Below, piece by piece: positions 1-64,000 of a DNA stretch of 64,000 nt. The translations under genes were made by a program, and so were the position numbers. Where the stretch lies: the NCBI RefSeq assembly GCF_947495275.1, contig NZ_CANLYL010000001.1, forward strand, positions 372,001 to 436,000, given 5' to 3'. A model generated the notes under the pieces. The model was not told the DNA's origin and made no database searches. It worked only from the letters and a program-made list of their open reading frames with translations. Position 1 is the stretch's first letter. Each line of letters starts with the position of its first letter. This stretch comes from an uncultured Roseobacter sp. (GTDB taxonomy: Bacteria; Pseudomonadota; Alphaproteobacteria; Rhodobacterales; Rhodobacteraceae).

Positions 1-1081
1 CCCGTCGACCCCGACGATCATCAAAGATCGCCTCCTTGATCTGAACCTCGATCAATTTGCGCTTTTCCTCGACCACGACGATCAGATCGAGCCCCTCGGC
101 CCAGTCGTGAAAGCCTTCCATATCGAGCGGGAACGTCTGCCCGATCTTATATGTCGTCAGCCCCAGGCGCTCGGCCTCTGCCGCGTCGATGTTGAGCAGG
201 CTCAGAGCATGCTCCAGATCAAGCCAGTTTTTTCCCGCCGCCACGAACCCGATCTTTGCCCCAGCCTTGCCCCAGACACGTTTGTCCATTTTGTTGGCGC
301 GGCTGAAGGCTTCGGCAGCAAAACGTTTATGATCGATCATCCGCGCTTCCTGATCGTGCGGCGTATCGATCAGACGAATGTTCAGCCCGCCTTCGGGCAT
401 CTGGAAGTCCGGAACAACAAAATTCAGGCGTGATGGGTCGGCATCCACGACCGACGTGGCCTCGACCGTGTCTTTCATTGTTTTCAGCCCGACCCAAAGG
501 CCGGAAAACCGGCTCAGCGCAAACCCGTAAAGGCCATAATCCAGTATTTCCTGAACACCCGCCGGGCTGACAACCGGCATATAGGCATCCACCATCGCCC
601 ATTCGGACTGATGCAGGACCGTCGAGCTTTCGCCTGTATGGTCATCGCCCATGGCCATCAGAACGCCGCCATTTTTTGCGCTGCCCGCCATATTGGCATG
701 GCGCATGACATCGCCCGACCGGTCAACACCGGGCCCCTTGCCATACCAAAGGCCAAAGACCCCGTCGAACTTGCCTTCTCCGCGCAATTCCGCCTGCTGG
801 CTGCCCCACAACGCCGTTGCCGCCAGATCTTCATTCAGGCCGGTTTGAAAGGTAATATCATGCTCTATCAGCGGCTTAAGGGCCCGTTGCATCTGCATGT
901 CGACGGCACCAAGCGGTGACCCGCGATAGCCGGTGACCAGACCAGCCGTGTTGAGCCCCACTTCGATGTCGCGCATCTTTTGCATCATCATCAAACGGAC
1001 AAGCGCCTGCGTGCCATTTAGCAGCACGGTGCTTTTGCTCAGGTCGTAGCGGTCATTCAGCGAAATTTTCTGAGTGCTCAT
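1..1081 (-). CDS. Indolepyruvate ferredoxin oxidoreductase, N-terminal part (runs off left edge)
   Basis: The first 360 codons are present and the gene continues beyond base 1. The enzyme oxidatively decarboxylates aryl pyruvates such as indolepyruvate to aryl-acetyl-CoA, using thiamine diphosphate, iron-sulfur clusters and ferredoxin. Recognisable blocks are GLVTGYRGSPLGAVD near residue 46, typical of the pyrimidine-binding TPP domain of IorA, then a GDDHTGESST block and KLIEVQIKEAIFDDR near the visible end. In roseobacters this is usually one long fused IorA/IorB polypeptide, which cannot be checked here. The start ATG lies 174 bp from the divergent LysR gene, so shared regulation is likely but inferred. 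Confidence 0.9.
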   Translation of the reverse strand, partial: MSTQKISLNDRYDLSKSTVLLNGTQALVRLMMMQKMRDIEVGLNTAGLVTGYRGSPLGAVDMQMQRALKPLIEHDITFQTGLNEDLAATALWGSQQAELRGEGKFDGVFGLWYGKGPGVDRSGDVMRHANMAGSAKNGGVLMAMGDDHTGESSTVLHQSEWAMVDAYMPVVSPAGVQEILDYGLYGFALSRFSGLWVGLKTMKDTVEATSVVDADPSRLNFVVPDFQMPEGGLNIRLIDTPHDQEARMIDHKRFAAEAFSRANKMDKRVWGKAGAKIGFVAAGKNWLDLEHALSLLNIDAAEAERLGLTTYKIGQTFPLDMEGFHDWAEGLDLIVVVEEKRKLIEVQIKEAIFDDRRGRR

Positions 1082-1132
1082 CGATCGCCTCCCCAGCGCT
1101 CGGTCAGTGTTGCACAGATTTGAGACAATAAT

Positions 1133-1151
1133 AGGTCATAAACGCTGACCT
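1133..1151. promoter_or_regulatory. Perfect inverted repeat AGGTCA-N7-TGACCT in the divergent promoter region
   Basis: Two perfect 6-bp arms, AGGTCA (1133-1138) and TGACCT (1146-1151), are separated by 7 bp. The site lies between the indolepyruvate oxidoreductase gene (start 1081, minus) and the LysR gene (start 1256, plus). The placement suits a regulator-binding site; LysR proteins bind imperfect dyads in such divergent regions. Binding by the adjacent LysR protein is inference. Confidence 0.5.
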
Positions 1152-1255
1152 GTATAGGGGTAAATTTGCCTTTCGCCGCGTTTTGCCGAGACGTCCACTG
1201 TATTTCAGCGGAAGATACCGCTAACACGGCATCAACGCTTTGCACGGGTTACGGT

Positions 1256-2161
1256 ATGGATTGGGATAAGCTGAGAATTTTTCACGCGGTCGCTGACGCC
1301 GGGTCTCTGACTCATGCGGGTGACAAGCTGAATTTGTCGCAATCCGCCGTTAGCAGACAGATCAGGGGCCTTGAGGAATCACTGAACGCCACCCTCTTCC
1401 ACCGACATGCCCGCGGCCTGATCCTGACTGAACAGGGTGAGCTTCTGTTTGACGCCACTTCCGCGATGTCAAAGCGACTGGATACAGCGTCTGCGCGCAT
1501 CCGCGACAGCGAAGAGGAGGTCTTTGGAGAGCTGCGGGTGACGACCACAACCGGCTTTGGCACCCTTTGGCTCGCGCCGCGCCTGCCGAAACTCTATGAG
1601 CAATATCCCGATCTTAAGATCGATTTGATGCTTGAGGAGCGGGTGCTTGATTTGCCCATGCGCGAAGCCGATGTGGCCATCCGCATGAAAGAACCCAGTC
1701 AGGCAGACCTGATCCGCAAGAAACTGATGACGATCCGCATGTGCCTTTATGCCACGCCGGATTACCTCAAGGCGAATGACACCCCTGCGGTGATCGAAGA
1801 TATCGAGGATCATCGCCTGATTTGCCAGAACACGGACAGCAACCAGGTTGGTTCGGGGCGTAACCTCGTGCAGCACCTGATGACATATGACATACGCTCG
1901 TTACTGACGGTGAATAACTACTACGGCGTTTTGCAAGGTGTTCTCAACAATCTGGGAATCGGTGTGCTGCCGGATTACGTGACGGAGGATTTCCCTGATC
2001 TCGTTCAGGTTCTGCCTGATCTGGAATCCGCCGATGTGCCTGTTTTTCTGGCATATCCGGAAGAATTGCGTCACTCCCAGCGGGTATCTGCCTTCAAGGA
2101 CTTCGTGCAGGAAGAGATCATCACATACCGCAAACAATTGAGAGAAAAGCAAAAGTTCTGA
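1256..2161 (+). CDS. LysR-family transcriptional regulator
   Basis: This 301-residue protein has the usual LysR length and layout. An N-terminal winged helix-turn-helix (about residues 1-60, with LSQSAVSRQIRGLEESL and LFHRHARGLILTEQGE) is followed by a periplasmic-binding-like effector domain. ATG 1256 (MDWDKLRIF) is preferred over an upstream start at 1166, because the 30 extra residues look like untranslated leader and the family begins near the helix-turn-helix. It is transcribed away from the indolepyruvate oxidoreductase gene, the arrangement typical of a LysR regulator and its target. The effector is unknown. Confidence 0.93.
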   Translation: MDWDKLRIFHAVADAGSLTHAGDKLNLSQSAVSRQIRGLEESLNATLFHRHARGLILTEQGELLFDATSAMSKRLDTASARIRDSEEEVFGELRVTTTTGFGTLWLAPRLPKLYEQYPDLKIDLMLEERVLDLPMREADVAIRMKEPSQADLIRKKLMTIRMCLYATPDYLKANDTPAVIEDIEDHRLICQNTDSNQVGSGRNLVQHLMTYDIRSLLTVNNYYGVLQGVLNNLGIGVLPDYVTEDFPDLVQVLPDLESADVPVFLAYPEELRHSQRVSAFKDFVQEEIITYRKQLREKQKF

Positions 2162-2224
2162 GGTGGGGCTTGAGCTATGCGCTCAATGCATATCGGACAT
2201 GCTACCTCGCGTTGTGATTCAGCC

Positions 2225-2253
2225 TTGATCGTGAGCAGCACGCCACTTATCTG
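2225..2253 (+). promoter_or_regulatory. Possible promoter of the candidate sRNA
   Basis: TTGATC (2225-2230) and TATCTG (2248-2253) are separated by 17 bp, matching the sigma-70 consensus at 4/6 and 3/6 positions. Initiation here would place the RNA start just before the first hairpin. The match is weak and only suggestive. Confidence 0.25.
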
Positions 2254-2259
2254 ATCAAT

Positions 2260-2337
2260 TGAAGGCGCGGGTGCTCTGCACCAGCCTTCATACCTCCCTG
2301 TTGGACTTGGCCGAGCTTCGTGCTCGGCCTTTTTTTT
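2260..2337 (+). ncRNA. Candidate small RNA (two hairpins, CCTCCC linker, intrinsic terminator)
   Basis: The stretch folds into a first hairpin, where TGAAGGC 2260-2266 pairs with GCCTTCA 2284-2290 and, inside it, GGTGC 2270-2274 with GCACC 2278-2282. A short unpaired linker follows, containing CCTCCC (2293-2298), complementary to a Shine-Dalgarno sequence. A strong intrinsic terminator ends it. At about 78 nt, hairpin plus anti-Shine-Dalgarno linker plus terminator resembles known alphaproteobacterial trans-acting sRNAs, but I cannot assign a family. The alternative is that this is simply the structured 3' end of the LysR mRNA, whose stop codon is at 2161. Confidence 0.45.
2309..2337 (+). terminator. 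Rho-independent terminator
   Basis: Perfect 8-bp stem GGCCGAGC (2309-2316) / GCTCGGCC (2322-2329), loop TTCGT, followed by eight T (2330-2337). It ends transcription from the LysR gene and/or the candidate small RNA before purL. Confidence 0.93.
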
Positions 2338-2353
2338 CGACCTCATAGAAGCG

Positions 2354-2381
2354 ACTGACCGTTGTCAGGGTTGAATAGTAT
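2354..2381 (+). promoter_or_regulatory. Possible purL promoter
   Basis: CTGACC (2354-2359) and TAGTAT (2376-2381) are separated by 16 bp, each matching the sigma-70 consensus at 4/6 positions. The pair lies just after the terminator at 2309-2337 and about 110 bp before the purL start. A promoter is expected in this gap, but the match is only moderate. Confidence 0.3.
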
Positions 2382-2490
2382 TTGAAACCGCCCTCAACAA
2401 CAGGCTTTGCCCTTTTCCCCCGATGTCCCTTCCTCTAAAGACGTCGCAATATTTGCGATTGCCAATGACGCGACGGGGGGCCCAAGCGCG

Positions 2491-4650
2491 ATGACTGAAC
2501 CTGCCATCACACCGGAGCTGATTGCCAGCCACGGGCTGAGCCCGGATGAATACGCGCGCATTCTGGAGATTGTCGGGCGCGAGCCCAGCTTTACCGAGCT
2601 TGGCATTTTTTCGGCCATGTGGAACGAGCATTGCTCCTATAAATCCTCGAAGAAATGGCTGCGCACCCTGCCAACAACTGGCCCGCAGGTTATTTGTGGC
2701 CCAGGCGAGAACGCAGGCGTTGTGGATATCGGGGATGGTCAGGCGGTTGTCTTCAAGATGGAGAGCCACAATCACCCCAGCTATATTGAGCCCTATCAGG
2801 GAGCAGCCACCGGAGTGGGCGGCATTTTGCGGGATGTCTTTACCATGGGCGCGCGCCCGATTGCGGCGATGAATTCGCTCAGCTTTGGCGCGCCATCGCA
2901 CCCCAAGACCCGGCAACTGGTCAATGGTGTTGTCGAGGGCATCGGCGGCTATGGCAACTGTTTCGGCGTGCCGACCGTGGGCGGCGAGGTGCGCTTTGAC
3001 CCGGCCTATAACGGTAATTGCCTTGTGAATGCTTTTGCAGCCGGTCTGGCGGATGCGGATAAGATTTTCTATTCCGCAGCCTCCGGGGTTGGCATGCCTG
3101 TTGTCTACCTGGGGGCCAAGACCGGGCGCGACGGTGTGGGCGGGGCCACCATGGCTTCCGCCGAATTCGACGACACCATCGAGGAAAAACGCCCCACCGT
3201 GCAGGTCGGTGACCCCTTCACGGAAAAGCGCCTGATGGAAGCCACGCTGGAGTTGATGAAAACCGGCGCGGTGATCTCCATTCAGGATATGGGGGCCGCC
3301 GGGCTGACCTGCTCCGCTGTGGAAATGGGCGACAAGGGCAACCTCGGCGTACGCCTTGATCTGGAAAACGTCCCTGTCCGTGAAGAGGCGATGACAGCCT
3401 ATGAAATGATGCTTTCGGAAAGCCAGGAACGCATGCTGATGGTCCTGCGGCCCGAGTTGGAATCGCAAGCCAAGGCCGTGTTCGACAAATGGGACCTCGA
3501 TTTCGCAATCGTCGGGGAAACCATTGCCGAAGACCGTTTCCTTATCGTCCATCATGGGGAGATCAAGGCCGACCTGCCGCTCAAGACACTGGCAGGCACG
3601 GCACCGGAATATGACCGCCTCTGGGAGCCGACACCCCCTGCTGTCCCCTTTGACGAGGCGCTCGACATTGATGCCATCGACGGGCTCAAGGCGCTGATCA
3701 CCAGTCCGAACTATGCGTCCAAGTCTTGGGTCTACACTCAATATGACACGATGGTCATGGCCGATACGGTGCGCGTTCCCGGGCTGGGCGCTGGCATCGT
3801 GCGCGTGCATGGCACCGACAAGGCGCTGGCCTTCACCTCCGATGTGACCCCGCGCTATGTCAAAGCAAATCCGGTCGAGGGCGGCAAACAGGCGGTGGCC
3901 GAGGCTTACCGCAATCTGATCGCCGTGGGGGCAACCCCGCTGGCAACCACGGATAACATGAACTTCGGCAATCCCGAAAAGCCGCAGATCATGGGGCAGT
4001 TCGTGGGGGCTATTCAGGGCATTGGCGCGGCGGTAGAGGCGCTGGATATGCCCATCGTCTCCGGCAATGTCTCGCTTTACAATGAAACCGACGGGGCGGC
4101 GATCTTGCCGACGCCGACCATTGGGGCCGTGGGGCTGATCGCGCATACGGATGACATTATCGGCTGTGATGTGCGCGCGGGCCATGTCGCGCTGCTGTTG
4201 GGGGACACCACCGGGCATCTTGGTCAATCCGCCCTGCTGGCCGAAGCCTTTGGCCGCGCGGAAGGTGACGCCCCGCCGGTCGATCTGGACAAGGAAGCCG
4301 CCCATGGTGCGTTCATCCGCGACAACCACCACCTGATCGCCGCCTGCTCTGACCTGTCAGACGGTGGGCTGGCGCTTGCCGCCTTTGAGATGGCTGAAAA
4401 ATCTGGCGTCGGGGTTCATCTGGAAACCGATGACACGGGCGCTCTTTTCGGGGAGGATCAGGGCCGTTATCTGATCGCCTGTTCTGTCGAGCAGGCCGAG
4501 GCGCTGGCAGCAGCGGCCAATGCCGCCAGTGTGACACTGAACCCTGTCGGACAATTTGGCGGTGATGATATCTCCTTTGGCGACAGCACTGCGCCGCTGG
4601 CGACACTCAGCGATCTTTATCGCGGGTCTTTTGCAGCAGCGGTTGCCTGA
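2491..4650 (+). CDS. purL: Phosphoribosylformylglycinamidine synthase subunit PurL
   Basis: This is the large synthetase subunit of FGAM synthase, step 4 of de novo purine synthesis; it works with PurQ and PurS, which are not in the window. The 719 residues match the usual small-type PurL. Typical blocks are WNEHCSYK (44-51), the glycine-rich [23 protein letters not shown] start of the ATP-binding AIRS domain, and a second AIRS repeat in the C-terminal half. An in-frame start at 2407 exists, but ATG 2491 (MTEPAITPE) gives the family length. The gene stands alone, with a terminator upstream and a converging gene 4 bp downstream. Confidence 0.97.
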
Positions 4651-4654
4651 GCGG

Positions 4655-5917
4655 TTACGCGCCCAGCATCCGCATCAATCGTTCCTTCTCGCCCCGATCA
4701 TCCGGGCGGGAGAGTGACGTGGCCAGATCATCCAGTGAGGCAATCGAATGGCCCGCGCGAAAGCTGTCCACATGCGGCAACATCGCCGCAATCCCTTGCG
4801 CTTTGGGCGCAAACCCTTCCCACCGCAGCAATGGGTTCAGCCAGATCAAACGGCGCGACGACAAATTCAGCCGCTCCATCTGTTTTGACAACGCTTCAGG
4901 GTCGTCCCGGTCGAGCCCGTCTGTGATCAATAGCACCACCGCCCCCTGCCCCATCACCCGGCGCGACCAGTCGCGATTGAAGCTTTCGAGACATTGGCCA
5001 ATGCGCGTACCGCCTTCCCAATCCTGCGCTTCGGCGCCTGCTGCGGCCAGTGCCGCATCCACATCCCGGTGACGCAGATGGCGGGTAATATTTGTCAGCC
5101 GCGTGCCGAAGGTAAAAGCATGAACCTTGGCCCACCCCGCGCCCTTGGCATTCGCGACCGCATGCAGGAAGTGCAACACCACGCGGCTGTACTGGCTCAT
5201 CGACCCGGAAATATCGCAGAGCACGACAAGATTTGGCCAGCGTGGGCGCGGCGCCTTTAGCGCGATCTTGTGCATCTCACCCCCCTGCCGCATGGCCGCG
5301 CGCAGCGTTCTGGCCGCATCCACCCGCGTGCCGGTCAGGCTGGACATGGCCCGCCGCGAGCGGATGGGCGGCACCGGCAGGTTCAGCCGCGCCAGCATGC
5401 GTTTGGCCTCGGCCATCTCCGACGTGCTCATCTGTTCAAAATCCAGCGAGCGCAGCCGTTCCTGTGACGACATGGTCAGGCTGGCGTCAATCTCGACCTC
5501 CGTGGTGTCGTCGGTTTCTGCATCGTTTTCGTCGAACTCGGGGGCCTCTGCCCCATCCAGCAGCGCTTCGGCGGCGCGTTTTTCAGCGGATTTCGCCTTG
5601 CGATCCTCCTGCACACCGCGCACGGCAGGGATCATCATCGACATCATATGTTCCAGATACCGCGGATCCCGCCAGTAAAGCCTAAAGACCTGCGCAAAGA
5701 CCAGACGGTGCTCCGGCCGGTTCACAAAGCACGCGTGCAACGTCCAGTAAAAATCCCGCTTGTCCGTGAACCCCGCCGCCTGCACCGCACGCACCGCATC
5801 AAGCACCCGCCCGGGCCCGATGGGCAGGCCAGCCCGCCGCAGTGCGCGGGCGAAATGGGTGATATTGCCCGCCAGCTTCGGATCATCCGGCAGATCGAGG
5901 GGCGTGTATTCAGGCAT
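4655..5917 (-). CDS. CoxE-like VWA-domain protein
   Basis: This 420-residue protein has a CoxE-like N-terminal region, an acidic Glu/Asp-rich middle (about 125-145) and a C-terminal von Willebrand A domain with a metal-ion site DISGSMS (235-241). CoxE-family proteins partner a MoxR-type AAA ATPase in metalloenzyme maturation or insertion, best known in carbon monoxide dehydrogenase clusters. The MoxR gene lies 27 bp upstream in the same direction, so the two form an operon. No molybdenum hydroxylase or CO dehydrogenase gene is in the window, so the client protein is unknown. It converges on purL. Confidence 0.88.
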   Translation of the reverse strand: MPEYTPLDLPDDPKLAGNITHFARALRRAGLPIGPGRVLDAVRAVQAAGFTDKRDFYWTLHACFVNRPEHRLVFAQVFRLYWRDPRYLEHMMSMMIPAVRGVQEDRKAKSAEKRAAEALLDGAEAPEFDENDAETDDTTEVEIDASLTMSSQERLRSLDFEQMSTSEMAEAKRMLARLNLPVPPIRSRRAMSSLTGTRVDAARTLRAAMRQGGEMHKIALKAPRPRWPNLVVLCDISGSMSQYSRVVLHFLHAVANAKGAGWAKVHAFTFGTRLTNITRHLRHRDVDAALAAAGAEAQDWEGGTRIGQCLESFNRDWSRRVMGQGAVVLLITDGLDRDDPEALSKQMERLNLSSRRLIWLNPLLRWEGFAPKAQGIAAMLPHVDSFRAGHSIASLDDLATSLSRPDDRGEKERLMRMLGA

Positions 5918-5944
5918 GCGTCACAAAGGGTGCCGTGGCGCGCA

Positions 5945-6853
5945 TCAGGCGGGCTCCAGCGAGGATTTGACCTGATCAAGAATGCGTTTGGCCTCCGAGC
6001 CCTGAAGCTTCTGGATGTCATCCTGATACTTGAGGATCGCGCCCAAGGTATCGGCTATCACTTCCGGGCTGAGGTTGATGACATCCAGCGCAAGCAGGCA
6101 TTTCGCCCAGTCGATGGTTTCGGCGACACCGGGTTTTTTGAACAAATCCTCCGTGCGCAAATGCTGGACAAAAGCCACGACCTCGCGGCTGAGCGCTTCG
6201 GCGGCCTCTGGCGCGCGGGCGTGCAGGATGCTCATTTCCCGCTCGAAATCGGGGTAATCGACCCAGTGATAAAGACAGCGCCGCTTGAGCGCATCATGCA
6301 CCTCACGGGTCCGGTTGGAGGTGACGATCACGATGGGCGGCTGGGGTGCCTTGATGGTGCCCAGTTCCGGAATGGTGACCTGAAAATCGCTCAGAGCCTC
6401 CAGCAAAAACGCCTCAAAGGGCTCATCGGTGCGGTCCAGTTCGTCAATCAGCAGGACAGGGGCGCCATTCTCATCCGGTCGCATGGCCTCCAGCAGGGGC
6501 CGTTCGATCAGGAACTCATCGCTGAAAAGTTCCGCCTGAAGGGCTGTTCTGTCGCTGCCACCGGCCGCTTCAGCCGTGCGGATGGCCACCATCTGTGCGG
6601 GGAAATTCCATTCGTAGACAGCGCTTGCCGCATCCAGACCCTCATAGCACTGCAACCGGATCAACCGGCGGTTCAACCCGGTGGCCAAAGCCTTGGCAAT
6701 CTCGGTTTTGCCCACGCCGGCTTCCCCCTCCAGAAACAGCGGACGCCCGAGTTGCAAGGCCAGAAACACAACTGTTCCCAGAGAACGATCACAGACATAT
6801 CCCTGTTCTGACAGCATTTTCTGAACGGTGTCGATCGAGCTGGGATGTGTCAT
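5945..6853 (-). CDS. MoxR-family AAA+ ATPase
   Basis: This 302-residue AAA+ protein has a Walker A motif GEAGVGKT (43-50) and a Walker B motif VLLIDELD (133-140). The length and the ELDRTDEPFEAFLLEAL block are typical of the MoxR/CoxD branch. These ATPases remodel or load cofactors into client proteins together with a VWA partner, here the CoxE-like gene directly downstream. ATG 6853 opens with MTHPSSIDTV; there is no competing in-frame start in the family-conserved part. Confidence 0.9.
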   Translation of the reverse strand: MTHPSSIDTVQKMLSEQGYVCDRSLGTVVFLALQLGRPLFLEGEAGVGKTEIAKALATGLNRRLIRLQCYEGLDAASAVYEWNFPAQMVAIRTAEAAGGSDRTALQAELFSDEFLIERPLLEAMRPDENGAPVLLIDELDRTDEPFEAFLLEALSDFQVTIPELGTIKAPQPPIVIVTSNRTREVHDALKRRCLYHWVDYPDFEREMSILHARAPEAAEALSREVVAFVQHLRTEDLFKKPGVAETIDWAKCLLALDVINLSPEVIADTLGAILKYQDDIQKLQGSEAKRILDQVKSSLEPA

Positions 6854-7326
6854 GTAGTCTCCTGTGTTGCGCAGTAACCTGCACTCCTAACCACAGCCGT
6901 CAAGCACTGATCGCCTTCTGGCGCCTGCCATCCGTTGGATTGACGCGATTCGGTGGACCTGTCATGTTTGCCCCACAAGAATGGAAACCCGGGCGATGAA
7001 CCCGGCGTCGAGCAAAAAAACAGGCGGCAAGGGCACATGGCAGAGACCGACGACGGCACTACCGGGACGTTCTGAGATGTTTGTTGTCCTGACCCAGGTT
7101 GCTCAAAACGATTGGCCATGTCAGCTGGCAGTCTGCGCATCCAACAAACAGCTGCACGATAGGCGATTGGAGACACCCGACTGTCCGCCCGATCTGACCC
7201 TGTCTTCAAATGCTGCTTTACGCGGGCACACAAAGGAGGCCGTCCGTTGCTCGGGACAATCCCCGAATCGCTTGCCTTTCAGCCAGATGCCAGACATCCG
7301 CAACACAACGAGCCCATGGTAAAGAC
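6854..7326. other. Intergenic region without recognisable gene
   Basis: About 470 bp separate the divergent MoxR gene and the glycosyltransferase. I found no tRNA, IS remnant or protein with recognisable similarity. A minus-strand open frame (6850-7233) has no domain and an unconvincing composition. The region must hold promoters for both neighbours. It contains a GC-rich dyad CCGGG-N7-CCCGG (6989-7005) followed by an A-run, which is not a terminator on the plus strand. Confidence 0.6.
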
Positions 7327-8376
7327 TTGAAAATCCTCGCAGTCCTGACTGTACGCAACGAAGGAGCGTTCTTGCTGGAATGGCTGGCGCATCATCGCGC
7401 GGCGGGTATCACCGATTTCATTGTCTGTTCCAATGATTGCACAGATGGCACAGACCGTATGCTCGACCGTTTAGAGGCCCTTGGCTGGCTGACGCATCTG
7501 CGCAACGCGGGGCCTTATGGCAAAAAGGGCGTTCAATTCACAGCCCTGCGGATGGTCGACGATCACTCGAAACTGCGCGAAGCAGACTGGATTTTGCCGA
7601 TCGACATTGATGAGTTCGTCAATGTGCATGTGGGAAACCACAAATTGCCCGACCTCATCGATACGCTCAGCGAGGCCAGCGCCATCACGCTGACCTGGCG
7701 GCTGTTTGGTAATGGTGGTGTGGTCCGTTACGACGACCAACCTGTCACGCAGACCTTCACCCGATGCGCGCCTGAGATTATTAACTGGCCCTGGCGGGCG
7801 GCCATGTTCAAAACCCTTTTTCGCAATGATGGCACCTACGCCAAACTCGGGGTTCACCGGCCCAGAGCACCCGACCGCGCCAAATTAGCCAGGGCCCGCT
7901 GGTTCGATGGCAATGGGCGCGAGTTGGACGATGCATTCAAGACCAAAAGGGTGTTCTCAAATTTTGGCCAGCCCAATCATCGCCTGGTCCAATTGAACCA
8001 CTACCCTCTTGGGTCGATGGAAAGCTATGTTCTGAAATCTGACCGCGGGCGCGTCAATCATTCCGATGACCCGATGGGGTTGGATTATTGGGTGGAGCGC
8101 AATTTCAATTCCGATCAGGACAGCAGCATCGACGCACTGAGCGATCACAGCGCCCCCCTGCTCGCTGACCTCAAACAGGATTCGACGTTGTCTGAACTGC
8201 ACGCTGCTGCTGTCTCATGGCGCAAGGACCGGTTCGACGCCCTCATGCGGTCCGAGCCCTCCCGGGCGCTTTTCGGGCGTCTCCTGATGACAGCGCCATC
8301 AAAGGCTTTGACTGGGCACTCGGCGCGCTTTCTGCTCAATTATGCCCTCAAAGATATCCAAAACGGAGACAATTAG
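7327..8376 (+). CDS. Glycosyltransferase, family 2-like
   Basis: The protein opens with LAVLTVRNEGAFLLEWLAHH and carries a metal/nucleotide-sugar motif DIDEF (93-97), as in the Glyco_tranf_2_4 family of bacterial GT-A fold transferases. I chose TTG 7327 (349 residues) because the conserved fold begins there. The nearest ATG (7315) is out of frame, and a longer start at 7210 adds 39 residues without family resemblance. The start is therefore uncertain by codon. Donor and acceptor cannot be told. A paralogue with the related motif DVDEF lies at 40385. Confidence 0.85.
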   Translation: MKILAVLTVRNEGAFLLEWLAHHRAAGITDFIVCSNDCTDGTDRMLDRLEALGWLTHLRNAGPYGKKGVQFTALRMVDDHSKLREADWILPIDIDEFVNVHVGNHKLPDLIDTLSEASAITLTWRLFGNGGVVRYDDQPVTQTFTRCAPEIINWPWRAAMFKTLFRNDGTYAKLGVHRPRAPDRAKLARARWFDGNGRELDDAFKTKRVFSNFGQPNHRLVQLNHYPLGSMESYVLKSDRGRVNHSDDPMGLDYWVERNFNSDQDSSIDALSDHSAPLLADLKQDSTLSELHAAAVSWRKDRFDALMRSEPSRALFGRLLMTAPSKALTGHSARFLLNYALKDIQNGDN

Positions 8377-8481
8377 CGAAAATTCGGCGCTCTGTTTCCG
8401 CAATTTTGCCTCAAATCGCGCTTAGTTTACACTGGAAGCACCGCCGCCTATCACAAACAGGCAGATTTGAGGGCCGCCACC

Positions 8482-9411
8482 ATGCCGGACACGGCGTTTG
8501 ATTTTGAATCGTCGCTCAAAGATATGAGCAAACAGGAGTGGATCTCCGAGGTCACCGAGCTGGTCGGCGAACACGGCTACCTCACACCATTGGGACGCCG
8601 CCATACTGCAACATTCGTTGAAAACAGCGCGACACTTCTTGTCTCTTTTGAGACCCATCAAGGCATCGAAACCCTTTCGCCCCATGGGCACCCTTTGGGG
8701 TGGCATATGGTCAAGGCGCACGGCTGGTCACATTTGAGCATTATCAGTGACGGCGATACCTGGTTTCGCGATCCGGCTGTTTATGCCCATTTTGACCAAT
8801 TGGTAGATGATGGCTTTTTCGACGCCTTCGATACGGTTCTGTTTTATGGTGCGGGACCCTGCGGATACGCCGCCGCCGCTTTTTCGGTTGCAGCCCCCGG
8901 GGCCAAGGTGCTTGCGATCCAACCGCAGGCCACGCTGGATCCGCGCGTAGCCGAATGGGACAAACGTTTCGTGGAGATGCGGCGCACCGATTTCACGCAG
9001 CGCTATGGCTATGCACCTGACATGCTGGACGCCGCGTCGGAAACCTTCATTCTGTACGACCCCGCAGAGGCCGAAGACGCGATGCACGCAGCCCTATACA
9101 CGCGACCCGGCGTCACAAAACTGCGCCTGCCGCATATGGGTGCAGCACTTCAGACCGACCTGTTGCAGCTTGAGGTTCTGTTTCCGCTGATGAAAGCAGC
9201 GGCGGACGGCAACCTCACTCCGCTCTTCTTTGCGAGACTGGCCCGGGCACGTCGCGTTCATCTGCCCTATTTGCGCAAACTGCTCGCGCGTTTGGAACAG
9301 GACGAGCGCTCGGCGCTGATCGCAGCTCTTTGCCACAATGTCACCCAACGCATGCGCGCGCCCCGATTTGAAAGCCGGTTAAAACAGATCAGGGGTCGGG
9401 TCACAGACTGA
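8482..9411 (+). CDS. Conserved roseobacter protein with hydrolase-like GxCGYAAAA motif, function unknown
   Basis: This 309-residue protein belongs to a family I recognise from roseobacters, often labelled phosphoadenosine phosphosulfate reductase. The sequence does not support that label: I see no PAPS-binding loop and no C-terminal ECGLH motif. The notable motif is FYGAGPCGYAAAAFS (121-135), which resembles the nucleophile-elbow region of alpha/beta hydrolases with Cys in the usual Ser position. ATG 8482 has a GAGG ribosome site 9 bp upstream and is preferred to TTG 8467. It follows the glycosyltransferase by 105 bp. Confidence 0.7.
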   Translation: MPDTAFDFESSLKDMSKQEWISEVTELVGEHGYLTPLGRRHTATFVENSATLLVSFETHQGIETLSPHGHPLGWHMVKAHGWSHLSIISDGDTWFRDPAVYAHFDQLVDDGFFDAFDTVLFYGAGPCGYAAAAFSVAAPGAKVLAIQPQATLDPRVAEWDKRFVEMRRTDFTQRYGYAPDMLDAASETFILYDPAEAEDAMHAALYTRPGVTKLRLPHMGAALQTDLLQLEVLFPLMKAAADGNLTPLFFARLARARRVHLPYLRKLLARLEQDERSALIAALCHNVTQRMRAPRFESRLKQIRGRVTD

Positions 9412-9449
9412 CGCTGGAACAACGGCAAATCCTGTGCTAGCGCAGGCGC

Positions 9450-10484
9450 ATGAGCCAGACCATCACGCTTCGCCGCCCCGACGATTGGCATCTGCATCTG
9501 CGCGACGGCGCGATGCTCAAAGCCGTTCTGCCTGAAACCACCGCGCATTTTGCCCGGGCGATCATCATGCCCAATCTGGTGCCGCCAGTGGTCACCAGTG
9601 ATCAGGCACAGGCCTATCGCGAACGTATTCTGAATGCGCTGCCCCAGGGGGCGGATTTTGAGCCTTTGATGACGCTCTACCTGACCGAAGACACCGATCC
9701 TGCGGATGTGGCGGCGGCACATGCTTCCGGCCTCATTCATGCGGTGAAGCTTTACCCCGCCGGGGCCACGACGAATTCCGCCAGCGGTGTCGCTAATTTT
9801 GACAAGGTCCGAGCCGTTCTGGAAAAGATGGCGGAGATCGGCCTGCCGCTCTGCGTGCATGGCGAGGTTACGGATGCAGAGATCGACATCTTTGACCGGG
9901 AAGCCGTCTTCATTGACCGTGTGCTCGACCCGATCCGCCGCGCGACGCCCGGCCTGCGCGTGGTCATGGAGCATATCACGACCCGCAATGCGGTCGATTA
10001 TGCCAGCGCACAGGATGACACACTGGGTGCGACGATCACGACGCATCACCTGGTGATCAATCGCAACCACATTCTGGCCGGGGGCATCAAGCCGCACTAT
10101 TATTGCCTGCCCGTGGCCAAGCGCGAAGAGCATCGGCTCGCCCTGCGCGCAGCGGCCACTTCCGGGGACAACCGCTTTTTCCTGGGCACCGATTCCGCGC
10201 CGCATACGGATGCCAATAAGCTCCTGCCCTGCGGCTGCGCGGGATGTTTCACCGCGCCCAACACCCTGTCGATCCTCGCGCAGGTTTTCGAAGAAGACGG
10301 GGCGCTGGACCGGCTTGAACGCTTCACGTCTCTGAACGGTCCGGCCTTTTACGGGCTCCTCCCGAATGATGCGACCATAACGCTGGAAAAATCCGGCGCG
10401 TCTTATCCCGATCATATCGCCACAGAAGACGGGCCCGTGACGATCTTTGATCCGGGCTTCGATCTGCATTGGAAAGTGCTGTGA
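9450..10484 (+). CDS. pyrC: Dihydroorotase, class II type
   Basis: Dihydroorotase interconverts carbamoyl-aspartate and dihydroorotate, step 3 of de novo pyrimidine synthesis. The 344 residues match E. coli-type PyrC. The metal-binding HLHLRDG (14-20) is present, as are the carbamylated-lysine block [14 protein letters not shown] and the GTDSAPH block with a metal-binding Asp. pyrE follows 58 bp downstream on the same strand, giving two consecutive pyrimidine genes, although PyrC and PyrE are not consecutive steps. Confidence 0.97.
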
Positions 10485-10542
10485 AGGCCCGGACACCGCA
10501 CGTGACACTCATGTTCCACCATCCACAAGTCAGGAAACCCCA

Positions 10543-11223
10543 ATGATCCCAAGCAGCTACCCTGATCCTTCCGAAATCGCACGCCTGACAGCGCGGATGC
10601 TGCTCGAAATCAAGGCGGTGCATTTCAACGCCGCGGATCCCTTCATTCTCGCCTCCGGCCTGCCCAGCCCCACGTACATTGATTGCCGCAAACTGATCAG
10701 CCACCCGCGCATCCGCTCGACGCTGATGGATTTCCTGACAGCCACCGTCATGCGCAACGCCGGGTTTGAAGCTTTTGACAATATAGCAGGCGGTGAAACT
10801 GCGGGCATTCCCTTCGCCGCGCTGGTTGCTGAACGCATGGGCCTGCCCATGACCTACGTGCGCAAAAAACCCAAAGGCTACGGCCGCAATGCGCGTATCG
10901 AAGGTGACATGCATGAGGGCCAGCGCGTGTTGCTGGTGGAAGACCTGACCACGGATGGCGGCTCCAAACTCTCCTTCGTGGATGCGATTCGCGAAACCGG
11001 GGCCAGTTGTAGCCACACCGCGGTGATTTTTTACTACGGAATTTTCCCGGAGACGGAGAAAACACTTGGAGATCATGGTGTTCAGCTGCATTCGCTGTGC
11101 ACCTGGTGGGATGTGCTCGCCGAAGCCAAGGCGCAAGGTGTGTTTGACGCGACAACGTTGGGTGAAGTAGAAGCTTTCCTGAATAACCCGCGTGTATGGC
11201 AGGACGCGCGCAAAAATACCTAA
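10543..11223 (+). CDS. pyrE: Orotate phosphoribosyltransferase
   Basis: PyrE joins orotate and PRPP to give orotidine 5'-phosphate. The 226-residue protein has the PRPP-binding loop [14 protein letters not shown] (129-142) and the catalytic-loop stretch [17 protein letters not shown] (105-121). ATG 10543 was chosen because an upstream start at 10447 would overlap pyrC and add residues with no family similarity. It lies between pyrC and dnaB. Confidence 0.96.
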
Positions 11224-11282
11224 ATTCTCTCTACATCTTGTTATCTTCGTGCATGAAGCGTCAGCATGCTGTAGTCTTAGCA

Positions 11283-11291
11283 TTATCCACA
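11283..11291 (+). promoter_or_regulatory. Perfect DnaA box TTATCCACA upstream of dnaB
   Basis: The nonamer TTATCCACA equals the strong DnaA-box consensus and lies 79 bp before the dnaB start. Only one perfect copy is seen here, so this is not an origin. A role of DnaA in dnaB expression is inference; one perfect 9-mer on either strand is expected by chance about once per 130 kb. Confidence 0.45.
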
Positions 11292-11314
11292 AGTTGTCCA
11301 GAAAAACATACAAT
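11286..11314 (+). promoter_or_regulatory. Possible dnaB promoter
   Basis: A good -10 hexamer TACAAT (11309-11314) has, 17 bp upstream, TCCACA (11286-11291) as a weak -35 that overlaps the DnaA box. If this is the promoter, DnaA bound to its box would sit on the -35 element. Confidence 0.3.
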
Positions 11315-11369
11315 TTGCCTCTGGTGAAACGGACAAGCTAAGACACAGCCGGGACAAGGTGAGACAGGC

Positions 11370-12863
11370 ATGAACGAAATCGCAGCATTCAATCCGACCG
11401 GCGTCGATGTGCAGTCGCCCGAGTCGATGCCGCATTCCATCGAGGCTGAGCAACAGCTTCTGGGTGCGATTCTGACCAACAATGACATCTATGACCGGGT
11501 GGCCTCGATCATCGGTCCGAAACATTTCTACGACCCTGTACATGCGCGCATTTTCGAGATTGCAGCGGCGCGGATTGCCAAAAACAACCTGGCCTCGCCG
11601 GTCACCCTCAAAGCCTTCATGGAGGACGATGAAGGGCTGAAAGAACTGGGCGGTCCGGCCTATCTCGCCCGTCTTGCCGGGGCGGCCATTTCCGCCTTTG
11701 CGGTGCGCGATTATGCCCAGATGATCTATGACCTTGCGGTACGCCGCGACCTGATCCAGCTTGGCCGCGAAATCTCCGACAAGGCGGCCACGGTTGATGT
11801 CGCCTCCGAGCCGCGCGAACAGATCGTGGAGGCGGAACAGGCGCTCTACAAATTGGCCGAACAAGGGCAAGTCGAGAGCGGATTTCAAAGCTTTCTCAAG
11901 GCAGTAACGGACGCTGTTAATGTCGCCAATGCGGCCTATCAGCGCGAAGGTGGGCTTGCGGGTGTCTCCACCGGATTGATCGACATGGACAAAAAGCTGG
12001 GCGGATTGCACCGCTCTGACCTTTTGATCCTCGCCGGTCGGCCTTCCATGGGCAAAACCTCGCTGGCCACCAACATCGCCTTTAACGTCGCCAAAGCCTA
12101 CAAACGCGGCCAACTGCCCGATGGTACCGAAGGCGCCATCGACGGTGGCGTTGTGGGCTTTTATTCGCTTGAAATGAGTGCCGAGCAGCTCGCCGCGCGG
12201 ATTCTGTCAGAAGCAGCAGAAGTGCCATCAGAACAGATCCGTCGCGGCGATATGACCGAAGGCGAATTCCGCCGCTTTGTGGATGCGGCCAAAGCACTCG
12301 AAGCCTGCCCGCTTTATATTGACGACACCCCAGCGCTGCCGATCTCGCAGCTTGCCGCCCGTGCCCGGCGCCTCAAGCGCACCTACGGGCTTGATGTGCT
12401 GATCGTGGATTACCTGCAACTGGTGCGTGGCACCGGAAAATCGGAAAATCGTGTAAACGAGATCTCCGAGATCACCATGGGCCTTAAGGCCATTGCCAAG
12501 GAGTTGGACATCCCGGTGATTGCCCTGTCACAGCTCTCCCGTCAGGTCGAGAACCGTGAAGATAAGCGCCCGCAACTCAGTGACTTGCGCGAATCCGGCT
12601 CAATTGAGCAGGACGCGGATGTGGTGATGTTCGTATTCCGCGAAGAGTACTACAAGGAACGCGAAAAACCCGGTGATCATGATCTGGAGGCCATGGCGAA
12701 GTGGCAAGAAGAGATGGAACGCCTGCATGGGCGCGCCGAGGTTGTGATCGGCAAGCAGCGTCACGGCCCCATTGGCACCGTTGAGCTGAGCTTTGAGGGG
12801 CGTTTCACCCGGTTCGGCAATCTCGTGCAGCCCTGGCAGCAGGGTGGTGACCGGGAGTTCTGA
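11370..12863 (+). CDS. dnaB: Replicative DNA helicase
   Basis: DnaB is the hexameric helicase that unwinds the fork and recruits primase. The 497 residues give the N-terminal DnaB collar domain (about 20-125), a linker, and the RecA-like C-terminal motor with Walker A AGRPSMGKT (222-230), Walker B VLIVDYLQL and the SQLSRQVE/RKRPQLSDLRESG-type sensor region. ATG 11370 is preceded by AGGTGAGAC. The upstream gap holds a perfect DnaA box. Confidence 0.97.
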   Translation: MNEIAAFNPTGVDVQSPESMPHSIEAEQQLLGAILTNNDIYDRVASIIGPKHFYDPVHARIFEIAAARIAKNNLASPVTLKAFMEDDEGLKELGGPAYLARLAGAAISAFAVRDYAQMIYDLAVRRDLIQLGREISDKAATVDVASEPREQIVEAEQALYKLAEQGQVESGFQSFLKAVTDAVNVANAAYQREGGLAGVSTGLIDMDKKLGGLHRSDLLILAGRPSMGKTSLATNIAFNVAKAYKRGQLPDGTEGAIDGGVVGFYSLEMSAEQLAARILSEAAEVPSEQIRRGDMTEGEFRRFVDAAKALEACPLYIDDTPALPISQLAARARRLKRTYGLDVLIVDYLQLVRGTGKSENRVNEISEITMGLKAIAKELDIPVIALSQLSRQVENREDKRPQLSDLRESGSIEQDADVVMFVFREEYYKEREKPGDHDLEAMAKWQEEMERLHGRAEVVIGKQRHGPIGTVELSFEGRFTRFGNLVQPWQQGGDREF

Positions 12864-12883
12864 TCGGAATTGTGATTGGACAG

Positions 12884-12904
12884 CAGCGCCCGTTTCTGGC
12901 GCTG
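12884..12904. repeat. Stem-loop between dnaB and the DUF1194 gene
   Basis: CAGCGCC (12884-12890) pairs perfectly with GGCGCTG (12898-12904) around a 7-nt loop. It starts 21 bp after the dnaB stop and ends 7 bp before the next start codon. There is no T-run, so it is not a classical terminator; it may stabilise the mRNA end or limit translation of the next gene. Confidence 0.35.
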
Positions 12905-12911
12905 TGGTGCC

Positions 12912-13703
12912 ATGCGGTTCATCCTCGCCTGTCTTTGCTTTTTCATCCCCGTGGCATCGTTCGCGGACGACCTTGAGGTCGACGTTGAATTGTTTCTGGC
13001 CGTCGATGTCTCCCGTTCCATGTCACCTGCCGAGCTGGAGATTCAGCGACGCGGCTATGCGGAGGCGCTGACCAGCCGTCAGGTTCTGCAGGCCATTGAA
13101 AGCGGGCTGCTGGGGCGCGTTGCAATCACCTATGTGGAATGGGCCGGCGAATATTCTCAGCGTGTGATCGTGCCCTGGACCTTGCTGCAATCACCTCAAG
13201 AGGCGCAGGCGATCGCGCATCAGATCACGGCGCGATTTGATGAGGGGTTGCGGCGCACCTCGATTTCCGGCGCGCTGATCTATGCTGCGGGCGATTTTGA
13301 GGGCAACGGGTTCTCGGGGTTGCGCCGCGTCATTGATATCTCCGGCGATGGCCCCAACAACCAGGGTCGCCCGGTCGAGCGCGCGCGAGATGCAGCCCTT
13401 GGGCAAGGCTTTGTGATCAATGGCTTACCCCTGATGACCCAGGATGCGCTCAGCGAGCTTTGGGGCATTCCCGATCTCGACATCTACTACCGCAACTGCG
13501 TCATCGGAGGCCCCGGCGCTTTTGTCATCCCGGTGCTGGCCTGGGACCAGTTCGCCGCAGCGGTCAAACGCAAACTGGTTCTGGAAATTGCTGGTCTTGA
13601 GCCGCGTCTCATTCAGGCGCAATTCACCCCTGCCGAACCCTATGACTGTTTGATCGGCGAAAAGATGTGGGAGCAGAACCGCGCCTATTTCGATATTCCC
13701 TGA
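12912..13703 (+). CDS. DUF1194 protein, exported VWA-like
   Basis: This is a 263-residue protein with an N-terminal signal peptide (MRFILACLCFFIPVASFADD, cleavage near residue 18). A DUF1194/VWA-type domain follows, opening with FLAVDVSRSMS (29-38), a likely metal-ion-dependent site. DUF1194 proteins are common in Rhodobacterales and of unknown function, probably periplasmic. I preferred ATG 12912 because it places the signal peptide at the very N-terminus; TTG 12876 is possible. No clear Shine-Dalgarno is seen and a stem-loop lies just upstream. Confidence 0.85.
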   Translation: MRFILACLCFFIPVASFADDLEVDVELFLAVDVSRSMSPAELEIQRRGYAEALTSRQVLQAIESGLLGRVAITYVEWAGEYSQRVIVPWTLLQSPQEAQAIAHQITARFDEGLRRTSISGALIYAAGDFEGNGFSGLRRVIDISGDGPNNQGRPVERARDAALGQGFVINGLPLMTQDALSELWGIPDLDIYYRNCVIGGPGAFVIPVLAWDQFAAAVKRKLVLEIAGLEPRLIQAQFTPAEPYDCLIGEKMWEQNRAYFDIP

Positions 13704-13798
13704 CCCCTAATCCGCGCCCCGCCCCCGCCCCGGGACCGAACCCCGTCTGAGGTTCATTTTCCGCTTGACCCCCCGCACATCCCTGTCAAAACCCGGCC

Positions 13799-14830
13799 AT
13801 GGCCACGGGAACCTTAAAAATCGACCTTTCAGCGCTTGCGTCGAACTGGCGCGATCTGAGTGCCATGGCCAGCGGCAAGGCTGGTGCGGTAGTAAAGGCC
13901 GATGCCTACGGGCTGGGTCTGGCGCAGGTTTCCAAGACGCTGGCGCGGGCCGGTGCGCGGGAATTCTTTGTTGCCGTGGCCGAAGAAGGGGCCGCGTTAC
14001 GCCAGATTTTGGGCAAAGGGCCGCGGATCAATGTATTTTCCGGCCATATGGCAGGGGACACAAAACTGGTCCGCGATGCCAATCTGACGCCCATGTTGAA
14101 TTCAATTGACCAGATGCTGCGGCATGTGGAAGCCCTGCCCGGCCATCCCTTTGGCATTCAGCTTGATACCGGCATGAACCGGTTAGGCATGGAAGAGGCG
14201 GAATGGGCCGCGCTGCGCGATCTGGCCCTGGCGCAAAAACCCACTCTGATCATGTCGCACCTTGCCTGTGCCGATGCGCCCGATCACGCGATGAACGCAC
14301 GGCAGTTACAGGTTTTCACCCAGATGACGGCGGGCCTTGAGGTGCCGCGCTCGCTCGCGGCGACCGGCGGTATTCTTCTGGGCTCCGATTATCATTTTGA
14401 CATGATACGCCCGGGCATTGGCCTTTATGGGGGAATGCCCTTCGTCGATGCGCGTCCCGTGGTGACGCTGGACATTCCCGTGATCCAGATCCGCGATGTC
14501 GCGGTAGGTGAAACAGTGGGGTACTCAAACACTTGGGTGGCACGCGGGCCATCGCGGATTGCGACCATTTCGGCAGGCTACGCTGACGGTATCATCCGCG
14601 CGATGGGACCAAATGCACAGTTGCACACCGGCAGCTCCGCTGTTCCGGTGGTGGGGCGCATTTCCATGGACATGATTGGCGTTGATGTCACCGGTCTGGC
14701 GCAGGAACCCGAACATCTGGAATTGATCGGCCCGCATCAATCGGTGGACACTGTCGCCGGATTTGCCGATACAATAGGCTATGAAATTCTGACCTCACTG
14801 GGAGCGCGTTACAACCGCGTCTACATTTGA
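13799..14830 (+). CDS. alr: Alanine racemase
   Basis: Alr is a PLP enzyme that makes D-alanine for peptidoglycan. The 343-residue protein shows the cofactor lysine in [10 protein letters not shown] (Lys33) and the catalytic tyrosine block SAGYADGI (about 260). It is the first gene of a tightly packed run: its TGA overlaps the TTG start of mlaE (14827). Co-transcription of a wall-precursor gene with a lipid transporter pair fits envelope maintenance. Confidence 0.95.
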
Positions 14831-15603
14831 CCAATCCGCTCGCTCTCATAGGACGCACGGTGCTTTCCGTGCTGGCCACCATCGGCCGCATCGCGATTTT
14901 TGGCATCGACGCGATCAGCCACATGCTGCGCCCGCCCTTCTATGGTCGCGAGTTCCTGTCCGCGCTGCTGAACATCGGCTGGCTGTCGCTGCCGGTGGTG
15001 GGGCTGACTGCCGTGTTTACCGGTGGCGCGCTGGCCTTGCAGATTTATGCAGGCGGCTCGCGTTTCAATGCCGAAGCGGTGGTGCCGCAGATTGTTGCCG
15101 TGGGCATGGTGCGCGAACTTGGTCCGGTTCTGGTGGGACTGATGATTGCGGCGCGCGTGACCTCTTCCATTGCCGCTGAAATCGCCACGATGAAGGTCAC
15201 CGAACAGATCGACGCGCTGGTGACGCTTTCCACGCATCCAATGAAATACCTCACCGTGCCGCGGGTGCTGGCGGCGGTGCTGGTTGTGCCTTTGCTGGTG
15301 GGCGTCGGCGATATCATCGGAGTATTTGGTGGTTATGCGGTGGCGACAGGCACCCTGGGGTTCAACCCGGCAGGCTATATTCGCAACACGGTCAATTTCC
15401 TGGAGCCATTGGATGTCATTTCGTCGCTCACCAAAGGGGCGGTTTTCGGCTTTGCTGCCGCCACCATGGGCTGTTTTCACGGAATGAACTCAGGCCGGGG
15501 GGCCATGGGGGTCGGACGCGCCACCAAAAGCGCAGTTGAAGGGGCGGCAGTTCTGATCCTGGCCGCCAACTTCGTGCTGACCGGGGTGTTCTTCTCGCTA
15601 TGA
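14827..15603 (+). CDS. mlaE: MlaE-type ABC transporter permease
   Basis: This 258-residue membrane protein matches the MlaE permease family, which moves phospholipids between inner and outer membrane. It has an N-terminal amphipathic region, about five hydrophobic segments and the conserved [17 protein letters not shown] block. TTG 14827, overlapping the alr stop, is chosen because the family similarity begins at once and no ATG lies near. The next gene, mlaF, overlaps by 4 bp. No MlaD substrate-binding gene follows. Confidence 0.9.
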
Positions 15604-16346
15604 TCAAGATGGACAACATTCAAAAATCCTTCGGGTCCAACCACGTGCTGCGCGGACTTGATCTGGAGATCGAAAAAGGCTCCTCGATGGTGATCATCGG
15701 TGGCTCCGGCACAGGCAAATCCATTGCACTCAAGTGCATTCTGGGGCTGGTCAAACAGGACAGTGGAACCATCACGGTTGACGGCAAGGATGCAGCAGCA
15801 GGTGATCGCGATGCATTTTTGGCCCGTTTCGGGATGTTGTTTCAGGGCGGTGCGCTTTTCGACAGCCTGCCCGTCTGGCAGAATGTGGCGTTTCGTCTGC
15901 TGCGCGGCTCGCTTAAACGCCCGCGCGATGAAGCGCGCGAGATTGCCGTTGAAAAATTGCGCCGTGTGGGCCTGAAACCGGATGTGGCGGACCGCTTCCC
16001 GGCAGAGCTCTCTGGCGGCATGGCAAAACGTGTGGGTCTGGCGCGGGCCATCGCGGCAGAGCCCGAGATCATCTTTTTTGACGAGCCCACTACCGGGCTT
16101 GATCCGATCATGTCCGGCGTAATCAACGAGCTTATTCGCGAAATCGTAGTGGAAATGGGGGCGACGGCTATGACCATCACCCATGACATGACGTCGGTAC
16201 GCGCCATCGCCGACAACATTGCCATGCTGCACGACGGCATTATCCAGTGGACGGGCCCGGTCAGTCAGATGGATAACAGCGGTAACCCCTATCTTGACCA
16301 GTTCATTCAGGGCAAGGCGGACGGCCCAATCGAAGCCGTCCGCTGA
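15600..16346 (+). CDS. mlaF: MlaF-type ABC transporter ATPase
   Basis: The 248-residue ATPase energises the MlaE permease. It shows Walker A IGGSGTGKS (33-41), the ABC signature LSGGMAKRV, Walker B IIFFDEPTTGLD and the H-loop ITHDMTSV. The start ATGA overlaps the mlaE stop, implying translational coupling. The usual third partner mlaD is not next to it; the following gene is a coiled-coil membrane protein. Confidence 0.93.
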   Translation: MIKMDNIQKSFGSNHVLRGLDLEIEKGSSMVIIGGSGTGKSIALKCILGLVKQDSGTITVDGKDAAAGDRDAFLARFGMLFQGGALFDSLPVWQNVAFRLLRGSLKRPRDEAREIAVEKLRRVGLKPDVADRFPAELSGGMAKRVGLARAIAAEPEIIFFDEPTTGLDPIMSGVINELIREIVVEMGATAMTITHDMTSVRAIADNIAMLHDGIIQWTGPVSQMDNSGNPYLDQFIQGKADGPIEAVR

Positions 16347-16486
16347 AGTAATTGGCAACAATTCGACGGATTGTGGGGTACTTTAGGTGATCCGTGGACA
16401 ATTCACCCGGATGGGTTGAAACGTTCACCAAGATCTCCGATTTGGTCGAATTTTCAGAACTTTTGTGGTACATTGTCTTTATGGTG

Positions 16487-16500
16487 GGCGGATTTCCGCC
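16487..16500. repeat. Short palindrome before the coiled-coil membrane protein gene
   Basis: GGCGGA-TT-TCCGCC, perfect 6-bp arms, lies 30 bp before the TTG start at 16531. It could be an operator or a leader hairpin. No T-run follows. Confidence 0.3.
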
Positions 16501-16530
16501 GATGTTAATGATCTCAGGGAGTGTACCGTT

Positions 16531-17307
16531 TTGGAACAAATACGTCCCATTCTATTGAACACGCGGACAATTCTGCAGAGCTTTTCCGTTACGTTGATCG
16601 CTCTTGCGTCTATTGTTGTTATAACCTTTTCAGCGCTTGCGGCCTTTGGCGTCGTCCCGTGGCTTGAACTGCCGATACTGATCGACGGCACCTTGGTCGA
16701 AGATGCTGGTTTTTACGTCCAGTTGGGTGTGATGACCCTGTTATTGAGCTTGTGTTTTTTCGTGCCGACCAACCGGCGCATCATGCAGCTTGAAAGCGCT
16801 CATCACGGGTTTTCCCTGCGCATGGAGGACATTCAGCGCGCCTATGCGGCCGTACATGCAGCGGATCGCAAGGGCGTTTTCCAGGCATCTTCCGAATTTG
16901 ATGCGGTCAAGGAACGCATGCTGCATCTGCGCAACCATCCCGATCTGGGCAGCCTCGAACCTGACATTCTTGAGGTCGCCGCCCAGATGAGCCGTATCAG
17001 CCAGGATCTTGCTGAAACCTATTGCGATGAACGTATCGACCGGGCCCGTGATTTCCTGCGCCAGCGTCAGGCCGAGATCGAGACTTTTCAGGATCGGCTG
17101 GAGCATGCCAAAGCCTTGCACGCAGACATCCGACAATGGGCAAACCGCGTGGAAATGGATGAGGCTGTTGCTCAGTCCCAGTTGAACCGCCTGCTTGAAG
17201 GCCTCGCAGAGCTTTTACCGGAAATAGATATCGGCCCAAGCCCGCAGGCCTCCAAAAACCACAGGCAAAACGGCGTGATCAGGTTGTCGTCACTGGCTGC
17301 AGAATAG
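16531..17307 (+). CDS. Conserved membrane protein with coiled coil, function unknown
   Basis: This 258-residue protein has two hydrophobic segments, about residues 15-42 and 62-80. A long, charged, helical region (about 85-235) follows, rich in Glu, Arg and Gln and likely coiled coil. TTG 16531 is preceded by AGGGAG nine bases upstream, better than the in-frame start at 16465. Homologues in roseobacters sit at this place before radA and are sometimes labelled DNA repair protein; nothing in the sequence supports that label beyond position. Confidence 0.75.
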   Translation: MEQIRPILLNTRTILQSFSVTLIALASIVVITFSALAAFGVVPWLELPILIDGTLVEDAGFYVQLGVMTLLLSLCFFVPTNRRIMQLESAHHGFSLRMEDIQRAYAAVHAADRKGVFQASSEFDAVKERMLHLRNHPDLGSLEPDILEVAAQMSRISQDLAETYCDERIDRARDFLRQRQAEIETFQDRLEHAKALHADIRQWANRVEMDEAVAQSQLNRLLEGLAELLPEIDIGPSPQASKNHRQNGVIRLSSLAAE

Positions 17308-17354
17308 CGCGGATTATCCTTTGACCTTGCATGCCCTCTGGGGCATGAAGTGCC

Positions 17355-18716
17355 ATGGCCAAATCCCCCTCCTTTTCCTGTTCAGCCTGCGGCAATGTCA
17401 CAAGCAAATGGGCCGGGCGCTGTGAAGCCTGCGGGGAATGGAACACGATTTCGGAAGATGCCGGGATCTCCAAAGGACCCGCCAAATCCCTGGGTGCAAA
17501 GCGGGGATCAGCCATTGTTCTGACCGATCTGGCAACGCAGGAGGCCCCGCCGCCCCGCACCCAATCCGGCATCGCCGAGCTCGACAGGGTTTTGGGCGGC
17601 GGATTGGTTCCGGCATCGGCCATTCTGGTGGGCGGGGACCCGGGTATCGGTAAATCGACCCTGTTGTTGCAGGCCGCCGCGCAATTTGCCCGCTCAGGTC
17701 TGAAAACAATTTATGTCTCCGGCGAAGAAGCCTCCGCGCAGGTCCGCATGCGCGCGCAACGTCTCGGGTTGCAGGATGCGCCCGTCAAACTGGCTGCGGA
17801 GACCAACCTGCGCGACATCCTGACAACGCTGGAAACCGAAAGACCACAGTTAGCCATTATCGATTCCATCCAGACCATGTGGGCCGACAATGTGGAAAGC
17901 GCGCCCGGTTCGGTCAGCCAGGTACGCGCCGCGGCGCATGAGCTGACCAGTTTTGCCAAACGCAAAGGGATTTCGGTCGTCCTTGTCGGCCATGTTACCA
18001 AGGAAGGACAGATCGCAGGGCCACGTGTCGTCGAACATATGGTCGACACGGTGCTCTATTTCGAGGGCGAACGCGGTCATCAGTTCCGCATCCTGCGCGC
18101 CGTGAAAAACCGCTTCGGTCCTGCGGATGAAATTGGCGTTTTCGAGATGACCGGCAAGGGGCTGTCCGAGGTGGCAAACCCCTCCGCGCTGTTTCTCTCT
18201 GAACGGGGCGAGCCCTCACCCGGATCGGTCGTATTTGCCGGTGTCGAGGGCACGCGGCCGGTATTGGTCGAGTTTCAGGCCCTTGTGGCCCCCTCGCCCC
18301 ATGCTCAAGCGCGACGCACGGTTGTCGGCTGGGACGGTGGACGCCTTGCCATGATCCTCGCGGTGTTGGAGGCGCGCTGCGGCATTCCCTTTGCGGGTCT
18401 CGACGTCTATCTCAACGTTGCGGGTGGCATGAAGGTCTCCGAGCCTGCCGCTGATCTAGCTGTCGCGGCGGCGCTGTTGAGTGCGCGAGAAGACGCTGCC
18501 TTGCCCGCAGACACGGTTGTTTTTGGCGAAATCAGCCTGTCGGGCGCCTTACGCCCCGCCTCCCAGACCGAAAACAGGTTGAAAGAAGCGCAAAAACTTG
18601 GTTTCACCGGCGCAATTGCCCCGAGCGGCGGCAAAGCGGTTGGCGTGAGCGGCATCTCCCTGAACACGATGGGGGATTTGACCGGCTTTGTGGGTGAAAT
18701 ATTTGGGGCCGGATAG
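17355..18716 (+). CDS. radA: DNA repair protein RadA
   Basis: RadA processes recombination intermediates and helps branch migration. The 453-residue protein has the N-terminal C4 zinc finger (Cys9, Cys12, Cys23, Cys26), a RecA-like ATPase with Walker A GGDPGIGKS (93-101), the RadA-specific KNRFG motif (about 252), and a C-terminal Lon-protease-like domain in which the family carries no active site. It sits 47 bp after the coiled-coil protein and before cvpA. Confidence 0.96.
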   Translation: MAKSPSFSCSACGNVTSKWAGRCEACGEWNTISEDAGISKGPAKSLGAKRGSAIVLTDLATQEAPPPRTQSGIAELDRVLGGGLVPASAILVGGDPGIGKSTLLLQAAAQFARSGLKTIYVSGEEASAQVRMRAQRLGLQDAPVKLAAETNLRDILTTLETERPQLAIIDSIQTMWADNVESAPGSVSQVRAAAHELTSFAKRKGISVVLVGHVTKEGQIAGPRVVEHMVDTVLYFEGERGHQFRILRAVKNRFGPADEIGVFEMTGKGLSEVANPSALFLSERGEPSPGSVVFAGVEGTRPVLVEFQALVAPSPHAQARRTVVGWDGGRLAMILAVLEARCGIPFAGLDVYLNVAGGMKVSEPAADLAVAAALLSAREDAALPADTVVFGEISLSGALRPASQTENRLKEAQKLGFTGAIAPSGGKAVGVSGISLNTMGDLTGFVGEIFGAG

Positions 18717-18743
18717 GCACGGGCACGAAAGGCGTTGAGAACT

Positions 18744-19298
18744 ATGGAAGGCTTCACAATAATCGACGGTGTTGTTGCGCTGATAATTGTTGTCTCGGCA
18801 CTGTTGGCCTATGGGCGCGGTCTTGTGCGAGAAATCATGGCGATCATCGGATGGATTGCCGCAGCCGTGCTGGGGTTTCTGTTTGCGCCGCAGGTCGAAC
18901 CCTTGGTGCGCGAAATCCCCGTCGTCGGAGAGTTTCTTGCTGACAGCTGCGAACTGTCGATCATCGGAGCCTTCGCCTTGGTATTCGCGGTGGCACTGAT
19001 CATCGTGTCTCTTTTCACCCCGTTGTTTGCCTCGATCGTGCAACGTTCAGCCCTTGGGGGCATTGATCAGGGCTTCGGCTTTGTCTTTGGCGTTGCGCGC
19101 GGCCTGTTGTTGGTGGCAATAGCCTTTTTTGTCTACGATACCGTCGTCACCGGCCAAACCTATTCTGTCGTGGATGAGAGCCGTTCTGCGGTGGTGTTTT
19201 CGCAGGTCGCCGACCGCATCCAGAATTCCGAACCCGAACAGGCTTTGGGGTGGATCACGGGTCAATATGAAACCCTTGTCGGAAATTGTGGCAACTGA
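18744..19298 (+). CDS. cvpA: CvpA family membrane protein
   Basis: This 184-residue protein has about four hydrophobic segments and the family opening FTIIDGVVALIIVVSALLA. CvpA proteins are inner-membrane proteins linked to colicin V production and envelope homeostasis, with poorly known mechanism, and usually precede purF. Here a histidine kinase gene stands between them. ATG 18744 gives the standard family start. Confidence 0.9.
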   Translation: MEGFTIIDGVVALIIVVSALLAYGRGLVREIMAIIGWIAAAVLGFLFAPQVEPLVREIPVVGEFLADSCELSIIGAFALVFAVALIIVSLFTPLFASIVQRSALGGIDQGFGFVFGVARGLLLVAIAFFVYDTVVTGQTYSVVDESRSAVVFSQVADRIQNSEPEQALGWITGQYETLVGNCGN

Positions 19299-19325
19299 TC
19301 CCAAAAACCTGAAAAAGCGGCACGC

Positions 19326-19340
19326 TTAAGACCGTTTTAA
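19326..19340. promoter_or_regulatory. CtrA-like site TTAA-N7-TTAA
   Basis: TTAA (19326-19329) and TTAA (19337-19340), exactly 7 bp apart, match the full CtrA half-site pair and form the dyad CTTAA-N7-TTAAG. The site lies 48 bp before the kinase start at 19388, a suitable place to act on its promoter. CtrA is conserved in roseobacters, but binding here is inference. Confidence 0.4.
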
Positions 19341-19387
19341 GAGGCGCGCGCCTATGTTGCGTGCGATTTATTTATTTTGAGGCGCTT

Positions 19388-20494
19388 GTGACAGATCCAT
19401 CAATTGAGTGCTTTGATGATGTTGCGGCACCTGTATTCGTGCTGGAACCAGATGCGCAGCAACTGCCTCGCTATACCGGCTGGAACACCTTTGCTGAATT
19501 GAAAAGCGGGTTGGCGCGCGAGCAGGTCATCGGCAAAACCGCCCGGGAAGTCTACGCAGGACGCATGGGTCAAACGGCGTTTGAACGCCATATGCTGGCC
19601 ATCGAAACCGGGCAATCCGCCACATATGAGATAGAACTGCCGATCAACGACCAGCAAATCTGGGTCCGCACAACCCTCAATCCCCAGAAAAACGACGCCG
19701 GTGAGGTCTGCCGCATCGTCGGGACCAGCATCGACATCTCCCCCGAGCAGGAGGCCAGCAGGCTGAGAGCCTCGCTTGCGACGGCTGCGTCGGAAATGGA
19801 ACAGTTCATAGCGATTGCGGCCCACGATCTGCGCACGCCCATGCGCAACATCAAGATCCTCATCGAAATGCTGCGCGAGGATTTCGAGGATCATGGCGAC
19901 GGTAAGGTTGATCTGATCAATCTGCTCGAAGAAGTGGCCATCAAGTCCGGCGGCTTGATCTCGGACGTGCTGACCCACGCACATGAAGCCAATGTACTGC
20001 CCGAGCAGATACCCTTCGACTTCGGACTGCTGTGCCAATCTATCCGGGACGTTCTGGACCCGCAGGGGCTTCATGAAGTCAACTGGCCGAATATCGTCCT
20101 ACAGGGTGACAAGACAGCCTTTCAGATTGTGCTCAGGAACCTGCTGGACAATGCCATCAAGCATGGCGGCAAGCCCAATATGCGAATTGATATTTCGGCG
20201 CGCCAGTCGTCCGCCAATATGATCTGCGTCAGCGTTCAGGACGACGGCGTCGGCTTTGACAATCCCGGCATGGATCTTTTCAACACCGGCACCTTCCGAC
20301 CCGATAGCGGGTACGGTCTGCTGGGTGTTCGTCGTCTCCTGACAGCACGTGGCGGCCATATCGCGGTCGAAAAAACAGCCTCTGGAGTGTCCGGTGCGGT
20401 TACCTTTTCACTGCCGGGCATCATAGCCGAAGCCGCTGATGATACTGGCACCGTTGCCCAACTGCACCCCCTCAGGCGCCGCGCTACGCGCTAA
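19388..20494 (+). CDS. PAS-domain sensor histidine kinase
   Basis: This soluble kinase of about 368 residues has an N-terminal PAS-like domain (about 10-120), then a HisKA helix with the phospho-acceptor in AAHDLRTPMRN (His146), and a HATPase_c domain with NLLDNAIKH, DDGVGFD and a degenerate G-box SGYGLLGVRRL. There are no membrane segments, so the signal is probably cytoplasmic. GTG 19388 has GAGG five bases upstream; GTG 19361 is an alternative. No response regulator gene is adjacent. A CtrA-like site lies upstream. Confidence 0.85.
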   Translation: MTDPSIECFDDVAAPVFVLEPDAQQLPRYTGWNTFAELKSGLAREQVIGKTAREVYAGRMGQTAFERHMLAIETGQSATYEIELPINDQQIWVRTTLNPQKNDAGEVCRIVGTSIDISPEQEASRLRASLATAASEMEQFIAIAAHDLRTPMRNIKILIEMLREDFEDHGDGKVDLINLLEEVAIKSGGLISDVLTHAHEANVLPEQIPFDFGLLCQSIRDVLDPQGLHEVNWPNIVLQGDKTAFQIVLRNLLDNAIKHGGKPNMRIDISARQSSANMICVSVQDDGVGFDNPGMDLFNTGTFRPDSGYGLLGVRRLLTARGGHIAVEKTASGVSGAVTFSLPGIIAEAADDTGTVAQLHPLRRRATR

Positions 20495-20615
20495 GCGTGT
20501 CCTAACCGTGTCTCAGAGGCGACAATCGTGTCCTTGAGCATGATAGTTTCGTGACACTTACGGCCATAGTCCCTACATACGAGATAACCCACAAACCGGA
20601 TTCGGAGCTGCCCCG

Positions 20616-22109
20616 TTGTCCAAGATCATGCCCCCCGCTCACCCCTTTGACACGTCCTACCTGCGCGACAGCGACGATGACGACAAACTCAAAGAGGAAT
20701 GCGGGATTTTCGGCGTCATCGGAGTTGTCGATGCCGCGAATTTTGTCGCTCTGGGCTTGCATGCGCTGCAACACCGCGGCCAGGAAGCTGGCGGTATCGT
20801 CAGCCACCATTCGGAACAGGGGTTTCAATCCGCCCGGCGGTTTGGCTATGTCCGGGACAACTTTACCTCGCAAAAGATTATGGAGACGCTGCCGGGGCCC
20901 TTGGCAATTGGACATGTGCGCTATTCAACGGCAGGTTCCAAAGGGCAAACGGCGATCCGGGACGTCCAGCCCTTTTTTGGTGAATTTGCCATGGGGGGCG
21001 CTGCAATTGCTCACAACGGCAATATCACCAATGCCAATTCGCTGCGCCGTGAACTGATCGAACGGGGGTCGATTTTCCAGTCCTCTTCAGACAGCGAATG
21101 CATCATTCATCTGATGGCGCGCAGCCTGCAACGCACGATCCCTGAACGCATGGAAGACGCCTTGCGCCGTGTCGAAGGGGCTTTTTCGATTGTGGCGATG
21201 ACCCGTACCAAACTGATCGGTGTGCGCGACCCATTGGGTGTACGCCCGCTGGTTTTGGGCCGTGTGGGTGATGGCTGGGCGTTGAGTTCAGAGACCTGCG
21301 CATTGGACATCATCGGCGGCGAGTTCATCCGCGAAATCGAGCCCGGTGAAATGGTTGTCATCACGGACAAGGGGGTAGAATCGCATTTCCCCTTCCGCCC
21401 GCAAAAACCCCGTTTCTGCATCTTTGAACATGTCTACTTCAGCCGCCCTGACAGCATTCTGGGTGGCCGGTCCGTCTATGAGACGCGCGAAGCCATTGGG
21501 CGTGAACTGGCCAAGGAAGCCCCGGTGGAGGCCGATCTCGTCTGCCCGGTCCCGGACAGCGGCACACCTGCGGCCATCGGTTATTCCCTGGAATCGGGTA
21601 TTCCTTACGCCATGGGCATCATCCGCAATCAGTACATGGGCCGGACCTTCATTGAGCCGACGGAGCAGATCCGCAACATGGGTGTGCGGCTGAAACTGAA
21701 CGTCAATCGCGCGCTCATCCAGGGCAAGCGTGTGATCCTGGTGGACGATTCCGTGGTGCGCGGCACCACCTCTCGCAAAATCAAGGAAATGATTCTCGAT
21801 GCGGGGGCGGCGGAAGTTCATTTCCGCATCGCCTCCCCCCCCACAGCCTGGCCCTGTTTTTATGGGGTCGATACACCGCAGCGCGAAAAACTTCTGGCCG
21901 CCACCATGTCAGAAGAAGAAATGCGCGCGCACCTGCAAGTGGACAGCCTGCGCTTTATTTCCCTTGATGGCCTGTACCGCGCGGTCGGAGAGACCAAGGG
22001 CCGCGATACCAAGCAGCCGCAATATTGCGACGCCTGTTTTTCCGGGGAGTACCCGGTCGAACCCGCCGATCAGATAGAGAGCGGATTTGAGATGAAAGCG
22101 GCCGAATAA
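20616..22109 (+). CDS. purF: Amidophosphoribosyltransferase
   Basis: PurF makes phosphoribosylamine from PRPP and glutamine, the first committed step of purine synthesis. The 497 residues show the N-terminal nucleophile Cys29 in KEECGIFG after a propeptide, the type II glutamine amidotransferase domain, the PRPP loop VILVDDSVVRGTT, and C-terminal cysteines in YCDACFSGEYP, as in the Fe-S-containing Bacillus-type enzyme. TTG 20616 has GGAG eight bases upstream; ATG 20628 is the alternative start but is poorly spaced. Confidence 0.96.
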   Translation: MSKIMPPAHPFDTSYLRDSDDDDKLKEECGIFGVIGVVDAANFVALGLHALQHRGQEAGGIVSHHSEQGFQSARRFGYVRDNFTSQKIMETLPGPLAIGHVRYSTAGSKGQTAIRDVQPFFGEFAMGGAAIAHNGNITNANSLRRELIERGSIFQSSSDSECIIHLMARSLQRTIPERMEDALRRVEGAFSIVAMTRTKLIGVRDPLGVRPLVLGRVGDGWALSSETCALDIIGGEFIREIEPGEMVVITDKGVESHFPFRPQKPRFCIFEHVYFSRPDSILGGRSVYETREAIGRELAKEAPVEADLVCPVPDSGTPAAIGYSLESGIPYAMGIIRNQYMGRTFIEPTEQIRNMGVRLKLNVNRALIQGKRVILVDDSVVRGTTSRKIKEMILDAGAAEVHFRIASPPTAWPCFYGVDTPQREKLLAATMSEEEMRAHLQVDSLRFISLDGLYRAVGETKGRDTKQPQYCDACFSGEYPVEPADQIESGFEMKAAE

Positions 22110-22155
22110 CACCCTGCTGCCGGTTTCTGTCAGGATCAACCCGCACATAGATTTC

Positions 22156-22560
22156 ATGACAACACTGCCGAAAAATATGGAAGACGTCATCCGGCAATGG
22201 CCGGACCCTGCGCAGTCACGCTTTGCCGATATACGCGAGACCGTGCATCAGGTCGCGCAACGCGCGCAAATCGGAACGCTGGTGGAAACCCTGAAGTGGG
22301 GCCAGCCATCATGGCTGCCAAAACGCCCCCGCATTGGCACGACACTCCGGTGTGACTGGCAAGCGCATGAGCCTGATCGCCTTGCATTGTTTGTGCACTG
22401 CCAGACCACCCTGGTCGAAACCCTGCGAACGCTATACCCCAAATCCTTCACGTTCGAAGGCACACGCGCCTTGAAACTCGCCCTGGATGAACCCTTGCCC
22501 ATGGACGCCATCGACCACTGCGCCTTTCTGACGCTGACCTATCATCGCAAGAATACTTGA
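22156..22560 (+). CDS. DUF1801 domain protein
   Basis: This small protein of 134 residues matches the DUF1801 (YdhG-like) fold, with a typical opening helix and the ETLKWGQPSW block (44-53). The family is related to frataxin-like folds and has no settled function. It begins 46 bp after purF and is followed after 31 bp by a short-chain dehydrogenase gene on the same strand. Confidence 0.8.
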   Translation: MTTLPKNMEDVIRQWPDPAQSRFADIRETVHQVAQRAQIGTLVETLKWGQPSWLPKRPRIGTTLRCDWQAHEPDRLALFVHCQTTLVETLRTLYPKSFTFEGTRALKLALDEPLPMDAIDHCAFLTLTYHRKNT

Positions 22561-22591
22561 CGCGCCTGCCGATCCCCCTCAAACCGCGCCT

Positions 22592-23227
22592 ATGACAAAG
22601 ACTGCTCTTATCACCGGTGCATCGCGCGGCCTGGGTGCCGCATTGGCCGAAGCGCTGGCCCCCACCCATCATATCGTCGCCGTGGCAAAAACCACCGGTG
22701 CCCTTGAAGAACTGGACGACCGCATTCAGGCCAAAGGCGGCAGCGCCACGCTGGCACCGATGGATGTTACAAATCAAGACGCGATGGCAACCCTCTGTCG
22801 CGGCATATTTGAACGGTGGGGCACCCTCGATATGTGGCTGCACGCGGCCATCCATGCAGCCCCACTGGCACCAGCGGATCACATTGACGCCAAGGATTTC
22901 GCCAAATCCGTGGCCTGCAATGTCACCGCAACCGCAACGCTGATCACCTTTGTGGCACCGCTGCTGGGCGATGCGGGACAAGCCGTCTTTTTCGATGATC
23001 CAAATGCCGGGCAGAAGTTTTACGGCAGTTACGGGGCGACCAAGGCGGCGCAGATTTCGCTTGCCCGGAGCTGGCAGGCTGAAACGCAAAAAACCGGCCC
23101 CAAGGTCCATGTCGTGACACCCCCGGCCATGCCAACCGCGACAAGAGCGCGTTTCTACCCCGGTGAAAACCGCACCAACCTGACCCAACCGGCGGATGCT
23201 GCCTTGGCTGTTCTGCAACAGCTCTGA
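22592..23227 (+). CDS. Short-chain dehydrogenase/reductase
   Basis: This compact SDR of 211 residues has the NAD(P)-binding motif TGASRGLGA (8-16) and the catalytic YGATK (YxxxK) near residue 148. It is shorter than the usual 240-250 residues, lacking part of the C-terminal substrate region. The upstream catalytic Ser position reads as VFFDDPNAG, without the usual Ser, so activity is open. Substrate unknown. Confidence 0.8.
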   Translation: MTKTALITGASRGLGAALAEALAPTHHIVAVAKTTGALEELDDRIQAKGGSATLAPMDVTNQDAMATLCRGIFERWGTLDMWLHAAIHAAPLAPADHIDAKDFAKSVACNVTATATLITFVAPLLGDAGQAVFFDDPNAGQKFYGSYGATKAAQISLARSWQAETQKTGPKVHVVTPPAMPTATRARFYPGENRTNLTQPADAALAVLQQL

Positions 23228-23316
23228 GGTGCCGCGCGGCAAATCACCCGCCATGAGGCTAGGTGGCCTTGCCGCCTGACCGACCCTCGCCTATCAAGGC
23301 AAAAAGGGGCCATTTC

Positions 23317-24102
23317 ATGCGCATTCTCATTACCAACGACGACGGCATCAACGCTCCCGGCCTGAAAGTGCTGCATGCCATCGCCACCGAACTGGTCGGG
23401 GATACGGGCGAGGTCTGGACGGTCGCCCCCGCCTTTGAGCAGTCCGGTGTCGGGCATTGCATCAGCTATACCCATCCGATGATGATCAATGAATTTGGTG
23501 ACAAGCGGTTCGCGGCCGAAGGATCGCCCGCAGATTGCGTTCTGGCAGGGTTACATGAGGTGATGAAAGATGCGCCCCCTGATCTTGTGCTGTCAGGTGT
23601 CAACAGGGGCAACAATTCAGCCGAAAACACCCTCTATTCAGGGACCATCGGGGGGGCGATGGAAGCCGCGCTCCAAGGACTCCCGGCGATTGCGCTTTCA
23701 CAGTATTTCGGCCCCCAAAACGCCAAGACCGCGGACCCTTTCGAAGCCTCCGGACAGCATGGTGCCGAGGTTGTTCGGCGCATTCTTGCCCATACGCCCG
23801 AAGAAAACGGCGGCTACCGGCTTTTTTACAATGTCAATTTTCCGCCTGTTCCGGGTCAGGGCGTCAAGGGCATTCGTCTTTCCAGGCAAGGTATGCGCCC
23901 AGGCACGGGGTTCAGCACGGAACCGCATCTGTCGCCTTCGGGGCGGCGGTTTTTGTGGATCAAGGGCGGCAATCAGCAGGTCGCGACAGATCCGGGCACC
24001 GATGCTGCCGACAATCTGGAGGGCTATGTGTCGGTCACGCCCATGCGGGCAGACCTGACGGCACATGACATGTTGGGCGCTTTGTCGGGCATTGCCACAT
24101 GA
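23317..24102 (+). CDS. surE: 5'/3'-nucleotidase SurE
   Basis: SurE is a metal-dependent phosphatase acting on nucleoside monophosphates, linked to stationary-phase survival. The 261-residue protein begins [15 protein letters not shown], with the metal ligands Asp8 and Asp9 and later the SGVNRGNN block. ATG 23317 is chosen over 23263, since SurE homologues start right at the NDDG strand. Its stop overlaps the pcm start (ATGA), so the two are coupled. Confidence 0.95.
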
Positions 24103-24743
24103 GTGACGACGCCACGCGCAAGATGCAGTTTCTATATGCGCTGCGTTCCAAGGGCGTTACCGACAAACGTGTGCTGTCGGCGATGGAGGCCATTGATCGT
24201 GGCCCTTTCATTCGCGGTATATTTGCTGAACGCGCCTATGAAGATATGCCCTTGCCGATTGCCTGCGGCCAGACGATCAGCCAGCCTTCGGTGGTTGGCC
24301 TGATGACGCAGGCCCTGCGGATCAGCCCCCGGGACAAGGTGCTTGAGATCGGCACCGGGTCGGGGTATCAGGCGGCGATCCTGAGCAAGCTGGCGCGGCG
24401 CGTCTATACCATCGACCGTCACAGCCGACTGGTACGCGAAGCTCGCGAGCTCTTTGACCTGCTGGATCTGACCAATATCACCGCAATCACCGGCGATGGC
24501 AGCTACGGGCTGCCGGATCAGGCGCCGTTTGACCGCATCATCGTCACAGCCGCCGCCGAAGACCCACCCAGCACCTTGATGGAACAGCTCAAGATGGGGG
24601 GGGTGATGGTGATTCCGGTTGGTCAGTCAGACGCTGTGCAGCATCTGATCGTTGCTCATAAGACCCCCGATGGATTTGAATATGACGAACTGCGGCAGGT
24701 TCGCTTCGTCCCCTTGCTGGAAGGCTTGGGAAAGGACACATAA
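24099..24743 (+). CDS. pcm: Protein-L-isoaspartate O-methyltransferase
   Basis: Pcm methylates isoaspartyl residues to start repair of aged proteins. The 214-residue protein has the SAM-binding [13 protein letters not shown] motif and the preceding [13 protein letters not shown] block typical of the family. It overlaps surE by 4 bp and is followed by the NlpD-like gene. surE-pcm-nlpD is a classic proteobacterial cluster for stationary-phase maintenance. Confidence 0.95.
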
Positions 24744-24811
24744 GCTGCTATAAAGGGCGCATAAAGCGTTGGAGCAACCAATGCGACGATGGTCAGATTG
24801 AGGACAAGCAG

Positions 24812-26008
24812 ATGACCCACTTTATTTCGCGCAGCCGTCTGCGCCTTTCGCTGATGTCAGCCAGTGCGCTGGTTGTGCTGGCCGCCTGTGATCAACCGCT
24901 TGATTTTGACCTGCGCGGCGGGGTTGGCGGTTTCAGCACCGCAGATGCCGCAACGCAAGTCATCCCCGGCAGCCGCCCCAGCCCCGATGATCGCGGCGTG
25001 ATCTCCTATCCGAACTATCAGGTTGCCATCGCCGACAGGGGCGACACGATTTCTTCGGTCGCGACGCGTTTGGGTGTGAGCACAGCCGAATTGGCGCGTT
25101 TCAATGGCATCGAGGCAGATGTACCTTTGCGCAAGGGCGAGGTGATTGCCCTGCCCAAGCGGGTTGCTGAACCCTCCCCGGCCACCGGCGCGATTGGAAC
25201 AGGACCGATCCAACCCGGGGGCGTCGACATTGGCACACTGGCGGGCGACGCCATCAACCGCGCACCGGAATCAACTGGCGTGCAGACTGCCGCACTGCCG
25301 CCTGCCGCGACCAGCACGCCGACCCCACAAACCGGTCAGGAACCCATCCGCCACAAGGTGGAGCGCGGCGAGACCGCCTATACAATTGCACGGCTTTACC
25401 AAGTGCCCGTGAAAACACTGGCCGAATGGAACGGGCTGGGCGCTGATTTCGCCATCCGCGAAGGGCAGTTTCTGCTCATCCCGGTGGCAAAACAGGCCCC
25501 TCCTGCGGCGGCCGCATCCGCCGTCACGCAACCGGGTGCAGGATCACCAACGCCGACACCCCCCAGTGCGACCAAACCTTTGCCGGAACCGGAAAAAACC
25601 GTCGCCGTGCCCACGGAACCTGCCGCTGATCTTGGGCCTCAGACAACGGCATCTTCCTCTGCACGCATGGTCTTCCCGGTCAGCGGCTCGATCATTCGCG
25701 AATACGCAAAAGGCAAGAACGAAGGCATCAACATCAAGTCTGATCCGGGCTCTGCAGTGAAATCAGCCGATGCGGGCACCGTCGCTGCCATCACAAAAAG
25801 CGCCGATGGTATCCCGATCATCGTGGTGCGCCACGATCCTGAGTTGCTGACGGTCTACGCCAATGTGACAGATGTTTCGGTGAAAAAGGGCACAAAGGTC
25901 AAACGTGGCGAACCGATTGCCAAGCTCCGCCCGGGAAAGGACGCCTATGTCCATTTCGAAGTGCGCAAAGGTTTCGACAGCGTGGATCCACTTCCCTACT
26001 TGCAGTAG
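24812..26008 (+). CDS. NlpD-like LysM/M23 lipoprotein
   Basis: This 398-residue outer-membrane lipoprotein has a signal peptide ending in a lipobox LAAC (Cys26), two LysM peptidoglycan-binding modules (about 70-110 and 172-215), a Pro/Thr/Ala-rich linker and a C-terminal M23 domain (about 290-398). The M23 zinc ligands are not intact: the expected HxxxD region reads EGINIKSD, and the HxH motif reads YVH. This suggests an amidase activator rather than an active peptidase, as known for E. coli NlpD. It is third in the surE-pcm cluster. Confidence 0.88.
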   Translation: MTHFISRSRLRLSLMSASALVVLAACDQPLDFDLRGGVGGFSTADAATQVIPGSRPSPDDRGVISYPNYQVAIADRGDTISSVATRLGVSTAELARFNGIEADVPLRKGEVIALPKRVAEPSPATGAIGTGPIQPGGVDIGTLAGDAINRAPESTGVQTAALPPAATSTPTPQTGQEPIRHKVERGETAYTIARLYQVPVKTLAEWNGLGADFAIREGQFLLIPVAKQAPPAAAASAVTQPGAGSPTPTPPSATKPLPEPEKTVAVPTEPAADLGPQTTASSSARMVFPVSGSIIREYAKGKNEGINIKSDPGSAVKSADAGTVAAITKSADGIPIIVVRHDPELLTVYANVTDVSVKKGTKVKRGEPIAKLRPGKDAYVHFEVRKGFDSVDPLPYLQ

Positions 26009-26067
26009 AAGCGCGCTGAAATTGCAACTTTGCGTGGAAAACAGCCCGCAATCACCCTGAAATCGCC

Positions 26068-26094
26068 CAAGGCCTGCCGCATTGTCAGGCCTTG
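26068..26094. terminator. Strong stem-loop after the NlpD-like gene, no T-run
   Basis: CAAGGCCTG (26068-26076) and CAGGCCTTG (26086-26094) form a perfect 9-bp stem with a 9-nt loop, 60 bp after the NlpD-like gene. No T-run follows on the plus strand, so this is only a possible terminator or mRNA-end stabiliser of the surE-pcm-nlpD operon. Confidence 0.4.
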
Positions 26095-26161
26095 AGACAC
26101 GCTACTGCCGTGTTTGCCAGCTACATAAAATCCAGTTGGAAGCAACCAGTTGGATCGACTC

Positions 26162-27184
26162 ATGCCGAGTTTCTTCGGGTACACGAACGCAATTTTTGGC
26201 TCTCAGACCACGACCGATGGCGGCGCGGCGGTCAACTACCGGTTTGCGCCAACCGGTACCTGGCGTTGGGAAGGAACCACCACGTCCTTTGTGGTCGAGG
26301 AAGCGTTCGAAAGTAACACGGTCTTCAACGGCGATCCGACCAATGAATTCGTCAGCGACAACTTGCAAATCGGGGGCAGCCGTGCCCAGACGGTAGAGAT
26401 TGATGGGACCGACCGGCAGGTGATCTGGGACTACACATTCAACGTGACCGATGGGACCAACACATGGCGGGTAGGTGTCATCGACGTCGATCTGGACAAC
26501 AGTGATGTGATCGAAGCCGGATCTGAAAACGGTTACTTCCTGGTTTTTCCCGATGGTCTTCCGCCGGAGGGTGTCGATCTGACATCAGGTGCTATTGTTG
26601 AGAATGACAGTGGAACGTCGCACGCAGGTCTGGGAGGCACAGTTGTCTGCTTTGCGGCTGGCATGATGATCGAAACCGCGTCCGGGCCCCGTCCGGTTCA
26701 AGACCTGCAAACCGGTGACATGGTTCTTACGCGGGAGGATGGCTTTCAGCCGCTGCGCTGGTCCGGTCACACAACCGTTGCCGCCCTCGGCGATCTTGCC
26801 CCGATCATCATTTCCGCAGGGGTACTGGGCAATACAACCGAACTGATCGTCTCTCCGCAACATGCAATCCTGGTAGAGGATTGGCGGGCCGAATTGCTCT
26901 ACGGATCATCTGACGTGCTTGTACGCGCCATTGATCTGCTTTCACATGACGGCGTTTATCGTCGTTCCGGCGGTCTGGTGACCTACTGCCATATTCTGTT
27001 TGACAGCCACCACCTGGTGCGGGTGTCTGATCTTTGGTCTGAGAGCCTCTATCCGGCTGAAATGGCGATGGAAGCCATGAGCCCCGAAGCGCGCGCTGAG
27101 ATAGCGGCGCTCTTTCCGAACCTCCACGCCTACGGACCCAAAGTGGCCCGCTGTCTGCGCCACTACGAAGCGACGTGTCTTTGA
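26162..27184 (+). CDS. Hint-domain protein
   Basis: The 340-residue protein has an N-terminal part (about 1-165) of beta-rich, Asp/Thr-rich composition and a C-terminal Hint domain with the Cys nucleophile in VCFAAGMMIET, the LQTGDMVLTREDG strand and the His block SPQHAILVED. Hint domains self-splice or cleave in inteins and hedgehog. Roseobacters carry many such proteins, often with calcium-binding or secreted N-terminal parts; their role is unknown. ATG 26162 chosen over 26150 (TTG). A degenerate relative lies at 36926. Confidence 0.82.
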   Translation: MPSFFGYTNAIFGSQTTTDGGAAVNYRFAPTGTWRWEGTTTSFVVEEAFESNTVFNGDPTNEFVSDNLQIGGSRAQTVEIDGTDRQVIWDYTFNVTDGTNTWRVGVIDVDLDNSDVIEAGSENGYFLVFPDGLPPEGVDLTSGAIVENDSGTSHAGLGGTVVCFAAGMMIETASGPRPVQDLQTGDMVLTREDGFQPLRWSGHTTVAALGDLAPIIISAGVLGNTTELIVSPQHAILVEDWRAELLYGSSDVLVRAIDLLSHDGVYRRSGGLVTYCHILFDSHHLVRVSDLWSESLYPAEMAMEAMSPEARAEIAALFPNLHAYGPKVARCLRHYEATCL

Positions 27185-27351
27185 GCAGAGGACGCACGAT
27201 ATGAAGCTCCAACCCTCCGTGCTGGCATCCTTCAGCCTTGGAAACAGGCACATTGGTGGCTGCACGCGCCTCAGGATTTCATTGAACAAAAGCAGCTGGC
27301 GCAAAGCGCCCAGACCATCGGGGGCACAGGTCATCCACCTGATACAGCCCG

Positions 27352-28197
27352 TCAACCGCCCAGCGTCACGCCCTTGCGCCCCGCCAAATCGGTGAAGTAC
27401 TGCCAGGCAACGCGCCCTGAACGCGCGCCGCGTGTGGCCTGCCATTCTATGGCTTCGGCGCGCAGATCGTCATCGCTGATCTTCACGCCATAGGCGTCAC
27501 AGTACCGGCGGATCATCTCCAGGTATTGGTCCTGATCGCAGGGGTGGAAACCAAGCCACAACCCGAAGCGATCTGACAAGGAAACCTTTTCCTCAACCGC
27601 CTCTGACGGGTTGATCGCGCTGCCGCGTTCGTTTTCGATCATGTCGCGGGGCATCAGATGACGCCGGTTCGATGTGGCATAGAGCACAACGTTTTCTGGA
27701 CGGCCTTCGATACCACCGTCCAGCACGGCTTTGAGGCTTTTGTAATGCGCATCATCGTGACCAAAGGAGAGATCGTCACAAAACAGGATGAACCGGTAAG
27801 GCGCACCGCGCAACAGGTTCAGAAGCCGCCCGACAGACGGCAAATCCTCCCGCTGCAGCTCCACGATCCGCAAGTCATCATATTTTTCGTGAACTTCGCC
27901 GTGTATCGATTTGACAAGACTTGATTTTCCCATGCCGCGCGCACCCCAGAGAAGCGCGTTGTTGGCGGGCAATCCCCGGGCAAATTGGTCGGTATTTGCC
28001 AATAGCGTATCGCGAGAGCGATCCAGACCCACAAGTAGCGACAGATCAATGCGCGCGACCACAGGTACAGGTTCCAGCCGATCCGGCTCTACGTGCCAGA
28101 CAAATGCGGAAGCGGTCGAGAAGTCCGGCGCGGCCTGTGGCGCCGGCGCCATCCGCTCCAGTGCCGCCGCGATGCGGTCCATCGGGTCGTCAATCAC
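27352..28197 (-). CDS. DUF815 family ATP-binding protein
   Basis: This 281-residue P-loop protein of the DUF815 family has Walker A GARGMGKSS (85-93) and a Walker B FILFCDDLSF. It belongs to the AAA-like superfamily; the substrate is unknown. Its start overlaps the tatC stop by 4 bp (28194-28197), so it belongs to the tat operon transcript. In many roseobacters it sits near tat or sec genes. Confidence 0.88.
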   Translation of the reverse strand: MIDDPMDRIAAALERMAPAPQAAPDFSTASAFVWHVEPDRLEPVPVVARIDLSLLVGLDRSRDTLLANTDQFARGLPANNALLWGARGMGKSSLVKSIHGEVHEKYDDLRIVELQREDLPSVGRLLNLLRGAPYRFILFCDDLSFGHDDAHYKSLKAVLDGGIEGRPENVVLYATSNRRHLMPRDMIENERGSAINPSEAVEEKVSLSDRFGLWLGFHPCDQDQYLEMIRRYCDAYGVKISDDDLRAEAIEWQATRGARSGRVAWQYFTDLAGRKGVTLGG

Positions 28198-29108
28198 TTC
28201 AGATGATCCTCAGCACTGTCATCGGTTTCATCTTCGTCGTCCTCAAACCACAGACCTTCTTCGCGCAATTTGGTTTCGCGTTTGGTTTCCACGCGCTTCA
28301 CAAGGAAGATGGACACCTCATAGAGCCCGTAGACCACGGTAAAGAGAATACCCTGCGTGATCACATCGGGCGGTGTGACCAGTGCCGCGAGCACAAGGAT
28401 GGCCACCACGGCGTATTTACGGACGTTGCCAAGCCCTTCGGCATTGACCAGGCCCGCCTTGCCCATCAGCGTCAACAGCACTGGCAGCTGAAAGCAAAGC
28501 CCGAAGGCCATGATGAATTTCAAAGTAATATCAAGGGATTCGTTTACCTTGCCGAAGAAGGTAATACGGATACCCTCCTGCGTCGCACCGGCGGTCGCAG
28601 CAACCTGATCAGCACCTGTAATGGACCCCATCAGATCGGCAATGATGGAAGGTACATCTGCAAATCCGAGGAAAAATGCCATCGCCAGCGGTGTCACGAC
28701 AAAATGCGCAAAGGACGCGCCTAGCAGGAACATGACCGGTGAGGCGATCAGGAACGGCAAAAAGGCGTTCTTTTCCGTACGGTAGAGCCCCGGGGCCACG
28801 AAACGCCATAGCTGCAACCCGATGACCGGAAAGGCCAGGGCAAACCCGAAGACCATCGAGATCCGAAACAGCGTGAACAGGTATTCCTGTGGCGAGGTAT
28901 ATTGCATGGTGGGCGAAGGATCACCCAACTCGCGCAGGGTTTCCTCGATCGGCTCCAACAGAAACTGCAATATCGGCTCTGCCACGGTAAAGGCGAGCAC
29001 AATTCCGATCAGAAAGGCAATTACGGAGCGGATCAGCCTTGTGCGCAGCTCCGCCAGATGTTCGATCAACGGCGCGGCGCTGTCGTCAATGTCATCAGAT
29101 GCGCTCAT
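28194..29108 (-). CDS. tatC: Sec-independent translocase TatC
   Basis: TatC is the multi-span receptor for twin-arginine signal peptides. The 304-residue protein has six predicted spans and the conserved N-terminal HLAELRTRL (17-25), where the Glu contacts the RR motif. The C-terminal tail is unusually acidic ([13 protein letters not shown]) compared with the core family. It overlaps tatB by 4 bp and the DUF815 gene by 4 bp. Confidence 0.97.
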
Positions 29109-29557
29109 GTTTCACTCTTTGCGGGCGGCTCCGCGTCCCGCGCGGCTTCTAATTCGGCAGCTTTGGCCTGCGCTTCCTGCGCCTCTTTCATCTTACGGTC
29201 TGCCGCAGCGCGCGCCGTGGCAGCCTGTATTTTCTTGGTTTGCTCCGCCCGCTCAGCGGCCAGCTTGCCGGTTTCGCTATCGGGATCGAACTTGCCAAGG
29301 TCTGATGCCGCGTTTTTCACGCCATCCATGGCGGAGTTGATCGGGTTCGTCGCCGTCTTCAACCCTTTGGCCACGTCTCGCATGCCTGTCTCATCAGCGG
29401 CGTCATTCATGGCCCGGCTGAACTCGCGCGCCATGCCCTTGGCCTTGCCCACGGCCTGCCCGACCTTTCGGAACAGCACCGGCAAATCCTTGGGACCCAC
29501 AACAATCAGCGCGACGATGCCGATGACCAGCATCTCCGTCCAGCCAATATCGAACAT
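29105..29557 (-). CDS. tatB: Sec-independent translocase TatB
   Basis: TatB (150 residues) has an N-terminal transmembrane helix beginning [19 protein letters not shown], the hinge VGPKDLP with Gly and Pro, and a long amphipathic charged region. It forms the TatBC receptor with TatC. It lies between tatA (3-bp gap) and tatC (4-bp overlap). Confidence 0.96.
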
Positions 29558-29560
29558 GGC

Positions 29561-29773
29561 TTAGACCTTGTCTTTCTCAGCCTCAGGGGTCACGTCCTTG
29601 GCTTCCTCGGACGCATTGGCGATCTCATCCTGGCCCTCGTTGATGCCCTTCTTGAATGACGTGATGCCTTTGCCCACTTCACCCATCAGGCTGGAAATCT
29701 TGCCACGCCCGAAAAGCACCAGCACAACGACCGCGATCAGCAAAAGGCCCGGCAGGCCAATATTGTTCAACAT
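29561..29773 (-). CDS. tatA: Sec-independent translocase TatA
   Basis: TatA (70 residues) is the pore-forming subunit of the twin-arginine pathway. It has a short N-terminal membrane helix, then the [16 protein letters not shown] motif and a highly acidic tail. It is the first gene of tatABC-DUF815. The region between it and the divergent gene at 29994 holds both promoters and a perfect operator palindrome. Confidence 0.96.
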
Positions 29774-29922
29774 TTCAAATCTCCCATTTCGTAAGCCACC
29801 GCCAGCGGGGCAGCCTCAGTCGCCTTCAGTTCTAGGGAATTCCCAATTGGCCGAAAAGAACCAAAGCGGTTTTCAGAACCCACAGCACGGCTGAATCTCG
29901 GAAAATTGAGAATGACAAAACT

Positions 29923-29946
29923 CAACTGACAGGTTTATGTCAGTTG
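29923..29946. promoter_or_regulatory. Perfect inverted repeat CAACTGACA-N6-TGTCAGTTG, probable WYL-regulator operator
   Basis: Two perfect 9-bp arms (29923-29931 and 29938-29946) flank GGTTTA. The site lies 48 bp before the small gene at 29994 and is the longest perfect operator-like dyad I noticed in any non-coding stretch. The adjacent WYL regulator (30396) is the obvious candidate to bind it, giving autoregulation of both genes; tatA on the other side may be affected. Binding is inference. Confidence 0.65.
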
Positions 29947-29993
29947 TCTGCTGTCATGTCTATCCTCGACGCAGGACAATGAAAGGACAGATC

Positions 29994-30368
29994 ATGCGCT
30001 TATTTCCCTATTCGACAACCGGTATCGCTTTCGGCGCGGCAGATGCGGCGCGAGGCGCTGCCAGCCCCGAGACAGTTGCAGAAGTTGTCACCTTTCGGCT
30101 GGCCGAGAGCGTCGAACGCGACGTCTTTTTAAAGGCTGCCGGCGATATCGAACCGTTTCTGCGGGCATCGGGCGCGGTAATTTCGCGGACGCTCAGCGTC
30201 GATGAGGATGGCCTCTGGACCGATCACATTGTCTGGACGTCCATGAGTGCCGCAAAACAGACGGCCGAAGAGTTGATGGCGCACCCGCAAGCGATGCCGA
30301 TGATGCAAGCCATCGCGGAAGGCAGCGCCAGCATGCGCCACGCGTCTATCGTGCTGACAATGGACTAA
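29994..30368 (+). CDS. Small conserved protein co-located with WYL regulator, function unknown
   Basis: This 124-residue protein has no motif I can name. The pattern VAEVVTFRLAESVERDVFLKAA... followed by WTDHIVWTSMSAAKQTAEEL suggests a dimeric alpha/beta-barrel (ABM-like) fold. ATG 29994 has AAAGGA six bases upstream and is preferred to 29937 or 29979. The regulator gene follows after 27 bp. The pair with its palindromic operator looks like a self-regulated stress or detoxification unit. Confidence 0.75.
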   Translation: MRLFPYSTTGIAFGAADAARGAASPETVAEVVTFRLAESVERDVFLKAAGDIEPFLRASGAVISRTLSVDEDGLWTDHIVWTSMSAAKQTAEELMAHPQAMPMMQAIAEGSASMRHASIVLTMD

Positions 30369-30395
30369 ACAGGAGCAGGCTGGCACAACGGCACC

Positions 30396-31061
30396 ATGCG
30401 CCGCACAGACCGCCTTTTCGACATTATCCAGATCCTGCGCGACGGGAAACTACACCGCGCGCAGGACATTGCCGAAAAACTGGAGGTTTCAACCCGCACA
30501 ATATACCGCGACATGGACACGCTCACCGCATCGGGCATCCCTGTGGAAGGCGAGCGCGGAGTTGGCTACATGATTACGCAAGCCATCACCCTGCCCCCGC
30601 TCACGCTCACCGTCGAGGAGCTGGAAGCGCTGAACCTCGGCATGGCCATTGTTGGCGAAGCCGCTGACCCGGACCTCAAGGCGGCAGCGCTGAGCCTCGC
30701 TGACAAGGTTGATGCGGTGCTGCCGACGCAAACCGTTTCCGAGGCTGACGCGTGGAAATTTGCTGTCTATCCCTTTGCGGATGCCGCGCGCGGGTTTACG
30801 CATATGCCGGTTTTGCGGGCCGCCATCCGGGCGAAACAAAAGCTGCGGATAGTCTATACGTCCAAGGACAACCAGATTACGACACGGACGATCCGCCCGC
30901 TGCACATGGAATACTGGGGCCGGATCTGGACCTTGACGTCGTGGTGTGAAATGCGCGGAGCGTTCCGCGTTTTTCGGGTCGACCTGATCCAGACGGCAGA
31001 GGCGCTGCCTGAGCTTTTCGTTGATGAGCCCGGCAAGACCATTGCCGATTACGTGCCCTAG
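30396..31061 (+). CDS. YafY-type WYL-domain transcriptional regulator
   Basis: This 221-residue protein has an N-terminal DeoR-like helix-turn-helix (about 1-60, with RAQDIAEKLEVSTRTIYRDMDTL) and a WYL domain (about 140-215) ending in RVFRVDLI. WYL regulators respond to nucleic-acid or small ligands in several systems. Here the target is probably the preceding small gene, via the dyad at 29923-29946. Confidence 0.9.
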   Translation: MRRTDRLFDIIQILRDGKLHRAQDIAEKLEVSTRTIYRDMDTLTASGIPVEGERGVGYMITQAITLPPLTLTVEELEALNLGMAIVGEAADPDLKAAALSLADKVDAVLPTQTVSEADAWKFAVYPFADAARGFTHMPVLRAAIRAKQKLRIVYTSKDNQITTRTIRPLHMEYWGRIWTLTSWCEMRGAFRVFRVDLIQTAEALPELFVDEPGKTIADYVP

Positions 31062-31122
31062 CAACACAGCGCCTCGCGGCGCGGCAAAATATGGATTTAT
31101 GTGAAGAAGTTTAGGTTTGAAG

Positions 31123-31154
31123 GGTGCCATTTCGTTTCGGGCCGAAACAGCACC
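31123..31154. repeat. Nested palindrome after the WYL regulator gene
   Basis: Inner perfect arms GTTTCGG (31134-31140) and CCGAAAC (31142-31148) lie inside outer arms GGTGC (31123-31127) and GCACC (31150-31154). It could end the WYL-operon transcript, though no T-run follows, or serve as an operator. Confidence 0.35.
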
Positions 31155-31196
31155 ATTTCACATCATAATCGTAAAAATCGCAATTTTATGCGTGGG

Positions 31197-31427
31197 TTAG
31201 CACCCAGCCGCATTGTTTGCTGCAACGCCGCCTGCAACGGCACCACCGGCTGTCAGGATGTCCCTGCCGGACCCTCCGCCAAGCTGGTTGCCCACAGCAG
31301 CACCGGCCAATGCACCAGCGACGCCAGCGCCCACACAGCCAACTTGTCTTTGCTGCTGAGGTGTGGTTGCGCAGGCCTGAAGAAGCCCCATTGCGACAAA
31401 TGTTACTAAGATACCAGTTTTCTTCAT
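31197..31427 (-). CDS. Small glycine-zipper lipoprotein
   Basis: This 76-residue protein has a lipoprotein signal ending in LLQAC (Cys19) and a Gly/Ala-rich glycine-zipper stretch GAGVAGALAGAAVGNQLGGG. Such small outer-membrane lipoproteins (SlyB/osmotically-inducible type) are common and of structural or stress function. GGGA precedes the ATG at 31427. Confidence 0.8.
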   Translation of the reverse strand: MKKTGILVTFVAMGLLQACATTPQQQRQVGCVGAGVAGALAGAAVGNQLGGGSGRDILTAGGAVAGGVAANNAAGC

Positions 31428-31563
31428 TGCTCATTCCCTTTTGAAGGCAAGCCGGATCAACTCCAGCATTTTGCGGTATAAGTGCAGCATAAAAACGCAG
31501 CAAGGTGGATCGGGTTCCGTATGGCGGATTGGCGCCACCGTTTCCGGCGAAAAAGCGCCGACC

Positions 31564-31923
31564 TCAGGGTTTCAGTCGCCAGCCCGTTTGGGGTGGTAGA
31601 AAGGCCTCAACACTGGCTTGAGCAATCACAATCGGATCGCCGGAAACCGTTGTGACGTTCAGCCCACCCTTTACAATCCGCACCTCGGCGCGCCCGCGCG
31701 GCAAGGTTGCAACCAGATGGTCCGCATCAACCGCATCCGGGTCCTGCACGCCGACCGTCACCTGCACGCGCATTTCGGAATGATCCAGCCCGATTGCCCC
31801 GAAAAGCGGTAGCGATGAGTGCCGAAAAGCATCCTCAATCGCCCGTTTTGCCGCCTTGGTATAATTCTGCCCATGCAGATCGTTGCCCATGCCCATTTCG
31901 ATGATCACACGTTGCTCAGCCAT
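31564..31923 (-). CDS. Lin0512 family protein, copy 1
   Basis: This 119-residue protein is of the Lin0512 family, function unknown. It aligns end to end with the next gene upstream: both have EMGMGNDL/EFGMGTSL near the start, then DA(F/L)WHNS-like and VGVQDPDAVD/IGVQHPEKVD blocks. The two overlap by 8 bp (31916-31923), a tandem duplicate pair probably making a heteromer. Confidence 0.85.
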   Translation of the reverse strand: MAEQRVIIEMGMGNDLHGQNYTKAAKRAIEDAFRHSSLPLFGAIGLDHSEMRVQVTVGVQDPDAVDADHLVATLPRGRAEVRIVKGGLNVTTVSGDPIVIAQASVEAFLPPQTGWRLKP

Positions 31924-32266
31924 CCTTGCGCTCCATGTCGAAACCGACCGTCAGCGCCACATTGGCCATGATCGTGGGGTTGCCGTCACCATCGGGTCGC
32001 GGTGCGTCCAGCCCGCCGTGGTGCAGGCGCACATCTGCCTGACCGTAAGGGAAAACCGTCAGAACCTTGTCGACATCCACCTTCTCGGGGTGCTGAACCC
32101 CGATGTCGACGATGATCTGCATGTCGGTTTTCTCAAAGCCGAAAAGCTCCGCGAGGTTGATCGAATTGTGCCAGAGCGCATCTTTGACGCCACGCACCGC
32201 CGCTTCGGTGTAATCACCACGCCTGAGCGATGTGCCCATCCCGAATTCCACCAGTAGTTTTTCCAT
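31916..32266 (-). CDS. Lin0512 family protein, copy 2
   Basis: The 116-residue paralogue of the downstream gene opens with MEKLLVEFGMGTSLRRGDYT. The function of the family is unknown. The stop overlaps the start of copy 1. It starts 19 bp after the ABC ATPase gene ends, so it is likely in the same transcript. Confidence 0.85.
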   Translation of the reverse strand: MEKLLVEFGMGTSLRRGDYTEAAVRGVKDALWHNSINLAELFGFEKTDMQIIVDIGVQHPEKVDVDKVLTVFPYGQADVRLHHGGLDAPRPDGDGNPTIMANVALTVGFDMERKDG

Positions 32267-32285
32267 TGCGGTCTCCTATCTGCCC

Positions 32286-33368
32286 TCAGGCATCAAAAAC
32301 AAAACACTTGTCACGCCGGATCGTCAGCCACATCACGGTGCCGGATTTTGGCAGGAATACGTTCGGCACAGTGGCACGCAGAACCGAACCATCATAATCC
32401 ATCGCAAATTCCACAAGGCTTTCATTGCCCATGAAACGCGCCCGCTGCACCACACCACGCGCGGCTGTCCCATCGGTGGCTGTCGGTTTCGGCCCGGTCC
32501 CGTTGCGATCAAAATCAATACGCACATGCTGCGGGCGAAAGACGATATCCACAGGCGACCCATCGGGATACCCCGGTGCCAGAAACTGCCCGAAAGGTGT
32601 TTGCGCCAGCGCCCCTGTTACCTGAGCGCGCAAAACATTGGCATCTGAAAAGAACGACACAGCAGCACGATCAACGGGCCGCGTGTAGACATTGTAGGGC
32701 GCGCCGTGCTGCACAATGCGGCCGTCACGCATCAAGGCGATCTCATCTGCCATGCGCATGGCTTCTTCGGGCTCGTGGGTGACAAGCAGAACGGCGGTGT
32801 CCTGCTCCTTGAGGATGTTCAACGTCTCGTCCCGGATGCCGTCGCGCAGCCGGTTATCAAGGCCGGAAAACGGCTCATCCATCAGCATGATCTTGGGTTT
32901 CGGGGCCAGCGCACGGGCCAGCGCCACACGCTGTTGCTCGCCGCCCGACAACTGATGCGGAAACCCGTCGATGAACCGCATCAGATCGACACGTTCCAGC
33001 AGTTCCTCCACCCGTTTGCGCTTGTCTGCCTTGCTGCCGGATTTGAGGCCAAAGGCCACGTTTTCGGCCACACTGAGGTGGGGGAAAAGCGCGAAATCCT
33101 GAAACATCAGGCCAATTTCACGGCGCTCGGGCGGCAGGCGGAAAATCGTGTCACAGACCAGCGATCCGTCGACGTAGATTTCACCGCTATCCTGCATTTC
33201 GACACCCGCAATCATGCGCAGGGTGGTGGATTTGCCGCATCCAGACGGACCTAGCAGGCAGGTGACCTGCCCGGGCTGGATCGAAAAGCTGACATCATTG
33301 ACCACGGCGCGCCCGTCAAACGACCGCATCAGGTTCTTGATTTCCAACCTTGGAGGTGCAGGTGTCAC
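32286..33368 (-). CDS. ABC transporter ATP-binding protein, FbpC/PotA-like
   Basis: This 360-residue ATPase has Walker A GPSGCGKST, the signature LSGGEQQRV, Walker B IMLMDEPFSGLD and the H-loop VTHEPEEA. A C-terminal TOBE-like region (about 240-360) follows. FbpC-type ATPases drive import of iron or small solutes. No permease or binding-protein gene is adjacent, so the transport partner is elsewhere or absent. GTG 33368 is chosen because it gives the family start right after the symporter stop; the longer reading to 33596 would overlap the symporter. Confidence 0.85.
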   Translation of the reverse strand: MTPAPPRLEIKNLMRSFDGRAVVNDVSFSIQPGQVTCLLGPSGCGKSTTLRMIAGVEMQDSGEIYVDGSLVCDTIFRLPPERREIGLMFQDFALFPHLSVAENVAFGLKSGSKADKRKRVEELLERVDLMRFIDGFPHQLSGGEQQRVALARALAPKPKIMLMDEPFSGLDNRLRDGIRDETLNILKEQDTAVLLVTHEPEEAMRMADEIALMRDGRIVQHGAPYNVYTRPVDRAAVSFFSDANVLRAQVTGALAQTPFGQFLAPGYPDGSPVDIVFRPQHVRIDFDRNGTGPKPTATDGTAARGVVQRARFMGNESLVEFAMDYDGSVLRATVPNVFLPKSGTVMWLTIRRDKCFVFDA

Positions 33369-33412
33369 GCGGCGCTCATCAAATCCGACTGAAATAATCA
33401 GGTGATGAGCTA

Positions 33413-34771
33413 TCAGCCCTTCCGCGCGCCCGCAAGCACTGCCACGAAGCCGATGCATAAAACGACGCAGCAGATCACCAGCAGCTGTTCGTATTTGTGA
33501 CCTTCGGGCAAAAAGGCGGCCACGCTGTCCCAACTGCGGGCAAAGTAGGCAAAGGCACCCGTCACCGCCGCTCCGAAGGCCGTGAGGTAAGACCACAGCG
33601 GGATGCGCCGCGCACCCACTAACCCGATCAGCAGAACCGGGGTGAGGAACATCGAGGCCGTTCCGCTGACCGCCACCGCGTCAAAAAGCGTGGCGTTGCC
33701 CCAGAGTGTCAGCGCCGCCCCCAGCGCCATGACGACGACCATGACGATGCGCCCGCCCATGAGGCTGCGGGTGGCAAGACCCAGCTCTTCTACAGCCAGT
33801 CGCGCAGAGGAGGCCAGCGCGGAATCCAATGTGCTCATGGCCGAGACCAGCAGCGAGATGACAAGCAGAGCAAAGACCCAGGGCGGGAACATACCCCCCC
33901 ATGTGCCGATCAACTGCCCTTCGTAGGGTGCGCCAACGAGGCTGGCCTGAATGCCGAAAAACCCGAAGGCGAGAATGCATAGCGTCGAAATCCAGAAGGC
34001 ATGCAGGAAGGACCGGCGCGTGGTGTCTTTGTCGGCAAGAAACCCGCGGTCCATCATCACCGGATCATGGGCGGGGTAGGAAAAGACCTGAAGGGCCGCA
34101 ACCGCCAGCAGGATCCATCCGTTGTAAGGGCCTGATGCGCCCGGCGCGGTCAAAACGGCTGTCAACGAAAACCCCGGGGTCAGAACCAATGCGCCAAAAG
34201 CCAGCGTCAGCGCCACCAGAAAAAGCAGCATCTGCACCACATCCGTCCGCAGCGCGGCGCTGAGCCCACCCCAGGCGGAATAGGCCAGCCCCAGAACGGA
34301 GACGATCAGAATGGCAATTGTGCCGCTGCCGCCTGCCAGCGCGTCGAAAATCAGCCCGACCACCAGCAGGTTGGCAAAAACCTCGGAGAGCAGGCGCAAG
34401 CCGATCACCAAATTATAGGCCGCCTGCCCGATGGTGCCGAAATGCGTACCCAGCCAGTCCTGAAGCGATCCCGCACCCTTGGCGCGCAGATGGCCTACAA
34501 TGAAACCGCCGGTCAGAAACGACCCGTAGTAGGCCGCATAGGCAAGGGTTCCGGCGATCCCGTAGTAATATCCCAGAATGGCCGCATTCATCAGCGACCG
34601 CGCAAAAATCCACGTGGTCACCTGACTGAGCACCAGAACCCAGAGGCCCGGTGCGACACCGCTGTCGGATTTGCCGCTGAAAAAGCCGTCAACGCTGACA
34701 CGTCGGGGCGCTGCCAGCAGGCTGGCGACGATGATCACACCGGAAATGACAACAAGAAGAGTGGTTTGCAT
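33413..34771 (-). CDS. Sodium:solute symporter family protein
   Basis: This 452-residue protein has about 12-13 hydrophobic segments and the SSF-type signatures AYSAWGGLSAALRTDVVQ (about 172) and LVSAMSTLDSALASSARLAVEE. The family imports solutes such as proline, choline or urea with sodium; the substrate cannot be told. ATG 34771 has AAAAGG upstream, better than 34801. It precedes the ABC ATPase gene by 44 bp. Confidence 0.88.
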   Translation of the reverse strand: MQTTLLVVISGVIIVASLLAAPRRVSVDGFFSGKSDSGVAPGLWVLVLSQVTTWIFARSLMNAAILGYYYGIAGTLAYAAYYGSFLTGGFIVGHLRAKGAGSLQDWLGTHFGTIGQAAYNLVIGLRLLSEVFANLLVVGLIFDALAGGSGTIAILIVSVLGLAYSAWGGLSAALRTDVVQMLLFLVALTLAFGALVLTPGFSLTAVLTAPGASGPYNGWILLAVAALQVFSYPAHDPVMMDRGFLADKDTTRRSFLHAFWISTLCILAFGFFGIQASLVGAPYEGQLIGTWGGMFPPWVFALLVISLLVSAMSTLDSALASSARLAVEELGLATRSLMGGRIVMVVVMALGAALTLWGNATLFDAVAVSGTASMFLTPVLLIGLVGARRIPLWSYLTAFGAAVTGAFAYFARSWDSVAAFLPEGHKYEQLLVICCVVLCIGFVAVLAGARKG

Positions 34772-34880
34772 TGCGGATGGGCCTTTTCTGTTTGACCCCA
34801 ACCGGTACCCGACCGTCAGACGTGATGCCAGACGGGCGACGACAAGCTGTCAAAAACGTGAACAGACGTTTGAATAACGA

Positions 34881-36002
34881 TCAGTCGGTCAGCTCAAAGG
34901 AGGCCTGCGCGCGGTCAACGCCATTGACCTGAACGGTCACCATGTGCCTGCCCGGATAGAGACGAAAGGTTGTCGCGTCCCCTTTGAGCTTATGCGCTTT
35001 GCTGACCCCAAAGGGTTTTGACGGCGTGGCCTTGCCCTGTTTGAGCTTGAAGACCTTGCTACCCTGCTTGCCCTCCGGGCGTGCAAAGGTGATGCGGTAA
35101 TCCACAAGCACCGGCAAATCCGTCGCCGCCGCGACCTGGCAGTTAAATTTCAGGGTCTCACCCACGGCGAGCGTTGGAGTCAGGATGTCCAGATCGACCG
35201 TGACCGGTACATCCGGGTCATAGCCCAGAGCCATCATAGCGCCGGGGTGACCTTCTTTTATCAGGCTGCGCAGCGCATGACGGGTCATCCAGTCAAGCTC
35301 CTTGGCGGTCTGCTTTCCTGCCGCTTTCCAAGATGCCAGACGCTCCAGCACCAGATCGGGACGGATTTTGGACAGATCATTCAGATGGTTAGCCACCGAC
35401 CGTGTGACATAGCGCGTGGGGTCTGCATGCAGGATATCCAGAAGCGGCAAGGTTTGATCCGGAGTCAGATCCACGGATTTGGCCCAAGGCAGCTTGGGGC
35501 GCGTCCCTTCGCTGACAAGGCGGCGTACGTGGTAATTGTCGTCCTGCGCCCATTTTTGCAACATGGCGAGGGTTTCCTGCGGCCAACGGTTCAGAAAAGC
35601 GCGGATGTAGAATTCCATCGAGAACCGCTGCGTGGCCCGATAAAGCAGGTCCATTGCCCGGGGGCGGTGCGCCTCCAGCCCATGGCGCACGGCCAGAATA
35701 CCCGGCACCGCATGGATGAAATGACCGAAATCATCGTCCTGCAGATCGGGGTTCAGCGGCGCAGGCATGGCCGCTTCGAGTTGATCTGCCATGGCGTCAA
35801 AACCCTCTGCCAACTGCGCCTCAATGCAGTCGGCCAGCCATTCCAGACGGGCCATCAGTTCGCGCGTGTCGAAGCCGCCAAGCGCCGCGCGGGCAAATTT
35901 CTGCGGATCAAAATGTGGTACGCCCGCGGCATATTCCTGCGCAAGCTGGTCCACCGTCTGCGGGTTGAACAGATAATCCTTCAGCGAAAACTTATCGGCC
36001 AT
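34881..36002 (-). CDS. AlkC-like DNA alkylation repair protein
   Basis: The 373-residue protein has an alpha-helical HEAT-like part (about 1-255), with RAFLNRWPQETLAMLQKWAQDDNYHVRRLVSEGTRP-like repeats typical of AlkC/AlkD glycosylases. A C-terminal beta-rich Ig-like domain (about 262-373) with LKFNCQVAAATDLPVLVDY follows. AlkC-type glycosylases remove N3-methyladenine and related lesions, and the fused Ig-like domain distinguishes AlkC. It is followed upstream by an SDR gene 3 bp away. Confidence 0.85.
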   Translation of the reverse strand: MADKFSLKDYLFNPQTVDQLAQEYAAGVPHFDPQKFARAALGGFDTRELMARLEWLADCIEAQLAEGFDAMADQLEAAMPAPLNPDLQDDDFGHFIHAVPGILAVRHGLEAHRPRAMDLLYRATQRFSMEFYIRAFLNRWPQETLAMLQKWAQDDNYHVRRLVSEGTRPKLPWAKSVDLTPDQTLPLLDILHADPTRYVTRSVANHLNDLSKIRPDLVLERLASWKAAGKQTAKELDWMTRHALRSLIKEGHPGAMMALGYDPDVPVTVDLDILTPTLAVGETLKFNCQVAAATDLPVLVDYRITFARPEGKQGSKVFKLKQGKATPSKPFGVSKAHKLKGDATTFRLYPGRHMVTVQVNGVDRAQASFELTD

Positions 36003-36005
36003 GGG

Positions 36006-36785
36006 TCAGATCGTGGCGTTGGTGGCACCACCATCCAGAAGAATGTTCTGCCCCACCATGAACCCTGCATGTTGCGAGCATAAAAACGCACAAACAGAAC
36101 CGAATTCTTCCAGCGTCCCGTATCGACCGACGGGAATCGTCGCGGAACGACGCGCCCGCGCTTCCTCCAACGTGATCCCTTCTCGCTCGGCCACCGGGCC
36201 ATCCAAGGCCTGCGCGCGGTCGGTTGCGTGAATGCCGGGCAACAGGTTGTTGATCGTCACGCCGGAGCCTGCCACCTGACGGCTGGTGCCTGCCACATAG
36301 CCCGTCAACCCGGTGCGCGCGGCATTGCTCAATCCCAACTGCGGTATGGGCGCTTTGACCGATTGCGAGGTAATATTGACCACCCTGCCCCAGCCGCGTT
36401 CCATCATGCCGGGGACAAGCGCTTTGATCATGGCAATGGGCGACAGCATATTGGCATCCAGCGCCGCGATAAAGTCATCGCGATCCCAGTCATGCCACAT
36501 GCCCGGTGGCGGCCCGCCCGCGTTATTGACCAAAATATCAGCACTGCCGACCACCGAAAGAACATCCGCGCGCCCTACATCCGTGGTGATATCGGCAGCG
36601 ACCGCCTCGACCGATACGCCGTGTTCCGAACGGATTTTTTCAGCCGCTGCTTCCAGGGTCTCCTGACCGCGCGCATTCATGACCAAATCGCAACCCGCCG
36701 CGGCCAAGGCCTGTGCACAACCAAATCCCAACCCTTTCGAAGATGCGCAAATTACCGCGCGTTTCCCCTTGATGCCCAAATCCAT
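36006..36785 (-). CDS. Atypical SDR, catalytic YxxxK missing
   Basis: This 259-residue SDR-fold protein resembles beta-ketoacyl-ACP reductases over its whole length. The cofactor motif reads CASSKGLG (first Gly of TGxxxGxG is Ala). The catalytic site, expected as YxxxK, reads SNAAR in LGLSNAARTGL (near 152-162). This atypical subgroup is known among SDRs. The NNAGG block is intact. The role is unknown. It lies 3 bp upstream of the AlkC-like gene in the same direction. Confidence 0.82.
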   Translation of the reverse strand: MDLGIKGKRAVICASSKGLGFGCAQALAAAGCDLVMNARGQETLEAAAEKIRSEHGVSVEAVAADITTDVGRADVLSVVGSADILVNNAGGPPPGMWHDWDRDDFIAALDANMLSPIAMIKALVPGMMERGWGRVVNITSQSVKAPIPQLGLSNAARTGLTGYVAGTSRQVAGSGVTINNLLPGIHATDRAQALDGPVAEREGITLEEARARRSATIPVGRYGTLEEFGSVCAFLCSQHAGFMVGQNILLDGGATNATI

Positions 36786-36925
36786 AACATGCTCCCCTTC
36801 GTTTCAGACTATGCCTAACACTGTGGCAACAGAAGAGACCAGCAAAAGACTGCGCCATCTTATCGCGTTGCGACAAACCTGCGTTAACACCTTGAAAGTC
36901 AAACGATGCCAAACAGCAAAGGAAC

Positions 36926-37942
36926 ATGCTCCTGAAACACACAGATACCCCGGATCAGTCCTTCGCAGCCTTTCTGGCATCTGAAATGACCGTAATTTCC
37001 GGCGTCAATGATGGCGACGGGTTAGGCGACGCAGATGATCTGGTACTGGACGATGTTTATTCTCTGGTGGATCCGCCGCTTTTGCACCGGCTAATGCTGC
37101 TCTGCAACGACCGCGGGCAGTATCACATCGCCCCCGCCAGCGAGGTCGGTGTGATCGGTGCAGAGGTCCGCCTTGACTGTGTTGTGACGCTGATGTCCGA
37201 TGATGCGCCCCTGACCGAAGTCGTCATTTTGGTACAGATGGACAGGGACGGTGCAACAGATGAGGTTTTCGCCCTGCCGTTGGGCGCGCTGAAGGCGCAG
37301 ATGAACTACCAGTTGATCGGTGTCGACACACATAAGGCTGCATTGAGACTGGCGCAGGCTTCCTGCGGTTCGCTCACGCGCGGGACGGTGATCACCACCG
37401 GTAAAGGCCGTCAGAAATGTATCGAGGACCTGAAAATCGGCGATCCGGTTCTGACCCGTGACAATGGCATCCAGCGCCTGCGTTGGATTGGGTACAGCAC
37501 GCAACGCGCTCTTGGCGCCTTTGCCCCGGTCCGCATTCTCGCCGGAGCGCTGCAAAATTCGTACGATCTGATTGTCAGTGCCAACCAAAGATTTTTGATC
37601 TCCCGGCACCCTCACCAAACAGGGGTGGGACATTCCGAATTGCACGTCAAAGCGGCCGATCTTGTAGATGGCCACTCCATAAGGGCGTTGTCAGGGGGGT
37701 TTGTAGACTACTATCAACTAGTCTTCGACACCCGCGAGGTCATCTACGCGCATGGCATTGCAATCGAAACCCTGCCAATTGACGGGCGCACAGCACCGCT
37801 GATGCCGTCCGAAATATTAAACGATTTCAATATGCGGCGAACGTCTAACGCCCCCATACTGACCCACGGCACAGCAGCTTGCGGTCATGTGGCGGTGGAT
37901 GCAGATATCATGGACCATCTGCGCAATGCCACGCTGAGCTAG
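36926..37942 (+). CDS. Degenerate Hint-domain protein
   Basis: This 338-residue relative of the Hint protein at 26162 has an unrelated N-terminal part (about 1-150) and a Hint-like C-terminal part with LKIGDPVLTRDNGIQRLRW. At the positions of the Hint nucleophile and catalytic His it reads SLTRGTVI (Ser for Cys; a Cys-Gly lies just before) and SANQRFL (Gln for His). The later HILFDSHH-type block reads QLVFDTRE. It is thus unlikely to self-process. The start at 36926 has AAAGGA only 2 bases upstream, so the true start is uncertain. Confidence 0.75.
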   Translation: MLLKHTDTPDQSFAAFLASEMTVISGVNDGDGLGDADDLVLDDVYSLVDPPLLHRLMLLCNDRGQYHIAPASEVGVIGAEVRLDCVVTLMSDDAPLTEVVILVQMDRDGATDEVFALPLGALKAQMNYQLIGVDTHKAALRLAQASCGSLTRGTVITTGKGRQKCIEDLKIGDPVLTRDNGIQRLRWIGYSTQRALGAFAPVRILAGALQNSYDLIVSANQRFLISRHPHQTGVGHSELHVKAADLVDGHSIRALSGGFVDYYQLVFDTREVIYAHGIAIETLPIDGRTAPLMPSEILNDFNMRRTSNAPILTHGTAACGHVAVDADIMDHLRNATLS

Positions 37943-38029
37943 ATCAGGACCAGGGGTCATCGCATTTGCAAGGCCTGGCAGCTTGCTCATCGCTTGCCGC
38001 GCCCTGCCCGCCTCGCTATACGCGCACCC

Positions 38030-39637
38030 ATGCTGGATTCATCTCACAATCGCCCCGAGTTGCCGCCTGAAATTGCACGGCGTCGCACCTTTGCCATCAT
38101 CAGCCACCCCGATGCGGGCAAGACCACGCTGACGGAGAAATTCCTGCTGTTTGGCGGGGCCATCCAGATGGCCGGACAGGTACGCGCTAAAGGTGAAGCA
38201 CGCCGGACCCGTTCGGATTTCATGGCCATGGAAAAGGATCGCGGCATTTCGGTTTCCGCCTCTGCCATGTCCTTTGATTTCAAAGAGTTCCGGTTCAATC
38301 TGGTGGACACGCCCGGTCACTCCGATTTCTCCGAGGACACCTACCGGACGCTAACCGCCGTGGATGCCGCCGTTATGGTCATCGACGGCGCCAAAGGCGT
38401 GGAAAGCCAGACGCAGAAGCTCTTTGAAGTGTGCCGCATGCGCGATCTGCCGATCCTGACCTTCTGTAACAAGATGGACCGTGAAAGCCGGGACGTCTTT
38501 GAAATCATTGATGAAATTCAGGAAAATCTGGCCATTGACGTGACACCGGCCAGCTGGCCCATCGGCGTCGGGCGCGATTTCCTGGGGTGTTATGACATCC
38601 TGCGCGACCGTCTTGAGCTGATGGACCGCGCGGATCGCAATCGCGTGGCCGAGACCATCGAGATTGACGGGCTCGAAGACCCGAAACTCGCCGACCACGT
38701 GCCCGCCGCACTGCTGGACAAACTGCGCGAAGATGTCGAAATGGCGCGTGAACTGTTGCCGCCCCTTGATCTGGCCGCGATGCATGAAGGCTCGCTGACA
38801 CCCATCTGGTTCGGGTCCGCGATTAACTCCTTTGGCGTCAAGGAGTTGATGGAGGGCATTGCCAGCTACGGGCCAGAACCCCAGATCCAGTCCGCGGAGC
38901 CGCGCCAGGTGCTGCCCGAAGAGAAGAAGGTGGCAGGTTTCGTCTTCAAGGTTCAGGCCAATATGGACCCCAAGCACCGCGACCGCGTGGCCTTTGTACG
39001 TCTGGCCTCGGGACACTTTCAGCGCGGCATGAAACTCACACATGTGCGCACCAAGAAACCCATGACCATCAGCAACCCGGTCATGTTCCTTGCCTCAGAT
39101 CGGGAGTTGGCCGAGGAAGCATGGGCGGGCGACATCATCGGCATTCCCAACCATGGGCAATTGCGCATCGGCGACACATTGACCGAAGGCGAAGCCATCC
39201 GCGTGACCGGCATCCCTTCCTTTGCGCCTGAGCTTTTGCAAGGCGTGCGGGCGGGTGATCCGCTCAAGGCCAAACATCTTGAAAAGGCGCTGATGCAATT
39301 TGCCGAGGAAGGTGCCGCGAAAGTTTTCAAACCGTCGATTGGCTCCGGTTTCGTCGTCGGCGTTGTGGGGCAGTTGCAGTTTGAGGTGCTAGCCAGCCGG
39401 ATCGAGCTGGAATACGGGTTGCCGGTGCGGTTCGACACCTCACAATTCACTTCCGCCCGTTGGGTCAGCGGTGACAAGCAGGCCGTCGAGCGTTTCTCGG
39501 ACAGCAACAAGCAGCATATCGCCCATGATCACGATGGTGACATCGTTTACCTGACGCGCCTACAGTGGGATATCGACCGGGTCGCGCGCGACTATCCGGA
39601 CGTCAAACTGACGGCAACAAAGGAAATGATGGTCTGA
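38030..39637 (+). CDS. prfC: Peptide chain release factor 3
   Basis: RF3 is the GTPase that recycles RF1/RF2 after termination. The 535 residues show the G1 loop HPDAGKTT (26-33), the G2-G3 segment with DTPGHSDFSEDT and the NKMDRE G4 motif. Codon 38030 is chosen since the upstream TTG 37994 adds residues foreign to the family. The following gene begins 10 bp after the stop. Confidence 0.96.
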   Translation: MLDSSHNRPELPPEIARRRTFAIISHPDAGKTTLTEKFLLFGGAIQMAGQVRAKGEARRTRSDFMAMEKDRGISVSASAMSFDFKEFRFNLVDTPGHSDFSEDTYRTLTAVDAAVMVIDGAKGVESQTQKLFEVCRMRDLPILTFCNKMDRESRDVFEIIDEIQENLAIDVTPASWPIGVGRDFLGCYDILRDRLELMDRADRNRVAETIEIDGLEDPKLADHVPAALLDKLREDVEMARELLPPLDLAAMHEGSLTPIWFGSAINSFGVKELMEGIASYGPEPQIQSAEPRQVLPEEKKVAGFVFKVQANMDPKHRDRVAFVRLASGHFQRGMKLTHVRTKKPMTISNPVMFLASDRELAEEAWAGDIIGIPNHGQLRIGDTLTEGEAIRVTGIPSFAPELLQGVRAGDPLKAKHLEKALMQFAEEGAAKVFKPSIGSGFVVGVVGQLQFEVLASRIELEYGLPVRFDTSQFTSARWVSGDKQAVERFSDSNKQHIAHDHDGDIVYLTRLQWDIDRVARDYPDVKLTATKEMMV

Positions 39638-39647
39638 CGGCCTCGCC

Positions 39648-40388
39648 ATGAACAACAAGGACGAAATTCATCGGGGCGGCTACTTCAAGCTGATGCGCGA
39701 GCTGGAGCGACGCCAGCGACCTTTTGAAGAGCTTGACGAGATTTTACCTCCCGAAGATGTCGACCTTGAGGCGGTGCACACCCGCAAGGTTGTGGCACCG
39801 GAGGTGGATTTTCGCGACGCGGCGCGATTTTCGGCCGGGCGTAAATGGGTTGAGCTTCAGGCGCAGTTTGAAGGCGAAAGCGCGCTGCATCACCTCCATG
39901 CCATGCTGATCGCGGTGACGCGGCGACGCGATCCTCCCCAACACGCGCTGAACCTGTTTTTTCGTATCTGGGCCGAGCACGGCAATGCCATGGCGCGCGA
40001 ATTGCCCACGCGCTGGTTGATTTCAGCGGCGACGAGTTTTGCGGATGTGGGCCAGAACGGCGACCAGCGCGCGCTCGGCATGGGATTGTCGACGCTGTTT
40101 GACATGATCAAGCTGCATGACAGCGAACGCCGCGTCACAGGTCTTGCAAACAGCACGCCTTTCCGCCGTAAACCCGGCATCAGGCGCCCGGCGCTGGCAT
40201 TTCAAATGCAGCCCTATTCGCTCAAGGGCGGCGATCTGGACCGTGTTCTGCTGTCGCGGCTCTGGCAATTGTGCGAACGCGATGCAACCATCCGCCCGTT
40301 GGGCATGCGCATGCTCTGGATGGCCATGACCGATCATCGCAGCATTCTCGGTCGGGTGCAGAAATTCAAACCCAAGGACGATACGTGA
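39648..40388 (+). CDS. Conserved protein next to glycosyltransferase, function unknown
   Basis: This 246-residue protein has no motif I recognise; the composition is charged and helical (RELERRQRPFEELDEILPPED near the start). It lies 10 bp after prfC and its stop overlaps the glycosyltransferase start by 4 bp (GTGA), so the two are translated together. A role in the same surface-sugar or protein-modification step is possible but unsupported. Confidence 0.75.
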   Translation: MNNKDEIHRGGYFKLMRELERRQRPFEELDEILPPEDVDLEAVHTRKVVAPEVDFRDAARFSAGRKWVELQAQFEGESALHHLHAMLIAVTRRRDPPQHALNLFFRIWAEHGNAMARELPTRWLISAATSFADVGQNGDQRALGMGLSTLFDMIKLHDSERRVTGLANSTPFRRKPGIRRPALAFQMQPYSLKGGDLDRVLLSRLWQLCERDATIRPLGMRMLWMAMTDHRSILGRVQKFKPKDDT

Positions 40389-41338
40389 CCCGCGAGGTCA
40401 AATGGGGGCTTTGCGCCACGGTCAAAGCCTCGGCCAAGGACATCCTTCGCTTTGCCGCCTTTCATCTGAGCGCTGGGGCGCACCGGGTTCACATCTTTCT
40501 CGATGCGCCAAATCCGGATGCTTTTGCCCACCTCAAGGCGCACCCCAAATGCCGCGTCACCCTTTGCGATGATACCTATTGGCGCAGGCGTGGCGGCAAA
40601 CCACCCGTCAAACATCAGGTCAGACAGTCGCGCAACGCGACGCATTGCTATCAGCGCGCGAGTGATCTGGATTGGTTGATCCACATGGATGTCGATGAAT
40701 TTCTGATCGCAGAAAAACCGCTTTGGCAACATCTGTCGCAACTGCCCGTAACCTGCCTGACCGCGCGCATCCGCCCGATGGAAGCCTTGGCTCAATTACA
40801 GCCGACCGGGGAAACCATGGCCTTCAAACGGTTTGTTCCGAATGGTCCTGATCGGCTGAGCACGGTCAAGGCGCTCTACCCGACCTACGGGCAGTATGTG
40901 AGAGGCGGGTTTCTGAGCCATGTTGCCGGCAAACTTCTCGTGCGCACCGGACGAAACGATATCGAGGTGCGGATTCATAACATCTTTCAGTCGGACACAA
41001 TGAACCCCGCAGAGGCCGCGTTAACCGATGTAACCTTGGCCCATGTTCATGCGGCCACTTGGGACACCTGGCGCGCCGCCTATGACTACCGCCATATCAA
41101 AGGCGCCTACCGAGCCGACCTCGCACCAGCAGAATCAGGCGGCGTGACGTTGCACGACTTTCTCGCTCAGCTTGTGCAATCCCGGGGCGATTCGGGGTTG
41201 CGTCATTTCTTTGACGAAGTCTGCGCCGATACACCCGATCATCGTGCCCGCCTTCAAGCCCATGACCTGCTGGCGGAACACAGGCTTGACCTCGATGCCC
41301 ATGTTAACCAGCATTTCCCTGATTTCACGGGCGGATAG
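40385..41338 (+). CDS. Glycosyltransferase, family 2-like
   Basis: This is a 317-residue GT-A type protein, Glyco_tranf_2_4-like. It opens with VKWGLCATVKASAKDILRF and has the acceptor/metal motif HMDVDEFL (about 100-107), like DIDEF in the paralogue at 7327. GTG 40385 overlaps the preceding stop. The adjacent gene upstream is probably co-transcribed. Donor sugar unknown. Confidence 0.83.
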   Translation: MTREVKWGLCATVKASAKDILRFAAFHLSAGAHRVHIFLDAPNPDAFAHLKAHPKCRVTLCDDTYWRRRGGKPPVKHQVRQSRNATHCYQRASDLDWLIHMDVDEFLIAEKPLWQHLSQLPVTCLTARIRPMEALAQLQPTGETMAFKRFVPNGPDRLSTVKALYPTYGQYVRGGFLSHVAGKLLVRTGRNDIEVRIHNIFQSDTMNPAEAALTDVTLAHVHAATWDTWRAAYDYRHIKGAYRADLAPAESGGVTLHDFLAQLVQSRGDSGLRHFFDEVCADTPDHRARLQAHDLLAEHRLDLDAHVNQHFPDFTGG

Positions 41339-41347
41339 CGCAATTAT

Positions 41348-41376
41348 TTGACGCTGGTAACACTTGTTGATATGGA
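41348..41376 (+). promoter_or_regulatory. Possible promoter of the DEAD-box helicase gene
   Basis: TTGACG (41348-41353, 5/6 to the -35 consensus) and TATGGA (41371-41376, 3/6) lie 17 bp apart, just after the glycosyltransferase stop and about 100 bp before the helicase start. Confidence 0.35.
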
Positions 41377-41473
41377 CGCGGAGCATGTCGCGACAAAGGT
41401 CGCCACTTGGGCCATTCGGGCCGACATGAACGCTGCTGCGGGCCAAAATAGTGTCCGCCAAAACCGGACATAT

Positions 41474-42925
41474 ATGACCAAATTTACTGATTTGAATCTG
41501 AACCCCAAGGTTCTGAAAGCTGTTCAAGAAGCAGGCTATGAAACACCCACGCCCATTCAGGCGGGTGCGATCCCGCCTGCTCTGGAGGGCAAGGACGTGT
41601 TGGGCATCGCCCAAACCGGCACCGGGAAAACCGCGAGCTTCGTGCTGCCGATGATCACGGCCCTTGCGCGCGGACGCGCCCGGGCACGCATGCCGCGCAG
41701 CCTTGTGCTGTGCCCCACCCGCGAGTTGGCCGCACAGGTAGCAGAGAATTTCGACACCTATTCCAAGCACCTCAAGCTAACCAAGGCGCTGCTGATCGGG
41801 GGCGTGTCGTTCAAGGAACAGGACACGCTGATCGACAAGGGTGTGGACGTTCTGATCGCGACGCCGGGCCGGTTGCTGGACCATTTCGAGCGCGGCAAAC
41901 TGATCCTGTCGGACGTCAAGGTCATGGTGGTGGATGAAGCGGACCGCATGCTCGACATGGGCTTTATCCCGGATATCGAACGCATTTTCGGCCTCACGCC
42001 CTTCACCCGGCAAACGCTGTTTTTCTCCGCCACCATGGCACCTGAAATCGAGCGGATCACCAATACGTTTCTTTCAGCGCCTGAACGGATCGAGGTGGCG
42101 CGTCAGGCGACGACCGGCGAAAACATCACGCAGGGCGTTGTCATGTTCAAAGGCTCACGCAAGGACCGCGAACCGTCGGAAAAGCGCAAAGTGCTGCGCC
42201 GCATGATTGATGCCGAAGGCGACACATGCACCAATGCGATTGTCTTCTGCAATCGCAAGGTCGATGTGGATATCGTCGCGAAATCGCTGAAAAAATACGG
42301 CTATGACGCCGCCCCCATTCACGGCGATCTGGACCAGAGCCAGCGCACCCGCACGCTTGACGGTTTTCGCGACGGGACGCTGCGGTTTCTGGTGGCGTCG
42401 GACGTGGCCGCGCGTGGGCTCGATGTGCCGTCGGTCAGCCATGTGTTCAACTTCGATGTGCCGAGCCATGCCGAAGATTACGTGCACCGCATTGGCCGTA
42501 CCGGACGTGCCGGGCGCGACGGCAAGGCGATCATGATCTGCGTACCGCGCGATGAGAGAAACCTTGCGGATATCGAACGGCTTGTGCAGCGCGAAATTCC
42601 CAAGCTCGACAACCCGCTCGCAGCGGAAAAAGCTGCCGACAAACCAGCGGATGCGGAGAAAGAGGACAAGCCCAAGCGCAGCCGAACGCGCAGCCGCAAG
42701 AAAGACGACGCCGCCCAGAAATCACCTGACGAGGCTCCGGCAGCGCAAAGCGCGAGTGAAACAGCGGACGCTCAGGCCGTCGAAGAGCCCAAACGCAGCG
42801 CCCGCAGCCGCACATCGGGACGCGGCAAGCAGAGCAATGACCGCGGTGGCAACAAGGTTGTCGGCCTAGGCGATCACACGCCGGAATTCATTGGGCTGAG
42901 CTTCAAGGAACGCAGCGCCGGATAA
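41474..42925 (+). CDS. DEAD-box RNA helicase, RhlE-like
   Basis: This 483-residue RNA helicase has the Q motif (FTDLNLN and PTPIQA), Walker A AQTGTGKT (46-53), VDEADRML, SAT and HRIGRTGRAGRDG motifs. A C-terminal tail (about 420-483) rich in Lys, Arg, Ala and Glu follows, likely for RNA or protein contact, as in RhlE/CsdA types. ATG 41474 is chosen over 41348 because the family starts at the Q motif. It converges on the RNase J gene with only 6 bp between stops, covered by a perfect palindrome. Confidence 0.94.
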   Translation: MTKFTDLNLNPKVLKAVQEAGYETPTPIQAGAIPPALEGKDVLGIAQTGTGKTASFVLPMITALARGRARARMPRSLVLCPTRELAAQVAENFDTYSKHLKLTKALLIGGVSFKEQDTLIDKGVDVLIATPGRLLDHFERGKLILSDVKVMVVDEADRMLDMGFIPDIERIFGLTPFTRQTLFFSATMAPEIERITNTFLSAPERIEVARQATTGENITQGVVMFKGSRKDREPSEKRKVLRRMIDAEGDTCTNAIVFCNRKVDVDIVAKSLKKYGYDAAPIHGDLDQSQRTRTLDGFRDGTLRFLVASDVAARGLDVPSVSHVFNFDVPSHAEDYVHRIGRTGRAGRDGKAIMICVPRDERNLADIERLVQREIPKLDNPLAAEKAADKPADAEKEDKPKRSRTRSRKKDDAAQKSPDEAPAAQSASETADAQAVEEPKRSARSRTSGRGKQSNDRGGNKVVGLGDHTPEFIGLSFKERSAG

Positions 42926-42946
42926 GCAGGCTCAACTGAGCCTGCT
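42925..42946. terminator. Perfect palindrome between converging helicase and RNase J genes
   Basis: AGCAGGCTCA (42925-42934) and TGAGCCTGCT (42937-42946) with a 2-nt loop straddle both stop codons. It can form a hairpin at both mRNA ends. No T-run follows on either strand, so it would be Rho-assisted or stabilising rather than a classical terminator. Confidence 0.55.
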
Positions 42947-44599
42947 CACCACGATTGTCACTTCCGGCTTGCGCCCGATTTCTTCCAGAGCGGAATTGCG
43001 CACGGTGCGTTTCAAACCCTCGTGAAGCTTATCGTCATCCCGCAGGGTTTTTGCGCCGGCCCGCGCCAGCCACTGACCCAGATCGGCTTCTAGCACATCG
43101 ACAAGCGATGCCTTGCTGGATCCGATCTCCGGCAACCCTTTGATTTCGCACCAGGGTTCCCCCAGAGGTTCGTCCTCGTCATCCAGAATGACCGTGACGA
43201 CCACATGGCCGTTCAACGCCATCCGGATACGGTCCCGCACCACGCCATCCATTTGCCCGATCTGCACCGAGCCGTCGAGATAGGTGCGCCCGGTGTCGAT
43301 ATATTCCGCAATCGTCGGCTGGTTACCGGACAAATCCACCATCATACCGTTCACCGCCAGAACACCTGCCATCCCATTGCGGTTGGCGATTTTCACATGT
43401 TCGCGCAGATGCCGGTGCTCGCCGTGCATCGGGATCAGCACCTGCGGTTTCACAATTGAGGTCAGCCGTTCCAGATCAGGACCATTGGCGTGGCCCGACA
43501 CGTGATAAAGCCCATCGCTGTCATCAACCACATCGACACCCTGCTCAGAAAAGGCGTTCATGATGCGGATGACACCCTTTTCATTGCCGGGGATCGTTTT
43601 GGAGGAAAAAAGAAAAAGATCGCCCTCTTTCATCTCCATCCCCTGATATTTGCCGCGTGACAATTGCGCCGAGGCTGCGCGCCGTTCGCCCTGCGAACCG
43701 GTGACCAGCAGCATCAGGTTTTCGCGCGGGATGGATTTGGCATCTTCGGGGGCGACGGTAGGCGGAAAATCAGTCAGAACGCCGGTTTCCACCGCCGCTT
43801 CGATCATCCGCTTCATCGCGCGCCCCATCAGCACGATGGAACGGCCTGCGCGCTCTCCGGCCTCCGCCAGCGTTTTGACCCGTGCGACGTTGGAAGCAAA
43901 GGTCGTGGCCACAACCATCCCCTTGGCCTTTTGCACCAGCTTGGTGATTTCCGGACCCAGGCTCGCCTCGGAACGGCCCGGTTTTGGTGAAAAGACATTG
44001 GTACTGTCACAGATCAGCGCCTTGACACCGCCCTTGCTGACCTCTGCCCAGAGGTCCGGATCGAAGGGTTCGCCCACCAGCGGCGTTTCGTCCAGTTTGA
44101 AATCCCCTGAGTGGATCACCCGGCCCTCAGGTGTGTCGATGATCAGCGAGGAGCTTTCCGGGATCGAATGCGAAATCGGCAGGAAGCCGACTGAGAACGG
44201 CCCTGCGGCAACCTTCTCCGGCCAGGCGGACACGGTTGTCACCGCATCCTCGGGGTGGCCGTGTTCCGCCATCTTGCGGCGCGCGATATTCGACGTGAAG
44301 GCGCGCGCATAGATCGGTGCCTTGAGCTGATCATATGTGTGGGCGATGGCGCCCACGTGATCTTCATGTGCGTGGGTGATGAACACCGCCTCGATCCGGT
44401 CACGCCGTTCCACCAGCCAGGCGATGTCCGGCATGATCACATCGACGCCGGGGCTGGTGTCCATATCGGGGAAGGCGATGCCCAGATCAACCACGATCAG
44501 GCGTTCCTTGCCGGGGCGTCCATAGCCGTAAACATAGGCGTTCATGCCTATTTCGCCCGCCCCTCCGAGAGGCAGGTAGATCAGTCTTTCATTGCTCAT
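42932..44599 (-). CDS. Ribonuclease J
   Basis: RNase J is a metallo-beta-lactamase-fold enzyme with 5'-exo and endonuclease activity on RNA. The 555 residues show the HAHEDH metal motif (76-81), followed by the beta-CASP and C-terminal domains. The sequence matches the alphaproteobacterial J enzyme in length. It is last in the nuo-birA-coaX-rnj series, 4 bp after coaX, and converges with the DEAD-box helicase gene. Confidence 0.95.
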   Translation of the reverse strand: MSNERLIYLPLGGAGEIGMNAYVYGYGRPGKERLIVVDLGIAFPDMDTSPGVDVIMPDIAWLVERRDRIEAVFITHAHEDHVGAIAHTYDQLKAPIYARAFTSNIARRKMAEHGHPEDAVTTVSAWPEKVAAGPFSVGFLPISHSIPESSSLIIDTPEGRVIHSGDFKLDETPLVGEPFDPDLWAEVSKGGVKALICDSTNVFSPKPGRSEASLGPEITKLVQKAKGMVVATTFASNVARVKTLAEAGERAGRSIVLMGRAMKRMIEAAVETGVLTDFPPTVAPEDAKSIPRENLMLLVTGSQGERRAASAQLSRGKYQGMEMKEGDLFLFSSKTIPGNEKGVIRIMNAFSEQGVDVVDDSDGLYHVSGHANGPDLERLTSIVKPQVLIPMHGEHRHLREHVKIANRNGMAGVLAVNGMMVDLSGNQPTIAEYIDTGRTYLDGSVQIGQMDGVVRDRIRMALNGHVVVTVILDDEDEPLGEPWCEIKGLPEIGSSKASLVDVLEADLGQWLARAGAKTLRDDDKLHEGLKRTVRNSALEEIGRKPEVTIVVSRLS

Positions 44600-44603
44600 G
44601 TGG

Positions 44604-45377
44604 TTAAGCGTTGTCCTTGTTAAACTTGTGGATCACGGTCAGACCGTGCGTTGTCAGATCGTCCTCGAAAGCGTCAAAAAGCGCTTCGGACTGCTGGAAT
44701 AATGGGGCCAGCCCCCCCGTTGATATTACGCGCATCTCTCGATCACGCTCTGCCTTGATCCGGGCACATATCTCACGCACCAGCCCGACATAACCCCAAA
44801 AAACGCCCGACTGCATGCAAGTGACCGTGTTTGTGCCGATCACCGCTTGCGGTTTGGAAATATCGACATGCGGCAGGGCCGCTGCAGCCTGATGCAACGC
44901 CTCAAGGCTGAGGTTCACGCCGGGGGCGATCACCCCGCCGATGTACGCCCCATCGCTATCGACCACGTCGAATGTGGTGGCGGTGCCGAAATCCACCATG
45001 ATCAGATCGCCGCCGTATAGGTCATGCCCTGCCACCGTGTTGACCAGCCGGTCGGGGCCCACTTGCGTGCCCTGATCGACGCGCACATCGACGGGCAACA
45101 GACAGTCGGGTTTGCCCACCACAAGCGGGCGCGTGCTGAAATACCTGTCCGCCAAAACCCGCAGGTTGAAGACCACGCGCGGCACGGTGGAGGAGATGAT
45201 CATATCGGTGATCTGCGCCTCGATGCCCTGCAGGCGCATCAATGTGCTCAGCCAGACGTAATACTGATCCGCCGTGCGCTGCCACTCGGTCGAGGTCCGC
45301 CAGGAGGCCAGAAACTGCTGCCCGTCCCAGATCGCAAAGACCGTGTTTGTGTTCCCGCAATCAATTGCCAACAGCAT
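44604..45377 (-). CDS. coaX: Type III pantothenate kinase
   Basis: CoaX phosphorylates pantothenate, the first step of coenzyme A synthesis, without feedback inhibition by CoA. The 257-residue protein has the N-terminal DCGNTNTVF motif (6-14), the GPDRLVN block and VDFGTATTFD. It lies between birA (12 bp) and the RNase J gene (4 bp). Confidence 0.95.
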   Translation of the reverse strand: MLLAIDCGNTNTVFAIWDGQQFLASWRTSTEWQRTADQYYVWLSTLMRLQGIEAQITDMIISSTVPRVVFNLRVLADRYFSTRPLVVGKPDCLLPVDVRVDQGTQVGPDRLVNTVAGHDLYGGDLIMVDFGTATTFDVVDSDGAYIGGVIAPGVNLSLEALHQAAAALPHVDISKPQAVIGTNTVTCMQSGVFWGYVGLVREICARIKAERDREMRVISTGGLAPLFQQSEALFDAFEDDLTTHGLTVIHKFNKDNA

Positions 45378-45389
45378 GGCCTGCCTCCC

Positions 45390-46148
45390 CTATGGGCTTT
45401 GAAAAAACACATCCGCCGCCGCGATGGCGCGCAGATTGCGCGCAGTGCGCAGCATCAGGTTACCATCGCCGTCGATGTCCTCAAAGGTGCCGGAAATCTC
45501 TTCGCGCCCGGTCCGTGCCAGGATAGGTTGGCCAAGCCGTGCCGCATGGGCCAGCCAGGCGGTTCGGATCGGCGCAAACCCGTAGGTGACAAACTGTGTC
45601 TCCAGCGCTGCGTAATGCGTGGCGAGGATGTCAAGAAAGGACTCCGGTGTGATGTCATGGCCGGTCTCACCGCGTAAGGACACCGGGCGCAACGCGCCCT
45701 GCTCGACCTCATCGGCACCGGGCGCATGGCGCAGGTTCACGCCCACCCCGATGGCCAGAGGCCCCATCTGCCCGCCCTGACCGGTGCTTTCCAGCAGGAT
45801 ACCGGCCAGTTTGCCGCCCCGCAGCAGCACATCATTGGGCCATTTCAGCGCCAAATCATCCGGGTTCGCCGTCACATCCACAAGCGCCCTGTGGAGCGCC
45901 AGTGACATCAAGAAGGACCGCAGCGCCGCAACGCCGGCGGGTTCCTGCGGGCGTAGCAACAGGGTTGCGGCAAAATTTCCAGCGGGCATACTCCATGGCC
46001 GCCCGCGCCGTCCCCGTGCCGCCGTTTGCACATGGGCAAGCACCCAGAAAGCACCGGGCGTGTCGCGTGCGCGCCGCACGGCTTCGTCTAGGGTAGACTC
46101 GACGCTGGGCAGCACAATGCGCCCATATCCCTCAGGCCAGGTGCTCAT
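45390..46148 (-). CDS. birA: Biotin-[acetyl-CoA-carboxylase] ligase, no DNA-binding domain
   Basis: This 252-residue group I biotin protein ligase has the biotin/ATP-binding GRRGRPWSMPAGN loop, KWPNDVLL and a C-terminal SH3-like part. It lacks the N-terminal helix-turn-helix of E. coli BirA, so it is a ligase without repressor function. ATG 46148 (MSTWPEGYGR) is preferred to the long reading 46274, which would run into nuoN. Confidence 0.92.
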   Translation of the reverse strand: MSTWPEGYGRIVLPSVESTLDEAVRRARDTPGAFWVLAHVQTAARGRRGRPWSMPAGNFAATLLLRPQEPAGVAALRSFLMSLALHRALVDVTANPDDLALKWPNDVLLRGGKLAGILLESTGQGGQMGPLAIGVGVNLRHAPGADEVEQGALRPVSLRGETGHDITPESFLDILATHYAALETQFVTYGFAPIRTAWLAHAARLGQPILARTGREEISGTFEDIDGDGNLMLRTARNLRAIAAADVFFQSP

Positions 46149-46212
46149 GATGCGGTGACCCGCTGAGGCGCTGGTCCGAAGATGCGTTTGGCAGGACCGG
46201 TCACGCCCCTGC

Positions 46213-47658
46213 TCAGTTGAGCAGGGTCTCGGCTGCGGCGGCAGCGGCGGTCTCGACCCCGAACATATTGGCAATGCCCAGAACCATGATCGCGGCAGAG
46301 GCCATCAGAAACCCCCAGAGCACGGTGTTCGACCCGCCACTGTCGAGCCCCTCTTTGCTCTCATCGCCGAAATACATGAAAAAGACGATGCGCAGATAAT
46401 AGTAGGCACCGATCACCGAGGCCACGACCCCCGCGATGGCCAGCCAGGCCAGACCGGCCTCATAGGCGGCGCGAAGCACGTAGAACTTGCCGAAAAAGCC
46501 CAGCATCGGCGGCACACCGGCAAGGCTGAAAAGCAACACCAGCATGGCCAGCGCCTTGCCCGGTTCACGCTTGGCATACATGTTGAGCGAGGCGATATCC
46601 GTCACCGGCTGGCCGTCTTTCTCCATCATCAGGATGAAGGCAAAGGTGCCGATGTTCATGGTCACATAGATCGCCATGTAGATCAGCATCGCCTGCACGC
46701 CCAGCACGGTGCCTGCCGCCAGACCCATCAGCGCGTACCCCATATGGGCAATCGACGAAAAGGCCATCAGGCGTTTGATATTGGTCTGGCCAATCGCCGC
46801 CACGGCACCGAGGAACATCGACAGCACCGACAGCAGTGCGATGATCTGGCTCCAGTCGCTGACCGCATTGCCGAAGGCGTCATGCAAAACGCGGGCGAAA
46901 AGCCCCATGGCCGCCACTTTGGGGGCTGTCGCAAAAAACGCCGTAACCGGTGTGGGGGAGCCTTCGTAGACATCCGGCGTCCACATGTGGAACGGCACGG
47001 CGGAGACTTTGAAAGCCATGCCCGAGATCAGGAAGACCAGACCAAAGAGCAGCCCGACGGAAACCTCGCCATGCTGAGCGGTTTCAATGATGCCCGAAAA
47101 GAGCGTTGTGCCCGCGTAGCCGTACACAAGCGATGCGCCGTAGAGTAGCAAACCAGACGAAAGCGCGCCCAGCACGAAGTATTTCAGACCCGCTTCGGTC
47201 GATTTCACAGAATCCCGCCGCAGCGAGGCCACCACATAAAGCGCCAGCGATTGCAGTTCCAACCCCATATAAAGCGCCATCAGATCCCCGGCGGAGACCA
47301 TCACCATCATGCCAACCGCACTCAGCGCCACCAGCAGGGGGTATTCGAACCGCAACAGATCGCGCGATTTCATATAGGCCTCTGACATGATCAGCACGGC
47401 AGCAGCCGACAGCAGGATCGTCACCTTGGCAAACCGCGCAAACCCGTCGAGCACCAGCATGCCGTTGAAGGCTGTGGCCGTCCCCTCGCCGGTGGTTGCG
47501 ATCCACAGACCCAATGCGGCCATCACGGCAGCCGTCATCCAGATCAGCGTCGGCGCCAGCCCGTCCTTGGTGGTGTAGACCGCCACGATCAGCATGCCCA
47601 TGGCATAGAGCGCCAGCAGGATTTCCGGCAGAACAAGTGTCAAATCAGCGGATACCAT
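46213..47658 (-). CDS. nuoN: NADH-quinone oxidoreductase subunit N
   Basis: NuoN is one of the three antiporter-like proton-pumping membrane subunits of complex I. The 481-residue protein has about 14 membrane spans and the ubiquinone/antiporter-type central domain, with the [14 protein letters not shown] motif. It is the last core nuo gene, 12 bp after nuoM. Confidence 0.96.
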
Positions 47659-47670
47659 GTTGTCCGTCCT

Positions 47671-49211
47671 TTAGTTTGACGCGAGCTGTGACGCGGCCTC
47701 AGCCGCCGTCAATGCCGTGTCGTAATTGCCAACCAGAGCCGCAACCGCCGGGCCGGTGATGTCCAGCACCAGCGCAGGGTAGACGCCCAAAAGCAGCGTC
47801 ATCGCCACCAGCGGTGCGAATATCCAGCGTTCCCGCGAGGTCATGTCGCTGATCGAGCGCAGGCTCTCCTTGATCAGATCACCCATGACCACGCGGCGGT
47901 AGAGCCAGAGCGCATAGGCCGCCGAGAGGATCACACCGGTGGTGGCCACTGCCGCAACCCATGTATTGACCTGAAAGACGGCCATCAGCGTCAGGAATTC
48001 ACCCACAAATCCGCTGGTGCCCGGCAGGCCCACATTGGCCATGGTAAAGAGCATGAAAATCAGCGCATAGGCCGGCATCCGGTTCACCAGCCCGCCATAG
48101 GCGTCGATATCACGGGTATGCATGCGGTCGTAAATCACGCCAACGCAGAGAAAGAGCGCGCCGGAGATGAACCCGTGGCTGATCATCTGGAAGATCGCCC
48201 CATCCACACCCTGCTGATTAGCCGCGAAAATCCCCATGGTTACAAAGCCCATATGGGCGACGGACGAATAGGCGATGAGCTTTTTCATGTCTTCCTGCAC
48301 CAGAGCGACCAGCGAGGTGTAGACAATCGCAATGGCCGACATCCACAAGACCAGCGGCGTCATCACTTCGGAGCCCACAGGGAACATCGGCAAGGAAAAC
48401 CGCAGGAAGCCATAGCCGCCCATTTTGAGCAGGATCGCCGCCAGAACGACCGATCCGGCTGTGGGGGCCTGAACGTGGGCATCGGGCAACCATGTGTGCA
48501 CCGGCCACATCGGCATTTTGACGGCAAAGCTGGCGAAGAAGGCCAGAAACAGCAGGGTTTGCAGACCGCCCACAACCGTGACGCCCGCGACCGAGAAGGT
48601 CTCAAAGGCGAACTGGTGTTTCAGCAGCACCTCGATGTCCGTCGTACCCGCATCCGCGAACATGCCGACCATCGCCACCAGCATCAGCACCGAGCCGAGG
48701 AAGGTGTAGAGGAAGAACTTGAAGCTGGCGTAGATGCGGTTCGCCCCGCCCCAGATGCCGATGATGAGGAACATCGGGATCAGACCCGCCTCGAAGAAGA
48801 GGTAGAACAGCACCAGATCCAGCGCCATGAAGACGCCCAGCATCAGCGTTTCCAGCATCAGAAAGGCAATCATATATTCCTTGACGCGCTCGGTCACATT
48901 CCAGGACGCGGCAATCACCAGCGGCATCATGAAGGTCGTGAGCATCACGAAAAGCACCGAAATACCATCGACGCCCATTTTGTATTGCAGCCCCAGCAAC
49001 CATGGCGCTTGCTCAACGAACTGAAAGCCGGTGTCGTTGGGATCAAACTCCGCGAGGATAAACAGCGACACCAGGAAGGTCATGGTTGTGGCCGCCATGG
49101 CCAGCCACTTGGCGTTCCGGTTTGCCGCCTCGTCGTCACCGCGCAGGAATACCGCGAGGATCAACGCCGCACCCGCCGGGATGAAGGTCACAATCGACAG
49201 AAGATTGTCCA
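47671..49211 (-). CDS. nuoM: NADH-quinone oxidoreductase subunit M
   Basis: This 513-residue antiporter-like subunit of complex I has 14 predicted spans, the [13 protein letters not shown] motif and [12 protein letters not shown]. Its ATG codon shares one base with the nuoL stop (base 49212 is the shared A of TGATG), so the initiation codon extends to 49212. The long reading to 49416 lies inside nuoL and is not real. Confidence 0.96.
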
Positions 49212-51338
49212 TCAGTGCGCTCCTCCGCTCATCGTCATCCAGGTGACCAGAACAGCAATGCCGATCACCATGGCAAAGGCATAGGTAAAGATGTAGCCCG
49301 ATTGCGCGCGCCCCGCGAGCCGGGTGAAGAAGGGGATGATCCCCATCGCCACGCCGTTGAGGCCGCCGTCGAGCACGTCGCCATCGCCCCGTTTCCACAG
49401 GAAGCTGCCGATCCATTTGGCCGGGCCCACAAAGACCACGTTGTAAAGCTCGTCAAAATACCACTTGTTCTTGAGGAACAGGTATAGGGGCCGCTGGTTT
49501 TCGGCCAGACGCGCCGGCAGGGTCGGGTTCCAGATGTAGAACCACATGGCCATCAGGAAACCGCTCAGCATGGCCACGAAAGGTGACACTTTCACCCATT
49601 TCGGGGCCGCGTGGGCATCATCCAGCACGGTATTGTCGGGGCCCATATAGATGGCCCCTTCGCCTGGTGCTCCGGAGAAGACATAGTGGTGTTCCTTCTC
49701 GCCGCCCTTGGCCTTGTCATCGCCATGGGCCGCGTCATCGCCGTGGCCATCGTCCTCCGTCTTGGCGGCATGATCCTCCCCGTGCGCTTCGCCATGGGCA
49801 CCCGCTTCCGCATAAGGCACACCATAGAATTTCGCCACTTTGTCAGTGTGACCAAAGAAGCTGCCATACCAGACCATCCCGGCAAAAACGGAGCCAACCG
49901 CCAGGACACCCAGCGGGATCAGCATGGTCATCGGGCTTTCATGGGCATGATCATGGGTATGTTTGTCCCCACGCGGCGTCCCGTAGAAGGTCAGAAAAAT
50001 CAGCCGCCAGCTATAGAAGGACGTCATCGCGGCGGCCGCAACCAGCAGCCAGAACGCATAACCGGTGCCCCCTGCAAAGGCGCTTTCGATGATCGCATCC
50101 TTGCTGAGGAACCCTGCAAAGCCGATATGGGTCAGCGGAATGCCGACGCCGGTGATGGCCAGCGTCCCGATCATCATCGCCGCAAAGGTATAGGGGATTT
50201 TCTTGCGCAACCCGCCGTAGTTGGTCATGTCCTGCTCGTGATGCATCGCGTGGATCACCGAACCGGCACCAAGGAAAAGCATGGCCTTGAAGAAAGCATG
50301 GGTGAAGAGGTGGAACATCGCGGCGGAATACATGCCCACACCCGCAGCCACGAACATATAGCCAAGCTGCGAGCACGTCGAATAGGCGATCACGCGTTTG
50401 ATGTCGGTCTGCACCAGCCCTACGGTGGCGGCGAAAAACGCGGTTGTGGCCCCGAGGAAGGTGATGAAAGCGGTCGCCTCAGGCGCGAATTCCATCAGCG
50501 GCGACATGCGGCACACCAGGAAAACGCCCGCGGTCACCATGGTCGCCGCGTGAATGAGCGCGGAGACAGGCGTCGGCCCCTCCATCGCGTCCGGCAACCA
50601 GGTGTGCAGGATCAGCTGCGCAGATTTGCCCATCGCCCCGATAAAGAGCAGCATCGCCACCAGATTGGCCGCGTTCCACTCCGACCACAGGAAGGTCAAT
50701 TGCGTTTCTGCCAAATCAGGGGCGGCGGCAAAGATATCGTCAAAACGGATGCTGTCGGTCAGGAAGAACAGCGCAAAGATCCCCAGCGCAAAGCCGAAAT
50801 CCCCCACCCGGTTGACCACAAAGGCCTTGATCGCGGCGGCATTGGCGCTTGGTTTGCGATAATAAAACCCGATCAGCAGGTAGGAGGCGACACCAACGCC
50901 TTCCCAGCCAAAGAACATCTGCACAAGGTTGTCAGCCGTCACCAGCATCAGCATCGCAAAGGTAAAGAACGACAGATAAGCAAAGAAGCGCGGCTTGTAG
51001 CTTTCACCCTCTTTCCACTGCGGATCATGATCCATGTAGCCAAAGGAATAGAGGTGCACGAGGCTCGATACGGTTGTGATCACGATCAGCATGATTGCCG
51101 TCAAACGGTCCAGTCGGATCGACCAATCCGTGCTGAGCGTGCCGCTTTCGATAAACCGCAGGATCTGGATCTGCTCGGTCGTGCCGTCAAAGGTCAGAAA
51201 GATCAGCCAGCTCAGGATCGCCGAGACAAAGAGCAGCGAGGTGGCGATCCACATGGCCGCCGTCTCGCCAAACAGCCGCCAGCCGAACCCACAGAGAAGC
51301 GCGCCAACTAGAGGGGCAAAGAGGATGATGGTTTCCAT
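49212..51338 (-). CDS. nuoL: NADH-quinone oxidoreductase subunit L
   Basis: NuoL (708 residues) is the distal proton pump of complex I, with about 16 spans and a long lateral helix. Family blocks such as [26 protein letters not shown] are present. A hydrophilic insertion near residues 510-555 is very rich in His, Asp, Glu and Lys (for instance [13 protein letters not shown]), well beyond the usual loop. It lies 6 bp after nuoK and overlaps nuoM by one base. Confidence 0.96.
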
Positions 51339-51344
51339 GATTGC

Positions 51345-51650
51345 TTAGCCCTTCATCACGTTGACGTCTTCCACGGCGATGGTGCCGCGGTTGCGGAAGA
51401 AACAGACCAGAATGGCCAGACCAATCGCCGCCTCTGCTGCTGCCACGGTCAGCACGAAGAGCGTGAACACCTGCCCTACCAGATCACCGAGGAAGCTGGA
51501 GAAAGCCACCAGATTGATGTTCACAGCCAGCAGCATCAATTCAATGCTCATCAGCAGGATGATGATGTTCTTGCGGTTGAGAAACAGCCCGAAGATGCCA
51601 ATGACAAAAAGCGTCGCCGCCACTGTCAGGTAATGTTCAAGTCCGATCAT
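51345..51650 (-). CDS. nuoK: NADH-quinone oxidoreductase subunit K
   Basis: NuoK (101 residues, three spans) carries the conserved membrane glutamates in [11 protein letters not shown] and [10 protein letters not shown], part of the proton path. It is separated from nuoJ by an inserted acyltransferase gene. Its start overlaps the acyltransferase stop by 4 bp. Confidence 0.96.
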
Positions 51651-52786
51651 TTCTGTTCACCTTTGGTATTTCGAGGCGTGGGTATCTTTATGGTTGCAGG
51701 TTGTCCTACCTGGCCGGTTGGTAGTGCCGCACCGCGCGGAGGCAACATCGACAAGATGCCCCGCTTGAGGCTTTTGCCGACGGACCGTTCAATGAAGCGA
51801 TATACAAAGAACGAAGCCAACAATACTGCGATCAGCATCGTTGCGGAGGCTGCCGGCGCGCCAATGTAGCGGCTCATGAAATCGATACAGATATAGCCTA
51901 CCGCCTGATGCAGCAGGTACAATGGATAGCTCATCCCCCCCAGCAGGATCGCAAACGGGCCGAAGTGTTCGGGAACCGTGACGTTCTCCGCAAAAATGAC
52001 CAGCGCCAGAGATACTGCCACGACAATCGTCATGCCCCATATCGCAACCTGCGAGACATCCAACATGTCATACCGGCCGAAATCGAAGTAGCCGCCATGC
52101 ACGGCGGCAACAAAATGCAGCGCCAACATGCCCTTCAGATAGGGGGTCCATCCTTCATCACGTCTGCGAAACAGGATCACCCCCAATGCGAAGAAGGGTG
52201 CATAGGGAAAGAGAACATAGGCGGCAAATTCCGTGTCCAGCCCCAAGAGTACCAGACCAGCGCCCACAAAAACAAAGAGCGTCAGCATTTCCAGAACCCG
52301 ATCAATGCTGCCTGCCAAAATCAACAACATCACGAAGCTGTAAAACCGCAACTCATAGACAATCGACCAGTAAGCAGGGTCGATCATCTTGCCGCCGCCA
52401 AGCATGGGCAGAAATGCCAGCGATTTCAGGCTGGTCATGATCAACAGACTATTGTTCATGCCGCCGGAGGCAAAAAAGATAAAGCCGGTCATAAGGGTGC
52501 AGCAGAACAACGCCGGATATAATCTGCTGACACGTGACGCGAAAAACTGACTGGCTGTTTTACCGACAGAAGAGAGCGAAATCACGTAACCGCTGATAAT
52601 GAAAAACGCAGCAACGGCATAGCCGCCGTATACCAGATGGCTTGTCCAGAAAAGCTCCCCCGGAACGACACCGACGGCGGGACCAACATAGAAGTAATGG
52701 TAGACCACAACGCAACCAGCCAGAAGGAAGCGCAAGTACTCAATCCCGAACAGGCGGTTTTGTTGATGATCTGTGCCTGACGTCAA
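51647..52786 (-). CDS. Acyltransferase-3 family protein inserted between nuoJ and nuoK
   Basis: This 379-residue membrane acyltransferase has about ten spans, opening with [20 protein letters not shown] (the family's conserved R and H) and containing [16 protein letters not shown]. Acyltransferase-3 proteins O-acylate surface sugars such as lipopolysaccharide or exopolysaccharide. It overlaps nuoJ and nuoK by 4 bp on each side, yet has no known complex I role. Three 60-bp samples give about 51% GC, below the neighbours. Likely acquired, fused cleanly into the operon. Confidence 0.9.
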
Positions 52787-53385
52787 AGCCCCTGCCCCGG
52801 TTTGACGTCCTTAAGCTCCATTGCAACCGCCGGGTCACGCATCATCTGGGCGACCACATCCTGGCGTTTGACATCAGAGCGATGGCGCAGGGTCAGCACA
52901 ATCGCGCCGATCATCGCCACCAGCAGGATCAGGCCCGCAAGCTGGAAGAGCAGGAAATACTGGTCATAAAGGATCAGCCCCAGCGCTTCGGTATTGTGCC
53001 GGTCCACGGGCATCACCTGCGCACGCAGCCCTTCGGCAGCAGCGTTGCTTTCCCAGGCCCCAAAGGCCATGACGAACTGCATCAGGATCACCAGCCCGAT
53101 CAGCAGCGCCAGCGGCATGTATTTCGCCATCTCCGCCTTGAGTTCGGCGAAATCCACGTCCAGCATCATCACCACGAACAAGAACAGCACGGCCACAGCG
53201 CCCACGTAGACAATGATCAGGAGCATGGCGACGAATTCCGCGCCCAACAGCACAAACAGCCCCGCCGAGGACAAAAACGCAAGAATCAGCCAGAGCACGG
53301 AATGCACCGGGTTGCGGCTGACCACTGTGAAAAGCCCCCCGGCAATCACGCTGATGGCAAACAGGTAAAAGGCAAAAACCGTCAT
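52783..53385 (-). CDS. nuoJ: NADH-quinone oxidoreductase subunit J
   Basis: NuoJ (200 residues, five spans) is a membrane subunit near the quinone site, with the block [20 protein letters not shown]. The acyltransferase gene begins over its stop. A carboxymuconolactone-decarboxylase-fold gene overlaps its start by 4 bp. Confidence 0.96.
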
Positions 53386-53801
53386 TCCTTGTCCTTCTCT
53401 TCGTCCAGCACCTGCTGCGCCAGTTCCAGCGCGCGGGTCATGGCAGGCAGCCCTGCAAACATCGACATCTGCCCGATCGTCTCGACAATATGCTGTTCAG
53501 TGGCCCCGGCCTCCAGCGCGTGACGCACCGCCTGCCGGAAGGCCACATCGTTCTGCGCGCCCTGCATGGTCAGCCCCGCAAGGGTCAGCAGCATCCGGGT
53601 GCGCGCGTCCAGCGAGCCTTCGTTCAGCGCGTTCCCGAACATCATTTCCATCATGTCCTTGGGCATTGTGCCCATCATCTTCTCAAAACCCTTGGGCGAA
53701 AACGCCTCCATCGCCGGAAAGCTCTTCGCCATTTCCTGCGCTTGTTCCATCATCGCGGCAAAGGGGTTGGCCCCTTCAAACGGGTTCTTGGGATCACTCA
53801 T
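53382..53801 (-). CDS. Carboxymuconolactone decarboxylase-fold protein inside nuo operon
   Basis: This 139-residue protein has the CMD/AhpD-like helical fold in its C-terminal half (about 60-130, [27 protein letters not shown]-like pattern). The redox CxxC of AhpD is absent, so peroxidase activity is not indicated. It overlaps nuoI and nuoJ by 4 bp each. An accessory or assembly role in complex I is possible; I infer nothing firmer. Confidence 0.88.
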
Positions 53802-54292
53802 CGGTAGGGCGCGTCCAGTTCAAGGTTGCGGGCGATCTCGGCTTCCCAGCGCTCGCCATTGGCCAGAAGCTTGTCCTTGTCATAGAACAGCTCTTCGCGG
53901 GTCTCGGTGGAAAACTCGAAATTTGGTCCTTCGACAATCGCGTCCACCGGGCAGGCTTCCTGACAGAAACCGCAGTAGATGCATTTGGTCATGTCGATGT
54001 CGTAGCGCGTGGTGCGGCGGCTGCCGTCGTCGCGGGGCTCCGCATCAATGGTGATGGCCTGTGCCGGGCAGATCGCTTCGCAAAGCTTGCAAGCAATGCA
54101 GCGTTCTTCGCCATTGGGATAGCGTCTGAGCGCATGCTCGCCCCGAAAGCGCGGGCTGAGCGGGCCTTTTTCATGCGGGTAGTTCACCGTCGCCTTTGGG
54201 GCAAAGAAATACTTCAACCCCAGTTTCATGCCGACCCAGAAATCCTGCAACAGGAAGTATTTCGCGGCGCGGGTGTAGTCGATCTGTGTCAT
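53798..54292 (-). CDS. nuoI: NADH-quinone oxidoreductase subunit I
   Basis: NuoI (164 residues) carries two [4Fe-4S] clusters, [12 protein letters not shown] and [12 protein letters not shown], in the peripheral arm. Its start directly abuts the stop of a small low-GC gene. nuoH lies beyond that gene. Confidence 0.97.
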
Positions 54293-54577
54293 TTACCACC
54301 ATCCACTTTCATACTCGTCAGGAAGGACCGAAATTGTCGCCAAGACACGTTTCGACCATCCGGTCGAATTAAGATCAGCGTCAATGTCGGAATGCAGCTC
54401 ATTCAATTTCACAGCGGCCATTTCTGCACTATCAAACTCGCCAATCGCCGACTTGTCTAAAAGAGCTTTCCATCGACTTTCAGCAGCTTCTAAAATTCCA
54501 GCAGTAGACCACTCTCTTTCGTCATTCATTATCAGTCGAGGAAACGTGTAAAAAACCATGTTTTCTCTGATTTTCAT
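54293..54577 (-). CDS. Small unknown low-GC gene between nuoH and nuoI
   Basis: This 94-residue protein begins MKIRENMVFYTFPRL and has no motif I can name. The sequence is about 44% GC (125 of 285 bases), against about 58% in a 60-bp sample of nuoH. ATG 54577 sits 2 bp from the nuoH stop, and the gene stop (TAA 54293-54295) touches nuoI. It therefore fits perfectly into the operon despite its foreign base composition. The longer reading to 54646 would overlap nuoH. Confidence 0.72.
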   Translation of the reverse strand: MKIRENMVFYTFPRLIMNDEREWSTAGILEAAESRWKALLDKSAIGEFDSAEMAAVKLNELHSDIDADLNSTGWSKRVLATISVLPDEYESGWW

Positions 54578-54578
54578 A

Positions 54579-55616
54579 TCAGCCTCCCATTCCCCAGCGC
54601 GCGTATGCGCCCCAGAACCAGTCGAATTTTGCAGCAAAGGCCACAAAGACCACCCAGGCGAGCGAGAACGGCAGGAAGACTTTCCAGCCCAGTCGCATCA
54701 ACTGGTCATAGCGGTAGCGCGGGGTGATGGCCTTGACCATCGCAAAGAGGAAGAAGAAGAATGCCATCTTCGCGATCATCCACAGCACCCCATCCGGCAG
54801 GCCGGGGATCGGCGACAGCCAGCCGCCGAAGAACAGCAGCGAGGTCAGCGCGCACATCAGGAAGATGGCGATATATTCGCCCGCCATAAACAGCAGGAAA
54901 GGTGTCGAGGAATATTCCACCTGATAGCCTGCAACCAGTTCGCTTTCCGCTTCGGGCAGATCGAAGGGCGGGCGGTTGGTCTCTGCCAGGCAGGAGATGA
55001 AGAACAGGAACACCATGGGCAGATGCGGCAGCCAGTACCACGAGAAGAACGCGTAGTTGCCGTCCTGTGCGGCCACGATGCTGCCGAAATTCATCGACCC
55101 CGTGGAGATGATCACCCCGATGATGATCAGGCCCAGTGACACCTCATAGGAAATCATCTGCGCGGCCGAGCGCAGGGAGCCCAGAAACGGGTATTTGGAA
55201 TTCGACGCCCAGCCGCCCATGATCACGCCGTAGACCTCCAGTGAGGAAATCGCCAGGACGAAGAGGATGGCGACGTTGATGTCGCTGAGCACCCAGCCGT
55301 CGTTGAAGGGGATCACCGCCCAGGCGATCATCGCCAGCACGAAACTGGTCATCGGTGCCAGCATGAAGACGGTCTTGTCGGCCCCCGCCGGAACCACCAC
55401 TTCCTTGACCACATATTTCAGCGCATCGGCCACGGTTTGCAAAAGCCCGAAGGCCCCCACCACGTTGGGTCCGCGGCGCATCTGGACGGCGGCCCAGATC
55501 TTGCGGTCGCCATAGACCAGAAACAGCAGCGAAATCATCACGAAGGCCACGACCGCCAGCACCTGTGCCAGGATCAGGACGGCGATGCCGCCGGGGGTGG
55601 TAAAGAAGTCAGCCAT
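54579..55616 (-). CDS. nuoH: NADH-quinone oxidoreductase subunit H
   Basis: NuoH (345 residues, eight spans) forms the quinone-access channel of complex I, with the conserved [14 protein letters not shown] (42-55) and the [21 protein letters not shown] block. It follows the lipoprotein gene at 55623 by 6 bp. Confidence 0.97.
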
Positions 55617-55622
55617 AGGTCC

Positions 55623-56006
55623 TCACACCGTCGGTATTCCAGTTTCCTTACAGGCCGCCACGGTGACTTCTGCGTCAATTGTAGCTAGCCCGTCAGGTAG
55701 GGTTGGCGAGATCGTGTAAACAGCATCTGCGGCCCACACGCCACCCTCTTCGGTCACATTTGTACGCAAATGTCGGGCAAATCCGTAGCCCTGGGTCAAA
55801 GCGAATTGCGCAACCGCGCATGTTGCATAGCGCTGCACATTGGCAGGCACGCGCGCTTTGGTCATGGCCACATTGACCTGCACCAGATCCTCACCCAGCA
55901 ATTTGCTCTCCGCCCCCAGGTATTCGGGAATGAAATCCTCGGCCACCGGCACGGGCGGCGCGCAGGCCGCAAGGGCCAGAGGGGATATGAGCGCGATGGG
56001 CTTCAT
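55623..56006 (-). CDS. Small lipoprotein-like protein between nuoG and nuoH
   Basis: This 127-residue exported protein has an N-terminal signal with an Ala-Ala-Cys end (LALAACAPP, Cys15), suggesting a lipoprotein. The rest has no named domain but two or three Cys, including CAVAQFA and AACKETG. It overlaps nuoG by 4 bp. Function unknown; possibly an accessory complex I factor. Confidence 0.8.
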
Positions 56007-58018
56007 TCCGCTGCAAGTGCCCCGTCGCGGCGTGCTTTTGCATTGGCCGACAACTCCGCCATCAGTTGACTGGCGCGTGCGATGGGATTGGTCAGATAGA
56101 AATCAACAATGGCCTGTTTGAACGCGGTGCTGGCCATCTTGCCCGGCTCCAGCGGGTCGAGCGCATATTCCTGCACCTCGTCGATCTTGCTCAGATGCGG
56201 CGCATGATCCACCAGCGCCTGACGCAACTGGGCAATGCTGTCATAGGGCAATTGCGCGCCGGTCTCCGCCGAAAGTGCCCGCAGAATGGCCCAGTTTTCC
56301 TTGGCCTCGCCCGGGGCAAACCCTGCACGCAAGGCAAGCTGCGGCCGTCCTTCGGTGTTGACAAAAAGCCCCGGTTCTTCGGTATAGGCCGCTCCGGGCA
56401 GGATGATGTCAGCCCGATGCGCCCCCCGGTCGCCGTGGCTGCCCTGATAGATGACAAAAGGTCCGGCTTCGATGTCGATCTCATCGGCGCCGAGGTTGTA
56501 GATCACATCTGCCTTGGACACCGCCGCCATGCCGCCTTCGTTTGTCGCGCCCACATCCAGCGCGCCGACCCGCGACGCAGCCGTGTGCAGCACCATGAAG
56601 GTCGATTTCGTCGATTCCGCCAGGGCCATCGCGGCGGCCAGCACCGCTTCGCCATCCTCGCGCTGCAGCGCGCCCTGCCCGATCACAATCACCGAAGGCT
56701 TTTCGGCGACATTTGAATGATCACGGCCCAAAAGCTCGGTCAGCGTATCGGGGCCCGTGCCCAGATGATTGTATTCATAGGTAAGGTCGACCGCTTCCCC
56801 GACCACGCCAACATTTGCGCCCTTTGTCCAGGCTTTGCGAATGCGGGCGTTGAGCACCGGTGCCTCGACCGCCGGGTTCGAGCCGATCAACATGATGGCC
56901 TGCGCCGCATCAAGATCGTCGATCCGTGCCGTCCCCGCATAGGCGGACCGGTTCCACGCTGGCAATCGCGCCCCATCGGTGCGGCATTCAACCACGCCAC
57001 CGCGCCCCTCGATCAATTGCTTGAGCGCAAACACCGCCTCCACCGGGGCGAGATCGCCCACGATGCCAGCGACGGATTTGCCTTCCATCGCCTTTGCCGC
57101 TGCCGCCAGCGCTTCCGGCCAGGAGGCAGGCCGCAGCTTGCCGTTTTCACGGATGTAGGGTTTATCGAGCCTCTGGCGGCGCAACCCATCCCAGACAAAA
57201 CGCGTCTTGTCCGAAATCCATTCCTCGTTCACGCCGTCATGGTTGCGCGGCAGGAAGCGCATGACTTCGCGGCCCTTGGTGTCCACGCGGATGCTGGCAC
57301 CAAGCGCGTCCATCACGTCGATGCTCTCGGTTTTCGTCAGCTCCCACGGTCGCGCCGTAAAGGCGTAAGGCTTTGAAACCAAAGCACCAACCGGGCAGAG
57401 ATCAATGATATTGCCCTGCAAATTCGAATCCAGCGTCTGGCCCAGATAGGAGGTAATCTCCGCATCCTCGCCCCGGCCTGTCTGGCCCATCTGGTGAATG
57501 CCCGCCACTTCGGTGGTGAAGCGCACACAGCGTGTGCAGGAAATGCAACGCGTCATATGGGTTTCCACCAGCGGCCCCAGATCGAGGTCTTCGGTCGCGC
57601 GTTTGGGCTCGCGGTAGCGGCTGAAATCGACACCGTAGGCCATCGCCTGATCCTGAAGATCGCATTCACCACCCTGATCGCAGATCGGGCAATCCAGCGG
57701 GTGGTTGATCAGCAGAAATTCCATCACCCCTTCGCGCGCCTTTTTGACCATGGGGGAGTTGGTCTTGACCACCGGCGGCTGACCTTCGGGGCCGGGGCGC
57801 AGATCGCGCACCTGCATGGCACAGCTTGCCGCCGGTTTCGGCGGGCCACCGACGACCTCGACCAGACACATGCGGCAGTTGCCGGCGATGGTCAGACGCT
57901 CGTGGTAACAAAAGCGCGGCACTTCGATACCTGCCACTTCGCAGGCCTGGATCAGCGTCATCGCGCCCTCCACCTCGATTTCCTGCCCATCAATAATGAC
58001 TTTGCGTAAGTCGCTCAT
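56003..58018 (-). CDS. nuoG: NADH-quinone oxidoreductase subunit G
   Basis: NuoG (671 residues) carries the Fe-S clusters of the electron-input arm. An N-terminal [2Fe-2S] ferredoxin domain (Cys37, Cys48, Cys51) is followed by [15 protein letters not shown] and [10 protein letters not shown] for the next clusters. A molybdopterin-oxidoreductase-like fold without the cofactor ends it. It lies upstream of the small lipoprotein gene. Confidence 0.97.
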
Positions 58019-58085
58019 ATCATTTGCCTTTACCCATCACTGCGCAGTTGCGCATCGGTTCCTCGCGGCGCGGTGCCGCGCCCTG

Positions 58086-58490
58086 TCATTTCTCACGCAA
58101 CAACACGCCAATAGTGCTGTTGCGTGCAATTTCCGCTTTGCCGAGCGCACAATACCCGGCCTCATCCACTTTCAGCCCCTGCGCTGCCATGTAATCTGCC
58201 GCGCGGGCCCGCAAGCGGTCCTTTTCAACGTCCGAGTCCACATGGGCGTCAATTTCCTTCTTGGTATACCCCAAGGCTTCGGCCTGTGCATTCAGATCCT
58301 GCAAGGCCCCCAGCGCCCGGAATATCCGTGCAGAGATCACCGGGCAGTTTTTGCGGATCTGATCCGCCAGCCCAATGGCAAAAAGCCCGTCATCAATGGA
58401 TTTGACCTCCCGCAGGGGCGGGTTGGCCGCTGCAACACCGGTCACAAAAACAGCGCCCGCCGTGACCATGGTCATAATCATCTTCCGCAT
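58086..58490 (-). CDS. DUF5333 family exported protein
   Basis: This 134-residue protein has a signal peptide (cleavage about residue 22, after VAAAN) and a helical body, ending with TIGVLLREK. It matches DUF5333, a Rhodobacterales family often within nuo operons. Two Cys (in KNCPV and YCALG) may pair. The gene at 59444 shares the same terminal pattern (TIGQFLVRE) and may be a distant relative. Confidence 0.82.
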   Translation of the reverse strand: MRKMIMTMVTAGAVFVTGVAAANPPLREVKSIDDGLFAIGLADQIRKNCPVISARIFRALGALQDLNAQAEALGYTKKEIDAHVDSDVEKDRLRARAADYMAAQGLKVDEAGYCALGKAEIARNSTIGVLLREK

Positions 58491-58611
58491 ATCCGTTCTC
58501 CCACCAAAGGCAGCATGCCTTATCTGCCCTCCGATCTGGGGGGGCGCGCGCTGCTATTCAATATCAGCCGCCGCCGCGATGGGGCTTTCGCCGGATATGC
58601 CTGCACGACAC

Positions 58612-58935
58612 TCACAGAGGGCAGGCCCCCTGCAGTGTCAGGGTGTCGTCGGAAATCGGCAGGGTTTCGTCCGCATCATCCGGCCCCACGACCCATTGAA
58701 TGGCCGAACTGCCGTATTCATTCACACAATAGACGGTCGCCTCGTAGCGCGCCGCCTCCTTGGCCCCCAGCAGTGAGGCCGAAACCGGACGTGCTGTCAC
58801 CTGAAACTTTTGCCGCTCATCCAGATCGCTCAAACGCGTGCGATAAAACTGGCCATCAAACCGAATCTCGTCGGCATCACTGCCGCACCCGGCAACAAAT
58901 CCGGCGGCCAACATCAGACAAACAAGATTCTTCAT
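58612..58935 (-). CDS. Small lipoprotein, function unknown
   Basis: This 107-residue protein has a lipoprotein signal MKNLVCLMLAAGFVAGC (Cys17) and a beta-rich body with a Cys pair (VYCVNEY and LQGACPL). It lies in the nuo run between the DUF3291 and DUF5333 genes. The start 58935 is chosen over the longer 58980 because it gives a proper signal peptide. Role unknown. Confidence 0.78.
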   Translation of the reverse strand: MKNLVCLMLAAGFVAGCGSDADEIRFDGQFYRTRLSDLDERQKFQVTARPVSASLLGAKEAARYEATVYCVNEYGSSAIQWVVGPDDADETLPISDDTLTLQGACPL

Positions 58936-58940
58936 ACCAT

Positions 58941-59438
58941 TCACTCCGCGGCCACCGGCGCGCATCTGCCCGCGCGCCACTGGCTTGCTTCTTTCAGATG
59001 CGACCAGCCAAAGGCATGATCGCTGTCACCATGGGTTTTGAGGTGTGCCAGCCGGTCCAGCGCTTCTGCAAGCGTCGGTTCATGGCCTTCAGGCACCCAC
59101 CACATCACGAAATGCATCTCTCCCAGCACTTCGAACCATTCCTGGCGGCGCTCGTAAAACTGCTTGTGGATGGTGCCCCAGACGAATTTCTCCAGCGTCT
59201 CCACGCTCTCCCAGACCGTGAGGTTAGCGACATATTGCGGGTCACCGTCGATCTTGGCATCGGTGTTGCCCGTGCCCGGCTCTCCTGAGCCTTCCATCAT
59301 CCACACGAACCCCGGCATGCGCTTGCCCAGGCCGTTGATCCGATCAAGGTTTGCCATGAACTCCGCCACGCGCGGATCATCCGTCGGCGCGATCAGGCGG
59401 CCAACGTTGAGTTCGGCGAGGTGGTATCTATTGACCAT
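58941..59438 (-). CDS. DUF3291 family protein
   Basis: This 165-residue protein of the DUF3291 fold (a dimeric alpha/beta barrel) has RYHLAELNVGRLIAP near the start and the VANLTVWESVETLEKFVW block. It is a common roseobacter companion of nuo genes. Function unknown. It starts 6 bp after the low-GC gene at 59444. The longer reading to 59510 adds residues outside the fold. Confidence 0.85.
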   Translation of the reverse strand: MVNRYHLAELNVGRLIAPTDDPRVAEFMANLDRINGLGKRMPGFVWMMEGSGEPGTGNTDAKIDGDPQYVANLTVWESVETLEKFVWGTIHKQFYERRQEWFEVLGEMHFVMWWVPEGHEPTLAEALDRLAHLKTHGDSDHAFGWSHLKEASQWRAGRCAPVAAE

Positions 59439-59443
59439 CAATG

Positions 59444-59842
59444 TTACTCCCGGACCAAAAACTGGCCGATAGTATCGTTCTTTCCAGCAACGTTTCGAGC
59501 GAATGAGCAAACCGCAGAGCTGTTATTGTCGTTGACCCCGCGTTCAGCTAGTATTCTTGCTTTCTCCTGCTGAATCCAAACTGTTTGCCCGTAAAACAAT
59601 AGCTTTCGCATTTTGTTTTTTCGCAACCCTTGCTTCTTCAAGACCTCCGTTGCGGACAACACAAACCCTTGATAATCTTCGGGGCCAAAAGAACCAACAC
59701 TGTTACATTCTTGTTGCATTTCATAAGCTGCAGCCACCTGTCCAACTGCCGTGCCATAGGGATCGTTGCCGGCAGCAGTCACGATTGTACCGACACCTAT
59801 TGCGACAAAAAGCGAAAGAAAGACGCCAGATAATTTCATCAT
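59444..59842 (-). CDS. Low-GC exported protein distantly similar to DUF5333
   Basis: This 132-residue protein has a signal peptide (MMKLSGVFLSLFVAIGVGTI, cleavage after about residue 27). The C-terminal half ends SFARNVAGKNDTIGQFLVRE, like the DUF5333 gene at 58086 (KAEIARNSTIGVLLREK). GC is about 47% (187 of 399), well under neighbouring nuo genes near 60%. It lies between nuoF and the DUF3291 gene. Function unknown; the start codon M59842 or 59839 is uncertain. Confidence 0.7.
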   Translation of the reverse strand: MMKLSGVFLSLFVAIGVGTIVTAAGNDPYGTAVGQVAAAYEMQQECNSVGSFGPEDYQGFVLSATEVLKKQGLRKNKMRKLLFYGQTVWIQQEKARILAERGVNDNNSSAVCSFARNVAGKNDTIGQFLVRE

Positions 59843-59850
59843 AGCCCCCA

Positions 59851-61146
59851 TCACTCCGCCGCCACAGCGCTCACACGCCCTGTCCGTTTATGCTTGATGC
59901 GGTCCTCGATCTCGTCGCGGAAATGGCGGATGAGGCCCTGAATGGGCCAGGCCGCCGCATCCCCCAAGGCGCAGATCGTGTGGCCCTCGACCTGTTTGGT
60001 CACATCCAGCAGCATGTCGATCTCTTCGGGTTCCGCTTCGCCGGTGACCAGACGGTCCATCACGCGCATCATCCAGCCGGTGCCTTCGCGGCAGGGCGTG
60101 CACTGGCCGCAGCTTTCGTGTTTGTAGAATTTTGACAGCCGCCAGATCGCCTTGATCACATCCGTCGAGTTATCCATCACGATCACCGCCGCCGTGCCGA
60201 GGCCGGAGCGTTGTTCGCGCAGATAATCGAAATCCATGATCGCGTCTTTCATCTGCGCGCCGGGGATCATCGGCACCGAGGATCCACCGGGGATCACCGC
60301 CTTGAGATTGTCCCAGCCGCCGCGGATACCGCCGCAATGGGTCTCGATCAACTCCTCGAAGGTAATCGACATGGCCTCCTCAACCACACAGGGGTTGTTC
60401 ACGTGACCCGAAATGGCAAACAACTTTGTGCCCGCGTTGTTGGCTCGCCCGAAACCGGCAAACCACTCCGGCCCGCGCCGCAGGATCGTCGGCACAACGG
60501 CAATCGACTCCACGTTATTCACCGTGGTCGGACAGCCATAAAGCCCCGCGCCCGCCGGGAAGGGGGGTTTCATGCGCGGCATGCCCTTCTTGCCCTCAAG
60601 GCTTTCCAGCAGCGCCGTTTCCTCACCGCAGATATAGGCCCCGGCACCATGATGCAGGTAAAGATCGAAATCCCAGCCCGACCCGGCGGCGTTCTTGCCA
60701 ATCAGCCCCGCGTCATAGGCCTCGTCAATGGCGCGTTGCAGCGCCTCTTTCTCGCGGATGTATTCACCGCGAATGTAGATGTAACAGGCATGCGCATTCA
60801 TCGCGAAGCTGGCGATCAGACAGCCCTCGACCAGCGTATGCGGGTCGTGGCGCATGATCTCGCGGTCCTTGCAGGTGCCGGGCTCGGATTCGTCGGCATT
60901 GACCACCAGATAGGCAGGCCGCCCGTCGCTTTCCTTGGGCATGAAAGACCATTTCAGACCGGTCGGAAAACCCGCGCCACCCCGCCCGCGCAGACCGGAG
61001 GCTTTCATCTGATCCACGATCCAGTCGCGCCCCTTCTTGATGATCCCGGCCGTGCCGTCCCAATGGCCGCGCGCCTGCGCACCCTTCAGCGTGCGGTCAT
61101 GCATGCCGTAGATATTGGTAAAGATCCGGTCCTTGTCCGTGAGCAT
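59851..61146 (-). CDS. nuoF: NADH-quinone oxidoreductase subunit F
   Basis: NuoF (431 residues) binds NADH and FMN and carries a [4Fe-4S] cluster. [10 protein letters not shown] (55-64), the glycine-rich NADH/FMN loop, and [15 protein letters not shown] near residue 345 are present. The reading starts at 61146 ([17 protein letters not shown]). A DUF5337 gene lies 12 bp upstream. Confidence 0.97.
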
Positions 61147-61158
61147 ATTGCTCCCCTT

Positions 61159-61407
61159 CTACTCGTTGCCGCGCTGCGCCTTGCGCGCGCGCCGTATTTG
61201 GAATGACACGATCAGCGCCCAGAAAAGCCCGGCCAGTGCTGCGAAATCAAACAGAAACGCATAGCGCCCGGGCAGGCCCAGCTTTGGCCCGAGCCAGAGC
61301 GCCAGCAGCCACAGACCCATGGTCACTAGGATCACAATGCTCACCAGCCGCCCCTTGGCGGCCAGGGCGGCTTGCTGTGATGGTCTGTCCTGATGTTGCG
61401 CACTCAT
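61159..61407 (-). CDS. DUF5337 family membrane protein
   Basis: This 82-residue protein has two membrane helices (about 20-40 and 48-68) in a pattern typical of DUF5337, a Rhodobacterales family found in nuo operons. The ends are hydrophilic and basic. Function unknown; perhaps a complex I accessory subunit. Confidence 0.82.
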   Translation of the reverse strand: MSAQHQDRPSQQAALAAKGRLVSIVILVTMGLWLLALWLGPKLGLPGRYAFLFDFAALAGLFWALIVSFQIRRARKAQRGNE

Positions 61408-61456
61408 TGCGGTTGACCGCCCTTCTCTTCAGTTTGTTTCTCGCGGCACAGGTGTC

Positions 61457-62146
61457 CTAGTCACCTTTGGCCAGCGCCTTGGCCTGACCCACCCAGTCGT
61501 CGCGTTCGATCCGACCCTTGAACCGCAGACGGGCGTCCACCCATTCAATGTCTTTCTTTTTCAGCTTGGCCACCTGATCGAAATGCCAGATGCCGAGGCT
61601 GTTAAGCGTCTCTTCCAGCTTCGGCCCAACGCCGCTGATCTGTTTAAGATCATCCGCACCGCCGTCCCGTGGCGCATCTGAAAATGCTGCCGGGCGCGCG
61701 TCTGCTGCTGCGGCCTTCGGGGCGGCGGCTTTCTTGGCAGTGGCTTTTTTCGCAGCGGGTTTTTTTGCAGGTTTCTTGGCTGCCGCCTTGGGCGCGGCTG
61801 CCTTCTTGGCAACCGGTGCCGCAGATGCTTCAGCTGCCGCGGATTTCTCAGCTGTCTCGGCCTCGGCGGGTTTTTCAGCCTGCGGTGTAGCAGCGGCGGC
61901 AGGTTTAGGCGTCTCTGCCGGTTCTGATGGCTTCAGCTCCACCGTGTTCGGCGCAGGCAACGGGCGGGTCATGATCCAACTGATCACGCCACCGACAACG
62001 ACGAAGACCACAAATCCCGCAAAAGCACCCTGCATGAAGCTCCAGCCGCCCAAGACCCATAGCATAATGGCTGCTACCGCGCCGGCCGCCAAAGCCACCA
62101 GCCAGCTCCCCAGCGCCATGCTGATCATTCCCTGTTTGTTGTCCAT
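61457..62146 (-). CDS. Membrane protein with H3TH-like C-terminal domain shared with NuoE
   Basis: The 229-residue protein has two membrane helices (about 10-30 and 38-60), a long Ala/Lys/Pro linker (61-145), then a helix-hairpin-like domain (about 148-229) with [22 protein letters not shown]. The last domain is 70/79 identical to the C-terminal tail of NuoE, two genes apart. Such domains are classed near flap-endonuclease-like H3TH folds but carry no nuclease site here. It is probably a linker tying a soluble partner to the membrane. Confidence 0.8.
   Translation of the reverse strand: MDNKQGMISMALGSWLVALAAGAVAAIMLWVLGGWSFMQGAFAGFVVFVVVGGVISWIMTRPLPAPNTVELKPSEPAETPKPAAAATPQAEKPAEAETAEKSAAAEASAAPVAKKAAAPKAAAKKPAKKPAAKKATAKKAAAPKAAAADARPAAFSDAPRDGGADDLKQISGVGPKLEETLNSLGIWHFDQVAKLKKKDIEWVDARLRFKGRIERDDWVGQAKALAKGD
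61469..61712. repeat. Direct repeat, copy A (H3TH-like domain of the membrane protein)
   Basis: About 244 bp match 62235-62478 without indels; the encoded segment is 89% identical over 79 residues. The DNA is also very similar, with shared blocks such as GACCCTTGAACCGCAG in coding-strand complement. It marks a recent or gene-converted duplication. Confidence 0.85.
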
Positions 62147-62216
62147 CCCAGTCTCTCTTTCCGGTTTCTCGCGTCAGACGCTCAGTTTTTACCGTTTCTT
62201 ACCGTTATTTGGAAAT

Positions 62217-63272
62217 TCAACTATCTTTCTCATCGGCCAGCGCCTTGGCCTGACCAATCCAGTCGTCGCGCTCGATCCGACCCTTGAACCGCAGCCGCGC
62301 GTCAACCCAGGCGATATCTGCCTTTGTAAAGCTTGCAACCTGATCGAAATGCCAGATGCCAAGGCTGTTGAGCGTCTCCTCCAGCTTCGGCCCCACGCCG
62401 CTGATCCGTTTGAGGTCATCCGCGCCGCCGTCCCGTGGCGCATCCGACAATTGCGCCGGCCGCGCATCTGCCGCAGCCGGTTCAGCCGCAGGTGTCTTCG
62501 GTGCAGATTTTTTCGCGGCTGGCTTGGTCTTGGCTTTTGCAGGTTTCGCCGCTTTGTTTGCGGGTTTGCCTTGCCAAGGCATGACCAGCGGCACCTCGGT
62601 CCCGTCGATCCGCTTGATGCTGTCGCCAATATCCACCGCTAGTTGTGCCGAAGCATTATATTGGGTCTTGCCGCTGTCATGTTCGGTCAGCGATGTCAGC
62701 CCCTTGAGTGGCTCCGCCGCGTAGCGACCGTTCTGCGGGCCGGGCACAGGCACTTTGCCTGCCGCCATTTCATCAATGATCGCACCCATGCGGTCGGCGG
62801 TCAGATCCTCGTAATAATCCTTGCCGATCTGCGCCATGGGTGCATTTGAACAGGCCCCGAGGCACTCCACTTCTTCCCATGAAAACTTGCCATCGGCGGA
62901 AAGTGCATGCGGTTCCGGCGCGATTTTCTCCTTGCAGACTGCCACGAGGTCTTCGGCCCCGCAGATCATGCAGGAGGTGGTGCCGCAAACCTGAATATGG
63001 GCAACAGAACCAACAGGTTGCAACTGGAACATAAAGTAGAAAGTGGCCACTTCCAGCGCCCGGATATAGCTCAGCCCGAGCATGTCCGCCACATGTTCGA
63101 TCGCCGGTTTGCTCAACCAGCCCTCCTGCTCCTGCGCACGCCACAGGATCGGGATAATTGCAGAAGCCTGACGGCCCTCTGGGTATTTCGTGATCTGACC
63201 CTCAGCCCAAGCCTGATTGTCGGGCGTGAAGGCAAAGCTTTCGGGTTGTTCAGGGTGTAGTCGGCGGAGCAT
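62217..63272 (-). CDS. nuoE: NADH-quinone oxidoreductase subunit E with extra C-terminal domain
   Basis: NuoE carries a [2Fe-2S] cluster in a thioredoxin-like domain (about 1-165), with Cys96, Cys101, Cys137 and Cys141. At 351 residues it is much longer than the usual about 160-240. A Lys/Ala/Pro linker (about 233-267) and an H3TH-like tail (268-351) are added. The tail is nearly identical to that of the membrane protein at 61457. The start 63272 lies 79 bp from the nuoD stop. Confidence 0.94.
62235..62478. repeat. Direct repeat, copy B (H3TH-like domain of NuoE)
   Basis: This is the partner of 61469-61712, of the same length without indels. The two repeats keep the same reading frame in two different genes, one fused to a membrane anchor and one to NuoE, 766 bp apart. 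Confidence 0.85.
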
Positions 63273-63351
63273 TCAGTCGAACCTCAGAAATTGCGGGGGC
63301 ACGCGACGCCCCCTGCGAAAATTATTGTCTGGACAAGTGCATGTGGGTCGC

Positions 63352-64000
63352 TCACCGGTCGATCTCTCCGAAGACCACATCCATGGTCCCGATGATCGCC
63401 GCGACGTCGGCCAGTTGGTGGCCGCGCGACATATGATCCATCGCCTGCAAATGCAGGAACCCAGGCGCGCGGATCTTGGCGCGGTAGGGTTTGTTGGTGC
63501 CGTCCGCCACGAGGTAGACGCCGAACTCGCCCTTGGGCGCTTCGACGGCGGCATAAACCTCGCCTTCGGGCACGTGGAACCCTTCGGTATAGAGCTTGAA
63601 GTGGTGGATCAGGCTTTCCATCGAGGTCTTCATGTCCGACCGGCTGGGCGGGGTGATCTTGCCGCGCGCCAGCACATCGCCCTGACCCTCGGGCGCGCGC
63701 AATTTGGCAATCGCCTGATGGATGATCGAGACCGACTGGCGCATCTCTTCCATGCGCACCAGATAGCGGTCGTAGCAATCGCCGTTTTTGCCCACGGGGA
63801 TCTGGAAATCGAACTCGTCATAGCATTCATAAGGCTGGGCGCGACGCAGATCCCAGGCAAGGCCCGACCCGCGCACCATCACGCCGGAAAACCCGTATTC
63901 GAGGATGTCCTCTTCGGTCACCACGCCAATATCGGCGTTGCGCTGTTTGAAAATGCGGTTCTCAGTCAGCAGCCCGTCGATATCGGCCATCACGCGGGGA
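63352..64000 (-). CDS. nuoD: NADH-quinone oxidoreductase subunit D, C-terminal half (runs off right edge)
   Basis: The last about 216 codons of NuoD, the 49-kDa quinone-binding subunit of complex I, are visible. Recognisable blocks are [19 protein letters not shown] near the right edge, [17 protein letters not shown], and the C-terminal [35 protein letters not shown] stretch. The 5' half lies beyond base 64000, so an ATG at 63993 is internal and not the start. nuoE follows after a 79-bp gap. Confidence 0.97.

Follow-up and report, generated by a model that had tools for sequence, protein, structure and literature searches.

A predicted protein-O orthologue in the nuo operon of an uncultured Roseobacter and the probable copying of its C-terminal module into NuoE

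Why should NuoE of complex I and a membrane protein encoded next to it end in nearly the same domain? The question is raised by the nuo operon in a 64,000-nucleotide stretch from an uncultured Roseobacter sp., called the window here, in which both genes lie on the minus strand (coordinates are those of this stretch unless a locus is named). nuoE (62217-63272) encodes a protein of 351 residues with a C-terminal extension and scores 589.2 bits against NCBIfam NF009040 (PRK12373, long C-terminal extension), over the cut-off of 514. The C-terminal module of NuoE comprises residues 268 to 351 (62220-62471) and is the putative recipient in a gene conversion. The next gene encodes the two-helix membrane protein, MP, of 229 residues (61457-62146). 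It consists of a transmembrane hairpin (residues 5 to 60, turn WSFMQGAF; 61967-62134), an Ala/Lys/Pro-rich linker of low model confidence, which we take to be disordered (residues 61 to 147; 61706-61966), and a C-terminal helix-hairpin-helix-like module (residues 148 to 229; 61460-61705). On the same strand, a DUF5337 protein (Pfam; 61159-61407) fills the interval between MP and nuoF (59851-61146); it had no significant match in the PDB. The nuoF/nuoG interval holds a DUF3291 protein (58941-59510, minus strand) as well as a DUF5333 protein and another protein that is likely related to the latter (19.5 bits against a Pfam cut-off of 27), at 58086-58490 and 59444-59854.

An earlier note on this DNA had claimed that NuoE and MP agree at 70 of 79 positions in their C-terminal domains and that the DNA copies align over about 244 bp without indels, and we found both claims to be sound. 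Starting at the ADARPA common to both proteins, 70 residues are identical, of 79 when the count stops at the last residue in common and of 82 when it runs on until the shorter protein ends. At the DNA level, the modules form a two-copy repeat family of 243 nucleotides (61469-61711 in MP and 62235-62477 in nuoE), ungapped and 85% identical. Of the 82 codons, 31 differ, 19 of them synonymously and 12 nonsynonymously, and the linker DNA upstream of the modules matches poorly, at 13 to 14 of 30 nucleotides per block. Of the 95 sampled genomes of the order with both modules, the window genome has the highest DNA identity between them (0.854; median, 0.671). The likeness of the two modules in this genome is not a matter of chance.

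A search of the PDB gave MP an identity. Its residues 11 to 228 matched chain O of 8yy9 (E value of 4e-35; hairpin alone, 9.6e-5) and its residues 8 to 227 matched chain a of 9wqv (1.1e-33). The entry titles are of a tri-heme reaction center-light-harvesting 1 complex (RC-LH1) from a marine photoheterotroph and of the LH1-RC of Rhodovulum sulfidophilum, respectively. The AlphaFold2 model has helices at residues 5 to 33 and 37 to 60, followed by a linker of low confidence and a domain of five helices with a pLDDT of about 88 to 95. The modeled hairpin superposes on 8yy9 chain O at 1.4 Å over 52 residues, with weak Foldseek E values for the hairpin (0.08 to 0.6). PHROGs gave no match for MP. Chain O is protein-O of Dinoroseobacter shibae (GenBank ABV93056.1), which was located between the reaction center and the LH1 ring with only residues 8 to 59 visible, its hairpin touching RC-L, RC-H, and LH1 alpha 11/12 (PMC12079452). 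According to the same study, the D. shibae gene lies between nuoE and nuoF, as MP does in the window, and the likeness of the C-terminal domain of protein-O to that of NuoE had already been pointed out; the study left open the origin of protein-O, as a resident or an acquired protein, and the role of its C-terminal domain (PMC12079452). By homology, MP is thus an orthologue of protein-O and a further member of that family. The earlier note had held that no such function was described, which is superseded by the D. shibae study. Our literature search on RC-LH1, complex I, and NuoE extensions found nothing on MP or its module beyond PMC12079452. Two Photo_RC genes, which we take to be pufL and pufM, lie in tandem in the window genome, and we infer that MP is present in the RC-LH1 of this organism.

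The module itself was less easily named. In the model, the MP module is a single domain of five helices. The solved folds closest to it, at middling Z scores, are the N-terminal helix-hairpin-helix domains of RadA/Rad51 and the AR2 domain of NusA; sequence identity to these is 20 to 23%, a likeness of fold only. Nothing indicated the H3TH type named in the earlier note. The five helices recur in the NuoE model, where they too come after a linker of low confidence, with a whole-model pLDDT of only 66.5. No Pfam family exceeded its cut-off for the module, the helix-hairpin-helix scores of MP being under the curated cut-offs (HHH_5, 15.5 against 27 bits; Cdd1, 15.7 against 25.5; IMS_HHH, 14.8 against 24.4), and NCBIfam returned only whole module-bearing proteins.

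We investigated the distribution of MP and of the module in 149 genomes of the order, 148 after one locus at a contig end (L121) was dropped. MP was scored as two helices plus module and was sought in the nuoE/nuoF interval; elsewhere it was sought only by way of the module. Genomes with reaction center genes (64 of 148) were taken as phototrophs. MP was found in the nuoE/nuoF interval of 105 of the 148 genomes, comprising 60 of 64 phototrophs and 45 of 84 nonphototrophs, and in 61 phototrophs when a relocated gene in genome G134 is included. Since MP lies in the nuo operon of so many genomes, nonphototrophs included, it looks like a resident gene that was recruited. Pagel's test on a tree of NuoE and NuoF supported dependence between MP and phototrophy (likelihood ratio of 16.7, P = 0.0022, with G134 counted; 14.8, P = 0.005, without it), whereas an underpowered test of independent pairs was not significant (median P = 0.625). 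MP loss tracks and follows the loss of photosynthesis. In most genomes without MP, short two-helix open reading frames (ORFs) were seen by eye in the ORF lists, comparable to the DUF5337 neighbor. In two nonphototrophs (loci L032 and L033 of G128 and G103), an ORF of 135 to 141 residues with many hydrophobic stretches replaces MP.

The relocated gene stands in a photosynthesis context. G134 encodes an MP-like protein of 205 residues with hairpin, linker, and module, which matches 9wqv chain a with an E value of 2.7e-24 and, over its own residues 12 to 197, 8yy9 chain O with 5.7e-22. Its gene (L308:3065-3682) lies 35 bp behind a dxs-like ORF (L308:3718-5712), the last part of which encodes a transketolase pyrimidine-binding domain. 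A 76-residue ORF at the PufX match (L308:5841-6071) and the two Photo_RC genes (L308:7002-7850 and 6086-7009) come before, so that the order on the one strand, minus, is pufL, pufM, pufX, dxs-like ORF, MP-like gene. In Rhodobacter, dxs is found downstream of the puf genes.

Of the 64 phototrophs, 30 had a PufX match over the cut-off; two genomes with matches below it, G057 and the nonphototroph G084, were counted as lacking PufX. All 34 phototrophs without PufX have MP, which is missing from 3 of the 30 with PufX (Fisher's P = 0.097, with G134 counted; 4 of 30, P = 0.043, if G134 is scored as lacking MP). Of the three, G062 has the module on a one-helix anchor, and G046 and G094 are without a further module copy. 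Among the 39 nonphototrophs without MP, further modules are located, as judged by eye, at the gene of ribosomal protein bL21 or occur on one-helix anchors (L301, L303, and L304), and that of G110 is on a hairpinless protein. In seven phototroph loci (L061, L067, L072, L085, L101, L109, and L122), an extra module ORF lies in the MP/nuoF interval. Some of these ORFs look like phasins by eye, but the first 110 residues of five of them had no NCBIfam match.

A glutamine in the hairpin turn (WSFMQ in the window) occurs in 22 of 34 phototrophs without PufX, in 7 of 26 with both PufX and MP, and in 1 of 45 nonphototrophs, and it is associated with phototrophy by Pagel's test (likelihood ratio of 25.5, P = 4e-5) as a motif picked post hoc, after inspection of the alignment. 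Because all sampled phototrophs without a PufX match have MP, the glutamine in the turn is almost exclusive to phototrophs, and the G134 gene sits behind the puf genes, the data suggest that MP/protein-O is a general subunit of RC-LH1. Photosynthesis is not its sole role, however, as 45 of 84 nonphototrophs keep MP under purifying selection: with pairs of saturated dS left out, the median dN/dS in nonphototrophs was 0.23 for the hairpin (12 pairs) and 0.11 for the module (10 pairs), near the values for phototrophs.

These results, with those on gene conversion below, lead us to a reading that we consider probable: MP would be a resident nuo gene that serves as protein-O in phototrophs, and its near-identity to NuoE would stem from conversion of about 240 bp from MP into nuoE. 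In phototrophs, the hairpin would be the protein-O subunit wedged between the reaction center and the LH1 ring, where it would most likely aid assembly and keep the quinone path open. The long flexible linker would hang a helix-hairpin-helix-like domain from RC-LH1 into the cytoplasm, and the same mobile module would also hang from complex I by way of NuoE, from bL21, and from other membrane anchors. The module would most likely be a small protein interaction unit for a common cytoplasmic partner rather than one half of a NuoE-MP lock and key.

Of the alternatives, the one that survives best makes MP primarily an accessory or assembly protein of complex I, with its presence in RC-LH1 a secondary recruitment in phototrophs. 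The place of the gene between nuoE and nuoF, although also the place searched, and the selection on MP in nonphototrophs would both fit. However, MP loss follows the loss of phototrophy, 43 of the 148 genomes have complex I and no MP at nuoE/nuoF, and G134 has its MP-like gene behind the puf genes. Moreover, the extra complex I subunits of Paracoccus denitrificans named in the accessible text of PMC11522691 are NDUFS4, NDUFS6, NDUFA12, and a PIMT. We therefore regard a primary role in complex I as unlikely.

The preferred reading of MP as a resident gene serving as protein-O includes gene conversion, which was examined with a tree of the window's genus. In the best tree, two NuoE modules, those from the window genome and from its relative G075, nest within the MP clade with supports of 100/98. 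The NuoE modules of G112, G031, G034, and G089, the last from another genus, lie on the other side of the tree and share one extra residue. At fourfold degenerate sites, the two modules of the window genome differ at 10 of 30 positions, while the NuoE core differs at 58 of 108 between the window genome and G075. The nesting and this difference indicate that the MP copy probably overwrote the end of nuoE, and that it did so in the lineage of the window genome once this had separated from G075. The two G075 copies differ at 16 of 28 fourfold sites, at least as much as the NuoE core does between the species, so that conversion in G075 would be older or is doubtful. Uniting all six NuoE modules as one clade was not rejected by the AU test (P = 0.155; log likelihood lower by 9.8 over 222 columns).

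The last result leaves room for a different account, in which selection holds both modules to the same partner-binding surface and no conversion took place. The module is under strong purifying selection, separate clades are compatible with the AU test, and the G075 copies are alike in protein (identity of 0.84) and not at fourfold sites. The window copies, however, are unusually alike at fourfold sites too, given that those of G112, G031, and G034 differ at 14 of 18, 12 of 21, and 10 of 18, and both lack the extra residue of the NuoE modules of G112, G031, G034, and G089. Selection by itself thus appears improbable, and conversion of nuoE by the MP copy is the best explanation of the near-identity.

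Conversion is not a general homogenizing force, because the median identity of the NuoE and MP modules within a genome (0.65 across the order) is about that between genomes. The earlier note had offered conversion as what keeps the copies alike and had proposed a check for concerted evolution across Rhodobacterales. That check gave no sign of it as a general rule, and the near-identity in the window genome is exceptional; the suggestion of conversion was supported within the window's genus, with the reserve of the AU test, and not for the order. The module tree shows 35 changes between NuoE and MP labels, against a mean of 77.8 over 50 shuffles, which means either repeated exchange or poor resolution of a tree of 72 residues. 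A warning follows from this locus: conversion within an operon can give two copies the look of a matched pair.

The module reaches well beyond this pair. It is present on NuoE in 133 of 148 genomes and next to the bL21 core in at least 94 of 149 (adjacency checked). The window genome has two further copies, one on bL21 and the other on an ORF that follows a caspase-like ORF. These two ORFs lie at L004:427-2121 and 2118-3146 (minus strand; caspase likeness by eye), and the module on the one that follows is a distant copy of 30% identity, the fourth of the genome. Five of the 149 genomes (G022, G024, G081, G094, and G115) had no module match at an E value of 0.001 on NuoE, MP, or bL21. Among 190 genomes of Alphaproteobacteria, 18 matched the module at an E value of 1e-6, 3 of them from the window's own family. 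In the 30 loci inspected, one of which yielded no ORF, the carriers were NuoE, bL21, and membrane proteins with at least one helix, the module usually standing behind a low-complexity linker (by eye). The NuoE module is present in 120 of 125 genomes with a further module copy versus 13 of 23 without one (raw counts, uncorrected for kinship), and it goes with such further copies rather than with MP. One might read the module as a shared tag by which the ribosome (through bL21), complex I (through NuoE), and the photosystem core (through MP/protein-O) gather, either on a single cytoplasmic partner or on one another. This is a long shot; if true, it would couple translation to the assembly or the positioning of both respiratory and photosynthetic complexes.

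A tether to nucleic acid, made of the module and a Lys-rich linker akin to histone H1-like tails, is more doubtful. It could draw on the fold, which is near the helix-hairpin-helix domains of RadA/Rad51 and polymerases, and on a weak match of the MP linker to Pfam HC2 (histone H1-like; E value of 0.003, below the cut-off). The charge of the linkers is not conserved, however: that of MP is negative in 65 and positive in 39 of 106 cases (including one second ORF of G125), that of NuoE is negative in 40 and positive in 83 of 132, and the module has a median charge of -1. Linker charge was accordingly rejected as a sign of nucleic acid binding.

The two modules might finally dock and tether complex I, as the earlier note had proposed, the anchor being either the membrane or RC-LH1. 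The domain is the same in both proteins and the genes are adjacent. NuoE faces the cytoplasm. Both modules are expected to be cytoplasmic, that of MP by the topology described for protein-O (PMC12079452). However, the NuoE module and MP occur independently of each other: they occur together in 96 of the 148 genomes, the NuoE module without MP in 37, and MP without the NuoE module in 10, while 5 genomes lack both, without correlation by Pagel's test (likelihood ratio of 2.1, P = 0.71; P = 0.56 without G134). The median identity of the pair within genomes being about that between genomes also speaks against docking. In Rhodovulum visakhapatnamense, MP matches the LH1-RC chain of R. sulfidophilum over 222 residues with an E value of 4.9e-131, and NuoE is a protein of 247 residues that lacks the module. 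If the NuoE of R. sulfidophilum is like that of this sister species, MP would be an RC-LH1 subunit there without a NuoE partner. Tree-based co-occurrence and the Rhodovulum case remove docking as the leading reading, and we consider it highly improbable.

For the module, these results make a mutual dependence of NuoE and MP unlikely and point to a partner common to complex I and the ribosome. For MP, the counts address the question of a resident or acquired protein-O that the D. shibae study had left (PMC12079452).

Compared with known systems, MP is closest to protein-O of D. shibae, with which it shares homology over residues 11 to 228, the two-helix hairpin, the long linker, the C-terminal domain, and the position between nuoE and nuoF (PMC12079452). 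In D. shibae, a disulfide joins the cytoplasmic ends of the two helices (PMC12079452), whereas MP of the window has no cysteine. The disulfide is an observation from D. shibae and not an established family-defining trait of protein-O; both cysteine columns are filled in 22 of 34 MPs from phototrophs without PufX, in 9 of 26 from those with PufX, and in 25 of 45 from nonphototrophs. Another difference is the near-identical copy of the module on NuoE in the window genome. Chain a of the R. sulfidophilum LH1-RC, for which no accompanying paper was found in our literature search, is homologous to MP over residues 8 to 227 and is represented by 110 residues in the structure library; it was named complex I 41 kDa subunit by its depositors. 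PufY/protein-U of Rhodobacter sphaeroides is likewise a two-helix hairpin at a similar RC/LH1 site (PMC12079452 and PMC9007983), but its primary sequence is described as quite distinct (PMC12079452). It has 53 residues (PMC9007983) and is therefore without linker and C-terminal domain. In phototrophs such as the window organism, MP would take the place that PufY/protein-U holds in R. sphaeroides.
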